This document shows, in pieces, positions 1 through 37,471 of a stretch of 37,471 bases of DNA (the stretch's first letter is position 1; each line of letters starts with the position of its first letter). The notes beneath the pieces are model-generated. The model saw nothing but the letters and a program-made list of their open reading frames with translations. It did no database searches and had not been told where the DNA came from. Location of the stretch: IMG/VR virus record IMGVR_UViG_3300023094_000007, positions 1 through 37,471 of that record, one strand, 5' to 3'. Position numbers and translations under genes: made by a program. This DNA comes from a virus.

Positions 1-126
1 ATGGAAGAGATAACCGGCAGCAGGTGGAACATATCCGCTACTTTATCTCAAATAGAACAGATGGAGTTTACGGAAGAGCAAGTATCCGAAATGTCACGAT
101 ATGAAACATGCAATTGTACAGATTAA
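1..126 (+). CDS. 3' end of PAPS-reductase-like gene (duplicate of 37345-37470)
   Basis: The last 41 codons and TAA stop of the gene described at 36634-37470 appear here because the contig ends overlap. The reading frame continues from the right end of the window, so this is not a separate gene. It ends in the Cys-rich tail TCNCTD. The next gene starts 12 bases later, consistent with one continuous plus-strand operon across the junction. Confidence 0.9.
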   Translation: MEEITGSRWNISATLSQIEQMEFTEEQVSEMSRYETCNCTD

Positions 127-127
127 A
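1..127. repeat. Left copy of the 127-base terminal repeat (circle closure)
   Basis: These 127 bases are identical to 37345-37471. The repeat starts at an internal ATG codon and ends one base past a stop codon, inside the PAPS-reductase-like gene, with no inverted repeats or cohesive-end signature at its edges. A length of exactly 127 is a usual largest k-mer of de Bruijn assemblers. I infer an assembly overlap of a circular or circularly permuted molecule, giving a unique length of 37,344 bp. Confidence 0.93.
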
Positions 128-138
128 CAGGAAACCCC

Positions 139-321
139 ATGACCAAAGAACTGAAAGCGCAGGAGTTGACCCAACTAAAAGTAGTTAGGGTGAATAACGG
201 AAAAGTATTCGGTAGAGAAAACTGGTATACATTCTTCTGCCCAAATAAAAGATGTGGCACTCAGCTTTCATATACCGGAGATTGCCATTTGTGCAATCAG
301 AAAATCGACTGGACAGATTAA
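139..321 (+). CDS. Small zinc-ribbon protein, function unknown
   Basis: A 60-residue protein in the early plus-strand operon. It has two Cys pairs, CPNKRC at about residues 34-39 and CHLC at about 49-52, the layout of a single zinc ribbon. Its N-terminus is polar and Lys-rich. Such ribbons in phages often serve protein or nucleic-acid binding, but nothing here identifies a partner. It lies 12 bases after the PAPS-reductase-like gene and 12 bases before the next gene, so it is probably cotranscribed. I do not recognise a named family. Confidence 0.75.
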   Translation: MTKELKAQELTQLKVVRVNNGKVFGRENWYTFFCPNKRCGTQLSYTGDCHLCNQKIDWTD

Positions 322-333
322 ACCCCTGCAACC

Positions 334-603
334 ATGAAACAAATTGAAACAGAGGAAGGGAATAGGCTGATATACGCATATCAAAAAGCACATTGGTCAA
401 AACCTGTTGATGAGGATATTGTAACCAATCATTTAGGTTACGATGAAGATGATACAATATTTTGCGGAGTTGATAAGCGTTACCCGGGAATATACAACAT
501 GGGTTTTAACCCAATCGAGCACCTAGAGAAAAGCGAAGTAGATATTTGTAAAACTTGTTTCAATGTATGGAAGTCGAGGCACACCACCAAAACAAATAAA
601 TGA
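334..603 (+). CDS. Small CG...CxxC protein of unknown function
   Basis: 89 residues. A GYDEDD stretch is followed by FCGVD near residue 46 and a CKTC pair near 71-74, which look like zinc ligands. The same arrangement (GYDEGDD, LCGID, CKNC) occurs in the frame-broken gene at 2267-2465, so the two are paralogues in the same operon. No enzymatic motif is visible. The stop TGA overlaps nothing, but the next start is only two bases away. Probably an early host-interaction or accessory protein; function unknown. Confidence 0.72.
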   Translation: MKQIETEEGNRLIYAYQKAHWSKPVDEDIVTNHLGYDEDDTIFCGVDKRYPGIYNMGFNPIEHLEKSEVDICKTCFNVWKSRHTTKTNK

Positions 604-604
604 T

Positions 605-841
605 ATGGACAGAAGGGGAATAATACATGCTCTTGCACTTCATACCCTTGAATTCGATAGAGGTATTACAATTATTGACAGTGAATCTTCTTTAGAACAG
701 GCTAAGCAAAATATTCTGGCAAAGTCTGAAGCTTTATTGATCAAAAATTATCGAAGTGATGATTTTATTTACAATCCAAACGCATCAACTAAGCGAGGGT
801 CTAAATTCACACCTAAGAAGAAGAAACGTAAAAAACGATAA
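605..841 (+). CDS. Small protein with strongly basic C-terminus
   Basis: 78 residues if started at the ATG directly after the upstream stop; an in-frame extension to 563 would overlap the previous gene and lacks merit. The first 50 residues look helical and mixed-charge. The last 12 are nearly all Lys/Arg (PKKKKRKKR end), suggesting nucleic-acid or membrane-surface contact, which is an inference. It sits in the early operon four bases before the next gene. I do not recognise a family. Confidence 0.65.
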   Translation: MDRRGIIHALALHTLEFDRGITIIDSESSLEQAKQNILAKSEALLIKNYRSDDFIYNPNASTKRGSKFTPKKKKRKKR

Positions 842-844
842 GCT

Positions 845-1147
845 ATGAAAACAGGAATCCAACTAATCGAAATGGAAAGAGCCGAACAAATATTGAAACA
901 CGGCTATGACCCAAATTTTGTACATGAAAATCCGCAGTATTATTCCGACGGTCAACTTGCAGTTGCAGCGGAAATGCTTATCGCCTCAGAGCATGAAGAG
1001 GGGATAGACCGAAATAGTTACCCCGAAAACTGGCCTGACGAGGATTGTATAAAAATGCTGAACAAGCCTTATGTCGAACGGCTGGCAGTTGCTGGGGCTT
1101 TAATCGCTGCGGAGATCGACAGACTGAATGACCATAGAAACCGATAA
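845..1147 (+). CDS. Conserved phage protein of the ERAEQI-KHG type, function unknown
   Basis: 100 residues. The pattern ERAEQILKHGYD, a YYSDGQL...AAEMLIA helix, a WPDED segment and a closing ERLAVAGALIAAEIDRL helix resembles a small all-helical protein seen in many phages and prophages of unrelated hosts. Its helix-rich build recalls small NTP-pyrophosphohydrolase-like folds, but I see no convincing metal-binding EExxE set, so I do not assign an activity. It is in the early operon with short gaps on both sides. Confidence 0.75.
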   Translation: MKTGIQLIEMERAEQILKHGYDPNFVHENPQYYSDGQLAVAAEMLIASEHEEGIDRNSYPENWPDEDCIKMLNKPYVERLAVAGALIAAEIDRLNDHRNR

Positions 1148-1150
1148 CCC

Positions 1151-1210
1151 ATGAACCAACAACTAGACAAAAACGGCTCTATCTCAATTAACGGGCAAAA
1201 AGTTCACTAA
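1151..1210 (+). CDS. Possible 19-residue microprotein
   Basis: An ATG three bases after the upstream stop opens 19 codons ending in TAA, followed ten bases later by the next gene. It fills most of the 73-base gap between two real genes with the tight spacing of its neighbours. The product is polar with no recognisable motif. Length alone cannot distinguish it from chance. Confidence 0.25.
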   Translation: MNQQLDKNGSISINGQKVH

Positions 1211-1220
1211 CAACAACAAC

Positions 1221-1427
1221 ATGGAAAAAGAAATTTATTATAAACTAGAGTCGAACGATGGTAAAGGGTATGTCATTGTTCAGGATTTAAACACCATTAG
1301 AGATATGATCTCAATGGATGTAGGCGACATTGACCCCAATGATGTAGAACAAGTTTACTACACAATAACTCCGGTTCTTATGACCGAAGAAGAATACAGG
1401 AATTTACCAGAGAATGAAGATTGGTAA
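1221..1427 (+). CDS. Small acidic protein, paralogue of the 25080-25277 product
   Basis: 68 residues, acidic. It opens MEKEIYYKLES and closes TEEEYRNLPENEDW. The minus-strand gene at 25080-25277 opens MEKKLYYELTD and closes TDQEYLDLGESDDY, so the two are diverged copies placed in opposite modules. The fold is probably a small alpha/beta domain. Its TAA shares one base with the ATG of the next gene (TAATG), indicating translational coupling. Function unknown. Confidence 0.75.
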   Translation: MEKEIYYKLESNDGKGYVIVQDLNTIRDMISMDVGDIDPNDVEQVYYTITPVLMTEEEYRNLPENEDW

Positions 1428-2005
1428 TGGAAAAGTCAATTCAAAAATGTCAATGCGGATGCTTTGTATTCCATGACGGCAAGTGTGCTGACTGTGGCGG
1501 CATTTCACCCCACCTCACAGAAGAATATTCAATGAATGAGATACCGCCGTTAGAGAATCCCGAACCCACCCCTCAGCGTAAAAGCGAAAATGAGCCGGAG
1601 TTATGGCAACAGATATTTGATCTTAACCAGCAATCATATCACGGTGGCGACCAGATGGAAGACGAGGTTATGAAAGCTAAGGCTATCGCTAGTCTTTTAC
1701 TACAGCAACACCCACCCATCACAGGATACACGGCATTAGAGGTACTTGAAGCCACTATAGATAGTGAGAGATCAACAGAAACCATAGTCAAGGCTATGGA
1801 ACGTTATCGGAGCCAGCCTTTTAATCCGTGGGTGAAAATAGACAACGTTATGGATGTCCCTGCTGGTGTACTCATAATGCTTGCTACAGATAAATGGATA
1901 ACGACAGGAGTAAGAAGACATATGTATTTCGAGGCGGACGATCAGGCAAACTCAAGAATAAAGCCTACTCATTACCAACTATTACCCGAATTACCAAAAG
2001 ATTAA
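1427..2005 (+). CDS. Zinc-ribbon protein with DUF551-like C-terminal domain
   Basis: 192 residues from the ATG that overlaps the upstream stop. Residues about 9-25 carry CQCGC and CADCG, a zinc ribbon. A Pro-rich linker follows, then a helical middle. The C-terminal ~60 residues (NPWVKIDNV...THYQLLPELP) resemble DUF551, a domain common in phage early genes that usually starts with a Trp and ends in W/Y-x-PLP. DUF551 has no established biochemical role. The ribbon plus DUF551 combination suggests a modular early protein. Assignment of DUF551 is by pattern only. Confidence 0.7.
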   Translation: MEKSIQKCQCGCFVFHDGKCADCGGISPHLTEEYSMNEIPPLENPEPTPQRKSENEPELWQQIFDLNQQSYHGGDQMEDEVMKAKAIASLLLQQHPPITGYTALEVLEATIDSERSTETIVKAMERYRSQPFNPWVKIDNVMDVPAGVLIMLATDKWITTGVRRHMYFEADDQANSRIKPTHYQLLPELPKD

Positions 2006-2024
2006 CCAAAATAATTGAAGAAGA

Positions 2025-2270
2025 ATGAAAACGGAAACAAAATATAGACCGGTTGCAGAATGCTTTGAGCTTACCGATAAAATCAGAGCCAGTCATTTAC
2101 TATTTGATGACTTTAAAGACGAGAGAACAGATATACAAAAGTTTGTCTTTTACACTTGGCTTATGGACAATAAAATGGGCGCAAAAGTCGGGAAGGATGA
2201 AAACGGCGATATGGGATATAGCTTGAAATACATTAGTAACACCCCTCAAAGGGTAAAGCAAACAACATGA
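2025..2270 (+). CDS. Hypothetical early protein
   Basis: 81 residues, charged, without Cys clusters, signal peptide or membrane segment. The central part (FDDFKDERTDIQKFVFYTWLMDNKMG) looks helical. Its TGA overlaps the ATG of the following frame-broken gene by ATGA, showing it belongs to the same translationally coupled operon. I do not recognise it. Confidence 0.65.
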   Translation: MKTETKYRPVAECFELTDKIRASHLLFDDFKDERTDIQKFVFYTWLMDNKMGAKVGKDENGDMGYSLKYISNTPQRVKQTT

Positions 2271-2465
2271 AAACGGAAAACACACTACGGAAGGCAAGAA
2301 ACTTGGTCTGAATCTGGATACGATGAAGGAGATGATAAAACTCTATGTGGTATAGACGGGTTTGAAGGATCTATGAGTACCGATGAAGATTTAGTTAGTT
2401 GTAAAAATTGTCTGAAAAGACTTACCCCTAAAACTACCGCAAAGGACGGGAGAGAAAGAAGATGA
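2267..2465 (+). pseudogene. Frame-broken CG...CxxC gene, repaired by one base
   Basis: The ATG at 2267 overlaps the upstream stop (ATGA) but its frame ends after 14 codons. The +1 frame is open without a start codon from 2271 to the TGA at 2463-2465, which overlaps the next ATG. Removing one A from the AAAA run at 2270-2273 joins them into a 65-residue protein starting MKRKTHYGRQETW. That protein has GYDEGDD, LCGID and CKNC, matching the intact paralogue at 334-603. The break could be a sequencing or assembly error, a real mutation, or slippage on the A run. Confidence 0.7.
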
Positions 2466-2821
2466 AAAATACAGAATTAAGAATCGGAAACTATGTTCAA
2501 ACCGACAAAGGTATTGAGCAGGTATTAAGCGTTTACGGCAAAGAAGACAGGATAGGTATAGAAACTAAATCCTATGTCTACTATCCGATTGAGAATGTCA
2601 AAGCGGTTCGACTGACTCAAGAAATGCTAATCGATGCCGGATTTGAAAAGTCTAAGCCGAGATCGGGGGTGTTCTGCGCTTTCGTAAAAGAAGGTATAAG
2701 AATCAATATGAGTAATTCATTAAATTTCTACTATCATCGGTGGAACACAATTGATAGCCTCCATGAGTTGCAAAATTTTTGGCATGGTATATTTAAAGTA
2801 GACTTAACAATCAAGTTATGA
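2462..2821 (+). CDS. Bacteroidota phage ELRIGNYV...HELQN family protein
   Basis: 119 residues. The opening ELRIGNYV, a PIENVKAVRLTQEMLIDAGF segment and the closing HELQNFWHGIF follow a pattern I associate with small proteins common in Bacteroidota phages and prophages (RIGN... at the start, LTxExLxxxGF in the middle, HxLQNxYFxL at the end). No function has been established for them to my knowledge. The start overlaps the upstream reading frame by ATGA and its own TGA overlaps the next ATG. Confidence 0.78.
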   Translation: MKNTELRIGNYVQTDKGIEQVLSVYGKEDRIGIETKSYVYYPIENVKAVRLTQEMLIDAGFEKSKPRSGVFCAFVKEGIRINMSNSLNFYYHRWNTIDSLHELQNFWHGIFKVDLTIKL

Positions 2822-2931
2822 CCACCCCCAACAAAAAAGCCGTGATCAAAAAACCAAAGACTGACAGAAAGTGGCTTCTATACTTTTTCAGAAGCGGATT
2901 TAAAAGTTTGCGACATATATCAAGATTTTAA
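2818..2931 (+). CDS. 37-residue basic protein
   Basis: An ATGA overlap with the upstream gene opens 37 codons ending in TAA. The product is strongly basic (NKKAVIKKPKTDRK) with an aromatic WLLYFF patch followed by Arg/Lys residues, so it could be a small nucleic-acid or membrane-surface binder. The coupled start is the main support. No family recognised. Confidence 0.5.
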   Translation: MTTPNKKAVIKKPKTDRKWLLYFFRSGFKSLRHISRF

Positions 2932-2966
2932 GCTATGACCACACCATCGAAACCAACGGGGGAGAT

Positions 2967-3140
2967 ATGACAAAGTACATTAAGAAACGGAATTATCATT
3001 TATGGATCTTAATATCCTGGCGAATATTCGGGTTAGGGTTTCATTATACCCCATTTGTTGCCTGCGCTCACATTGAGTTCTCTTATCGGGTAGATATTTA
3101 TTTGTTATGGATTCATTTATGCTATGACAGAGTTAAATAA
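2967..3140 (+). CDS. 57-residue aromatic, hydrophobic protein
   Basis: 57 codons from an ATG at 2967 to TAA at 3138-3140, last gene before the late promoter. The product begins with a basic MTKYIKKR, then is rich in Trp, Tyr, Phe, Ile and Leu (WILISWRIFGLGF, DIYLLWIHL), suggesting a membrane-associated protein with one or two short hydrophobic segments. It is preceded by an 11-codon ATG reading frame at 2935 too short to call. Function unknown. Confidence 0.55.
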   Translation: MTKYIKKRNYHLWILISWRIFGLGFHYTPFVACAHIEFSYRVDIYLLWIHLCYDRVK

Positions 3141-3143
3141 GCA

Positions 3144-3175
3144 TTTGCTAAAATGGTAAGTTTTTGGTAGGTTTG
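3144..3175 (+). promoter_or_regulatory. Consensus Bacteroidota promoter of the late operon
   Basis: TTTG at 3144-3147, 20 bases, then TAGGTTTG at 3168-3175: a full match to the TTTG-N19/20-TAnnTTTG consensus of the Bacteroidota primary sigma factor. Transcription would begin near 3180, about 28 bases before the small terminase start. It is the best match I found in the window and sits exactly at the boundary between early and structural genes. Confidence 0.78.
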
Positions 3176-3208
3176 ATACGAAAATTGCAGAAATAAAGCA
3201 GAAATATT

Positions 3209-3586
3209 ATGCCATTTAAAAAAGGTGAAACTCCAGAAGGCGCAAAACCATTTGTGGCTGGTCAGTCTGGTAATCCAGAAGGCAAGATTCCAGGCACTAA
3301 AAATCGTTCTACTATTGCTCGTAATGTTTTGGAAATGAGCGGATTACTTCCTCCTGATCGTATGGCGAAACTTAAAGAGAAGTTCCCTGACGTTACCGAT
3401 AAAATGTCAGTAGAAGAGATTATGACTATTGTAATGGCTGATAATGCTATCAATGGTGACGATAAAGCGTATAAAGCGGTTATGGATTCGGCATACGGTG
3501 CGCCTAAAGCAGAGATAGACCATACCAGCGGAGGCGAAAAGATTACCGGGTTCCGAATTATTGACGTGGATGGAACCGAAATTTAA
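3209..3586 (+). CDS. terS: Small terminase subunit-like protein (DUF5681-type)
   Basis: 125 residues. The N-terminal half has FVAGQSGNPEGKIPGTKNRST, the GQSGNPxG...KNRST pattern of the DUF5681 domain found in genes directly before large terminases. Residues about 70-110 (MSVEEIMTIVMADNAINGDDKAYKAVMDSAYG) look helical and may form the oligomer. It would recognise phage DNA and load the large subunit. It is the first gene after the late promoter and its end overlaps the large terminase start. Function is inferred from domain and position; this family is divergent from classical TerS. Confidence 0.75.
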   Translation: MPFKKGETPEGAKPFVAGQSGNPEGKIPGTKNRSTIARNVLEMSGLLPPDRMAKLKEKFPDVTDKMSVEEIMTIVMADNAINGDDKAYKAVMDSAYGAPKAEIDHTSGGEKITGFRIIDVDGTEI

Positions 3587-4886
3587 GACATTTGCCAACC
3601 AAAGGGATGCTCTAAGGAAACTAAGGGACAAAGAAACAAACGAGGTTCTTTACGGTGGTGGGGCCAGAGGCGGTAAGTCTTGGTTAGGGTGCGGATGGGT
3701 TCACATGGAAGCTATTAGTAAGCCAGGGTCTGCTTGGTTAGTTGCAAGGGAAGAACTTACAAAACTAAAAGATACAACCCTTTTAACTTTCTTTAAAACA
3801 GCAAAAGAGTTAGGGGTTAAAAACGAATACCACTATAACGCTCAAAGTTATACAGCAACATATCATAACGGCTCTGTTATATTCTTCAGGGAAATTAAAT
3901 ATTTACCATCTGACCCTGAGTTTGACCGTTTGGGATCTTACGATTTAACCGGGTGCTTCTTAGATGAGGCTCAGCAAATACATTCAAAAGCTATAAGCGT
4001 CTTAAAGGGGCGTTTTTCTGTTCTATCAGGGGAGGGGTGGGAAACTATACCAAAAGCGCTTTACACTTGTAACCCTGCAAAGAATTGGATTTATTCAGAC
4101 TTCGTAAAACCATTTAAAAACGAAACGTTAAAGCCTGGCAGAGCGTTCATTAAATCACTCGCTACACATAATCCTTTCGTTTCTCAGGATTACATAGACT
4201 TCTTGATGGGGGCCGATAAGGTGACTAAAGAACGTTTATTATATGGGAATTTCGAATACGATGATGACCCGTCAGCTCTAATAACAATAGACAAAATTAC
4301 AGACTGCTTCACCAACGCCTTCGTTACAGGTGGAGAATGGTTCATATCTGCAGATATAGCAAGATTTGGACGTGATAAAACTGTTATAGGTGTATGGAAC
4401 GGTATGAGGCTTGAACGGATAGTAACCATTGATAAAAACAAGGTTACAGAGGCTTCATTTATGATTAAAAGGTTATGTCAGGAATATCATGTACCGATTA
4501 GCAACGTAATAGTCGATGAAGACGGTGTAGGTGGTGGCGTAGTAGACGAATTGAGTTGTAAAGGATTTGTGAATAACTCAACACCGCTTGAAAATCCAGA
4601 AAATAGGGAGAAAGAAAACTATAATAACCTTAAATCTCAATGTTATTTTAAGTTAGCCGAAAAAATTAACAAAAATGAATTATATATTTGTGATGAGAAG
4701 TACCGGGATGAGATAGTCCAGGAGCTTGAGCAAGTAAAACAGTACAACATGGACAAAGACGGTAAAAAGCAGATATTGCCAAAAGACCGGGTTAAGGAAC
4801 TATTGGGGAGATCGCCCGATTTTTCCGATATGCTTATGATGCGGTGCTGGTTTGAATTTAATCCTTCATTCCAATGGACTTTCTAA
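3570..4886 (+). CDS. terL: Large terminase subunit (DNA packaging ATPase-nuclease)
   Basis: 438 residues from the ATG at 3570 (a TTG at 3561 would add three). Walker A is GGGARGGKS at residues 29-37. Walker B is in DLTGCFLDEAQQ, with the catalytic Glu after Asp. The C-terminal RNase H-like nuclease is marked by FISADIARFGRDK, VIVDEDGVGGG and a late PDFSDM acidic residue. It drives DNA into the prohead through the portal and cuts concatemers. The start overlaps the small subunit gene and portal follows after one base. Headful versus cos packaging cannot be decided from sequence alone. Confidence 0.95.
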   Translation: MEPKFKTFANQRDALRKLRDKETNEVLYGGGARGGKSWLGCGWVHMEAISKPGSAWLVAREELTKLKDTTLLTFFKTAKELGVKNEYHYNAQSYTATYHNGSVIFFREIKYLPSDPEFDRLGSYDLTGCFLDEAQQIHSKAISVLKGRFSVLSGEGWETIPKALYTCNPAKNWIYSDFVKPFKNETLKPGRAFIKSLATHNPFVSQDYIDFLMGADKVTKERLLYGNFEYDDDPSALITIDKITDCFTNAFVTGGEWFISADIARFGRDKTVIGVWNGMRLERIVTIDKNKVTEASFMIKRLCQEYHVPISNVIVDEDGVGGGVVDELSCKGFVNNSTPLENPENREKENYNNLKSQCYFKLAEKINKNELYICDEKYRDEIVQELEQVKQYNMDKDGKKQILPKDRVKELLGRSPDFSDMLMMRCWFEFNPSFQWTF

Positions 4887-4887
4887 T

Positions 4888-6225
4888 ATGTCGCTAAAAG
4901 ATAGAGTACTGAGCCGCTTTGCAATGGCAATCGCTGGCAAGCAAATAGACCGGGCGCTGACAGTTCAGGCAAATTATATCAGCAACAGGTATAATGATGT
5001 GTTTTACCAGTATGTCAATGGTGTAGCACTAAATCCAATGGATAACCTCAATGACTATATGAAATGGGGGTTTCAGGGTAATGAGGATGTTTATTCCATA
5101 GTATCTAAAATAGCTGATAAGTTAGCTATGGGGGGAATCTACTTGCAGGAGGTTCTACCAAACGGGGACAGAATAGAGCTAACGAATCATAAAATACTTG
5201 ATGTGTTGAACGATCCTAATCCGAACGACACAAAGTACGACTTCTTTTATAAAACGGCTGTATTCCTCTTAATTAACGGTAATGACTATACTTATGGCAT
5301 TGACGGAGCATCTAAAGGCTTGAAGGTGCGTCTGTATCCATTGCCTGCGCAGAATACAACAATTGTGGGGGGTGATAGGTATAAACCCATCAAGGGTTAT
5401 AGGTGTTTATACGGTACTGACGTGGACGACTTCTCACCAGAGGATATTTTACACATTAAAATCCCTGGATTTGACTATAACCATTCAGGAGCCGACCTAT
5501 ACGGCCAGGCCCCGTTAAGAGCAGCGTTTAATGGCAGTTTAAAACGTAACAATGTTACAAATGCTCAGGTTAACCGGCAAATGAAAAATGCAGGTACTGC
5601 GGGAGCGCTTACTAATGAGCAGGACAAATATAATTTGGATCCAACACAGCAGGCCGCATTAAAGAACAAGGTTAAGGAAATGATGCTGTCGGAGGAAGAT
5701 TTTGAACGTATCCTAATCGCTAACGGCTCATTGAAGTGGACACAATTCGGATTTAATCTTTCAGACTTGCAGGCTCTTGATACTCTTAAATGGGATATGA
5801 AAAAGCTATGTAACATATTTGGGTGGCCAGAGCAGTTAATGAACAACATGGAAAGCAGCACCGACAATAACATGGGGTGGGCCGCTCAGTTTGCTATCAA
5901 TAACACCATTGCACCGTTGGGACGTAGAATTATGGATGGGTTAAACAGGTTTCTTGTAAGGCCTTATGCAAAGGCAGAGGGGCGTAATTTAGAATTAGTA
6001 TTCGATACGTCTGTATATCCTGAAATGCAACAAAACGTTAAGGAAATGGTGGAATGGATGACACAGGAATATGCCCTAACACCTAACCAAAGATTAGAGG
6101 CATTGAAATTCCCTGTATCTAAAGACCCTGCAATGGATAAAGTTTATATCCCCGGCAATCTGATAGCGATTGATGAGTTGTCTGAGCCGGATTTATTGAC
6201 GAATGATGAAAGCGATGAGTTATGA
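4888..6225 (+). CDS. Portal protein
   Basis: 445 residues from the ATG right after the terminase stop. Size, position and motifs (KWGFQGNEDVYSIVSKIADKLA near the N-terminus, a PNPNDTKYDF stretch, DILHIKIPGFDY and GQAPLRAAF in the wing/stem region, then a long helix near DLQALDTLKWDMKKLCNIFGWP) fit the HK97-type portal family. It forms the dodecameric vertex ring for DNA passage and tail joining. The gene ends in ATGA overlap with the minor head gene. Confidence 0.92.
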   Translation: MSLKDRVLSRFAMAIAGKQIDRALTVQANYISNRYNDVFYQYVNGVALNPMDNLNDYMKWGFQGNEDVYSIVSKIADKLAMGGIYLQEVLPNGDRIELTNHKILDVLNDPNPNDTKYDFFYKTAVFLLINGNDYTYGIDGASKGLKVRLYPLPAQNTTIVGGDRYKPIKGYRCLYGTDVDDFSPEDILHIKIPGFDYNHSGADLYGQAPLRAAFNGSLKRNNVTNAQVNRQMKNAGTAGALTNEQDKYNLDPTQQAALKNKVKEMMLSEEDFERILIANGSLKWTQFGFNLSDLQALDTLKWDMKKLCNIFGWPEQLMNNMESSTDNNMGWAAQFAINNTIAPLGRRIMDGLNRFLVRPYAKAEGRNLELVFDTSVYPEMQQNVKEMVEWMTQEYALTPNQRLEALKFPVSKDPAMDKVYIPGNLIAIDELSEPDLLTNDESDEL

Positions 6226-7007
6226 ACCTAATCGAATACAGGCGTAATTTCTTAACCCTTCACGGGGCAAGCGAAAAGTATGCCCGTGGTGTTATTCGAG
6301 CCGGACTAAATAAACAGCGCGATGGTTTTATTCAAGCAATACGTAAGCATGGGGTTCAGTCTTTAACCGTAGCTGCCAGAGCAATCATATTAGACAATCC
6401 ACTAAGGCCATACTATAACCGTTTATATTCTCGCATTGGCGTAGAATACGCACGATTGACGTATAAAGATGTTCAGGATCAGTTAAACCTCGAAGTAAAA
6501 GCAGGGATTACATTTTATTCCGCTCAATGGCGCAGACAAATGATTGAGTTTATGTTGTCCGAGGGAGGCGTAAGGATTTCAGAGGTAGACGGGAATACGT
6601 TAAATAAAATTCAGCTGCTTCTTGCATCCGCTCAGGAACAGGGATTAACTCAGGACGAGACTTCACGCTATATGATTCTCGCATTAAAGAACGATATCAA
6701 TCCCAGTAACCCGTTCAATAAAGTAAGGGTGCAACGTATTGCAAGAACCGAAACGACTACTGCGGCTAATCGTGGGTTATTGATCGCTTCAGATAGTTTA
6801 ACGATAACTACGCTAAAGAAATGGGTTTACACCAAAGACAATAGAACCAGACCGGACCATGTTAGAGTAGGCACACGCGAACCGATCCCGTTAGATCAAC
6901 CGTATTTAGTTGGTGGCGAAGAAATGCAACAACCTGGCGATATCAATGCGAGTGCTAAACAGTGCGTTAATTGTCGTTGTTTTCAGAGGTTGGTTCCGGT
7001 GCAATAG
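6222..7007 (+). CDS. Minor head protein, SPP1 gp7 / Mu F-like
   Basis: 261 residues. The C-terminal region has RVQRIARTETTTAANRG, WVYTKDNRTRPDHV and NCRC, the hallmark order of the SPP1-gp7/Mu-F head morphogenesis domain (R-x-ARTE...W...D..R..H). Such proteins bind the portal and are packaged in a few copies. Translationally coupled to the portal (ATGA). The last 41 bases overlap, antisense, the 3' end of the reverse-strand gene at 6967-7227, so the reverse cassette sits directly against it. Confidence 0.88.
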   Translation: MNLIEYRRNFLTLHGASEKYARGVIRAGLNKQRDGFIQAIRKHGVQSLTVAARAIILDNPLRPYYNRLYSRIGVEYARLTYKDVQDQLNLEVKAGITFYSAQWRRQMIEFMLSEGGVRISEVDGNTLNKIQLLLASAQEQGLTQDETSRYMILALKNDINPSNPFNKVRVQRIARTETTTAANRGLLIASDSLTITTLKKWVYTKDNRTRPDHVRVGTREPIPLDQPYLVGGEEMQQPGDINASAKQCVNCRCFQRLVPVQ

Positions 7008-7227
7008 CTTCCAATACATTATCAAGATGCACAAAGCATTTTATATTTATATCAACTGATACCTGTTTAGGGTTCTCCACATTATCAATTAATGTCATAG
7101 ACGTTTGAAACGGGATCTCTACCCCTTTGTATGCCAGCATTAAATACCCGTTAGATTTCACTATTGAAAAATCATTTAGCCTAGGGTCATCGCCAATGCC
7201 TAGCATATTACTTCTTATTTCTTCCAT
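6967..7227 (-). CDS. Hypothetical protein of the reverse-strand cassette
   Basis: 86 residues, acidic, third gene of a three-gene minus-strand cassette within the head genes. Its ATG shares one base with the TAA of the GIY-YIG gene. The N-terminus (MEEIRSNMLGIGDD) and a beta-rich middle (YLMLAYKGVEIPFQTSMTLI) give no recognised family. Its last 41 bases are antisense to the minor head gene's end. Coupling to the GIY-YIG gene suggests a linked accessory role; no function assigned. Confidence 0.62.
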   Translation of the reverse strand: MEEIRSNMLGIGDDPRLNDFSIVKSNGYLMLAYKGVEIPFQTSMTLIDNVENPKQVSVDINIKCFVHLDNVLEAIAPEPTSENNDN

Positions 7228-7577
7228 TATATAAATTCCTTAGTGTAAAAATCTGAGTTAGTTTTGGCGTACTTCGGTATATAGTCGCTCGGCCTGCATC
7301 CTTTTTTTAAATGCTCGATAATATGATAAGATTCACGCCATGAAGCATTAAAGTGATCGCATTCCTCTATTACAGATATAACCGGGAGGAAACCCTTGCT
7401 TTTTAATTCTTCAATCCAATTGAACTTATCCGATTTTTCGGGAAAGTTTGCACAATGGTCTTTATACCTTCTCTGTGTATCTGCGGTAACGCCTATATAT
7501 CTAACATTACCTGTTTCAGGATCTGAAAGTGAATATACAAAACGCTTTTGTATTGGTAATCTTATCGCTTCTCCCAT
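7227..7577 (-). CDS. GIY-YIG nuclease
   Basis: 116 residues. FVYSLSDP...VRYIGVT near residues 13-30 matches the split GIY-YIG motif, TQRRYKDH supplies the conserved Arg and following His, and SWRESYHI holds the likely catalytic Glu. This is a one-domain GIY-YIG protein as in homing nucleases or small host-derived nucleases. It overlaps the upstream HTH gene by 16 bases and the downstream gene by one. A free-standing, opposite-strand position within the head operon suggests a mobile insertion. No DNA-binding NUMOD domain is visible. Confidence 0.82.
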   Translation of the reverse strand: MGEAIRLPIQKRFVYSLSDPETGNVRYIGVTADTQRRYKDHCANFPEKSDKFNWIEELKSKGFLPVISVIEECDHFNASWRESYHIIEHLKKGCRPSDYIPKYAKTNSDFYTKEFI

Positions 7578-7753
7578 GGACTTTTGTCTATTAAGTAATA
7601 CCCAAAATGGTTAAACAGCCTAGATAGGGTTTTAAATGACAATTCACCTTTGTTGAATTTCCCTTTGATGTTTGTAGCGTACTGAGGTGAAATGTAACCA
7701 GCGTACCATTTCTCCTTAGATGTTATTTCTTTAAATACTTCATGTTCTGTCAT
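7562..7753 (-). CDS. Small HTH protein, probable regulator of the reverse cassette
   Basis: 63 residues. KWYAGYISPQYATNIKGKFNKGELSFKTLSRLFNHFGYYL fits the small helix-turn-helix proteins of Bacteroidota that place two short helices around residues 20-50. It would repress or activate its own operon. The start ATG is only four bases after a -7-like box, so the mRNA may be leaderless. Two TATAAACAAA direct repeats overlap the promoter and are candidate operators. First gene of the minus-strand cassette 7753-6967. Confidence 0.68.
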   Translation of the reverse strand: MTEHEVFKEITSKEKWYAGYISPQYATNIKGKFNKGELSFKTLSRLFNHFGYYLIDKSPWEKR

Positions 7754-7757
7754 GCTA

Positions 7758-7788
7758 CGAATATAAACAAATAAAGTGTATAAACAAA
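7758..7788 (-). promoter_or_regulatory. Reverse-cassette promoter with two direct-repeat operators
   Basis: Read on the minus strand: TTTG (7788-7785), 19 bases, TATATTCG (7765-7758), seven of the eight bases of TAnnTTTG counting the two free positions. On the plus strand TATAAACAAA occurs at 7762-7771 and again at 7779-7788, starts 17 bases apart, one copy over the -7 and one over the -33. The layout suits self-regulation by the adjacent HTH protein. Confidence 0.55.
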
Positions 7789-7846
7789 CTACATGAAACG
7801 ATTTTTCTAAGAAATCAAATCAATCTATTTATTTTTATACCCAACG

Positions 7847-8512
7847 ATGGAATACAAAGGCATAACCAACGAGGCGTTAATAACAGACGTAGATGAGAAG
7901 AAAGGTATAGTTACCGGCTATCTCGCTAGTTTCGGCTCTATTGATATGGGGAATGATGTTTTCGTAAAAGGCGCTTTCTCGAAAACAATTGCTGAAAATG
8001 GACCGAGTGGAACAAAAAGGATTAAATACCTTTTAGATCATGACCCTAAACAAGCCGTTGGTGTGTTTACTGAGTTAAAAGAAGATAATAAAGGTCTTTA
8101 CTACGAGGCTAAAATAGGCACTCACGGCAAAGGCGCTGACTACATGAAAATGGTAGAAAGCGGTATTATCAATCAACATTCAGTAGGATTCAAACGGATT
8201 AAGCAGGAAGTTAAATCCGATGCTAAATACATTAAAGAGGTTTTCATGGGTGAAGGTTCAGGGCTTCAATTTTGGGCGGCTAACCCAAACACCCCTATTC
8301 TATCTCTAAAAGAACTCCAAGATCTTTCAGACAATTTCGATACTCTTAACCTCGCACTAAAAAGCGGATCGTTTACAGATGAGTGTTTTGAAATGCTTGA
8401 AGAAAAGGCTGGAATATTAAACGAAACTATACTGTCACTCAAAGCCGCTAATCTTAGCACTTTAAATGAGCCGATAAAATCAACAAACATATTCGACTTA
8501 TTAATTAACTAA
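7847..8512 (+). CDS. Prohead protease (HK97 gp4 / S78 type)
   Basis: 221 residues. GIVTGYLASFGSIDMGNDVFVKGAF is the standard opening strand region. His65 in LLDHDP and Ser112 in HSVGF are the expected catalytic pair. It cleaves the capsid delta domain, and itself, during prohead maturation. It lies immediately before the capsid gene. The C-terminal 70 residues are helical and would be lost or act as scaffold. The 93-base gap upstream carries the divergent reverse-cassette promoter; a TATTTTTA box at 7830-7837 could restart plus-strand transcription but lacks a -33. Confidence 0.93.
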   Translation: MEYKGITNEALITDVDEKKGIVTGYLASFGSIDMGNDVFVKGAFSKTIAENGPSGTKRIKYLLDHDPKQAVGVFTELKEDNKGLYYEAKIGTHGKGADYMKMVESGIINQHSVGFKRIKQEVKSDAKYIKEVFMGEGSGLQFWAANPNTPILSLKELQDLSDNFDTLNLALKSGSFTDECFEMLEEKAGILNETILSLKAANLSTLNEPIKSTNIFDLLIN

Positions 8513-8513
8513 C

Positions 8514-9776
8514 ATGAACAGAAATTTTATATACCGGACTGCGGGAGCCGGTTCTGAAGGAGGCGCAGGACTTGAAACAAAGGCTGCTGCTGAATTGAGG
8601 GTTAAGGAACTTGCTAAAGAAGTGGCAACGGATGAAATCAAAGGCGCTAAAACCGAATTGGAAACTAAGCTAACAAGTTTGGAAACTAAATCGGATACGC
8701 TAAAAACTGATTTGGAAGCAAAGATTGACAATTTCGCTGCTGATATCCGTACCGAGATTAAAAGCCATTCTGCTAAAGAATTGGAAACTAAATCATTTGC
8801 GGATGTTTTAGGCAAAGCCCTTGAAGATAACACCGATAAGATTGAGAAATTCAATCGTGGCGAGATCAAGAAATTCGATTTAGAACTTGATTTAAAAGCC
8901 GTTGGTGCTTTCGGGACAGGTAACGTAACGGGATCTACTCAGTGGGGTGGTCTCCAAAGACCGGGCGGTATCATTCCGAACCCGTCAACACGTACTCACA
9001 TACGTCAATTGTTAAACGTTCTGCCAGCAGGCCCAGGTACTGACTTCTATTTCATGCGTGAAAATGGGGCAGGCGAAGGCGCACCAGCACCGGCTGCAGA
9101 GGCAGCTACTAAGGCGCAGTTTGATCTTGACTTGGTAGAAGCAAGCGTTAAGTTTGAAACTATCGCTGGCTGGATGTTAATGTCTCGTAAAGCGATGTTA
9201 AATATCCCGGGATTAATGGCGTACTTAAACCTGCGTTTGCCTGAAAAACTTTGGGATGTTGAAGATGCGCAGATTCTTTACGGTAACGGTACAACTCCGA
9301 ACCTTAAAGGTATCTTGACCTCTGGAAACTTTGTTGCTGGTCAGGCTGCAGGTCCTACTCCTTTGGTAGAAAAGATCATTAAAGATATGTCTTTGTTGGA
9401 GGATACGTACAAACGCCTTGCAACAGGTATCTTAATGCGTCCTTCTGATTACTTTAGCTTCTTCTTGAATAAAGCTTCAGGCTCAGGTGAATATGATTTA
9501 CCACAAGGCGTTAGTTTCGTTAATGGCACATTGTACATCTTAGGCGTTCCGGTTGCAAAACCTACCGCTCTAACTCAGTATGATTATGTTGTTGGGGACT
9601 TCGACAGAGGCGCTGAACTTTACCAACAAGAAGCAATGAGAATTGAGTTCTTTGAGCAAGATGGAACAAACGTTCGTACTAACCAGGTAACGGTTCGTAT
9701 TGAAGAAACAGTTGCTTTACCAGTGTACGGCCCTGACTTCTTCATCAAAGGTTCATCTAATCCTACAGCTCCTTAA
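8514..9776 (+). CDS. Major capsid protein, HK97 fold with delta domain
   Basis: 420 residues. Residues about 18-110 are a charged coiled coil with repeated LETK units, the scaffold-like delta domain removed by the prohead protease. The coat part starts around residue 125 (AVGAFGTGNVTGSTQWGG) and shows the family signatures LLNVLPAGPGTDFYFMRENG, KFETIAGWMLMSRKAM, PEKLWDVEDAQILYGNGT and the C-terminal strand region VRTNQVTVRIEETVALPVYGPDFF. An intrinsic terminator follows 22 bases after the stop, fitting high but bounded expression. Confidence 0.96.
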   Translation: MNRNFIYRTAGAGSEGGAGLETKAAAELRVKELAKEVATDEIKGAKTELETKLTSLETKSDTLKTDLEAKIDNFAADIRTEIKSHSAKELETKSFADVLGKALEDNTDKIEKFNRGEIKKFDLELDLKAVGAFGTGNVTGSTQWGGLQRPGGIIPNPSTRTHIRQLLNVLPAGPGTDFYFMRENGAGEGAPAPAAEAATKAQFDLDLVEASVKFETIAGWMLMSRKAMLNIPGLMAYLNLRLPEKLWDVEDAQILYGNGTTPNLKGILTSGNFVAGQAAGPTPLVEKIIKDMSLLEDTYKRLATGILMRPSDYFSFFLNKASGSGEYDLPQGVSFVNGTLYILGVPVAKPTALTQYDYVVGDFDRGAELYQQEAMRIEFFEQDGTNVRTNQVTVRIEETVALPVYGPDFFIKGSSNPTAP

Positions 9777-9798
9777 TTTCAGTTTGGGTTATATCTAT

Positions 9799-9834
9799 AA
9801 AAAGCCGGTCGGGTATTCCGGTCGGCTTTTTTAA
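9799..9834 (+). terminator. Intrinsic terminator after the capsid gene
   Basis: AAAAAGCCG at 9799-9807 pairs with CGGCTTTTT at 9823-9831. The inner bases pair further through G-C and G-U pairs to a three-base loop, and a T run follows. It lies between capsid and connector genes, so it probably attenuates read-through and sets a high capsid to connector ratio. Confidence 0.88.
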
Positions 9835-9843
9835 TTAACGGTC

Positions 9844-10020
9844 ATGGGAAAAGTAAAATTATTAAAGGATCACGTTTTAGGTTCGAAAGGCGATACAGTC
9901 GAAGTAACACCAGAGCAAGAAAATTACCTGCAAAGAGTGGGTGTAACAGCAAAAGAAAATGGCAAAACAGACACAACCACAATCGGAACAAAAGGAAACG
10001 CCAAAGGTAAGAAAGGTTAA
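9844..10020 (+). CDS. Small KOW-like protein, first of an overlapping paralogous pair
   Basis: 58 residues from ATG 9844 to TAA 10018-10020. VKLLKDHVLGSKGDTVEVTPEQENYLQRVGV looks like a small beta-barrel module. The next gene starts inside it, 9959, in another frame, and encodes the related VKFTRDYHGKHGVRLKDEVITVSEEAFQEL, so this is a tandem duplicated pair sharing 62 bases in two frames. The last ~20 residues are low-complexity Thr/Gly/Lys, as expected for an overlapped tail. A structural role is inferred from position between capsid and connector. Confidence 0.6.
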   Translation: MGKVKLLKDHVLGSKGDTVEVTPEQENYLQRVGVTAKENGKTDTTTIGTKGNAKGKKG

Positions 10021-10141
10021 GTTTACCAGAGATTATCATGGTAAACATGGGGTTCGTTTAAAAGACGAAGTGATTACCGTTTCAGAGGAAGCGTTCCAAG
10101 AATTAAAGGCAGGCGGTAACGTAAATATTGACAGGGACTAA
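9959..10141 (+). CDS. Small KOW-like protein, second of the pair
   Basis: 60 residues. The N-terminus is polar (QTQPQSEQKE), followed by a beta-rich part resembling the previous protein (see there). Small proteins of this kind in this position are common in phages of the group and may decorate the capsid or assist connector assembly, but that is inference. The stop is directly followed by the connector start. The first 62 bases are shared with the upstream gene in a different frame. Confidence 0.68.
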   Translation: MAKQTQPQSEQKETPKVRKVKFTRDYHGKHGVRLKDEVITVSEEAFQELKAGGNVNIDRD

Positions 10142-10624
10142 ATGGCAACTCCATTAGATGTTATAACATTAGATGATGCGAAGGACTACCTAAAAGTAGA
10201 TTTCCCGGATGAAGATGCGCTTATAACTCAGTTTATAAAATCGTGTGTTGCAATGGTGGAAAACGCCACTCAGCAAAGGTTATACAGACGCGAGGAAGTT
10301 GTTTTTATGTCTGGATGGAAAGCTATATTTTACCCTTATCCTTTGATAACGATTGATGAGGTTAAAAATCAAGAGGGTGTAGTCCAGGATTCAGGCAATT
10401 ATAGCGTTTATGACGGTGTTGTTAAATTACCATCGTGTGGACAATGGCAGGTTAAAGCTACAGTAGGATACGATTCAGGATTAGTGCCACAGCCTTTGAT
10501 TGATGCGGCTTTGTTGTGTTTACATTACAAGTATAACAATCGGGGGCTGGCAGATAAAGCAATCGTTGAGGCTCAGGATGTAATAGACCATATTGCGCCT
10601 TACAAAGAATTTACATGGTTTTAA
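10142..10624 (+). CDS. Head-tail connector, HK97 gp6-like
   Basis: 160 residues. TLDDAKDYLKVDFPDEDALITQFIKSCVAMVENATQQRLY is the four-helix opening of the gp6/gp15 adaptor family, and VKATVGYDSG...PQPLIDAALLCLHYKYNNR is its closing helix. It forms the ring bound under the portal. The gene directly follows the KOW-like pair, and a short gene starts within its last ten bases. Confidence 0.86.
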   Translation: MATPLDVITLDDAKDYLKVDFPDEDALITQFIKSCVAMVENATQQRLYRREEVVFMSGWKAIFYPYPLITIDEVKNQEGVVQDSGNYSVYDGVVKLPSCGQWQVKATVGYDSGLVPQPLIDAALLCLHYKYNNRGLADKAIVEAQDVIDHIAPYKEFTWF

Positions 10625-10788
10625 AGCCGTCTGTTATAAAAACTGCATGGTGGCACATGATTGAAGATATGCCAGAATTAATAAATATGGCAGATCCTGA
10701 AACAGTCCTTATGTATGTTACAGTTGACGGTCAATTATTAGGAATAGTTACGGTAAACGATTTGCTCAATGGATGCGGGGAAGTATAA
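10615..10788 (+). CDS. 57-residue protein between connector genes
   Basis: ATG 10615 to TAA 10786-10788, overlapping the connector gene by 10 bases and the head-closure gene by 20, filling an otherwise unexplained 144-base gap. The product has WWHMIEDMPELI and then VTVDGQLLGIVTVNDLLNG, resembling a beta-beta-alpha unit of the kind seen in CBS motifs, though one unit alone would not be a nucleotide-binding domain. Unknown function; packed position supports a real gene. Confidence 0.62.
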   Translation: MVLKPSVIKTAWWHMIEDMPELINMADPETVLMYVTVDGQLLGIVTVNDLLNGCGEV

Positions 10789-11116
10789 CAGGAAGATCCA
10801 ATTTTGGCGTAAGCCTACAACGCAGAGCGCATCGGGCGCAAACGTTGCCGGTGTTCCTGTTATGGAAATCGAAACATGGGCTAACTTTAAAAAACCGGAT
10901 GCGTTGAGTTCGGGAAGGTCAAATGAAGCGGGTGAGTTAGTTTTGAATACGTTTTGTAGGTTTACAATAAGGCGTAGGGGTTCATTTACTCCATCTATAT
11001 CGGATTATATTGTTATGGGCGGCGATAGATACACGATTCACCAAATAGGCGACAGCAACGACCCGGAAACAAGTTCTGCAGATGTAACATTTTACGCATC
11101 AGTGCAAAATGGCTAG
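10769..11116 (+). CDS. Head-tail adaptor / head closure protein (SPP1 gp16-like)
   Basis: 115 residues. KYNRKIQFWRKPTTQSASG...ETWANFKKP...FCRFTIRRRGSFTPSISDYIVMGGDRYTIHQIGD follows the order of the phage head-tail joining family (R-x-I-x-W...D.I...G..Y.I..I). It stoppers the connector after packaging. Overlaps both neighbours by a few bases. Confidence 0.87.
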   Translation: MDAGKYNRKIQFWRKPTTQSASGANVAGVPVMEIETWANFKKPDALSSGRSNEAGELVLNTFCRFTIRRRGSFTPSISDYIVMGGDRYTIHQIGDSNDPETSSADVTFYASVQNG

Positions 11117-11702
11117 CGCTGTCAAGGGGTTAGCTGCCGTTAGGAGAGCGTTAAGGGATTTAGAGGCTAAGACTAACAAGGGTGTGACAAAAGCGGTGCA
11201 AACCGCCGTCGTTGAAGGGCATGGAGGAGCGGTAGATTTAGCGCCTGTTAATATGGGTAAACTAAGGCAATCTATATTCTTTGAAGTAAAGCAAGCGAAA
11301 GGGAGATGGGGGGTTGTAGAGGGCATTATAGGAGCGAATGAATTATATGCTCCATTTGTTGAGTTTGGCACAGGGGCAAAGGTTCAGGTGCCAGGAGAAT
11401 TTCAAGAGTTAGCTTCGAAGTTTAAGGGTAAAGGAGGCGGTAACTTTGATGAAATGCTTGAATCAATAATTGATTGGGTTAAGGCAAAAGGAATAACCGG
11501 TGTATATAGCATTAAAACGCAAAGACGAGCATCTAGGCGAGGCGTAGACGAAGGGGCAGAGGATAGGCGTGTAGCGTTCTTGATTGCAATGTCAATACTA
11601 AAAAAAGGGATTAGGCCACAGCCGTTTTTATACCCCGGGTATTTAAAAGCAAAGGTCGTATTAATACGCGAAATTGAACAATTGGTAAAAACTGTTAAAT
11701 GA
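11109..11702 (+). CDS. Tail component, HK97 gp10-like
   Basis: 197 residues. KGLAAVRRALRDLEAKTNKGVTKAVQTAVVEGHGGAVDLAPVNMGKLRQSIFFEV is the N-terminal helix then strand typical of the HK97 gp10 family, and ANELYAPFVEFGTGAKVQVP carries the conserved Y..FVEFGT. The family's usual length is near 130-150, so this one has an insertion around residues 105-165 including an Arg-rich RRASRRGVDEGAEDRR. It joins connector and tail tube. ATGA overlap with the next gene. Confidence 0.87.
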   Translation: MASAVKGLAAVRRALRDLEAKTNKGVTKAVQTAVVEGHGGAVDLAPVNMGKLRQSIFFEVKQAKGRWGVVEGIIGANELYAPFVEFGTGAKVQVPGEFQELASKFKGKGGGNFDEMLESIIDWVKAKGITGVYSIKTQRRASRRGVDEGAEDRRVAFLIAMSILKKGIRPQPFLYPGYLKAKVVLIREIEQLVKTVK

Positions 11703-12127
11703 AGAATCCTTCAAGGCAATTAAGAGAGGCGTATTTTAGCAGGCTAAACGGAAATGTAATTGTTAACGGGTCTGCTATACCTGTTTTCAACACTACTTTG
11801 CCGGATACCAACGCTAATTTTTACATTATACTATCCTCTCAAACTGGGAGGCAAGAAAGGGATAAATGTCGTAAATTACGGGAGCATACGCAATTAGTTG
11901 ACATTGTAACTAAGTTTGACCCATTTACAGGGAATAACGATGTATCGGATGATATATTAAACCAGGTTAGCGTAATTATAAACAACGGGGTAGATTTAGA
12001 TTTGGGGGCAGACTTTGAATGTTTAGGCGGGGATGAAGAATCAACAACAGATACAAATTTTGAAACTCCGAATGAAACTATTATCAGAAAATTGATTAGA
12101 TTTAGACACTTAATAAACATTAAATAA
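11699..12127 (+). CDS. Probable tail completion / terminator protein
   Basis: 142 residues between gp10-like and tail tube genes, where phages of this type encode a gp17-like (DUF3168-type) tail terminator. NFYIILSSQTGRQERDKCRKLREHTQLVDIVTKF fits the central strands of that fold (YI.l...t......r...h...v.i...). Assigned mostly from synteny. No other motif. Confidence 0.68.
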   Translation: MKNPSRQLREAYFSRLNGNVIVNGSAIPVFNTTLPDTNANFYIILSSQTGRQERDKCRKLREHTQLVDIVTKFDPFTGNNDVSDDILNQVSVIINNGVDLDLGADFECLGGDEESTTDTNFETPNETIIRKLIRFRHLINIK

Positions 12128-12128
12128 A

Positions 12129-12569
12129 ATGGCAAAAAAGAACGGAACGGATATCCTCATTGCTAAATGGGTTTCCTCAGGAACACCAGCATACAAAGTA
12201 CTTGTTTGCTTACGTGATACCTCTATTAATCGCACCAAAGATACTATTGATGCAAGCTCTAAATGTACTGACGGATATTCTGAAAGTTTGGGAGGCCGTA
12301 AGACCATCGAATTAGCTATTTCGGGTGTTACTCAGTTTGCTCCGGCATCAGGTGAGCTTGGCATAGCTGATTTACGTACGGATTGGGATTCTGATTTGGC
12401 TTACGATTATAAAATCTACAGCAGGTCTGCAGATGCTAATTTCGTAACTCAGTACTTCAATGCTCGTACTGCTTCGTTAAACGAGACTTATAACGATGCT
12501 GACGTTGCGCAGTTTGATGCGACTTTTGCAGTTAACGGGGGGTTCACTACAGTCGATCCACATGCGTAA
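12129..12569 (+). CDS. Major tail tube protein
   Basis: 146 residues. GTDILIAKWVSSG, LRDTSINRTKDTIDASSKCTDGYSESLGGRKTIELAISG and a closing DVAQFDATFAVNGGF match the beta-sandwich tail tube family (TP901-1/gpV-like), where the N-terminal strands are followed by a loop ending DxT or DASSK. Hexamers stack to form the tail tube around the tape measure. The chaperone gene starts inside its last eight bases. Confidence 0.85.
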   Translation: MAKKNGTDILIAKWVSSGTPAYKVLVCLRDTSINRTKDTIDASSKCTDGYSESLGGRKTIELAISGVTQFAPASGELGIADLRTDWDSDLAYDYKIYSRSADANFVTQYFNARTASLNETYNDADVAQFDATFAVNGGFTTVDPHA

Positions 12570-12930
12570 GACTTTCGAGTTTGAAGTAGACGGCAAAAAA
12601 AGAGAGTTTCGGTTAGGCAGTTATGCCATATTGGAAATGCTTTCTGATATGGGTATCGATCCATCTGATATTACTCAGCTTTTCGACCCGGTTAACGAAA
12701 TTAAATCTGTTGTATCCTTTATGTTCCACTCAGGTGTTTACCACTTCGATAGGTTAGGCCAAAAGCCTGATTTCGTTCGTGGAGACATTTACGATTGGAT
12801 AGACATTACCGGGGGATTCTCTGGTGAGTTTTTTCAGTCTTTCCGTACTGCAATGATCGAATCCATTGGTTTAGTAGAGAAAGCGCCTGAGGAAGAAACA
12901 GAAAGCGAAGGGCAGATAAAAAAAAAGTAA
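12562..12930 (+). CDS. Tail assembly chaperone, short form (G-like)
   Basis: 122 residues from ATG 12562, overlapping the tail tube end. FEFEVDGKKREFRLGSYAILEMLSDMGIDPSDITQLF is the usual compact N-terminus. The frame ends in a nine-A run followed at once by AAG TAA. The long form is made by a -1 frameshift there (separate entry). These proteins keep the tape measure soluble and recruit tube subunits. Position between tube and tape measure is diagnostic. Confidence 0.85.
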   Translation: MRKTFEFEVDGKKREFRLGSYAILEMLSDMGIDPSDITQLFDPVNEIKSVVSFMFHSGVYHFDRLGQKPDFVRGDIYDWIDITGGFSGEFFQSFRTAMIESIGLVEKAPEEETESEGQIKKK

Positions 12931-13220
12931 CCGTAAATGACGCTTATGAATTATCTTTTAAGATAGGACTAAAGCCTTTTGAGTTTTACGATCTTACTTG
13001 GAAAGAGTTTGTTTTTTGCGTTAACGGATACTTAGGCAGAGAGAATGATGAGTGGCGCAGAACAAGGGAGTTAATTTACTGGATAAACGCCACTTCAATA
13101 AACCCGGATACAGACAAGAAAAAAGCAGAAGATTTCTTTAGTCTGCCGGGTGATAAATCAACATTCGTTTTTGACGAAGAATATAAACAATCAGCATTAG
13201 ATGCTTTAAAGAATGGCTAA
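12562..13220 (+). CDS. Tail assembly chaperone, frameshifted long form (GT-like)
   Basis: A -1 shift at A AAA AAG (12921-12927) continues into a frame with no start codon of its own, open to TAA 13218-13220, yielding about 219 residues. The added domain runs from VTVNDAYELSFKIGLKPFEFYDLTWKEF-type sequence to ALDALKNG, and the LTxxEF-like segment is typical of T domains. The downstream stop overlaps the tape measure start. Programmed frameshifting at this locus is widely conserved in long-tailed phages. Confidence 0.85.
12921..12927 (+). other. -1 frameshift slippery heptamer A AAA AAG
   Basis: In the chaperone frame the codons read ATA AAA AAA AAG TAA. A AAA AAG is the strong bacterial slippery heptamer (dnaX type), here placed directly before the zero-frame stop. 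Nine As in total (12918-12926) give extra slip options. I did not find an obvious strong stem immediately downstream by eye. Confidence 0.85.
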
Positions 13221-15156
13221 CAATTTTGAGGTTTCAGTAGGTGGCAATGTTGCCGGACTTCAAAGAGCTTTAGGGGTTGGAGGTCAGGCCGACAAAGCTT
13301 TAGACCATGTTGCCGATAAGGCAGAAAAAACCGCTTCATCCGTTGCCGGGTCTTTTAATAAAATTAATACAGCTTCCACAGGAGCATCCCGAGCATTGGC
13401 TGCATCTGCCATGCAAGCCGCCAAATCCGGACGTGACTATACCGCTCTTTCAAGAGTAGTACAAGATTTGCCTTTCGGGTTTATCGGTATCCAAAACAAT
13501 ATTACTCAATTATTACCGGCTGCCGGTGCGTTAGGGTTGGTATTCTCTGCTGTTGTTTCTGCGATTACTTTTGCTCAGGTTGGTACATCTGCATGGACTA
13601 GGGGATTAAAAGAGAATAAGACCGCAGTTGATAACCTCACTAAGTCAGGAGAGGAATATGCTAAATCATTAGGTAATATTTCCGGGGCCAGACTACGAGG
13701 ACTTCAAGGTTCTGCGGAGGAAGTTACAACGCTGAGGCTTCTTTATAAGCAATATACCGATAATACCAATTCCTTACAGGAACGTAAAAGTGCATACGAT
13801 CAATTGCAAAATCTGTATCCTGGGTATTTTGGCAATCTTAAATTCGAAGAAACGGCAACCAAAAAAACAAGGGATGCGTACGATAGTTTAACTCAGTCAA
13901 TCATTGCTACAGCAAAGGCAAGGGCGTTCTCTGAGCAGATAGCCGGAAACGCAATCAAAAGGCAAGAGAATGAATTAAAAATACTCCAACTAAGAATAAC
14001 AGGCGAGCAATTTGTAGCTGCAGAAGTTGCAAGAAGCGAGAAGAATCAAAGGTCATTAAACGCTAGCTATACAGATGCTCAAAAGGGGCTAAGACTTAGC
14101 GAAGAACAGATACTTAAAAATAACGCTGCGGTTTCCGAGCAAGTAAAACAGTCATCTGTTTATTTAGGACTGCAGTCCAAAATTGTTACCTACGAGAAGG
14201 AAAACCTTAATCTTAGCACCAATGATCTAAAGCTTGAAAAAGAAATAAACAAAGAGCTTGAAAAAGGCGCTAAGTTAACCGGAAAGGTTGGCGAGAAAGA
14301 CGATCCGGCAAAAAAGACAGGGTTAACTAAGGCTCAAAAAGCAGAGTTAGAATATCAGAAAAGACTTCTTGAATATCAAAAGCAAGGACTGGCATTTGCC
14401 GGGAGCCTTGAATTATTGAAAATATCAAATTCGGTATCATCTGAATTGCAAAAACAGTCAGACGCAATAAAAGAGTTTAACGATGCTGTATCAGATACTG
14501 AAAAGCTATCTACAGGGTTAGAGGCGAGAGATCAGGCATTCAGGGATTCATTAGAAAAAATGAATTCTTACTCTGAGGGGATAACTCGGATACTTAATCA
14601 GGGTGTAGAAAACGGAGTATCAGACTTAGCGGGGAGTTTAGGCGAGGCATTAGGAAAGGGTGAAAATGTAGTTGAAGCGTTTGGTAATTCTGTATTATCT
14701 ACAGTAGGAGGCATTCTAGTTCAATTCGGTAAACTAACGATCGCCACAGGGGTAGCATCACTAGGGTTAAAGGCAGCTTTAAAATTAGGGAATCCGTTTG
14801 CCGCAATTGCAGCAGGTGCCGCCCTTGTTGCAGCAGGTGCCGCAGTTAGCGGGTTTGGATCTAAAATAGGTAGCGATTCAGATAACTCTAGCGGATCATC
14901 CACCGGACGAGGCAGAAGAATACCAGGATTCGCAACCGGGGTTAATAATTTCTCAGGTGGGTTAGCTTTAGTTGGTGAACGTGGCCCTGAGGTAGTAAAT
15001 TTACCGTCAGGGTCGGATGTTATACCTAATCACAGAATAGGAGGGTACGGTAACGCTGGCGCAAATTTCGAGGTAGTAAATATGTTTGATAACGACCAAT
15101 TCGTAACAATTATACAGCGAAGATCTGACAGGCTTAGGAGAGCCGGAGTAAGGTAA
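13213..15156 (+). CDS. Tape measure protein
   Basis: 647 residues. Starts FEVSVGGNVAGLQRALGVGGQ, a common opening in this family. Long helical stretches from 160 to 460, hydrophobic segments near residues 95-120 and 490-550 (VLSTVGGILVQFGKLTIATG, AAIAAGAALVAAGAAVSG), and the closing GFATGVNNFSGGLALVGERGPEVV signature found at the end of many tape measures. At about 1.5 angstrom per residue it predicts a tail near 95-100 nm, an inference from known scaling. Confidence 0.93.
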   Translation: MANNFEVSVGGNVAGLQRALGVGGQADKALDHVADKAEKTASSVAGSFNKINTASTGASRALAASAMQAAKSGRDYTALSRVVQDLPFGFIGIQNNITQLLPAAGALGLVFSAVVSAITFAQVGTSAWTRGLKENKTAVDNLTKSGEEYAKSLGNISGARLRGLQGSAEEVTTLRLLYKQYTDNTNSLQERKSAYDQLQNLYPGYFGNLKFEETATKKTRDAYDSLTQSIIATAKARAFSEQIAGNAIKRQENELKILQLRITGEQFVAAEVARSEKNQRSLNASYTDAQKGLRLSEEQILKNNAAVSEQVKQSSVYLGLQSKIVTYEKENLNLSTNDLKLEKEINKELEKGAKLTGKVGEKDDPAKKTGLTKAQKAELEYQKRLLEYQKQGLAFAGSLELLKISNSVSSELQKQSDAIKEFNDAVSDTEKLSTGLEARDQAFRDSLEKMNSYSEGITRILNQGVENGVSDLAGSLGEALGKGENVVEAFGNSVLSTVGGILVQFGKLTIATGVASLGLKAALKLGNPFAAIAAGAALVAAGAAVSGFGSKIGSDSDNSSGSSTGRGRRIPGFATGVNNFSGGLALVGERGPEVVNLPSGSDVIPNHRIGGYGNAGANFEVVNMFDNDQFVTIIQRRSDRLRRAGVR

Positions 15157-17573
15157 TGCCAGCGTGGGTAATAGATGAGTTTAAGGGAAAGCCGTCTGGC
15201 GTTCTTGCCTCTTGGAGATACAAGCGCGTGCTAGTTGATGAGAACGGGATAATTACCAACTCAGGTGTTCCGGGCGAAGAAACAATGAACGATTGCGTAT
15301 CATCTTACCGCAAAGACAATCGCAGAAAATTCACTAAAGACAGCACAGGTAAACCTCTTATAACCGATTTTTGCAACAGGAACACTTTTACTCATTACCG
15401 GGTATATGCTTTGGATTGCTCGCCTTACGCTGAGGTAGAGGTAGATGTTAATTCTACCGCATGCGGGTATGATGATACACCCGCGCCGACAACTGGCATA
15501 CCTGTAACACCTTTTGGTACTGGCACCTATGGGTTGTACCGAACCCACGCTGATTGCGTAGAGGTTACAGCGCAGCCAATGCAAATAAATTTCTATCGCA
15601 GAGGATTTGTAGGAACACCATTAGCGATACCTGCGGCTGGTCGTTCTCCTGTCCAAATAACGAAACGCGAGCCAACAATGGATGAGTACGGCATTCAGAT
15701 AACAGAGGCTGTATTTACGTTCATTGCAAATCCTAATTTTACGCTGGCGGAGTTCTATTCATTTGACGAAAGGGAATTTCTTGTAGAGGTATTAGTTGAC
15801 GGAGGTTTAATATTTAAGGGATACTTAACCCCCGATAGTTGCCAGGAAGATTTCGATGGGGTTAATTACCTTATATCAATACGTTCAAACGATGGATTAG
15901 GGGCGCTTCAAAATATTACTTTCCCTATGCCGGTGTCGACCAAAAGCAATTTAAGGCAACGGCTTTTAGATGTGCTTTCCTACGCTTGTTACATGACAAA
16001 TTTAGATTTAGATATTGTCACGGTAAATAATCTGTATGAGCAAAACATGCTAACAGGTGTTAACGATGAACCATTGGCACAGTCTAAAGTTAATCCGTTA
16101 CGGATGTCGGACGGGCAGGGCAATATCTATGATTGTTACAGAGTTATATCCGAACTATGCAAAAACTTCTATGCTGTTTTTAGACAGGAAAAGGGGAAGT
16201 GGTATTTCATAAGAATAAACGAATTGCCGAACGAGGTAATTAGAAGCCGAGTGTTTGATAAAGGCGCTGCATTTGTTCGCGGTGAGAACGTGGTTCCTAC
16301 TAGGATCGCAGGGGACAGAACTAAAGACGTAGTATTAACAGGTGGCAGACCTCAAATTAGTATCGGCAACGCATACAAAAGGGTAGAAGTTTTGCTAAAA
16401 TATGGTGATATCCCTGCAATTATATTTAACGGTGATTTTGAAATGTGGACAGGCACAGCGTTCCCTTTCTGGTTAAATGTTGGGGGTGTCGATGTGACAC
16501 GTATTCAGAGAACCGCAAAAGGATCTGGCGGCGCACCGATAGGATTAGAAAACTACGCAGCGCAATTTAACAAGAAAGCCGACCCGGGGAAATACTACCA
16601 GGCAACGCCAAACCCTGTATATAAAGGGGATAAATTAACTTTTGGTGTAAGAGTAGGGCCGCAACCTAAACGTCAACTACACGCCTTAAAAGTAAGGTTT
16701 ACGGTAGGTGGCAAATTCTTGTATAACGATCCAGACAACAACCCAGATCAATACGAATGGGTAGATACATTAGCGACTTGTACTTTATTTATATCGGATA
16801 GCGCTAATCCTATTTATTATGAAATATCTTTGCCTGACATCCCGGTAAACGGGAACTTAAACATTCAGATATTCGGATTTGAAAACCTAAAGGAAGGATT
16901 CACAAATGAAAACCCTGTAATATGGATAGATGATTTAAGCATAGGCAAAAACTCAGCTTTAAACAAAGGCGGTATTGACGGGAGTGTATCAGTAGCGGAT
17001 CAAACCGGATTTTATACAAACAGGCCCGATCCTATAGAAATCATATTTGGGGATTACGATTTGTCATTCCAGAAAAGGCGGCCGGATCGTGTTCCCCCGC
17101 CAACGATTGAGAATAATATGTTTGCAATCTATACAAACGATGGTTCTTATTCTAAGGGGTGGTATGAGTATGGTATGAGTAAATCGCCGGTGCCACTGAC
17201 TTTAGCAATAGCGAGGGGTATGCTAAAATCTCATCAAGCACCGTACAGGTTTTTAGATACCGGACTTTACGGAACGAATTTATCGGCAAACGATGTCTAT
17301 AAAATAGATGTTCCGTCTGATCCTGCTTTTATTGAAAAGAAGTTTATTGTTATTTCTGGCACATACGATATCAAATCCCGTGAGGCTACAGGTGTAAGGT
17401 TAATGGAGATACTTAATAAGAACATTGTCACAAATGACTTAACAACCCCGCATTATGTAAGTCAGTTTCAAGTTAAAGAACAATTGCAGGCGACTATCGA
17501 CCAGAACCCTAACAATAACAACCAGAGCGGGGCAGGAATTTTTACAGATGAATTTACACAAGAATTTTCTTAA
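15156..17573 (+). CDS. Large tail protein downstream of tape measure (probable tip/baseplate)
   Basis: 805 residues, start sharing one base with the tape measure stop. The N-terminal ~130 residues contain several Cys (DCVSSYRKDNRRKF, FCNRNTFTHYRVYALDCSP, TACGYDD) and are followed by an EYGIQITEAVFTFIANPNF..EFYSFDEREFLVEV region and GYLTPDSCQEDFDGVNYLISI, strands resembling Dit/Tal-type hub domains. Residues 420-600 look like a jelly-roll carbohydrate-binding-like domain (NGDFEMWTGTAFPFWLNVG... IWIDDLSIG). Probably joins tail tip to host surface. No enzymatic site recognised. Confidence 0.75.
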   Translation: MPAWVIDEFKGKPSGVLASWRYKRVLVDENGIITNSGVPGEETMNDCVSSYRKDNRRKFTKDSTGKPLITDFCNRNTFTHYRVYALDCSPYAEVEVDVNSTACGYDDTPAPTTGIPVTPFGTGTYGLYRTHADCVEVTAQPMQINFYRRGFVGTPLAIPAAGRSPVQITKREPTMDEYGIQITEAVFTFIANPNFTLAEFYSFDEREFLVEVLVDGGLIFKGYLTPDSCQEDFDGVNYLISIRSNDGLGALQNITFPMPVSTKSNLRQRLLDVLSYACYMTNLDLDIVTVNNLYEQNMLTGVNDEPLAQSKVNPLRMSDGQGNIYDCYRVISELCKNFYAVFRQEKGKWYFIRINELPNEVIRSRVFDKGAAFVRGENVVPTRIAGDRTKDVVLTGGRPQISIGNAYKRVEVLLKYGDIPAIIFNGDFEMWTGTAFPFWLNVGGVDVTRIQRTAKGSGGAPIGLENYAAQFNKKADPGKYYQATPNPVYKGDKLTFGVRVGPQPKRQLHALKVRFTVGGKFLYNDPDNNPDQYEWVDTLATCTLFISDSANPIYYEISLPDIPVNGNLNIQIFGFENLKEGFTNENPVIWIDDLSIGKNSALNKGGIDGSVSVADQTGFYTNRPDPIEIIFGDYDLSFQKRRPDRVPPPTIENNMFAIYTNDGSYSKGWYEYGMSKSPVPLTLAIARGMLKSHQAPYRFLDTGLYGTNLSANDVYKIDVPSDPAFIEKKFIVISGTYDIKSREATGVRLMEILNKNIVTNDLTTPHYVSQFQVKEQLQATIDQNPNNNNQSGAGIFTDEFTQEFS

Positions 17574-17582
17574 TTTAGTAGC

Positions 17583-18155
17583 ATGGGAGTTGTAGACGAT
17601 TTATTAGCATACGTAGCAACGGTACTTGCAACCGTAACTACTAAAGACACTCCCGATAGTATAGATCCTGTCGATGTTGGCAATATAGGTACAGACCTTG
17701 CCGAAACGATAATGCCCTATATGGAACGCATTAACCAGGAGGATATAGATGATGGTACAGGTGTACCGGATGATTTGAATGGTCAGGATGGAGACAGGTA
17801 TTATCAGAACACCCCAAACGGTACAATTGAGTGGAGAAAAGAGGGCGCTTCATGGGTTTCTAAGGCAACTATAGGAGGAGGCGGTTTTATTCCTTTTGAC
17901 GGGATGGGAATTACAGGGGTTGTTGTGGATTTAGTCGCAGGCACAATAGAATTGCCGGATATTGAAAATGATTTTCCGGCTATACATGAAAATGGGATAA
18001 TAAGAGGGAATTTTGATCAACAATTTACAGGCGGCGCTTGGTATGCTGCAGACCCTCTGCCAGAGGTTACAAAAGATGTTGATGGCAAACTGTTGACGGC
18101 TCTTTTTACTCTTGGGAATATTAATTTGATTGGATTAAATGGAAGAATATGGTAA
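17583..18155 (+). CDS. Tail-associated protein, unknown
   Basis: 190 residues between the large tail protein and the fibre gene. The N-terminus has a hydrophobic helix (DDLLAYVATVLATVTT). The middle (DLNGQDGDRYYQNTPNGTIEWRKEGASWV) resembles the G-x-x-G-D-xY repeat used in fibres and Gly-rich phage tips. Likely a tail fibre or tip accessory. The end overlaps the next gene by seven bases. Confidence 0.65.
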   Translation: MGVVDDLLAYVATVLATVTTKDTPDSIDPVDVGNIGTDLAETIMPYMERINQEDIDDGTGVPDDLNGQDGDRYYQNTPNGTIEWRKEGASWVSKATIGGGGFIPFDGMGITGVVVDLVAGTIELPDIENDFPAIHENGIIRGNFDQQFTGGAWYAADPLPEVTKDVDGKLLTALFTLGNINLIGLNGRIW

Positions 18156-19804
18156 TTAAAAAACTATTTATCTGGCTGGCACTCCTACTGCCTTTTACCG
18201 CGAACGCTCAATGGGTTAACGGTGTGATACAGCGTAATGCATCAAGCACATTTATTCAGTATTTGCAGGGTGCTAATGCTGTTAGGCTGGCTACTTATGC
18301 GGATTTGCCTATAGTGACCCCCGTATCCTTCACAGCCTTCGGATCAACGCCAAACGCAAACGGGGCGAGTGTTACGGCGAATGTGATTACTTTGCAGCCG
18401 GCTGATGCGACGCATGACGGGGGCCTAACTGCATCAACACAACAAATAGGGGGTGATAAGGAGTTTTTAAATGCCATTAAATTTCTTGGTGTCGCAGGAG
18501 AGAGTTATATAAACATTCCTTTCCCTGTATCTGGTGGCATCCCTGTTATACCTATTGCACCTTTAAATAGCATAAATATAACAGGGGGCAATTCTGCCAT
18601 AGGGTTTAAAAATGACCAAAATATTTATGCGTCTATTTCAAGCTCTTCACTGACAGCAGATAGGGCGTATACTTTACCTGATGCTACAGGTACTCTTGCA
18701 TTACTATCAAGTCCAGCTTTCACCGGCACGCCAACCGCTCCAACAGCTACAGCAGGAACAAATACTACGCAATTAGCAACAACGGCGTTTGTGACTACGG
18801 CTGTAGGTGCTGTAACATCCCCCATGACACGCACAGGTACAATTGTAAGCCCTACAACTGCCAATGATAATATAAGAGTAACTACAAATAATGGGTTACC
18901 TGCAATAGAGGGCAATGGGTCTGGTAGTTCGGGGGGCGTATCCGGTAATTCGTCTGGTGGCTTTGCAGGAGTGAGCGGAGAGAATACAGGGACGGGTTCT
19001 GCCGGTGGATTTAGAAACACTAATGCTACAAACCCAACTGTTTCGGCGCAGAACTTAAACGCATCTGGCCCGATTTATAGAGGGATAAACTCGGCATCTT
19101 CTACCGTATTTACAGTCGCAAATACGGGTTCGGCATCCAGCACACCTCAAGGTACTTTTTACGGGACAGCTACAGGGTCAATGACAAGCGCACAGCTATC
19201 GACATCATTAACAGATGAAACCGGCTCTGGATCGGCTGTTTTCGCCACCTCCCCAACCCTTGTAACGCCAAATATAGGAGTGGCAACGGGAACGAGTTTA
19301 AGCCTAAGTTCCACGTTAACAGCTACCGGAATAACTACAGTTGGCGGGTACGGATCAGGCGCTCAGGTTTCTTTAAGTATAAGAGGTAATAGTAACGCTC
19401 AGGTTGGTTCTTTTGATCATGACGGACAGATTAAATTTCCATTTTTAAATAGTGGTACGGGGACTGGTCTAGTAGTAGACGCTAGTGGGTTTATTATAAA
19501 AAATACCTCATCTATTCGTTACAAGAAAAATATCAAGCCTATTGATATAGGCTTAGATTTTATATTGTCATTAAAACCGGTTAAGTATGATACAAAAAAT
19601 GACAATACCGCACAGGTTGGATTTATAGCTGAGGATTTTCCAGACGAAAGATTAGTTGGTTTTGCATACGATAGTAATAAAAAACTAATTAGAGAAAGCA
19701 TTAACTATTCTCAAATCACTGCACCATTAGTAAAGGCAATGCAGGAGCAACAGGCAATAATTGAACAACTAAAGGCAAGGATTGAAGCATTAGAAACTAA
19801 ATAA
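18149..19804 (+). CDS. Tail fibre with S74 intramolecular chaperone, signal-like N-terminus
   Basis: 551 residues. The C-terminal ~100 residues (SSIRYKKNIKPIDIGLDFILSLKPVKYD...VGFIAEDF...YSQITAPLVKAMQEQQAIIEQLKARIEAL) are an S74 endosialidase-type chaperone that trimerises and may self-cleave at the Ser before RYKKNI. The middle is Gly/Ser/Thr-rich with the FTGTPTAPTATAGTNTTQLATTAFV fibre repeat. Unusual: residues 1-21 (MVIKKLFIWLALLLPFTANA) look like a Sec signal peptide with an ANA-Q cleavage site. Confidence 0.87.
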   Translation: MVIKKLFIWLALLLPFTANAQWVNGVIQRNASSTFIQYLQGANAVRLATYADLPIVTPVSFTAFGSTPNANGASVTANVITLQPADATHDGGLTASTQQIGGDKEFLNAIKFLGVAGESYINIPFPVSGGIPVIPIAPLNSINITGGNSAIGFKNDQNIYASISSSSLTADRAYTLPDATGTLALLSSPAFTGTPTAPTATAGTNTTQLATTAFVTTAVGAVTSPMTRTGTIVSPTTANDNIRVTTNNGLPAIEGNGSGSSGGVSGNSSGGFAGVSGENTGTGSAGGFRNTNATNPTVSAQNLNASGPIYRGINSASSTVFTVANTGSASSTPQGTFYGTATGSMTSAQLSTSLTDETGSGSAVFATSPTLVTPNIGVATGTSLSLSSTLTATGITTVGGYGSGAQVSLSIRGNSNAQVGSFDHDGQIKFPFLNSGTGTGLVVDASGFIIKNTSSIRYKKNIKPIDIGLDFILSLKPVKYDTKNDNTAQVGFIAEDFPDERLVGFAYDSNKKLIRESINYSQITAPLVKAMQEQQAIIEQLKARIEALETK

Positions 19805-19811
19805 ATAAACC

Positions 19812-20042
19812 ATGCTAAGTAAACAACAAGAATTTCAAAAGCAAGTTATTTCCGAGGTGAAACCAAAGGGTAAAACTTTTCGGTTCATCCTTAAAAAAGT
19901 CCTTCCGTGGCTATTTGAGAATATGCCGAAGATTATTGCAATCTGGAAAACCTTAAAGGATAAACCAGATCAACCGCCTGTTATTATGGGTGGCGATGAT
20001 GAAAAAGAGCCTGATCCGGGAACGCATCCACCAGCACCTTGA
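19812..20042 (+). CDS. Small protein, basic helix and Pro-rich tail
   Basis: 76 residues. Basic amphipathic N-terminal half (FRFILKKVLPWLFENMPKIIAIW), acidic Pro-rich end (DEKEPDPGTHPPAP). It could associate with membrane. It lies between fibre and lysis-region membrane genes. Its TGA overlaps the TTG start of the next gene (TTGA). No family recognised. Confidence 0.65.
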   Translation: MLSKQQEFQKQVISEVKPKGKTFRFILKKVLPWLFENMPKIIAIWKTLKDKPDQPPVIMGGDDEKEPDPGTHPPAP

Positions 20043-20401
20043 GATATATACTAGCCACGATTATTTATCTGACCAACGCCGGGTTATACTTATGGTATAG
20101 TCCGGCGTTAAAACTTTTATACTATAATGAGTTTGCTTTATGGTATTTCGGGACAGAGAGCATATTTATGCCTGTATTCATGTGGCTTGCATACAAGGCG
20201 GTTCATTGGTATCAGAAGTGCTTGATAGGAATTATTGCCATATACATTATTGCTAGGGGCATTTTGTACATGCTTAATGATTCTTTAATATGGGTTGAAC
20301 AAGGTAGATGGAGGATGCTTGTTCTCTCTGTTATTACTTTATTGTTCGTTATCCTATTCATAAAAAACGGGCGCAAATACGGCTTTATAGATAGAGATTA
20401 A
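20039..20401 (+). CDS. Membrane protein with about four segments (TTG start)
   Basis: 120 residues with hydrophobic segments around 4-22, 38-55, 61-78 and 90-108. The start TTG overlaps the upstream stop as TTGA, the counterpart of the ATGA overlaps used elsewhere here. Internal ATGs would remove the first segment. Its place before the endolysin suggests a lysis or envelope role (holin-like is possible), but no holin family is recognised. Confidence 0.65.
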   Translation: MRYILATIIYLTNAGLYLWYSPALKLLYYNEFALWYFGTESIFMPVFMWLAYKAVHWYQKCLIGIIAIYIIARGILYMLNDSLIWVEQGRWRMLVLSVITLLFVILFIKNGRKYGFIDRD

Positions 20402-20438
20402 CGAATTTGATATATACAATATGGGTGTTTGTCACTTG

Positions 20439-20458
20439 TTTACTTATTAATTAGTAAA
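20439..20458. repeat. 20-bp near-perfect inverted repeat upstream of membrane genes
   Basis: TTTACTTATT against AATTAGTAAA, nine of ten pairs matching, in the 84-base gap between two membrane protein genes. A TTACTTTG box (20465-20472), close to TAnnTTTG, follows just downstream, 13 bases before the next start. The inverted repeat could be an operator. No -33 element with proper spacing is visible, so promoter activity is uncertain. Confidence 0.4.
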
Positions 20459-20485
20459 TTTTCGTTACTTTGATAGAAAAAGACA

Positions 20486-20986
20486 ATGACAATTATACTT
20501 TGGATCATGAATCACTATCTTATGTTAGCCTCTTGGTTTTTCGCATTTACCTATATGGAGTGTTTCATAAAGTTGTCTATGGCAGGATGGTCTGAGGCTT
20601 TCCGAAACACTTTATACATGACCATTATCCCCATTGTTGGCATCACTATTGACCCTGAATTAACCAGAACATATTTAATCCTATGCATACCGATGCTTTT
20701 AGGAATTGTTGCTAGATTTGGGTCACTCTATAAAAAGAAACTTTTAAATAAAAGGAATGTGATCACGCAGCTATTAGTTACCGTTCCGTTCTGCGTTTTT
20801 GCATACTGGGGATGGGTTTATTCAGGATCTAAATTCCCGATCGAATTAATTATCGCAGGAGTTAGCTATTTTAGCATTACAATTGTTAGTATTGAGGCAG
20901 AGACAGGAGAGTTAACCGTAAGGGCGTGGTTATATAAACTCACGGGCGGTCTAAATGACATCCTAAAACCTAAAAATAATGACTGA
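20486..20986 (+). CDS. Polytopic membrane protein of the lysis region
   Basis: 166 residues, with hydrophobic segments near 3-24, 40-58, 62-78, 92-112 and 118-135. The C-terminal ~30 residues are soluble and charged (KLTGGLNDILKPKNND). It is coupled to the next membrane gene by an 8-base overlap and precedes the endolysin by 400 bases. Holin or holin-regulator activity is plausible from position only. Confidence 0.68.
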   Translation: MTIILWIMNHYLMLASWFFAFTYMECFIKLSMAGWSEAFRNTLYMTIIPIVGITIDPELTRTYLILCIPMLLGIVARFGSLYKKKLLNKRNVITQLLVTVPFCVFAYWGWVYSGSKFPIELIIAGVSYFSITIVSIEAETGELTVRAWLYKLTGGLNDILKPKNND

Positions 20987-21356
20987 AACTACTATATCAT
21001 ACTTGCTATACGTTGGGTCTATGGTGCTTATGCTTGGGGTGCAGTTTTTTATATCCGCAATGATCTCAGAAAGCAAGCATACATTAACCGGGTCTGTTAA
21101 AGATTGGCTGTTAAAAAATGATGGATCGGGGTTTAAATGGCTATGGCAGCATGAAAGGTATTTAGTATATTATGTATTCAGGGCCGCTATTGTCGGCATC
21201 GCATTAGCTAATGTTGGTCAATTCATCAAAGAGGATATATTCACGCGAAATCCATTTATCCAATACGCACAGCCTACCTTTTGGAGTTGCATTCTGTACA
21301 TTATTTACGACTATAAAAGGCTATGGGATTTATTTGAATCAAAAACGTTACCTTAG
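20979..21356 (+). CDS. Membrane protein preceding the endolysin
   Basis: 125 residues. N-terminal segment SYLLYVGSMVLMLGVQFFISAMI and a second near 70-88 (VYYVFRAAIVGIALANVGQFI). Possibly a third near 105. It ends four bases before the M15 endolysin, a typical holin position, but the sequence does not match a holin family I know. Confidence 0.68.
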   Translation: MTETTISYLLYVGSMVLMLGVQFFISAMISESKHTLTGSVKDWLLKNDGSGFKWLWQHERYLVYYVFRAAIVGIALANVGQFIKEDIFTRNPFIQYAQPTFWSCILYIIYDYKRLWDLFESKTLP

Positions 21357-21359
21357 ATT

Positions 21360-21830
21360 ATGCTTACAACCGCACAACTAAACGCTAAATATGGCATCCC
21401 GAACCCAACCGGGAATGGGTATTTGACAACTATTGAACTACCGTTCCCTATGATAGTTGCATGGGATCGAAAGTCAACTGTAAAAAAAATACAATGTCAT
21501 AAGTTAATAGCGGATAGACTAAAGAAAGCATTGTCCGATATTCTTTGCCATTACGGTATCGAAGAAATAAAACGACTTCAAATAAACGTCTATGGCGGCT
21601 GCTTTAACTATCGATTGATGCGAGGTAGCACCACTACATTATCAAAGCATTCATGGGGCACAGCTATCGATCTGGACCCGGATAGAAACTTGCTACATGA
21701 AACGTCAAAGACTGCCAGGTTTGCAAGGCCTGAATATAAGGCAATGATTGATATATTTTACCTGAATGGATTTATCAGCTTAGGTAGAGAGAAAAATATG
21801 GATTTCATGCATTTCGAAATCGCATCTTAA
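21360..21830 (+). CDS. M15 peptidase endolysin (peptidoglycan endopeptidase)
   Basis: 156 residues. [12 protein letters not shown] holds zinc ligands His97 and Asp104 in the HxxGxAxD motif, and His151 in MDFMHFE is the third ligand. [13 protein letters not shown] supplies the conserved Arg. M15 enzymes of this size cleave peptide bonds in the stem or cross-bridge. No signal peptide, so a holin is needed. The last 24 bases, covering His151 and the stop, are copied at the end of the next gene. Confidence 0.9.
21807..21830 (+). repeat. Endolysin 3' end, left copy of a direct repeat flanking the GIY-YIG gene
   Basis: This 24-base stretch, from the Met codon before His151 to the stop, matches 22381-22404 at 21 of 24 positions. 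Both encode M-H-F-E-I-A-S/T and end in TTAA. The two copies bracket the GIY-YIG gene exactly. Confidence 0.8.
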
Positions 21831-21835
21831 TTTCG

Positions 21836-21843
21836 TATCTTTA
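21836..21843 (+). promoter_or_regulatory. -7-like box just before the GIY-YIG start
   Basis: TATCTTTA matches TAnnTTTG except the last base. A TTCG lies 19 bases upstream (21813-21816) as a weak -33. The start ATG is three bases later, so the product would be leaderless. Such an own promoter is common for homing nuclease genes in phage late operons. Confidence 0.4.
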
Positions 21844-21846
21844 GGT

Positions 21847-22404
21847 ATGGGTGTTTACTATATCTATTTTCATAAAAAAGCCGATAATGGCGATGTTTTC
21901 TACGTAGGGAAAGGTAAAGATCGAAGATGTTTTGTGAAGCGGTGTAGAAGTTTTCACTGGAACAACATCGTAAATAAACATGGTTATACCATTGAAGTTA
22001 TAGAGCAAGGTTTATCTGAATCCGAGGCAATTGAAAGGGAGATATTTTGGATAAATAAACTTGGTAGGATTGATTTAAAGACCGGATGCTTAGTCAACTT
22101 TACAAACGGTGGAGAGGGTTCTAGTGGCAGACCAATGAGCGATAGAACTAAATCAATAATTTCACAAACCAATAAAGTAAGACCACCATCTCCAAACCAA
22201 AAGAAATTTATTGCAAATCTCTTTAAGGGTAAAACCGGCAAAGACCATAACCGTAGTAAGTCGGTAAGATGTACCGAGACTGGAATCATATACGGATCTC
22301 AATCGGAAGCGCAAAGAGAATTAAAATTAGGCGGTGGCTCGGTGTCATGGTCAATTAAACATAGCAAGCCTATTTATGGGATGCATTTTGAAATAGCAAC
22401 TTAA
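21847..22404 (+). CDS. GIY-YIG homing endonuclease with NUMOD-type C-terminus
   Basis: 185 residues. YYIYFHKKADNGDVFYVGKGKDRR is the GIY-YIG core (residues 4-28), HKHGYTIEV-type strand and SEAIEREIFWI the catalytic Glu helix. NFTNGGEGSSGRPMSDRTK leads to DNA-binding linkers, and GIIYGSQSEAQRELKLGGGSVSWSIK is a NUMOD1-type helix-turn-helix. The last seven residues (MHFEIAT) mimic the endolysin end. Free-standing homing gene, inserted directly after its probable target. Confidence 0.9.
   Translation: MGVYYIYFHKKADNGDVFYVGKGKDRRCFVKRCRSFHWNNIVNKHGYTIEVIEQGLSESEAIEREIFWINKLGRIDLKTGCLVNFTNGGEGSSGRPMSDRTKSIISQTNKVRPPSPNQKKFIANLFKGKTGKDHNRSKSVRCTETGIIYGSQSEAQRELKLGGGSVSWSIKHSKPIYGMHFEIAT
22381..22404 (+). 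repeat. Right copy of the endolysin 3'-end repeat
   Basis: Matches 21807-21830 at 21 of 24 bases, with the same reading frame and stop. It forms the end of the GIY-YIG gene. See the left copy. Confidence 0.8.
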
Positions 22405-22410
22405 AATATT

Positions 22411-22707
22411 ATGGAAAAATTAGAACTAAAAGGCGGCATTGATGTGGCTGTTAAAGCCTCGTCAAATCAATTTTCTTTAAGCAACCGTGATTTATGGTTA
22501 GGTTTATTAATGGCGGCTCTGGCCCCGGTAGCTTTGCAGCTTTACGAATTGCTTATGGCTTTCCTAGATTATGAGCCGGTTACATTCGATTGGCGCGCAT
22601 TAGCTAAAACAGGTATCGCATCGGGTGCCGCCTATTTGGGTAAAAACTTCCTGGATAAAGGAAAGATCGTTATTGAAAAGAATGCGTTAAGGGAAGCTAA
22701 GAAATGA
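22411..22707 (+). CDS. Holin-like small membrane protein
   Basis: 98 residues. One strong segment near 30-50 (LWLGLLMAALAPVALQLYELLMAFL) and a weaker Gly/Ala-rich one near 67-80 (TGIASGAAYLGKNF), ending in a charged tail. Two-segment layout, size and position after the endolysin resemble class II holins. TGA overlaps the next ATG (ATGA). Confidence 0.68.
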   Translation: MEKLELKGGIDVAVKASSNQFSLSNRDLWLGLLMAALAPVALQLYELLMAFLDYEPVTFDWRALAKTGIASGAAYLGKNFLDKGKIVIEKNALREAKK

Positions 22708-22811
22708 CAGAATTTCAATCAGCTATGCTTTGGCTATCAACCATGTTGATAGTCTTTGTGTTTTCGACTATTTACTTCGAGAAGATTAAATCATTCCTCG
22801 GGATAAAGTGA
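22704..22811 (+). CDS. 35-residue single-membrane-segment protein
   Basis: ATG 22704 overlapping the upstream TGA, stop TGA 22809-22811. The product is mostly one transmembrane helix (AMLWLSTMLIVFVFSTIYF) with a short positive tail (EKIKSFLGIK), N-out or N-in undetermined. Last gene of the late operon; its 3' end overlaps, antisense, the last gene of the minus operon. Could be a lysis accessory such as an antiholin or spanin-like peptide, by position only. Confidence 0.62.
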   Translation: MTEFQSAMLWLSTMLIVFVFSTIYFEKIKSFLGIK

Positions 22812-22901
22812 TTTTAATAACTCCCATCCGGCATATAAGCAAAGTATAGCCAAGCAAAGTATCCATATTGCTTGTTCTACGTATTCAGGGTTTTGTTCCA
22901 T
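22791..22901 (-). CDS. 36-residue membrane peptide, last gene of minus operon
   Basis: ATG at 22901 shares a base with the upstream stop (TAATG). 36 residues with one hydrophobic segment (AIWILCLAILCLYAGWELL) and acidic ends. Coupled to the operon; its last 21 bases overlap antisense the end of the late operon. No obvious strong terminator separates the two convergent units; a weak AAATCA/TGATTT stem at 22788-22814 is possible. Confidence 0.6.
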   Translation of the reverse strand: MEQNPEYVEQAIWILCLAILCLYAGWELLKSLYPEE

Positions 22902-23023
22902 TATGATATAATGATTAAGTATATAGTAAATCTATACCCTTGCTTAATTTGCTCAGGCGTTAAGTTCTTATAAAGTTTCCGGCAATGGTGCAAAAATTTG
23001 CCATCCGTTTTAGAGCGTTTCAT
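22901..23023 (-). CDS. 40-residue basic protein of minus operon
   Basis: 40 residues from ATG 23023 to TAA, starting four bases after the upstream stop. Basic N-terminus (MKRSKTDGKFLHHCRKLYK), then a hydrophobic end (RFTIYLIIIS). Could be a short C-tail-anchored peptide. Support is tight spacing inside the operon. Confidence 0.58.
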   Translation of the reverse strand: MKRSKTDGKFLHHCRKLYKNLTPEQIKQGYRFTIYLIIIS

Positions 23024-23027
23024 AATC

Positions 23028-23195
23028 TCAACTCGTTAACCACGCACTCGCAACCAGCAAAAGGCAAATCAATACCGTTACTTTCTCGTGTGGTGGTGCA
23101 TTATTAAATTTAACAAAAAGTTTGAATAAAAACTTACACACGTAGATTAAAACTAGGCATGTAAGTAGAACGGTTATGAGGGCGAAGTAGGGCAT
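23028..23195 (-). CDS. 55-residue two-segment membrane protein of minus operon
   Basis: ATG 23195 shares a base with the upstream TAA (TAATG); TGA at 23030-23028. Two hydrophobic segments (ALITVLLTCLVLIYVCKFLF, VLICLLLVASAWL) separated by a short loop with APPHEK, an alpha-hairpin layout like small holins or phage toxins. Size and coupling support a real gene. Confidence 0.65.
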   Translation of the reverse strand: MPYFALITVLLTCLVLIYVCKFLFKLFVKFNNAPPHEKVTVLICLLLVASAWLTS

Positions 23196-23395
23196 TACCA
23201 TTTAGGTTTGCTTTGAACGGTACTGTCAATTGTGTACTTAACCTGATCCATAGCCAATTCGTAAGATTTGATTATATTTTCAAGTCTGTCAATCTCATTA
23301 AATACATCCTTTGCGTATTGCTTGGGATCATCCCCACTCAGTAGAGCGTCCCGCAAAACCACTTTCTGGTCAAGTGTTAGAAATTCCGTTTTCAC
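23195..23395 (-). CDS. Small coiled-coil-like protein of minus operon
   Basis: 66 residues, start overlapping the upstream gene by four bases (ATGA). TLDQKVVLRDALLSGDDPKQYAKDVFNEIDRLENIIKSYELAMDQV suggests two amphipathic helices, the second with heptad spacing. No signal peptide or membrane segment, so a cytosolic partner among membrane genes. Unknown family. Confidence 0.66.
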   Translation of the reverse strand: MKTEFLTLDQKVVLRDALLSGDDPKQYAKDVFNEIDRLENIIKSYELAMDQVKYTIDSTVQSKPKW

Positions 23396-23841
23396 GACAA
23401 CAACCCTCCCTGTTTCATTAGATCGTATTCGGTTTTCATTTCCGTCATAGCTTGCAAGGATTGATATTTAGGCATGCCCGTTACGTTCTGGTATAATTCA
23501 CCAGCCATAACTTCCCAGTATGGTATACGTACCGATTTAGGCATATTTCGCAATGTTAAAATTGCTTGCTTGATAGCTATGTTTGTAATTACTGATTCAT
23601 TTGAAAGTCCAAGTGTTTTTGTTAAAACCCCAGGTAAATGCTTCTTAACGAAATCAAGAAACTTCTGATCCAACTTAAGCACACGAGCGATATTAATAAT
23701 TATCTGCGTGGTGTCCGATTCAACAATTTTCTTTATCCACTCAATTAAGCGGATTATCTTCCTTCTGTCTGCCGTCCGGTCTTTCTTAAACAGAAGTCCG
23801 GTAATAAATGCGATGATGGGGGTTAGGTTTGGTAGTTTCAT
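23392..23841 (-). CDS. 149-residue protein with N-terminal hydrophobic helix, minus operon
   Basis: N-terminal segment LTPIIAFITGLLF then basic KKDRTADRRK, consistent with a single membrane anchor and cytosolic remainder of amphipathic helices (IIRLIEWIKKIVESDTTQIIINIARVLKLDQKFLDFVKKHLP). Coupled on both sides by four-base overlaps. No family recognised. It may be the structural core of the operon's envelope complex, but this is inference. Confidence 0.68.
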   Translation of the reverse strand: MKLPNLTPIIAFITGLLFKKDRTADRRKIIRLIEWIKKIVESDTTQIIINIARVLKLDQKFLDFVKKHLPGVLTKTLGLSNESVITNIAIKQAILTLRNMPKSVRIPYWEVMAGELYQNVTGMPKYQSLQAMTEMKTEYDLMKQGGLLS

Positions 23842-24227
23842 TTGACGATAATTCCACCTCCTGTAGCGGGCATAATATTATTATTATAATTATTCCAAAT
23901 TCTAAATGATCCGATACCTGAATAATCTTGACCACGCACAACATTTACAGATTTAAAATCCCAATATTGCTTTTTATCGTTCCACTCAGCTTTGTATTTT
24001 TCAGTATACTTTGTACTGTCTGAAAGCGTATAAACCTTTTGAATAGTTCTTACAGCAGTATTGTTCTCAGTCGCATAAACAGTGTCAATAACTTTCTGAT
24101 TAAACAACCCTGACATAATGATTGGGCTGTAAGTCTGATTTAATTTTCCTGCCTTAAACTCTAAGGGCTTGTTCTGAGCCATTGCGGTGCTACACAGCAA
24201 ACAGGCGATTACGATTATGTATTTCAT
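23838..24227 (-). CDS. Secreted/periplasmic protein with signal peptide, minus operon
   Basis: 129 residues. MKYIIVIACLLCSTAMA-Q is a Sec signal peptide with AMA cleavage site. The mature part is polar and beta-rich (FKAGKLNQTYSPIIMSGL, YTLSDSTKYTEKYKAEWNDKKQYWDFKSV, GIGSFRIWNNYNN). No enzymatic motif. Export of a phage protein to the periplasm or surface implies envelope modification, for example blocking a receptor. Confidence 0.72.
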   Translation of the reverse strand: MKYIIVIACLLCSTAMAQNKPLEFKAGKLNQTYSPIIMSGLFNQKVIDTVYATENNTAVRTIQKVYTLSDSTKYTEKYKAEWNDKKQYWDFKSVNVVRGQDYSGIGSFRIWNNYNNNIMPATGGGIIVK

Positions 24228-24231
24228 ATTA

Positions 24232-24675
24232 TTAATTTAATTTCCAGAATTTAATTCCTGCTGAAACTTTCACAACAAAATTAATCCCCTCATCCATATC
24301 CTTTTTCTTATCGTATTGACCGAGTACCGCTCCGGCTCTAATACGTAGGTTGTGGAAGCGTATTCCTCCGAGCAAGGCAATTGTACTGTTTCTGCCAAAT
24401 CCTCGCTTGACAGACATATTTTGCACTTCTACCATCCATAAGGGCGTTGCTTGGAGTATGGCGTTTATTGCAAATCCGTTTTTAAAGGCTTGGACTGTTA
24501 CCATGTCATATTTCCAATTCTCTATGCCCGCGCCTACGCTCGTCTGCTGTACTCCATTAGACATTTGGTGTTCGATGGATATGGCGGGGGCTATTTGGGC
24601 GTGGCAAACAAACGGTAGTATGGTCATGCCAATGACTACTAATAATACCATTAAGCCGAATATTTTTATTTTCAT
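24232..24675 (-). CDS. Secreted beta-rich protein, possible small outer-membrane barrel, minus operon
   Basis: 147 residues. Signal peptide residues 1-27 (IFGLMVLLVVIGMTILPFVCHA-Q). The mature part has alternating hydrophobic residues in repeated strands (TSVGAGIENW, YDMVTVQAF, FAINAILQA, WMVEVQNMSV, IALLGGIRFHNLRIRAGAVLG, FVVKVSAGIKFW) and ends in aromatic-rich KFWKLN, as in small outer-membrane barrels. Inferred surface protein. Neighbours are coupled. Confidence 0.72.
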   Translation of the reverse strand: MKIKIFGLMVLLVVIGMTILPFVCHAQIAPAISIEHQMSNGVQQTSVGAGIENWKYDMVTVQAFKNGFAINAILQATPLWMVEVQNMSVKRGFGRNSTIALLGGIRFHNLRIRAGAVLGQYDKKKDMDEGINFVVKVSAGIKFWKLN

Positions 24676-24875
24676 GGCTTGTCTAATATTTCTATCTCTT
24701 CACGCTTAATAACTTCAACAATCCATCCTATCCACATACAGACGAACAGGACTGCCAAAACTCCGATCCAGAAACTGGGTATTTCAAATACTTTTATTGC
24801 CAATATTACCGTCAATGTTGCATGGAGTGGCGTTTTTGTAGGTAGGTTTTTGTTAGATATTACTTTCTTTTTCAT
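24672..24875 (-). CDS. Small membrane protein, minus operon
   Basis: 67 residues. A basic N-terminus (MKKKVISNKNLPTK), one or two hydrophobic stretches (ATLTVILAIKVFEIPSFWIGVLAVLFVCMWIGWIV) and an acidic tail. Overlaps both neighbours by four bases. Position between lipoprotein and barrel-like genes suggests the inner-membrane partner of the group. Confidence 0.68.
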   Translation of the reverse strand: MKKKVISNKNLPTKTPLHATLTVILAIKVFEIPSFWIGVLAVLFVCMWIGWIVEVIKREEIEILDKP

Positions 24876-25090
24876 TTCTTATGGTTTTTACAGTTTCCTT
24901 TGTGCGATCCCCACGCCACATCTCCACCTCCGAATTTTACGTATTCACAGCCTTCAAATTCAATTATTCGAACTTGTGACCCGTTTATGTATTCGCCTGT
25001 ATATTTAGTCTTTACAGTATCTGGTTCACACCCGCTCAACATCAGAACGGCAAGGATGTTTAGGGAGAGGTTACGCATGTTAATAATCAT
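24872..25090 (-). CDS. Small lipoprotein, minus operon
   Basis: 72 residues from 25090, or 68 from the ATG at 25078. N-terminus LSLNILAVLMLSGC is a lipoprotein signal with lipobox LSGC, giving a mature protein of about 50 residues with three further Cys/Gly-rich turns (FEGCEYVKFGGGDVAWGSHKGNC). Phage-encoded lipoproteins are classic superinfection-exclusion factors (for example T5 Llp), but this one is not recognisably related. First exported product of the operon. Confidence 0.72.
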   Translation of the reverse strand: MIINMRNLSLNILAVLMLSGCEPDTVKTKYTGEYINGSQVRIIEFEGCEYVKFGGGDVAWGSHKGNCKNHKK

Positions 25091-25277
25091 CAGATTCTCC
25101 TAAATCTAAATATTCCTGATCAGTTAACCATTTAGGTTCTAAGTGGAATATGTTTTGGTTAAGCATGTTATTATACTCGCTCATGTGGCTTTCTATTATA
25201 TCCATACAGGATTTCAGATCAGATGTTACGTTCATTTCGTAATCATCTGTTAATTCGTAGTATAGTTTCTTCTCCAT
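25080..25277 (-). CDS. Small acidic protein, paralogue of the 1221-1427 product
   Basis: 65 residues sharing MEKKLYYEL and the closing TDQEYLDLGESDDY with the early-module gene at 1221-1427. Polar, acidic, with a helical middle (DLKSCMDIIESHMSEYNNML). Second gene of the minus operon, 30 bases after the RHH-like gene. The shared paralogue links the two modules' evolution. Function unknown. Confidence 0.72.
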   Translation of the reverse strand: MEKKLYYELTDDYEMNVTSDLKSCMDIIESHMSEYNNMLNQNIFHLEPKWLTDQEYLDLGESDDY

Positions 25278-25307
25278 ATCAATTTTAAATGCCGCTAACT
25301 TACGGGG

Positions 25308-25466
25308 TTACGATTGTTTTTGATTAATAACAATAGGCTTCTGGGCCAGCTTAGTTAAATATTCCTCTATATAAGGCTTTAACTTTTTGCCTTTATGAGC
25401 GGCTTGTATATTAAGCTTATTCAGATCTTCCGGATCAAGGCTTATAATCTTATCTTGTTTCTTCAT
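25308..25466 (-). CDS. Small ribbon-helix-helix-like regulator heading the minus operon
   Basis: 52 residues. KKQDKIISLDPEDLNKLNIQAAHKGKKLKPYIEEYLTKLA fits the Bacteroidota short RHH proteins: a beta strand (DKIISLD), helix, then helix with the K.L..Y...L. pattern. It would bind DNA as a dimer. The start is three bases after a consensus -7 box, so the mRNA may be leaderless, as for phage cI genes. The adjacent divergent region holds two copies of a 13-bp motif, likely its operators. Confidence 0.72.
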   Translation of the reverse strand: MKKQDKIISLDPEDLNKLNIQAAHKGKKLKPYIEEYLTKLAQKPIVINQKQS

Positions 25467-25469
25467 ATC

Positions 25470-25501
25470 CAAATGTATAAAGTATATAATTAATATGCAA
25501 C
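25470..25501 (-). promoter_or_regulatory. Minus-operon promoter (consensus -7)
   Basis: On the minus strand: GTTG (25501-25498), 20 bases, TACATTTG (25477-25470), a full match to TAnnTTTG. It directs transcription into the RHH-like gene whose ATG is at 25466. The first copy of the 13-bp motif (25476-25488) overlaps the end of the -7 and its spacer. Confidence 0.72.
25476..25488. promoter_or_regulatory. 13-bp operator-like motif, copy 1
   Basis: TATAAAGTATATA, identical to 25586-25598. It lies in the minus promoter between -7 and -33 elements. A shorter form (ATAAAGTA) appears upstream of 35925. Likely binding site for the RHH-like protein; inference. Confidence 0.55.
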
Positions 25502-25577
25502 TTAATTATTTTAATTAAATTAATTTCATTGATTATCAGGCAATTAAAATTTATTAGCAAATTATTTTAAAATATTT

Positions 25578-25609
25578 CTTGCGTATATAAAGTATATACC
25601 TTACTATTG
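25578..25609 (+). promoter_or_regulatory. Early plus-strand promoter
   Basis: CTTG (25578-25581), 20 bases, TACTATTG (25602-25609), one mismatch to TAnnTTTG. It drives the early module from 25658 on. Copy 2 of the 13-bp motif lies in its spacer, and GTATAT/ATATAC (25583-25588 and 25594-25599) forms an inverted repeat around it. The rest of the 191-base interval is A/T-rich with no gene. Confidence 0.6.
25586..25598. promoter_or_regulatory. 13-bp operator-like motif, copy 2
   Basis: TATAAAGTATATA, exact copy of 25476-25488, 110 bases apart, in the spacer of the early promoter. See copy 1. Confidence 0.55.
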
Positions 25610-25657
25610 TATCACACCACAGCAACCAAAAACACCTAGCTGTTAAAAGGAAAGAAA

Positions 25658-25858
25658 ATGACTATAACACTTATCGAAAGGCAGAATGTTATCAAGGTAT
25701 TCCATTCTGATATCCTCCCAAATGTTTCAGATGAAATACTTATAGGTACAAAAGATCTATTTGTAGTCAACAAAAGGTATTTATCCCTAGAGAATGGACA
25801 ATGCGTTTTAGAGGGCAGAGTGTACGGAACAATAGAAAATGTATTTACTAACTTATAA
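25658..25858 (+). CDS. First early protein, unknown
   Basis: 66 residues, first gene after the early promoter, preceded by an AAAGGAAAG purine run. Beta-rich (TLIERQNVIKVF, DEILIGTKDLFVVNKRYLSL, CVLEGRVYGTIENV). First early genes of phages often act against host defences or transcription, but nothing here identifies the role. Confidence 0.68.
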   Translation: MTITLIERQNVIKVFHSDILPNVSDEILIGTKDLFVVNKRYLSLENGQCVLEGRVYGTIENVFTNL

Positions 25859-25868
25859 TTATTCTCTT

Positions 25869-25976
25869 ATGGCCCTCCCCCAAATCACCCTCACCCTCCC
25901 TCAGATGATCGTTGCATCGTCTCCGGTAGCACTAATGATTATCAAAGGAATTATTTACTTTATTGGAACGTTATAA
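25869..25976 (+). CDS. 35-residue membrane peptide
   Basis: ATG 25869 to TAA 25974-25976. MALPQITLTLPQ leads into a hydrophobic segment VALMIIKGIIYFIGTL. It fills the gap between the first two early genes, ten bases after one and one base before the next. Short hydrophobic early peptides are common in phages; function unknown. Confidence 0.5.
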   Translation: MALPQITLTLPQMIVASSPVALMIIKGIIYFIGTL

Positions 25977-25977
25977 G

Positions 25978-26223
25978 ATGAAAACTATAAAAAAGCAATT
26001 GACAATAGATATAGAAATGAACCCAAAAGAGGTTGCGTATCTATTTCAGAAAATGGATGATTCGGAACAGGCTGAATTTTTCAATCATTTAGCAGACTTT
26101 ATAAATACATGGGATTCTCCTTTTGTGTTTCAGTTACAAGGGATATGTGATAGTAAAATACTAACAAGTCACGCTCGTAAAGTTATGGCAGAAATTGGCA
26201 ACTATTCACAGGAGGGGTTATAA
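25978..26223 (+). CDS. Early protein, unknown
   Basis: 81 residues from ATG 25978 (a TTG at 25963 would overlap the preceding peptide). IDIEMNPKEVAYLFQKMDDSEQAEFFNHLADFINTWDSPFVFQLQGI and TSHARKVMAEIGNYS: helical, with a pattern seen in small phage proteins (NPxEVAxLFxxMDxxEQAxFFNxLA). No function known to me. Confidence 0.72.
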   Translation: MKTIKKQLTIDIEMNPKEVAYLFQKMDDSEQAEFFNHLADFINTWDSPFVFQLQGICDSKILTSHARKVMAEIGNYSQEGL

Positions 26224-26225
26224 CC

Positions 26226-26441
26226 ATGTATAACAACGATTCATACTCAGCCGAACAAGCCTACGAAAACCTGTATGGCCGTAGCGAAAATGTGGGCGAT
26301 ACAACTTGCCCTGAATGTAAAGGCATTGGACAAACTCAATACTGCATAGATTGCGGATTGCATCATGAAGAATGCGATTGCGACAAACCAGATTTGATTG
26401 ATGAGGTTTGTGAAAAATGTCACGGTACTTGTGAAATTTAA
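26226..26441 (+). CDS. DnaJ-type zinc-finger small protein
   Basis: 71 residues. CPECKGIGQ, YCIDCG, EECDC and CEKCHGTCE give at least two Cys4 sites with CxxCxGxG-like spacing, as in the DnaJ cysteine-rich domain. Common in phage early regions as a stand-alone zinc finger. It may bind protein or RNA. Starts two bases after the previous stop. Confidence 0.75.
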   Translation: MYNNDSYSAEQAYENLYGRSENVGDTTCPECKGIGQTQYCIDCGLHHEECDCDKPDLIDEVCEKCHGTCEI

Positions 26442-26458
26442 CCCCCAATTTAACGAAG

Positions 26459-26776
26459 ATGAAAACAGAATTAGAAATAGGAGACGTAATATACGATAGA
26501 AGTACATGGAGTGGCTTAAGGAGGTATGTAATCAATAAAGTAACTCCAAAGCAGGCTGTATCTGGTACAACTAGATTTAATAAGGCTATAACAGGTAAAA
26601 TGCTGAATGTAATTGGCGGTGGTTGGGCTTACCTTGAAACAGAAGAATTAAAGGCAGAATATTTATTGCAAAACTCTAGAAGAAAGCTTAGGGAAATTAT
26701 AAGGAATATCAATACCGAAAAACTAAGCCAAATTGAGGTAGATACAATTTTAGACGCATTAAACAAATACTCATGA
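26459..26776 (+). CDS. Early protein, unknown
   Basis: 105 residues. Beta-rich first half (LEIGDVIYDRSTWSGLRRYVINKVTPKQAV) resembling small SH3-like barrels, helical second half (LREIIRNINTEKLSQIEVDTILDAL). Overlaps the next gene by four bases. Unrecognised. Confidence 0.68.
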   Translation: MKTELEIGDVIYDRSTWSGLRRYVINKVTPKQAVSGTTRFNKAITGKMLNVIGGGWAYLETEELKAEYLLQNSRRKLREIIRNINTEKLSQIEVDTILDALNKYS

Positions 26777-26976
26777 CCACCAAAATAGACACCAAAGCCG
26801 CTAAACGATTCATGGATAACCTGGATACCCACATTAGCGCAACATCAATATTCCCGGCATTAAAACGGGAACTTGAATTGTTACAAGAGATAAGAAACGA
26901 GGCGGCAGTCCTGCTTAGGATGGACATTGCTATGGAATTAGATAAACTTAAAGAACAAATGAATGGAAAAGTTTAA
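26773..26976 (+). CDS. Small helical early protein
   Basis: 67 residues, almost wholly helical (AAKRFMDNLDTHISATS, FPALKRELELLQEIRNEAAVLLRMDIAMELDKLKEQM), with heptad-like Leu spacing in the second helix. Coupled upstream by ATGA and overlapping the next gene by 14 bases. Unknown. Confidence 0.62.
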   Translation: MTTKIDTKAAKRFMDNLDTHISATSIFPALKRELELLQEIRNEAAVLLRMDIAMELDKLKEQMNGKV

Positions 26977-27367
26977 AGGATACAAAGGGCCATATACATT
27001 GGGAAGCATTCAAGTAAATGCCAGTAATGCAATAGGACAAAATATTGACGCCGTACAAAATGGAGTTGAATCATTCGCAACATTTTGGCTGTGGGACAGG
27101 AAGCCGGATGAAAGAGAATTGGCTACAATGAATGTAATGTTATCAGGGCCGGAATTGTTAGAGGCTTTGATTGACTTAAAAAAATCCATTGACGATTATT
27201 TCATCCATGCGAAATCAATTGATAAGGAAAGAAAACTTTTTGCAAAACTAAGTCTCAGCGGTTATGCTATCAATAAATCACTCGGTACACCCACCAACTC
27301 AACCGACCCACTCACCCAATCCCGCATCATGAAAGCAACTGAGGGGTTAAATTTAGAAGAACAATAA
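26963..27367 (+). CDS. Early protein, unknown
   Basis: 134 residues. N-terminus YKGPYTLGSIQVNASNAIGQNID looks strand-rich; then ELATMNVMLSGPELLEALIDLKKSIDDYF, a segment typical of phage early proteins (NAxLMxxAPELLEAL). The Ala/Glu-Leu motif family has no established role. Its end is Thr/Ser-rich. Confidence 0.68.
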   Translation: MEKFKGYKGPYTLGSIQVNASNAIGQNIDAVQNGVESFATFWLWDRKPDERELATMNVMLSGPELLEALIDLKKSIDDYFIHAKSIDKERKLFAKLSLSGYAINKSLGTPTNSTDPLTQSRIMKATEGLNLEEQ

Positions 27368-27379
27368 ACACTTAAAACT

Positions 27380-27886
27380 ATGAGCAGAATTACAAAAGAT
27401 TTAGCTGAAAGAACGGCTTTAAAACTAACAGAAAAGAAACTTTTGGCGATCAATATGGTCAAAGAAGAGTTATCAAAATTACTTTTTGATTATCAATATG
27501 AGTCTCTACCAGAGCAAATCAAAGATTGCTTTAAGGCTCACCCTGATTATTTTAACAAATCAAGTTCGTTCCGGCCTTTAGGTGAAGGGTTAAACTTCTC
27601 GTATCATAATATAATCTCGGAATTGCCTTACTCAAAAAACGCCAATGTGGTTCTGAATAAAGAGCAAGCCAACAGGGTATCAAAACTAATTGCGAAAAAA
27701 GAAACAATGTCGCAAAAATATAGGCAGTTAAATATTGAGATCGAAAGCACTTTGTTCGCACTCAGAACTTACAAAAATGTAGAAAGAGAGTTTCCAGAAG
27801 CGTTTGTTTTATTACCAGAATTGAGTACTAATACATCCGTTATGATTAATGTATCATCTATTAGATCACAACTTCAATCATCATGA
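27380..27886 (+). CDS. Early protein with coiled-coil part, unknown
   Basis: 168 residues, mixed-charge. Long helices (LAERTALKLTEKKLLAINMVKEELSKLLFDY, KEQANRVSKLIAKKETMSQKYRQLNIEIESTLFAL) separated by a loop with FRPLGEGLNF. May be structural or a host-binding protein. Overlaps the next gene by four bases. Confidence 0.68.
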   Translation: MSRITKDLAERTALKLTEKKLLAINMVKEELSKLLFDYQYESLPEQIKDCFKAHPDYFNKSSSFRPLGEGLNFSYHNIISELPYSKNANVVLNKEQANRVSKLIAKKETMSQKYRQLNIEIESTLFALRTYKNVEREFPEAFVLLPELSTNTSVMINVSSIRSQLQSS

Positions 27887-28119
27887 CCACACAACCAACA
27901 ACCCGACTATCAGTCGCCACAACCGTATATGAGTGTGGGACTGTCGTTCGCTACCCGTTTGGAATGGAGCGACCTAAAATTGTCTACACCGGCGATGCGA
28001 TGAAGAAACATGCATTAGCTGAGGCAAGAAAAAATCACAGAATGAAGCTGCTTAAATTGCCGGCCGGAGTAATTATTGAAATGGCTTCGAAAAAACTAAA
28101 GGAGGCTAAAAATGGGTAG
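27883..28119 (+). CDS. Small early protein, unknown
   Basis: 78 residues. A beta-rich start (RLSVATTVYECGTVVRYPFG) and a basic helical end (KKHALAEARKNHRMKLLKLPAGVIIEMASKKL). Coupled on both sides. Unknown. Confidence 0.6.
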   Translation: MTTQPTTRLSVATTVYECGTVVRYPFGMERPKIVYTGDAMKKHALAEARKNHRMKLLKLPAGVIIEMASKKLKEAKNG

Positions 28120-28489
28120 GGATATAAAATTTCGAGGACTAACCGAAAAAGGTGAGTGGAAGTATGGAAACCTTCTTAATGAACAAACAATAGGAGAAGT
28201 AGGCAATAACCTATCGCATTATAAATTCGTAACAGTAAATCCCGAAACAGTGGGACAATTTACCGGGCTAAAGGATAATAACGGCGTAGAGATTTACGAA
28301 AATGATTTAGTAAAGGCAAAAGATTGGAATCCATCTGTATTTAAAATAGAATTTATTGAAGGGGGATTTTGTGGGACTTATGAAGGCAATTTAATGCCAA
28401 CGGATATAAATCATTTTTATGATTCAACCGGTTGCCACATTGAAATCATCGGGAACATTCACGAAAACTCCGACCTTTTAACCCCCTAA
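28112..28489 (+). CDS. YopX family protein
   Basis: 125 residues. DIKFRGLTEKGEWKYGNLL, TVNPETVGQFTGLKDNNGVEIYENDLV and a closing IEIIGNIHENSDLL are the full YopX signature. YopX proteins are widespread in phages; their role is unknown. Last gene before the structured leader. A short stem CTTTTA/TAAAAG (28475-28480 with 28487-28492) over the stop may act as a weak terminator. Confidence 0.9.
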   Translation: MGRDIKFRGLTEKGEWKYGNLLNEQTIGEVGNNLSHYKFVTVNPETVGQFTGLKDNNGVEIYENDLVKAKDWNPSVFKIEFIEGGFCGTYEGNLMPTDINHFYDSTGCHIEIIGNIHENSDLLTP

Positions 28490-28492
28490 AAG

Positions 28493-28524
28493 TTTGGAAG
28501 TGTCGTAAACTTTCGGTAGATTAG
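28493..28524 (+). promoter_or_regulatory. Promoter of the recombination/replication genes
   Basis: TTTG (28493-28496), 20 bases, TAGATTAG (28517-28524), one mismatch to TAnnTTTG. Transcription would begin near 28530, so the structured element that follows would be at the very 5' end of the RNA, about 115 bases before the ATPase start. Confidence 0.62.
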
Positions 28525-28529
28525 TATAT

Positions 28530-28628
28530 TGTTATTCCCCTTCTGACATCATAGGGAATTAAAAGAAATTGAAGCCGGTTTAAGGAGGAGAAGTCAGAAG
28601 CTCCCGATTGAGTTGGCTTCTTTATTTT
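28530..28628 (+). ncRNA. Structured leader with possible kissing loops and terminator-like end
   Basis: Hairpin 1: ATTCCC (28534-28539) with GGGAAT (28554-28559). Hairpin 2: GAAGCCGGUUU (28571-28581) with GAGUUGGCUUC (28610-28620), 11 pairs including G-U. The loop of hairpin 1 holds CTTCTGAC (28540-28547), perfectly complementary to GTCAGAAG (28593-28600) in the loop of hairpin 2. Hairpin 2 is followed by TTTATTTT (28621-28628). Read as a leader attenuator or a small RNA of about 100 nt; no known family recognised. Confidence 0.55.
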
Positions 28629-28643
28629 AAAATAATTAGTAAA

Positions 28644-29501
28644 ATGGAATTAAGAAAAGCAACCAGACAGAAGGCGAAGATTCGCCTGGGATTGTCAGCA
28701 GTATCGGGAGGGGGTAAAACAATCTCTTCCTTACTTATCGCTTATGGTATGACCAATGATTGGGACAAAATCTATCTTATTGATAGTGAAAACGGTCGCG
28801 GTGAATTGTACGCAAATGATCAGCGTTTCAATATTGGAGAGTTCAATTACTTGCGTTTAGAAGCTCCATATTCCCCTGAAAGTTACATCAAAGCAATTAA
28901 GATGTGTGAAGATGCAGGAGCAGAGGTTATTATTGTTGATAGCATTACGCATGAGTGGTCTGGCAAAGGGGGTGTATTAGAAATTCATGGAGCCATGACA
29001 GGTAATTCATTTACCAATTGGTCTACAGTAACTCCGAGGCATCAAAAATTCATTGATAGTCTGTTATCTTCTAAATGCCATATCATTACAACCGTTCGCC
29101 GCAAAACAGAGTATGAAATGTCTAAAGATCAGAACGGTAAAATGGTTATTGAAAAAGGCGGACTAAAAGAGGTTACAAGGGATGATTTTGAGTATGAGTT
29201 AACTGTCAATTTGCAATTGGATATTAACCATAATGCAAAAGCGTCGAAGGATAACACCGGATTATTCCAGGATCTTCCTGATTTTGTCGTAACTGTAGAA
29301 ACAGGGAAACAAATATTGGCATGGTGTGAGAGTGGAATTGCACCTATAGTTAGGGATGTGGTCAAAGAATTGAAAGGTGCAAAAAATCTTATTGATCTTC
29401 AGGCAATTTTTACCTTTCTTAATCCTGAAGAAAAAATTACTCATAATGATCTGAAGGATAAAATGAAGGTAAAACTAACACCTGCTTCCGATGGAAAATA
29501 A
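28644..29501 (+). CDS. RecA-like ATPase, Sak4 / AAA_24 type
   Basis: 285 residues from ATG 28644 (a TTG at 28608 lies inside the leader stem). Walker A AVSGGGKT at 19-26, Walker B AEVIIVDSITHEWSG near 95-105, and STVTPRHQKFIDSLLSSKCHIITTVRRKTEY with sensor-like HIITTVR. This matches phage ATPases of the Sak4 group that act with SSB in single-strand annealing. The neighbours Gp157 and SSB support recombination. Overlaps Gp157 by 11 bases. Confidence 0.85.
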   Translation: MELRKATRQKAKIRLGLSAVSGGGKTISSLLIAYGMTNDWDKIYLIDSENGRGELYANDQRFNIGEFNYLRLEAPYSPESYIKAIKMCEDAGAEVIIVDSITHEWSGKGGVLEIHGAMTGNSFTNWSTVTPRHQKFIDSLLSSKCHIITTVRRKTEYEMSKDQNGKMVIEKGGLKEVTRDDFEYELTVNLQLDINHNAKASKDNTGLFQDLPDFVVTVETGKQILAWCESGIAPIVRDVVKELKGAKNLIDLQAIFTFLNPEEKITHNDLKDKMKVKLTPASDGK

Positions 29502-29988
29502 ATCAATTTATCATATTCAATCGGAGCATTTACAATTAATGCAGGAGATTGAGAACAATGAGGGGGAGATCACACCGGAAATTGATCAGAGATTGGGGCT
29601 TACTCAGGAACAATTTGAGGATAAGGCGGTAAGCTACGGGTATTTAATGAAGCATATTAATGATGAATCTGTAATTATCCAGAACGAAATTGAACGTTTG
29701 CAGGGTATTTTAAAAGCGAAAAATGCGCTGGAAGCACAATTAAAAACCCGTATTACCGAAGCCATGATTTCAATGAATATTGAAAAGGTTACTAAAAACA
29801 ACCTAACATTGTCATTGAGAAAGTCGGAACAACTGATCATACAGGATGATGCGGTAGTGCCCTCAAAATACCTGAGCAAAAAACTTGTTTTAACTCCTGA
29901 TAAAACCGCTTTGAAAACCGATATAAAAGCAGGTAAAAAAATTAAAGGAATATCGGTAATTACTAAACAGAATTTACAAATCAAATAA
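29491..29988 (+). CDS. Gp157 family protein
   Basis: 165 residues. DKAVSYGYLMKHINDESVIIQNEIERLQGILKAKNALEAQLKTRITEAM is a long coiled coil, followed by NLTLSLRKSEQLIIQDDAVVPSKYL and KTALKTDIKAGKKIKGISVITKQNLQIK, the usual Siphovirus Gp157 domain order. Gp157 occurs next to SSB and annealing genes and is thought to help recombination; mechanism not known to me. Confidence 0.88.
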   Translation: MENKSIYHIQSEHLQLMQEIENNEGEITPEIDQRLGLTQEQFEDKAVSYGYLMKHINDESVIIQNEIERLQGILKAKNALEAQLKTRITEAMISMNIEKVTKNNLTLSLRKSEQLIIQDDAVVPSKYLSKKLVLTPDKTALKTDIKAGKKIKGISVITKQNLQIK

Positions 29989-29999
29989 ATATAAAAACT

Positions 30000-30314
30000 A
30001 TGTCAAATTTCCAATTGTACTACGGATCAATCTGCTTGTCAGATATGATCAAACAGGCGAAATTGCCTCATTCAGCTTTCGTTAAAGCTGGCAAAGAAGA
30101 TAAAATATTTGCGAATGTGAATATTTGGATCAATGAAGAGCCGGATAAATTCGGGAATACTGTAAGCATTCAATTAAATTCTACTCAGGAAATGCAAAAA
30201 GCCGAGGGGAAGGTTTATGTCGGGAATGCTAAGAAGTCGGAACGTAAAGAGCCGGAACAGCTTGATGAAGCAACCGCAAGCGAATTGCCGGATGATGATG
30301 ATTTGCCGTTCTAA
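30000..30314 (+). CDS. ssb: Single-stranded DNA-binding protein (SSB-like)
   Basis: 104 residues. Compact beta-rich core (FQLYYGSICLSDM, KIFANVNIWINEEPDKFGNTVSIQLNSTQEM, VYVGNAKKS) and an acidic tail ending DDDDLPF, the classic SSB tip that binds partners. The core is shorter than bacterial SSB (usually ~110 plus tail), so it is a phage form. It lies with Gp157 and the Sak4-like ATPase. Confidence 0.8.
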   Translation: MSNFQLYYGSICLSDMIKQAKLPHSAFVKAGKEDKIFANVNIWINEEPDKFGNTVSIQLNSTQEMQKAEGKVYVGNAKKSERKEPEQLDEATASELPDDDDLPF

Positions 30315-30641
30315 ATGAGATATTTATCTAGAGAAGATAAAGACAGTTTGATCAGGGATTATAATAAATCTCCTGATCAAACATTGTTTGATTTATCTAA
30401 GAGGTACGGTATTACAATCGCGGGGGTTTCTTATCATATAACTAAAAGGTTTAAAAGAACCACTTCAGAAGCAAAAACCTATAAAGAACCAATCTCGCGC
30501 AAATTATTTACTTGCACAAAAAAGGATTGCGCCTACTGCAATCAAATAATCGGAGGCAATAAAGATAAGCTCTTTTTGTCTCTTGGTTTAAAATACAAAG
30601 AAGAAGAATTTATAACAATTACTTTAAAATCGAAAATATGA
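30315..30641 (+). CDS. HTH and CxxC protein, possible regulator
   Basis: 108 residues. DLSKRYGITIAGVSYHITKRFKR (about 26-48) is a helix-turn-helix-like unit. FTCTKKDCAYCNQ contains three Cys, possibly with zinc. Starts right after the SSB stop, so cotranscribed. Could regulate the replication genes. Unrecognised family. Confidence 0.6.
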   Translation: MRYLSREDKDSLIRDYNKSPDQTLFDLSKRYGITIAGVSYHITKRFKRTTSEAKTYKEPISRKLFTCTKKDCAYCNQIIGGNKDKLFLSLGLKYKEEEFITITLKSKI

Positions 30642-30892
30642 GTACTATAAATTTCAGAGCATATAAGGGATATCCAATGCTTCAGATCATAGATAATAAA
30701 AACCGAAATGTCCAATTTGTTGATACAGCAAAACCAGAGATTGGTGATCTTATGGAAATGTTTACCGCTAATCCAGATAAAAATTCTCCGGCACTTGTAA
30801 GGGCTGAAAAAATAACTGAGATTATGGAATCAAGGAAGCCAAAAGGAAACCACAAAGATAAAAAAGCAGTATGGCACAGCGTAAAATACTGA
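30638..30892 (+). CDS. Small replication-module protein, unknown
   Basis: 84 residues. TINFRAYKGYPMLQIIDNKNRNVQFVDT is strand-rich, then PALVRAEKITEIMES helical, basic end. Coupled upstream by ATGA and overlapping the next by 22 bases. No motif. Confidence 0.62.
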   Translation: MSTINFRAYKGYPMLQIIDNKNRNVQFVDTAKPEIGDLMEMFTANPDKNSPALVRAEKITEIMESRKPKGNHKDKKAVWHSVKY

Positions 30893-31062
30893 CCGTATCG
30901 CAGACTAAATACAGGGATTGCACAGGACAGGAATTTATTATGCATATTAACGGAGATAGCCATAAAGGAGTTTATACAAATCGTCCTGGCAAGCCTGATT
31001 TTACCACAAATGCTGAGCAGGTCAGAAAGCAATTGTTTTTAGAAAGGTGGGAAGAAATATGA
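30871..31062 (+). CDS. Small replication-module protein, unknown
   Basis: 63 residues, basic, beta-rich (KILTVSQTKYRDCTGQEFIMHINGDSHKGVYTN), helical end (AEQVRKQLFLERW). Its TGA overlaps the next ATG. Unknown. Confidence 0.58.
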   Translation: MAQRKILTVSQTKYRDCTGQEFIMHINGDSHKGVYTNRPGKPDFTTNAEQVRKQLFLERWEEI

Positions 31063-31169
31063 ATCCTCACCTAAGGCACAGAATAATTCTCGCCATCTTT
31101 TTAAAACGTCCTCTTTCTGCTTTCAAGATCGAGGACATTTGCACAGCTATTAAAGAATATTTCGGATGA
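31059..31169 (+). CDS. 36-residue protein before the helicase
   Basis: ATG 31059 (overlapping upstream stop) to TGA 31167-31169 (overlapping the helicase ATG). RHRIILAIFLKRPLSAFKIEDICTAIKEYF is basic and helical. Coupling on both sides is good evidence for translation. No function. Confidence 0.58.
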   Translation: MNPHLRHRIILAIFLKRPLSAFKIEDICTAIKEYFG

Positions 31170-32722
31170 ATTTTACTTTAAGAGAATATCAAGATAATTT
31201 TGAAAGAGACTTAGGAATATCCATTGTTAAAAACAAACACATTATTGGACAATCCCCAGGAGGCACCGGGAAAACAAAAACATTTGTTTCAATTGCTGTT
31301 AAAGCAAGTGTAAAAGGAAGAGCAGTTTTTATTGTTACAGACCGTAAAAAGGTTTATGATCAAAATATTGCTGAAGCTAACGGAAGTATAGGTATAAATC
31401 CCGATACTCCCCAAAATTTACCAATCTTTAATGGTAAAATTTATGTTTGCATGGCTCAGACCTTAAAGAAACGGCCTGCAATAATTGAGCAAATAAACTC
31501 ATTAAAAATACCTCCTTTATTCATTATTGACGAAGCGCATTCTGGCACTTTTAATACACTTCTCGATGCTATAACCAATAGAATAACAATCGGTTTTACA
31601 GCCACGCCTAACTACAGGGAGGCAAAACACCTTCCAATTTATTACAAAGACATCGTTATTACAGAGCAGATTGATTGGTTTATTCAACATCCTGAAAAAT
31701 ACCTTTGCACCTATCAGCATATTGAACGCATTAAGGAAGGTATGTTGGAAAGCCTTGTTAAAAAAGGTATTGAGTTTACCGAGGCTAGTCAAGATGAATG
31801 GTTTTCTAAGCAATCTTTATTCGCAGGATTAGAACAGGATGTTATAAATGCGAACTTTAAAAAGGCTATGGTTTTCTGCAGCAGTATTAATCATGCAGAG
31901 AAAACATATAAAATGTTGCAATCTGCTGGTATTAAATGTGCAATTGGTCATTCTATGAGAACGGACGAACTCACACAACTTGCATTATTCAGAAATATGC
32001 AGTCCGGCATTAACGTATTGGTATCTGTTTCATCTTACACCACCGGTTTTGATTTCCCAGAAGTGGACCACTTGTTTTTATTCAGAGCATTCGGTTCAAT
32101 GTCATTGTATTTACAAACATTATTTCGGGGGAATAGGCCAATACCTGGAATAAAAGACAAATTTGTAGTTTATGACTACGGTCAAAACGCATCAAGGCAT
32201 GGCCTTTATTGGTTTGATCGGGACTGGAAAAATTTGTGGAACTCTATTCCAAAAAGAAAACCATCAGATGCAATAGGGACATATCAAACAAAACATTGTA
32301 ATTATTGCGATAGCATAATTTCGCTTATGTCAAGGGTTTGTGAATACTGCAACAAAGAACAGCCGGAAAATGAAAGAGAACTTGCTGAAGGAATTAAGCA
32401 TGATATTACTGCACGTTACAATAATCTTATCGGAAAAAGAATCGGAGAACTATCTATTGAAGAACTAGCATTGTATGCTAAATTGAAAAAAAAATTACAT
32501 TTTGCACTAAGAGTTGTTAAATCAAAGAGGCAACAAGAAATTGAAGTTTATAAATGGGCTGTAAAGCCTACAGATAAAATTGAAGACCCACTAAGAGGTA
32601 AATCCTGCCTTAAAGAATTTGCATCATGTATGGGATATAAAACGGGTTGGCATTTTACGCAGGAACAATTATTATTGCAAAAAGCAGAACAAATATTTTA
32701 TGCAAACGTCAAACTCGTATAG
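31166..32722 (+). CDS. SF2 DNA helicase (DEAD/DEAH, UvsW-like) with zinc ribbon
   Basis: 518 residues. LREYQ start, Walker A GGTGKT at 32-37, DEAH at 122-125, TATP at 145-148, motif V TGFDFPEVDHL at about 293-303, motif VI QTLFRGNRP at about 317-325. Cys378, 381, 392 and 395 form a zinc ribbon, usual in phage helicases of this type. Unwinds or remodels replication/recombination intermediates. VRR-NUC nuclease follows, a common pairing. Confidence 0.92.
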   Translation: MNFTLREYQDNFERDLGISIVKNKHIIGQSPGGTGKTKTFVSIAVKASVKGRAVFIVTDRKKVYDQNIAEANGSIGINPDTPQNLPIFNGKIYVCMAQTLKKRPAIIEQINSLKIPPLFIIDEAHSGTFNTLLDAITNRITIGFTATPNYREAKHLPIYYKDIVITEQIDWFIQHPEKYLCTYQHIERIKEGMLESLVKKGIEFTEASQDEWFSKQSLFAGLEQDVINANFKKAMVFCSSINHAEKTYKMLQSAGIKCAIGHSMRTDELTQLALFRNMQSGINVLVSVSSYTTGFDFPEVDHLFLFRAFGSMSLYLQTLFRGNRPIPGIKDKFVVYDYGQNASRHGLYWFDRDWKNLWNSIPKRKPSDAIGTYQTKHCNYCDSIISLMSRVCEYCNKEQPENERELAEGIKHDITARYNNLIGKRIGELSIEELALYAKLKKKLHFALRVVKSKRQQEIEVYKWAVKPTDKIEDPLRGKSCLKEFASCMGYKTGWHFTQEQLLLQKAEQIFYANVKLV

Positions 32723-33077
32723 TCACGACCGTATTCAGCAGGAGGTATTTAATTATGCCTGGAATAAATATCCTGAAACCCGTATGTGCATGTGGCATAC
32801 TCCTAACGAATATACTCCACATGCTAAAGAAACTCAGGCAGAAACATTAAAAAGGCTTTCAGAACGAAAGAGGATTGGAGTTGTAAAAGGCGTGTTGGAC
32901 CTTGCATTCTATTGGAAAAATATTCTTTATATTCTTGATGTGAAAATAGGAAATGATACCCTGTCTGAAGCACAATTATTATTCATTGAATGTATTTGCA
33001 AACAAGGTGGTAAATTTTACGAGATTAATTCCGTAGATCATGGTAAAAATATTATTGATGAAATAATGAGTAATTAA
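32700..33077 (+). CDS. VRR-NUC nuclease
   Basis: 125 residues from ATG 32700, overlapping the helicase end by 23 bases. E..V..YA...YPETRMCMWHTPNE, GVVKGVLDLAF (G-x-PD-like loop) and LYILDVKIGNDTLSEAQLLFIECICKQG (D-x-K and helix) are the VRR-NUC core, with Asp, Asp and Lys in metal binding. Structure-specific nuclease for recombination or packaging intermediates. Confidence 0.87.
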   Translation: MQTSNSYSHDRIQQEVFNYAWNKYPETRMCMWHTPNEYTPHAKETQAETLKRLSERKRIGVVKGVLDLAFYWKNILYILDVKIGNDTLSEAQLLFIECICKQGGKFYEINSVDHGKNIIDEIMSN

Positions 33078-33097
33078 TTTAATTTTAGTTAAATTAG
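33075..33097 (+). promoter_or_regulatory. Inverted repeat and -7 box before the HTH gene
   Basis: TAATTTAA (33075-33082) and TTAAATTA (33089-33096) are perfect 8-base arms. The -7-like TAAATTAG (33090-33097) lies in the right arm, and the GTG start is four bases later. No -33 with good spacing. Suits autoregulation of the HTH gene. Confidence 0.45.
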
Positions 33098-33101
33098 CTG
33101 A

Positions 33102-33272
33102 GTGGAAAAACTAAAAGAAAAGATAAAGGAATCAGGATTAAAGCAAAATTTTATTGCTGATAAGTGTGGCGTAGGTCATGCCCATTTTTCTATGATGCTT
33201 AACGGTACGGCAACCATGCCAGAATCAGTAAGAAACAAAATAAATGAGTTACTTGAAAAAGTTTCCATTTGA
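33102..33272 (+). CDS. Small Cro/XRE-like HTH protein (GTG start)
   Basis: 56 residues; GTG directly follows an in-frame TGA, so no earlier start exists. LKEKIKESGLKQNFIADKCGVGHAHFSMMLNGTATMPESVRNKINELLEK has the XRE helix-turn-helix (KQNFIADKCGVGHAHFSMML) and third helix. Likely a repressor of the neighbouring replication genes or the early promoter. It is below 60 codons and starts with GTG, so easily missed. Confidence 0.8.
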   Translation: MEKLKEKIKESGLKQNFIADKCGVGHAHFSMMLNGTATMPESVRNKINELLEKVSI

Positions 33273-33289
33273 TTTTTTGGCTATTTATT

Positions 33290-33305
33290 TTTAACAAATG
33301 TTAAA
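33290..33305. promoter_or_regulatory. Inverted repeat between HTH gene and 47-residue gene
   Basis: TTTAACAAATGTTAAA: six-base arms around four bases, just after the HTH gene and two bases before the next start. Shares the TTTAA core with the repeat at 33075-33096, so it may be a second site for the HTH protein. Confidence 0.4.
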
Positions 33306-33306
33306 T

Positions 33307-33450
33307 ATGTGGATTAAATTTAAGTCTTGGTTGCATTTGATAACGTGCCCTCATAAAGTTTGTATGACTATAACGATTGATTACAAAGAGCGTTACGCAT
33401 TAAAGCAATGCGTATGCTTCGAGAAGAAAATATATGAGGATATAGACTAA
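33307..33450 (+). CDS. 47-residue Cys-rich protein coupled to the RepA-like gene
   Basis: ATG 33307 to TAA 33448-33450, sharing one base with the RepA-like ATG. WLHLITCPHKVC and ALKQCVCFEKK give a CPHxxC and CxC, a possible zinc site. Basic. Coupled translation suggests a link to replication start. Family not recognised. Confidence 0.6.
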   Translation: MWIKFKSWLHLITCPHKVCMTITIDYKERYALKQCVCFEKKIYEDID

Positions 33451-34547
33451 TGGAGGCAACCATATTAAACATAGATCCTTCCGTTGTTCCTGATACGGTC
33501 ATAAAATTATCTTCTTTGCAAGAGAAGTTAAATCAGTCTATTGTAACTGCAACTGAATTTATTGATAAGCCTCCTATATGCTTTGAAATAAAAGAGGGGG
33601 AATTATCTTCGGAGATCGGAACTCTTGGTAACATAAGCCTATGGATAGGTAAAGCAAAGCAGGGTAAAACATTTGCTATCAGCATGGCACTTGCAGCAGC
33701 AGAAACCTGCGATTGGCTACAGGATAAAATAAAAATATCTCTCCCGCAGGATCAGAAAACAGTATTACACTTTGATACTGAGCAGAGCCGTTACCATGTT
33801 CAAAGGGTTGTAAAAAGGATTGCAAAACTCGCAGACCTTTCAGAACCTATGAATATGACTGCATTCGGATTGCGGAAATACTCTCCAGCGGAACGCCTTG
33901 AAATGATAGAGTATGCATTATATAATACTGATAATGTAGGGTTCGCTGTTATTGACGGTATTCGAGACCTGATCACATCTATTAATGACGAAGAACAGTC
34001 CTCTATGATTGTTAGTAAGCTAATGAAGTGGTCTGAAGAACTTAATATCCATATCGCTGTAGTATTACACACGAATAAGTCAGATAATAACGCCAGGGGT
34101 CACGTAGGTACTGAGCTTACTAATAAGTCTGAGAGTGTTATATCCATTGGCAAAGATGATCAGGAAGATTTCATGATCGTTAAAGCTGAGTATTGCCGGA
34201 ACAGAGCATTTGAAGAATTTGGGTTTACTATTGATGAATTTGGCATACCTCAAATATCCGAAAGTAAAATAACCGGGAAGCGAGAAGGTAAAAAAGCACT
34301 AACTCCGGTTGACATTCAGCCTGCTATTCATGATGAAATACTTGATGCGATTTTTAAAATAGAGGCACAAATAACATATAAAAACCTGCAAAGCCAAGTT
34401 AAGGACTACTTTATGCGACTTGGGATAAAATTCGGGGATAACAAGGCAGTTGAATTTATTACGTATTACATTAATAATGAGTTAATTACGAAGGTTGAAG
34501 GGCAGAGTAAATACCCTTTTTATACCAAGCACTTTAAATCACTTTAA
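33450..34547 (+). CDS. RepA-like ATPase / helicase (AAA_25, RecA-fold)
   Basis: 365 residues. Walker A GKAKQGKT at 67-74, NVGFAVIDGIRDLITSINDEEQS Walker B, HIAVVLHTNKSDNNARGHVGTELTNKSE sensor part. The fold is the RepA/RecA-like hexameric ATPase used for plasmid and phage replication. C-terminal ~90 residues may be a winged-helix domain. The last codons run into the repeat cluster at 34531-34622. It may load replication proteins at that origin. Confidence 0.87.
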   Translation: MEATILNIDPSVVPDTVIKLSSLQEKLNQSIVTATEFIDKPPICFEIKEGELSSEIGTLGNISLWIGKAKQGKTFAISMALAAAETCDWLQDKIKISLPQDQKTVLHFDTEQSRYHVQRVVKRIAKLADLSEPMNMTAFGLRKYSPAERLEMIEYALYNTDNVGFAVIDGIRDLITSINDEEQSSMIVSKLMKWSEELNIHIAVVLHTNKSDNNARGHVGTELTNKSESVISIGKDDQEDFMIVKAEYCRNRAFEEFGFTIDEFGIPQISESKITGKREGKKALTPVDIQPAIHDEILDAIFKIEAQITYKNLQSQVKDYFMRLGIKFGDNKAVEFITYYINNELITKVEGQSKYPFYTKHFKSL

Positions 34548-34622
34548 AGTACTTTAATTAAAGTGGTTAGATGTATCACTTTAATCACTTTAATGTCCCT
34601 ATATATAAGGGACAATTAAAGT
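34531..34622. repeat. Iteron-like repeats: seven ACTTTAA heptamers, putative origin
   Basis: Forward ACTTTAA at 34531, 34541, 34551, 34578 and 34587; reverse TTAAAGT at 34558 and 34616. The first three are ten bases apart, one helical turn. 34551-34564 is a perfect 14-base palindrome. The cluster begins in the RepA-like gene end and lies just before the primase gene, a classical origin setting. Confidence 0.62.
34587..34622. other. Long hairpin within the putative origin
   Basis: Arms 34587-34600 and 34608-34622 pair at 14 positions with one bulged A, loop of seven A/T bases. The stem includes GTCCCT/AGGGAC and one ACTTTAA on each arm. No T run follows, so it is not a normal terminator. Possibly an origin hairpin or cruciform. 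Confidence 0.6.
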
Positions 34623-34648
34623 AGTGAAACAGGCCAAAAACGCACATT

Positions 34649-35500
34649 ATGAAAAAATCAGTATTAGACACCGAAGTATCATACTACAAAAGCTATTTTG
34701 ATCCGCATCCGATCACGATAAATATTGAATCTTTTGTCCATTCCAGAAAATTCAAAGAATCAATTGATGTGATCCGTTTGCTAGATACAAAAGAGGATCG
34801 AGATAAGGAAAAAGCAAAACTACCGGCTATTACACCAAGCGGAGTATTTACATACCGGAATGAAGCAGGATTGGTTAAGCATTCCGGTCTTATTCAATTT
34901 GATATTGATTATAAAGGCAATAAGCATATTGATGGATTTGAACATTTACCAGCAGAAATTGGAAATCTGCCATATATCGCTTATTGCGGATATTCTGCAA
35001 GTGGTACTGGAGTTTGGGGGTTGATACCAATTGCATATCCAGATAAACACAAATTGCACCTTAAGGCACTGATTGATATTTTTAAGTACTACGGCATACG
35101 GTGTGATACCGCACCTGCTAATGTCGCATCTTTGCGAGGATATAGCTATGATGATAATGCTTATATAAATCCTTATGCTGAAAAATTTACTTATGTGCAT
35201 AAACCTACAGAGATTTCCGTGATTAGGAACAACAATTATGAATCAACTACTGAAGAACGTTTCGCCAGGGCTATAAAGAAAACGCAGGAGAAAGAGGTTT
35301 TTGTCGATGGAGCAAAACATTGTTTCCTGGTTAAGCTGGCAGGGTATTGTAATGCGGTTGGAATTGACTTTGAAACATGCGTAAATTTAGTAGAGCAAAA
35401 TTTCAGAGGTTTAGCAGGATCAGGAATAGATCTTGAAAAACCAATTAACAACGTCTATAAATCATATAAAACACAGTACGCAGAGTACGCAGGAAAATAA
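34649..35500 (+). CDS. Primase-like protein with BT4734/VirE N-terminal domain
   Basis: 283 residues. LIQFDIDYKGN has the DxD-like metal site of archaeo-eukaryotic primases, CGYSASGTGVWGLIPI and ASLRGYSYDDNAYINPYAEKF are the typical next blocks of the BT4734-like/VirE family. The C-terminal ~75 residues (HCFLVKLAGYCNAVGIDFETCVNLVEQNF..KPINNVYKSY) are a helical primase C-terminal-like part. Would prime at the adjacent putative origin. Common in Bacteroidota mobile elements. Confidence 0.85.
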   Translation: MKKSVLDTEVSYYKSYFDPHPITINIESFVHSRKFKESIDVIRLLDTKEDRDKEKAKLPAITPSGVFTYRNEAGLVKHSGLIQFDIDYKGNKHIDGFEHLPAEIGNLPYIAYCGYSASGTGVWGLIPIAYPDKHKLHLKALIDIFKYYGIRCDTAPANVASLRGYSYDDNAYINPYAEKFTYVHKPTEISVIRNNNYESTTEERFARAIKKTQEKEVFVDGAKHCFLVKLAGYCNAVGIDFETCVNLVEQNFRGLAGSGIDLEKPINNVYKSYKTQYAEYAGK

Positions 35501-35517
35501 CATGAAAATCCACGAAC
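35501..35517 (+). repeat. 17-bp direct repeat, copy 1 (gene start)
   Basis: CATGAAAATCCACGAAC at 35501-35517 recurs exactly at 35800-35816. Each covers an ATG and the codons MKIHE. One copy starts the 100-residue gene, the other a 16-residue reading frame. Confidence 0.8.
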
Positions 35518-35804
35518 CAACCCCGACCCGAGAAACACACAAAGAGCAATTCACCATAATCGCTAAATTCCTGGGAGTTAAACCATGCACTCGCTGCGAA
35601 GATCCATACTGCGTAGATAATCTACCTCACTATGAGCGTTGGGATAATTTAAAACCAGCGTTGGAGCGAATAAATGACTTTGCGAATAAAACATATCCTT
35701 TCTCAGTATTCTCACTTTCAGCGTTCGGCGCATCTACTTCAATAGGCGAATCGATTAGCATGGCCGTATCATTTATTAACTATCACAACTCTAAGCAAGC
35801 ATGA
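35502..35804 (+). CDS. Early protein, unknown
   Basis: 100 residues from the ATG one base after the primase stop. KFLGVKPCTRCEDPYCVDNLPHYERWDNLKPALERIN has CTRCEDPYC, a possible metal site. C-terminal helical (SISMAVSFINYH). Its first 17 bases with the preceding C are repeated at 35800. The next short frame overlaps its stop (ATGA). Confidence 0.7.
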   Translation: MKIHEPTPTRETHKEQFTIIAKFLGVKPCTRCEDPYCVDNLPHYERWDNLKPALERINDFANKTYPFSVFSLSAFGASTSIGESISMAVSFINYHNSKQA

Positions 35805-35816
35805 AAATCCACGAAC
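35800..35816 (+). repeat. 17-bp direct repeat, copy 2
   Basis: Exact copy of 35501-35517, here at the start of the 16-residue reading frame. The gene between the copies is 300 bases, so recombination across the repeats would remove it. Confidence 0.8.
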
Positions 35817-35851
35817 AGATAAAAGAGGCTAGGAAGGCGAAATTGCGTTAA
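35801..35851 (+). CDS. 16-residue peptide resembling an XRE N-terminus
   Basis: MKIHEQIKEARKAKLR then TAA. The opening resembles the first helix of XRE repressors (IKEARKAKGLTQ...). Coupled to the previous stop by ATGA. Either a regulator remnant or a repeat by-product. After it come about 70 bases with promoter-like sequence. Confidence 0.35.
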   Translation: MKIHEQIKEARKAKLR

Positions 35852-35895
35852 ATACGTGTTTGTGAAATAAAGTATGCTATGTTAAAATAAAGTAG

Positions 35896-35903
35896 TACTA
35901 TTG
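35896..35903 (+). promoter_or_regulatory. -7-like box before the 35925 gene
   Basis: TACTATTG, same box as in the early promoter at 25602, with TATG 19 bases upstream as weak -33 and two AATAAAGTA motifs (35866-35874 and 35886-35894) akin to the 13-bp operator. Probably an internal early promoter under related control. Confidence 0.45.
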
Positions 35904-35924
35904 TATATCAAAAGCAAACATGTT

Positions 35925-36140
35925 ATGAAACCAGTAGATCAACAAATTTTAACAAATCTTTACAATAAGGCTAAAGAAATCCAGGATAAATATGATTTTG
36001 AAGACTGGTCTTACCGGTTTGTTTCTACTGGAGATAAAAGAGCACATACTATCAGATACGGTAAATTTTACGATGCTGCAATAGAAATGGGCTTTGATAT
36101 GCTAAGCACAATACCGGATTGTATTAAACCAAATAAATAA
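35925..36140 (+). CDS. Small early protein, unknown
   Basis: 71 residues from ATG 35925 (a TTG at 35901 would lie in the promoter). LTNLYNKAKEIQDKYDFEDWSYRFVSTGDKRAHTIRYGKFYDAAIEMGFDML: mixed alpha/beta. Two bases before the next gene. Unknown. Confidence 0.65.
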   Translation: MKPVDQQILTNLYNKAKEIQDKYDFEDWSYRFVSTGDKRAHTIRYGKFYDAAIEMGFDMLSTIPDCIKPNK

Positions 36141-36142
36141 AT

Positions 36143-36406
36143 ATGAGAATCAATTTCACAATTTCAGAAACAAAATATTCAATAGATGCCGATGGCAGTC
36201 AATACGCACTTCTTAGGCATGGGACTTCTAAATTAGAGAAAGCTACAGAGACTGCACTGGGGTATTTTAGTCAAATAAAGAACGCCCTTAATACAGCCGT
36301 TAAGAGCGAGTTAGGCAATCAGCCTGATGAAATTACTATCAAAGAGTTTTTAGAGCGTTACGAGTCAGCTATAGCATCTATACATGAACAAATAGGAGAG
36401 ATATAA
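36143..36406 (+). CDS. Small early protein, unknown
   Basis: 87 residues. FTISETKYSIDADGSQYALLRHG then helices (KLEKATETALGYFSQIKNALNTAVKSEL, IKEFLERYESAIASIHEQI). It ends one base before the RHH gene, with which it may pair. Unknown. Confidence 0.65.
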   Translation: MRINFTISETKYSIDADGSQYALLRHGTSKLEKATETALGYFSQIKNALNTAVKSELGNQPDEITIKEFLERYESAIASIHEQIGEI

Positions 36407-36407
36407 T

Positions 36408-36602
36408 ATGGCAAGAGAAAAAATAAATATATCTATTGACGCTGATGTGCTCAAAGATATTGATACTCTTATGGAGTCTGAACAAAGGCCTTCCAGGTCG
36501 AATACAATTGAGGTTCTGGTACGTAGAGGCTTAATGCTCCCATTAGCTTCGGCAACTTTAGACTTCGCTTCTGGTATCATTCAGGATCAGATCAAGAAGT
36601 AA
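36408..36602 (+). CDS. Ribbon-helix-helix (CopG-type) DNA-binding protein
   Basis: 64 residues. REKINISIDADVLKDIDTLMESEQRPSRSNTIEVLVRRGLML: strand, helix and helix with the SRSxxIxxLVxxGL of the RHH fold. Dimeric repressor. Second RHH-like gene of the phage (see 25308-25466), here in the early plus operon; may be the counter-regulator at one of the repeated operator motifs. Confidence 0.82.
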   Translation: MAREKINISIDADVLKDIDTLMESEQRPSRSNTIEVLVRRGLMLPLASATLDFASGIIQDQIKK

Positions 36603-36633
36603 CCCCCGCAACGCTTAATTTGAAAGAGAGGAT

Positions 36634-37470
36634 ATGAAAACCGTAACATCAGTATCAGGAGGCAGAACTAGTTCTTACATGGCACTAAATTATCCGACTG
36701 ATTATAATATATTTTCGCTTGTAAGGATTGAAGACCCATTATGTGCACCCTCTGATAAAAGTATTATACGTTACGTAGAAGATAAAATCGAAAAACCATT
36801 TATAGCAACTGCGGAAAGTGATAAGACACTTTATGTTCTAAGACAATTAGAGCAGGATTTAGGCAAAGAAATAATTTGGGTTACAGGGAAAACTTTTGAG
36901 CAGTTAATCAGGGATAGCAACGCAAATGGTAATTATCTTCCTAATAGAAGAAAGCGATTTTGCACTCAATTAATGAAACTTGATCCTATATTTTGGTATT
37001 GCTACCTAAACTTAATGGAGAGTGAAGATGATTTTATCTCGATGAACATCGGGTATAGGTCAGATGAAAAAACCCGAAAAGCAACTGACGAATACGACTT
37101 CATAAAAAGCACAAAAAACTTTGGGTTAAGGTATCAGAATCATGAAATAATAGAGTGGCGGGAAAGCCATTTCCCACTAAGGAAAGATAATATAGACCAA
37201 TTCACTATTAGACACTACTTTACACATCTATCAAGTTATGATTTTCCTGTGTATTCTAATTGTGCAGGATGCTTTAATAAAACAGAAAAAGAGTTACAAG
37301 AGCAGTTCGTTTACGAGCCCAATAAGATGGCGTGGTTTAAACGAATGGAAGAGATAACCGGCAGCAGGTGGAACATATCCGCTACTTTATCTCAAATAGA
37401 ACAGATGGAGTTTACGGAAGAGCAAGTATCCGAAATGTCACGATATGAAACATGCAATTGTACAGATTAA
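36634..37470 (+). CDS. PAPS-reductase-like PP-loop protein
   Basis: 278 residues. SGGRTSSYMA at residues 8-17 is the PP-loop (SGGxxS) of adenylating enzymes. RRKRFCTQLMKLDPI and CAGCFNKTEKELQ with the Cys-rich end TCNCTD recall the PAPS reductase/DndC group, where Cys bind a 4Fe-4S cluster or relay sulfur. Phage genes of this type occur widely; DNA modification or sulfur-related tRNA/cofactor roles are possible. It crosses the circle junction: the end is repeated at 1-126. Confidence 0.82.
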   Translation: MKTVTSVSGGRTSSYMALNYPTDYNIFSLVRIEDPLCAPSDKSIIRYVEDKIEKPFIATAESDKTLYVLRQLEQDLGKEIIWVTGKTFEQLIRDSNANGNYLPNRRKRFCTQLMKLDPIFWYCYLNLMESEDDFISMNIGYRSDEKTRKATDEYDFIKSTKNFGLRYQNHEIIEWRESHFPLRKDNIDQFTIRHYFTHLSSYDFPVYSNCAGCFNKTEKELQEQFVYEPNKMAWFKRMEEITGSRWNISATLSQIEQMEFTEEQVSEMSRYETCNCTD

Positions 37471-37471
37471 A
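37345..37471. repeat. Right copy of the 127-base terminal repeat
   Basis: Identical to 1-127; see the left copy. One copy should be removed to represent the circle. Confidence 0.93.

What the first reader, a model, noticed from the sequence alone, without database searches (positions are those of the whole stretch)
22791..25466. Reverse-strand operon of exported and membrane microproteins under an RHH-like regulator
Eleven minus-strand genes run with 1-11 base overlaps or gaps up to 30 bases. After the regulator and a small acidic protein they encode a lipoprotein (LSGC), a small membrane protein, a signal-peptide barrel-like protein, a second signal-peptide protein, a membrane-anchored protein, a cytosolic coiled coil, and 55-, 40- and 36-residue mostly membrane peptides. 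No integrase is present. The promoter is consensus and opposes the early promoter. A set like this could alter the envelope and exclude superinfecting phages, or act in lysis. I know no named system with this composition.
Basis: partly seen in the sequence, partly recalled or inferred. Interest (0 to 1): 0.78.

Follow-up and report, generated by a model that had tools for sequence, protein, structure and literature searches.

The report
Phage's reverse-strand envelope-protein cargo operon
A virus of Bacteroidota bacteria carries a compact, probably self-regulated set of eleven tiny genes, about half of them for exported or membrane proteins, sitting where related dormant viruses keep their immunity genes; it most likely remodels the infected cell's envelope, probably to keep other viruses out, but this has not been tested.

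Summary
The operon is real. Eleven minus-strand ORFs tile 2,638 of 2,676 bases (best of 500 shuffles: 778), with coupled junctions, behind a Bacteroidota sigma-A promoter (TTG-N20-TACATTTG). The window is a complete circular phage genome with no tyrosine integrase or resolvase found. A 13-bp repeat sits in the spacers of both this promoter and the opposing early promoter, a candidate shared operator for the first gene. Two twin phages share the distal half nearly base for base, while the proximal genes are swapped. In one twin the lipoprotein's signal peptide is kept and its mature domain replaced. In related phages the same slot, between lysis and early genes, holds a reverse-strand operon; in integrase-bearing relatives this begins with a CI-like repressor followed by lipoprotein, secreted and membrane genes. 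The lipoprotein belongs to a widespread phage family (phrog_19356) with two conserved cysteines; none of 45 tested carriers had an integrase above cut-off. I judge it an envelope-directed cargo module, most likely superinfection exclusion or receptor blocking in the manner of T5 Llp. It is not a demonstrated Cor/Llp member and not a lysis cassette. The regulator's RHH identity, m7's and m10's membrane character, and all functions remain untested.

The parts
25470..25500 (-). Promoter of the operon: TTG-N20-TACATTTG; predicted start of transcription at or next to the ATG of m1 (leaderless mRNA, inferred)
   Evidence: -7 box consensus TAnnTTTG at -12 to -5 from PMC9723704
25476..25488 (.). 13-bp repeat TATAAAGTATATA, copy 1, in the spacer of the operon promoter: candidate operator
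   Evidence: a repeat this long in 8 of 2,000 shuffles of the intergenic region
25586..25598 (.). 13-bp repeat, copy 2, in the spacer of the early plus-strand promoter
25579..25609 (+). Opposing early promoter TTG-N20-TACTATTG
25308..25466 (-). m1: 52-aa putative small regulator, RHH-like by pattern only
   Evidence: no profile hit
25268..25308 (-). 41-b leader of m2 kept (97.6%) in the twin although m2 itself is replaced
25080..25277 (-). m2: 65-aa acidic protein, no relatives found
24872..25078 (-). m3: lipoprotein (lipobox LSGC) of family phrog_19356; conserved C44, Y46, H59, K60, G61, C63; start most likely the ATG at 25078
24672..24875 (-). m4: 67-aa protein with one or two transmembrane segments
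24232..24675 (-). m5: 147-aa signal-peptide protein, beta-rich C-terminus (barrel not established)
   Evidence: (pLDDT 43)
23838..24227 (-). m6: 129-aa signal-peptide protein
23392..23841 (-). m7: 149-aa protein, helical by appearance; weak phrog_4504 match (6.6e-4)
23195..23395 (-). m8: 66-aa cytosolic protein, weak coiled-coil profile match
23028..23195 (-). m9: 55-aa (57 with the upstream ATG) protein, two transmembrane segments
22901..23023 (-). m10: 40-aa basic peptide, not clearly membrane
22791..22901 (-). m11: 36-aa single-TM peptide; its end overlaps the plus-strand 35-aa ORF by 21 b
22541..24468 (.). Block with two differences to the twin phage G001; edges inside the 98-aa gene and inside m5 (recently exchanged module)
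19812..22811 (+). Neighbouring plus-strand lysis cassette (small membrane proteins, M15 endolysin 21360-21830, 98-aa and 35-aa membrane proteins); context, not part of the operon

Best explanation
This is a self-regulated cargo operon of an integrase-less Bacteroidota siphophage, probably expressed early. It occupies the slot that integrase-bearing relatives use for their repressor/immunity module. Shown: a tight operon with its own host-type promoter; half its products carry export or membrane signals; its genes are exchanged as modules; the slot in integrase-bearing relatives holds a repressor followed by envelope proteins. Inferred: m1 represses its own promoter and the early promoter through the shared 13-bp repeat; host RNA polymerase transcribes the operon soon after infection; the products go to the inner membrane (m4, m9, m11), periplasm (m6), outer membrane (m5) and, by lipidation, to a membrane face (m3). 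The most likely purpose is to change the envelope so that other phages cannot adsorb or inject, and/or so that progeny are not trapped on receptors of lysed cells, with m3 acting like T5 Llp (jamming an outer-membrane receptor).
For: ORF chain and coupling. Export enrichment p = 6e-4. Promoters and shared repeat. Slot comparison: Mucilaginibacter prophage L058 = putative repressor, lipoprotein, integrase; Rufibacter L064 = S24-type repressor then five secreted/TM/lipoproteins; L065, L017 (repressor, then an anchored GDSL hydrolase) and L242 (HTH_3 repressor, lipoprotein, TM protein, integrase) likewise. A relative without a detected integrase, L244, has an 11-gene reverse operon beginning with a 63-aa RHH-pattern gene and ending with an m3-family lipoprotein. 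m3 family: 53 aligned members, lipobox plus two conserved Cys; 0 of 45 carrier phages with an integrase over cut-off, no convincing hit in 301 bacterial genomes. Fast domain swapping behind a kept signal peptide, as expected of surface-exposed arms-race genes. Precedent: Llp of lytic T5 is a 61-residue lipoprotein that blocks FhuA (PMC9586334).
Against: No gene is homologous to a protein of proven exclusion function: Cor (phrog_1119) matches m3 at 9e-4 over 43 residues but only 3 of 53 family members. The m3 model has no match in the PDB (best E 0.4), so no fold link to Llp. Related reverse operons in L002, L003, L010, L011 and L244 hold mostly cytosolic proteins, so envelope targeting is not a constant of the slot. 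m1 has no profile support as a DNA-binding protein. The repeat was found after looking. Timing of expression is not known.
Confidence: 0.5

Rival explanations
1. The operon is still part of a lysogeny system: the phage persists as a plasmid-like prophage, m1 is the immunity repressor and the envelope proteins are lysogenic-conversion cargo.
For: Same slot and same layout (regulator first, then envelope proteins) as integrase-bearing relatives; shared repeat in both divergent promoters looks like a switch; an HTH protein at 33102-33272 has weak repressor-like PHROG matches.
Against: No integrase or resolvase found, and no partition gene was recognised when reading the ORF list (no partition model was searched); the m3 family is absent from tested integrase carriers; m1 at 52 aa is far from CI-like repressors.
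Confidence: 0.17
2. The operon encodes miscellaneous host-takeover or counter-defence proteins; the envelope proteins are a mixed set with no common purpose.
For: Related reverse operons are dominated by varied small cytosolic proteins; genes are swapped individually; no PADLOC or other functional match.
Against: Membrane/export enrichment here and several such genes in L064, L242, L245 and L248.
Confidence: 0.23
3. Accessory lysis functions: m3 with m4 (or m5/m6) act as spanins or regulate holin action.
For: Lipoprotein next to a small membrane protein; operon abuts the lysis cassette and its end overlaps it by 21 b; no spanin was recognised on the plus strand of the window, whereas some relatives have a lipobox + C-terminal TM protein there (L011, L010).
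Against: Opposite strand and own host-type promoter; m3 mature part is about 50 residues with a small beta fold, without a coiled coil or proline-rich span; m4 has almost no periplasmic domain; m3 relatives in other phages are not beside recognised lysis genes.
Confidence: 0.08
4. Several of the short distal ORFs (m8-m11) are not expressed genes.
For: Very short; the two sequences available are almost identical over them, so selection on the coding frame cannot be tested; the codon-based caller omits m9-m11.
Against: GTGA and TAATG junctions in register between m7 and m11; chain length far beyond shuffles.
Confidence: 0.1

Closest known systems
T5 Llp / T1-phi80-N15 Cor superinfection-exclusion lipoproteins
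   Same: m3 is a similarly tiny phage lipoprotein with two conserved cysteines in the mature part; Llp and Cor share an intramolecular disulphide (PMC9586334); carriers tested lack integrases, as T5 is lytic
   Different: No family-wide profile match (3 of 53), different conserved motif (CEY ... HKGNCKN), no PDB fold match; in the window embedded in an 11-gene operon; receptor unknown
PHROG phrog_19356 (unknown function)
   Same: 50 of 53 members of the m3 family match it
   Different: The PHROG has no function; the link to reverse-strand operons and integrase-less phages is from this study
Lysogenic-conversion/exclusion cargo of temperate phages (e.g. P22 sieA, lambdoid morons)
   Same: Envelope proteins from a separate promoter, next to the regulatory module; rapid exchange between phages
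   Different: Tight 11-gene operon in a phage without detected integrase; small regulator in place of CI
Reverse-strand regulator operons of Sak4-bearing Bacteroidota phages (L244, L248, L242, L058, L064)
   Same: Same slot between lysis cassette and early genes, divergent from the early operon, regulator-like gene first
   Different: Cargo almost entirely different; only the m3 family is shared, with L244 (and as a remnant in G001)
Flavobacterium phage 11b (closest cultured phage by TerL, 49.6%)
   Same: Similar genome size and structural gene order
   Different: All annotated genes on one strand; no reverse operon

Membership tests
Cor superinfection-exclusion lipoprotein (phrog_1119) | Small phage lipoprotein with signal peptide and lipobox | tested here: met
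   m3 lipobox LSGC; near-invariant lipobox Cys in 53 members
Cor superinfection-exclusion lipoprotein (phrog_1119) | Profile match over the mature domain, shared by the family | tested here: not met
   m3 E 9e-4 over residues 1-43 only; 3 of 53 members match
T5 Llp | Fold resembling solved FhuA-bound Llp | tested here: inconclusive
   AF2 model pLDDT 81, pTM 0.52; no PDB match below E 0.4; AF2 is itself inaccurate for free Llp (PMC9586334)
Cor / Llp | Blocks a TonB-dependent outer-membrane receptor and excludes superinfection | not testable with these tools
   needs expression and adsorption assays
phrog_19356 lipoprotein family | Profile match | tested here: met
   m3 2.5e-5; 50 of 53 members, best 3e-11
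Ribbon-helix-helix regulator (m1) | Match to an RHH profile (PF01402 or similar) | tested here: not met
   no family at E <= 1 in Pfam or NCBIfam; PDB hits only above E 0.8 and not RHH proteins
Ribbon-helix-helix regulator (m1) | Binds operator repeats at its own promoter | not testable with these tools
   candidate 13-bp repeats found
Temperate-phage lysogeny module | Integrase or resolvase in the genome | tested here: not met
   (PF00589 alone missed the integrase of L242, so two integrase models were used)
Temperate-phage lysogeny module | Position between lysis and early genes, divergent from the early operon, regulator first | tested here: met
   the regulator assignment of m1 is by pattern only
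Spanin / lysis cassette | Lipoprotein plus inner-membrane protein with periplasm-spanning domains, co-directional with the endolysin | tested here: not met
   opposite strand; m3 mature part is short and beta-rich, m4 is short
Known anti-phage defence system | PADLOC model match | tested here: not met
   none for ten of the eleven proteins at E <= 0.1 (m10 not submitted)

The most novel reading that the evidence does not exclude
A multi-protein envelope-shielding system of virulent Bacteroidota phages: a receptor-jamming lipoprotein of a large uncharacterised phage family, a secreted outer-membrane-type protein, a periplasmic protein and inner-membrane microproteins, expressed together from a host promoter under a small regulator that also controls the early promoter, with mature domains exchanged behind conserved signal peptides to change specificity.
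Probability: 0.2. Interest if true: 0.72.

Novelty: new variant of a known kind. Interest (0 to 1): 0.45.

Why it matters
Superinfection exclusion is known mainly from Enterobacteria phages. Here is a testable candidate in Bacteroidota phages, and a lipoprotein family with more than 150 loci in IMG/VR whose tested carriers lack integrases, which suggests that lytic phages widely encode Llp-like envelope blockers. The slot comparison also gives a way to read the reverse-strand genes of these phages: the place of the immunity module, with or without the integrase.

Tried and rejected
Homologues of m5, m6 and m7 in viral contigs: only the twin G001. tblastn of m3, m5, m6, m7 in cultured phages: none. 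Structure of m5 from one sequence: pLDDT 43, not used. m3 model against the PDB: no credible match; against BFVD only same-type uncharacterised lipoproteins. m7 as a homologue of the similarly placed 154-aa gene of L003 or the 152-aa gene of L058: no. phrog_4504 in 301 Sphingobacteriales genomes: none, and no positive control rang. A tRNA-like stretch in the twin's operon: not a tRNA and no Rfam match. Genome-wide count of TTG-N17-21-TAnnTTTG sites is no more than chance (4 versus 3.5 expected), so the promoter rests on position. The conserved m2 leader as a probe for further operons: only the twin. A codon-difference test for coding was not informative because the shared block is nearly identical.
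Full report
WHAT IS THERE. The window is a complete phage genome: its first and last 127 bases are identical. Plus-strand genes run from terminase (TerL 3561-4886) through head, tail and fibre to a lysis cassette (19812-22811, with an M15-type endolysin, PHROG 'endolysin' match 4e-45), and again from 25658 through the replication genes. Between them eleven minus-strand ORFs (m1-m11) fill 22791-25466. They cover 2,638 of 2,676 bases as one chain, against at most 778 in 500 shuffles. Most junctions are the ATGA, GTGA and TAATG kinds of coupled operons. By a simple hydropathy and signal rule 6 of 11 products are exported or membrane proteins, against 3 of 49 other plus-strand genes outside the lysis block (p = 6e-4).

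REGULATION. Upstream lies TTG-N20-TACATTTG, matching the Bacteroidota -7 box TAnnTTTG at -12 to -5 (PMC9723704, PMC7366714). With that spacing transcription would start at or next to the ATG of m1, so the mRNA is probably leaderless (inference). The divergent early genes have TTG-N20-TACTATTG at 25579-25609. The exact 13-mer TATAAAGTATATA occurs only twice in the genome, once inside each spacer; a repeat of that length arises in 8 of 2,000 shuffles of the intergenic region. The repeat was noticed after the fact, so I treat it as a lead. m1 looks like a ribbon-helix-helix protein to the eye but matches no profile or PDB chain.

THE TWIN. IMGVR_UViG_3300022919_000002 (G001, 40,370 b, same kind of 127-b end repeat) has the same layout. 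From 22541 to 24468 the two differ at two positions, while other long matching parts are 74-93% identical: a recently exchanged module with edges inside the 98-aa membrane-protein gene and inside m5. m1, m2 and m4 are replaced in the twin by unrelated genes. m3 is the telling case: its signal-peptide DNA (25030-25078, 94%) and 42 b of its end are kept, but a different mature domain lies between them, and the old end (HKGNCKNHKK) is left out of frame. Short conserved islands also flank the swapped m2 (its leader) and the m5 signal-peptide junction.

THE SLOT. I anchored on the nearby ATPase gene (Sak4-type) and on the endolysin, and compared the place between lysis and early genes. In loci with integrases it holds a reverse operon beginning with a repressor: L058 Mucilaginibacter (putative HTH protein, lipoprotein, integrase), L064 Rufibacter (S24-type repressor, then TM/secreted 121 aa, secreted 196, TM 121, lipoprotein 117, TM 66), L065 (HTH_3 repressor, TM 71, secreted 169), L017 (repressor, 101 aa, anchored GDSL hydrolase), L242 (HTH_3 repressor, lipoprotein 120, TM 97). 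Others without a detected integrase carry reverse operons of about 7-17 small genes; in L244 the first gene is a 63-aa RHH-pattern protein (no Pfam match) and the last an m3-family lipoprotein. Envelope content varies from almost none to nearly all, so the window is at the high end rather than typical.

THE LIPOPROTEIN. m3 belongs to a phage family with over 150 loci in IMG/VR. In 53 aligned members C44, Y46, H59, K60, G61 and C63 are invariant and the lipobox Cys nearly so; 50 of 53 match phrog_19356, of unknown function, and only 3 match Cor. None of 45 carrier records has an integrase above cut-off with PF00589 or PF13102 (one sub-threshold hit with internal stops). A search of 301 Sphingobacteriales genomes gave only weak matches, mostly over the signal peptide, though that search scored only 18 candidates per genome; the profile did ring in all eight virus records used as control. 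The model (pLDDT 81) is a signal helix followed by four short strands, without a PDB match.

INTERPRETATION. Envelope-directed cargo in the immunity slot of an integrase-less phage, with fast exchange of mature domains behind kept signal peptides, points to contact with a fast-changing partner at the cell surface. The nearest precedent is Llp of the lytic phage T5, which binds FhuA from the periplasm and closes the receptor (PMC9586334). I therefore favour receptor blocking / superinfection exclusion, at about even odds, over a plasmid-prophage module, a mixed counter-defence set, or lysis. It works like that class; membership in Cor/Llp is not claimed, since the profile test failed.

LIMITS. 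Signal and TM calls are from a simple rule, not SignalP or DeepTMHMM. m5-m11 are known from two near-identical copies, so neither selection nor structure could be tested. Gene calls in relatives are from a home-made caller. The PF00589 search alone missed the divergent integrase of L242, so 'no integrase' means none by the models used.

Noticed in passing
18149-19804 (+): The S74-type tail-fibre protein begins with a clear Sec-signal-peptide-like sequence (MVIKKLFIWLALLLPFTANAQ|W); its homologue in G001 (L037, from about 14467) and a 660-aa protein of L010 (1051-3033) also begin with one, which is odd for virion proteins.
   Followed up: partly
6967-7753 (-): A three-gene minus-strand island interrupts the plus-strand head genes; its middle gene is a weak GIY-YIG homing-endonuclease match (TIGR01453, E 0.019).
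   Followed up: no
21847-22404 (+): A GIY-YIG/group I intron endonuclease-like gene (TIGR01453, 3.7e-6) sits between the endolysin and the 98-aa membrane protein; the twin G001 has an amidase-like endolysin and no such gene there.
   Followed up: partly
1-127 and 37345-37471: 127-b direct terminal repeat: the record is a complete circular genome of 37,344 b; the twin also has a 127-b repeat.
   Followed up: yes
L138-L232: More than 150 IMG/VR loci encode the m3 lipoprotein family, including contigs above 200 kb, sometimes with two copies in one genome.
   Followed up: partly
L036:470-500 (-) of G001: A terminator-like hairpin with a T run (GCCGTGAATAGTGCGGCATTTTTT) separates the first ORF of the twin's reverse operon from the rest; the window has no counterpart.
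   Followed up: no
L011:1555-2202, L010:3924-4517: Plus-strand lysis cassettes of relatives carry unimolecular-spanin-like proteins (lipobox plus C-terminal TM); none was recognised in the window.
   Followed up: no

Follow-up and report, generated by a model that had tools for sequence, protein, structure and literature searches.

A conserved kissing-loop RNA, putatively a leader of replication operons, in viruses of Bacteroidota bacteria

In the aptamer of the purine riboswitch, two kissing hairpin loops organize the RNA ahead of a terminator. The autoregulatory pseudoknot of T4 gene 32 is of the H type and acts by translational repression, with no terminator. The putRNA of phage HK022 has 73 nt and two stem-loops (PMC9378689). 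And in flavobacteria, 64 structured 5' regions have been reported (PMC9723704).

Here we describe an RNA element from the window, by which we mean the entire 37,471-nucleotide stretch of viral DNA that we analyzed (IMG/VR record IMGVR_UViG_3300023094_000007). As judged by sequence comparison, the element represents a conserved RNA family that has no Rfam match and was previously uncatalogued, and many viruses of Bacteroidota bacteria carry this RNA. As in the purine riboswitch, two hairpin loops kiss, here ahead of a terminator-like stem. But the kissing hairpins of the riboswitch are arms of a three-way junction, while those of the element are in tandem; also, the element's kissing sequence drifts and we saw no conserved core for a ligand pocket. 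The likeness to T4 gene 32 (a pseudoknotted 5' region of a phage mRNA, ahead of a replication or recombination gene) is by description only. The element resembles HK022 putL and putR (PMC9378689) in that it is a phage RNA of similar size, made from an operon's first transcribed bases, with two stem-loops, and that it would act in cis. The put sites differ in sequence and in the host polymerase, and they lack a terminal U-tract. We know of no conserved kissing loops in put RNA. The 5' cis-regulatory leaders and attenuators of flavobacteria (PMC9723704) share with the element a sigma-A start, a structured leader, and a terminator-like stem before the first ORF. However, they belong to host amino-acid operons, tRNA synthetases and others, and the element is found in phage replication operons; it has no conserved leader peptide, and it has a covarying loop-loop helix.

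The element in the window

The element lies just upstream of a Sak4-like gene, and the features are:

28493..28496, + strand: −33-like TTTG of a Bacteroidota sigma-A promoter (TTTG/TAnnTTTG consensus, PMC7366714), with a 20-nt spacer to TAGATTAG
28517..28532, + strand: −7 region with two candidate boxes, TAGATTAG and TATATTGT
28534..28559, + strand: P1 hairpin, ATTCCC/GGGAAT (arms 28534-28539 and 28554-28559), with the 14-nt loop CTTCTGACATCATA
28540..28547, + strand: 5' partner of the kissing helix, CTTCTGAC (loop-loop covariation and a test unselected for the loops)
28560..28570, + strand: A-rich linker between P1 and P2, 11 nt in the window (from the family's linker lengths)
28571..28620, + strand: P2 stem GAAGCCGGTTTAA/TTGAGTTGGCTTC, with the internal loop GGA/CGA and with P3 inside (fold and covariation)
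28587..28604, + strand: P3 hairpin, GGAG/CTCC, with the 10-nt loop AAGTCAGAAG (fold and covariation)
28593..28600, + strand: 3' partner of the kissing helix, GTCAGAAG (loop-loop covariation and a test unselected for the loops)
28621..28628, + strand: U-tract TTTATTTT, which makes P2 resemble an intrinsic terminator (T-rich tail in the family)
28644..29501, + strand: gene for a Sak4-like AAA_24 ATPase, the first after the leader, at the head of a recombination/replication run

An earlier note on this DNA had placed TTTG-N20-TAGATTAG, two hairpins and a tail at 28493-28628, and all of these are where it put them. It had also stated that eight bases of loop 1 are perfectly complementary to eight bases of loop 2, and we verified this for CTTCTGAC and GTCAGAAG; by our arithmetic, the chance of an 8-mer match between given loops of 14 and 10 nt is about 3e-4. 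Hairpin 2 (13 + 4 bp) is followed by a U-tract, as described there, and a T-rich tail is common to the family. From TTTATTTT to the ATG of the Sak4-like gene is 15 nt.

The window's sequence alone is unconvincing as a structured RNA. The energy of its fold is ordinary for its composition (z = −0.99), with 40 of 200 shuffles folding equally well, and a simple terminator scan of the window did not call P2. The element is beyond chance because it is conserved in relatives. The covariance models of Rfam 15 gave no match in the window at the gathering threshold; against the 601 nt around the element, we obtained only chance-level matches to snoRNA and miRNA models (best E 0.72), and 12 loci with homologues had zero matches at E ≤ 1. 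The 154-base gap that contains the element had been described as unusually large, but 12931-13212 likewise has no listed + strand ORF of at least 40 aa.

When we compared the DNA of the window region to named phages, we found only matches to the YopX gene and chance matches. The 3' end of the upstream YopX-like gene (28440-28480) has a 40-nt stretch of about 85% similarity to the YopX genes of phages of Streptococcus and Latilactobacillus. The end of the window (36634-37470) encodes a protein similar to phosphoadenosine phosphosulfate reductase (phrog_424).

Relatives and covariation

A scan of viral contigs for the pattern CTTCTGAC...GTCAGAAG gave mostly chance matches, but a few matches could be aligned with the window along all 100 nt. 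In these, the stems differ and still pair, the first loop has 14 nt and the second has 10 nt, and the U-tract is right before an ATG. A stricter second pattern identified further members, and BLAST with one member identified Tenacibaculum phage Gundel_1 and Cellulophaga phage phi19:1, in which both loops have changed (GCTCTCAC/GTGAGAGC and GTACGAC/GTCGTAC) and the perfect pairing is kept. In total, we have 53 distinct elements, some in viral contigs and others in named phages, and they have one architecture. The named carriers are Cellulophaga phages phi18:3 and phi19:1, Tenacibaculum phage Gundel_1, and Flavobacterium phages FL-1 and snusmum6-1, and the element is unannotated in all of them. 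Every certain member comes from a viral contig or a phage record, and the named ones infect Flavobacteriia (Cellulophaga, Tenacibaculum, and Flavobacterium). In the literature that we covered, mostly open-access papers, we did not find a description of such an RNA.

A covariance-model search for the element in prophages of 396 Bacteroidota genomes was empty, which is weak evidence, with 10 candidates scored per genome. Searching the 396 genomes by pattern produced two matches, neither with loop complementarity. Matches to the CTTCTGAC pattern in a genome collection (L162-L172) were rejected: they come from unrelated phyla, chance would give about as many, and they disagree with the structure. 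We also set aside covariance-model matches on the opposite strand in L208 and L192 (E 0.04-0.07) as antisense echoes.

MAFFT placed P2 out of register, so we realigned the 53 members with a small covariance model with a hand-made structure (R1), and we entered the kissing helix as a pseudoknot. In this alignment, which was fitted to the stems and includes some members that were collected by patterns that fix the kissing sequence or the linker and internal loop, standard pairs fill 97.7% of the pair cells (versus 70.5% in shuffles) and two-sided changes are seen at 27 of 28 pairs. P1 and P3 are hardly constrained by the search patterns and P2 is constrained just at its inner end; the kissing helix played no part in how the larger set was selected. 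The covariation score is 0.680, compared to 0.177 if shuffled and at most 0.135 with slid partners: sliding the partners by 1–3 columns abolishes the signal. P1 is 99.2% paired (5/5 pairs covary), P2 is 96.1% paired (11/11), and P3 is 99.5% paired (4/4). The loop-loop helix, which had been suggested to be a kissing loop or pseudoknot, is 98.2% paired, with two-sided changes in relatives at 7 of 8 pairs. Conservation and covariation, on which the earlier note had said that its proposal should be judged, are very strong among the 53 members for all three stems and for the loop-loop helix.

A third pattern used just the linker and the internal loop of P2 and left the hairpin loops free. Among its distinct candidates, loop-loop complementarity of at least 7 nt was present in 29 of the 31 with a perfect TAnnTTTG at the right distance, versus 2 of the 61 without. 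One of the two box-bearing exceptions (L203) has an 8-bp loop pairing with a single G-U, and both of the positives without a perfect box (L208 and L220) have near-consensus boxes. On Markov-randomized copies of the same 2.5 Mb, our custom scanner gave one match above threshold. By these comparisons, the predicted two-hairpin kissing-loop RNA is confirmed to be real and to be conserved across relatives, far beyond chance.

The shared order is a sigma-A TAnnTTTG, P1 with a loop of ~14 nt, an A-rich linker, P2 with an internal P3 (loop of ~10 nt), and a U-tract. From the start of P1 to the end of P2 is 84–96 nt. Loop 1 has 14 nt in 34 of the 53 distinct elements and loop 2 has 10 nt in 42 of them; the linker is 8–17 nt, mostly 13–14 (mode 13), and is 53% A. 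The commonest internal loop in P2 is UGAA/GGAU, instead of the window's GGA/CGA or the GGA/AAA of snusmum6-1. The kissing helix has 7–9 bp, with duplex energies of around −10 kcal/mol, and its sequences come in at least 22 different versions with the complementarity kept. Because the kissing sequence adjoins P1 on its own 5' side and P3 on its own 3' side, P1, the kissing helix, and P3 could form one continuous stack, which the linker would span.

Among the three named genomes that we searched, two have one clear copy and Gundel_1 has two. The second element of Gundel_1 (L309, NC_062747.1; 16730-16910) is divergent. It is at 16.79 kb, between DnaA-like and primosomal genes and directly before the gene for the primosomal protein, and has the box TATATTTG, GTAGGATTC in a hairpin loop, and GAATCCTAC in the loop of the terminator-like stem. 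Its kissing bases are placed elsewhere in the loops, which suggests a putative second subtype; 11629-11730 of L237 looks similar. L237 has another element at 10626-10724, and the two have differing kissing sequences and are each before their own gene. The elements of L239 (1295-1393 and 3701-3795) also have a gene and a kissing sequence each.

Promoter, tail, and downstream genes

Of 59 distinct upstream regions, 48 have a perfect TAnnTTTG ahead of P1, at a distance of 4–7 nt in nearly all cases. In flavobacterial sigma-A promoters, this box spans −12 to −5, and F. psychrophilum has both TAnnTTTG and an alternative, TAnnTTGY (PMC9723704), so the RNA would start at P1 or a few bases before it. 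In the window, TAGATTAG (28517-28524) matches TAnnTTTG at 5 of 6 positions and TATATTGT (28525-28532) fits TAnnTTGY. The proposal of a promoter here is borne out by the conserved box upstream of the element across the family, but the proposed start near 28530 is uncertain: the RNA may begin near 28529 (from TAGATTAG) or near 28537 (from TATATTGT).

Among 51 distinct members, the tail after P2 has a T at position 1 in 46, at position 2 in 49, and at position 3 in 50. The P2 hairpin has a median energy of −14.8 kcal/mol (range −5.3 to −20.4) and is AU-rich in many members. Together, P2 and the U-tract would form an intrinsic terminator in vivo.

A same-strand ORF follows the element in 66 of the 66 listed elements, nearly always within about 50 nt. 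For 50 of the 66, the first to third ORF includes a member of one similarity cluster (replication-initiator/DnaD-like). The cluster members that we tested match DUF6291 or DUF7833 and are at the usual position of a replication initiator; the usual companion is a DnaB-like ATPase, and the record for Cellulophaga phage phi18:3 has a protein annotated as a DnaD-like helicase loader. Proteins with DUF6291 (PF19808) or DUF7833 (PF25200) adjoin DnaB-like genes in, for instance, L161, L118, and L208, and in phages they are likely to be replication initiators or helicase loaders. A minority of the elements precede an SNF2/DEAD helicase, HNH endonucleases, or an antirepressor. Genes for HNH/NUMOD4-type endonucleases are found directly after the leader or one gene later in L221, L261, L284, L214, L239 (the 3701 copy), and L173, a placement that looks like insertion of homing genes between leader and operon.

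In the window, the operon after the element includes Sak4, Gp157/Gam-like, helicase, nuclease, and DnaB/primase-like genes. A link to Sak4, Gp157 and SSB genes, which the earlier note had drawn, holds in this window but not in general: most homologues precede DnaD-like (DUF6291/DUF7833) and DnaB-like replication genes, and relatives of the window's Sak4 protein lack the RNA. (We fetched 32 Sak4 relatives and found the element in 0 of the 31 upstream regions that we read, and a covariance-model search of the whole records of six of the relatives was empty.) So the RNA is not tied to Sak4.

In many members, the UGAA internal loop contains an AUG, which is missing from the window and from phi19:1. 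In L063, L070, L238, and L254, this AUG is in frame with the downstream gene with no stop between, so some annotations would begin the protein inside the RNA element.

How the RNA may act

We propose, with a probability of roughly 0.55, that the element is a 5' leader that gates a phage recombination/replication operon by a choice between termination and read-through, or attenuation in the broad sense. The element lies between a promoter and a same-strand ORF and its last stem is followed by a U-tract. This order (promoter, folded RNA, terminator-like stem, and start codon) suggests a leader that controls read-through into the operon. P2 and the ORF are so close that a second promoter would hardly fit between them, and transcription of the gene must therefore pass through P2. 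It had been left open whether the element is a small RNA or an attenuator; its conserved placement directly before a same-strand ORF favors a cis-acting leader or attenuator, with release of a small RNA as the rival.

The host's RNA polymerase would start at the sigma-A promoter. Because the −7 box of this promoter adjoins the element, the transcript would start at P1 or shortly before it. The first hairpin to fold would be P1, with the 5' kissing sequence exposed. When P3 comes out of the polymerase, its loop would form 7–9 bp with loop 1 to give a compact stack of P1, kissing helix, and P3, bridged by the A-rich linker. P2 would close next and, with the U-tract, would act as an intrinsic terminator a short way ahead of the start codon. 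The kissing fold may then set the efficiency of termination at P2 or may be recognized by a factor that releases it. Comparison establishes the leader's position, its promoter and U-tract, and the fold with its kissing helix; the regulation of read-through, its direction, and its trigger we infer. Against attenuation are the AU-rich P2 of many members, the terminator scan of the window that passed P2 over, and the minority of elements that precede HNH, helicase, or antirepressor genes; and in the family, we did not find a conserved alternative (antiterminator) pairing, a ligand pocket, or a leader peptide. When we inspected the leader sequences, the reading frames from the AUG of the internal loop were not conserved (some are 2 to more than 17 codons long, and others enter the gene), so we rejected a leader-peptide attenuator.

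We also considered that the element might be a stand-alone small RNA of ~90–100 nt that ends at the U-tract and acts in trans, with leakage accounting for expression of the downstream gene. Its tight length would fit, and having its own promoter and a terminator-like end is usual for the intergenic sRNAs of Bacteroides (PMC7366714). However, this seems unlikely given the many recodings of the loops, which make it impossible for them to pair with a conserved target in trans, and given that a same-strand ORF, often a replication gene, is always close downstream. Nor did we find a conserved unpaired seed; the remaining conservation is in the linker and internal loop and was partly selected by the search pattern. 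Less likely still, by analogy with put, the nascent kissing fold might stay on RNA polymerase and let it pass downstream terminators or pauses. Like putRNA, the element would be at the very start of a phage operon's transcript, is of similar size, and has two stem-loops that would fold there, and its compact fold is conserved by structure and not by sequence. Against this proposal are the terminator-like U-tract at the element's end, which putRNA lacks, and the element's being mostly before replication genes instead of at every early promoter.

If the 5'-terminal kissing fold shields the end of the mRNA and P2 controls the ribosome's access to the start codon, then the element would be a leader for translation or stability, perhaps with an autoregulatory role such as the pseudoknot of T4 gene 32 has. 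This would explain why the start codon is close behind P2, why the RNA would start at P1, and why the downstream operons encode DNA-binding replication proteins; but the tail after P2 is strongly T, not A, as one would sooner expect of a terminator than of an initiation region rich in A, and we rank this below the put-like proposal. Finally, the inverted repeats could be DNA operators, or the complementarity could be by chance, and there might be no function as RNA. Considered alone, the window would agree, as it folds no better than shuffles. But this is contradicted by the covariation and by the test of the loops in candidates that were not selected for them: the stem and loop pairings covary independently, the lengths and the order are conserved, and slid partners lose the signal. 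So we consider it very improbable.

It is possible, albeit doubtful, that the element represents a phage-specific class of kissing-loop RNAs that, while emerging, bind RNA polymerase, some factor of the phage or the host, or a small molecule and so turn on the replication operon. Its loop-loop helix would then be a freely recodable address that prevents pairing between the two copies in a genome.

Phages of Bacteroidota are abundant and their gene regulation is poorly known, and the leader would give a direct handle on the timing of their replication. Because the element is present in named, cultured phages, this can be tested now. RNA biophysics could also draw on the recodable loop-loop helix, whose versions are a ready-made set of natural kissing pairs.
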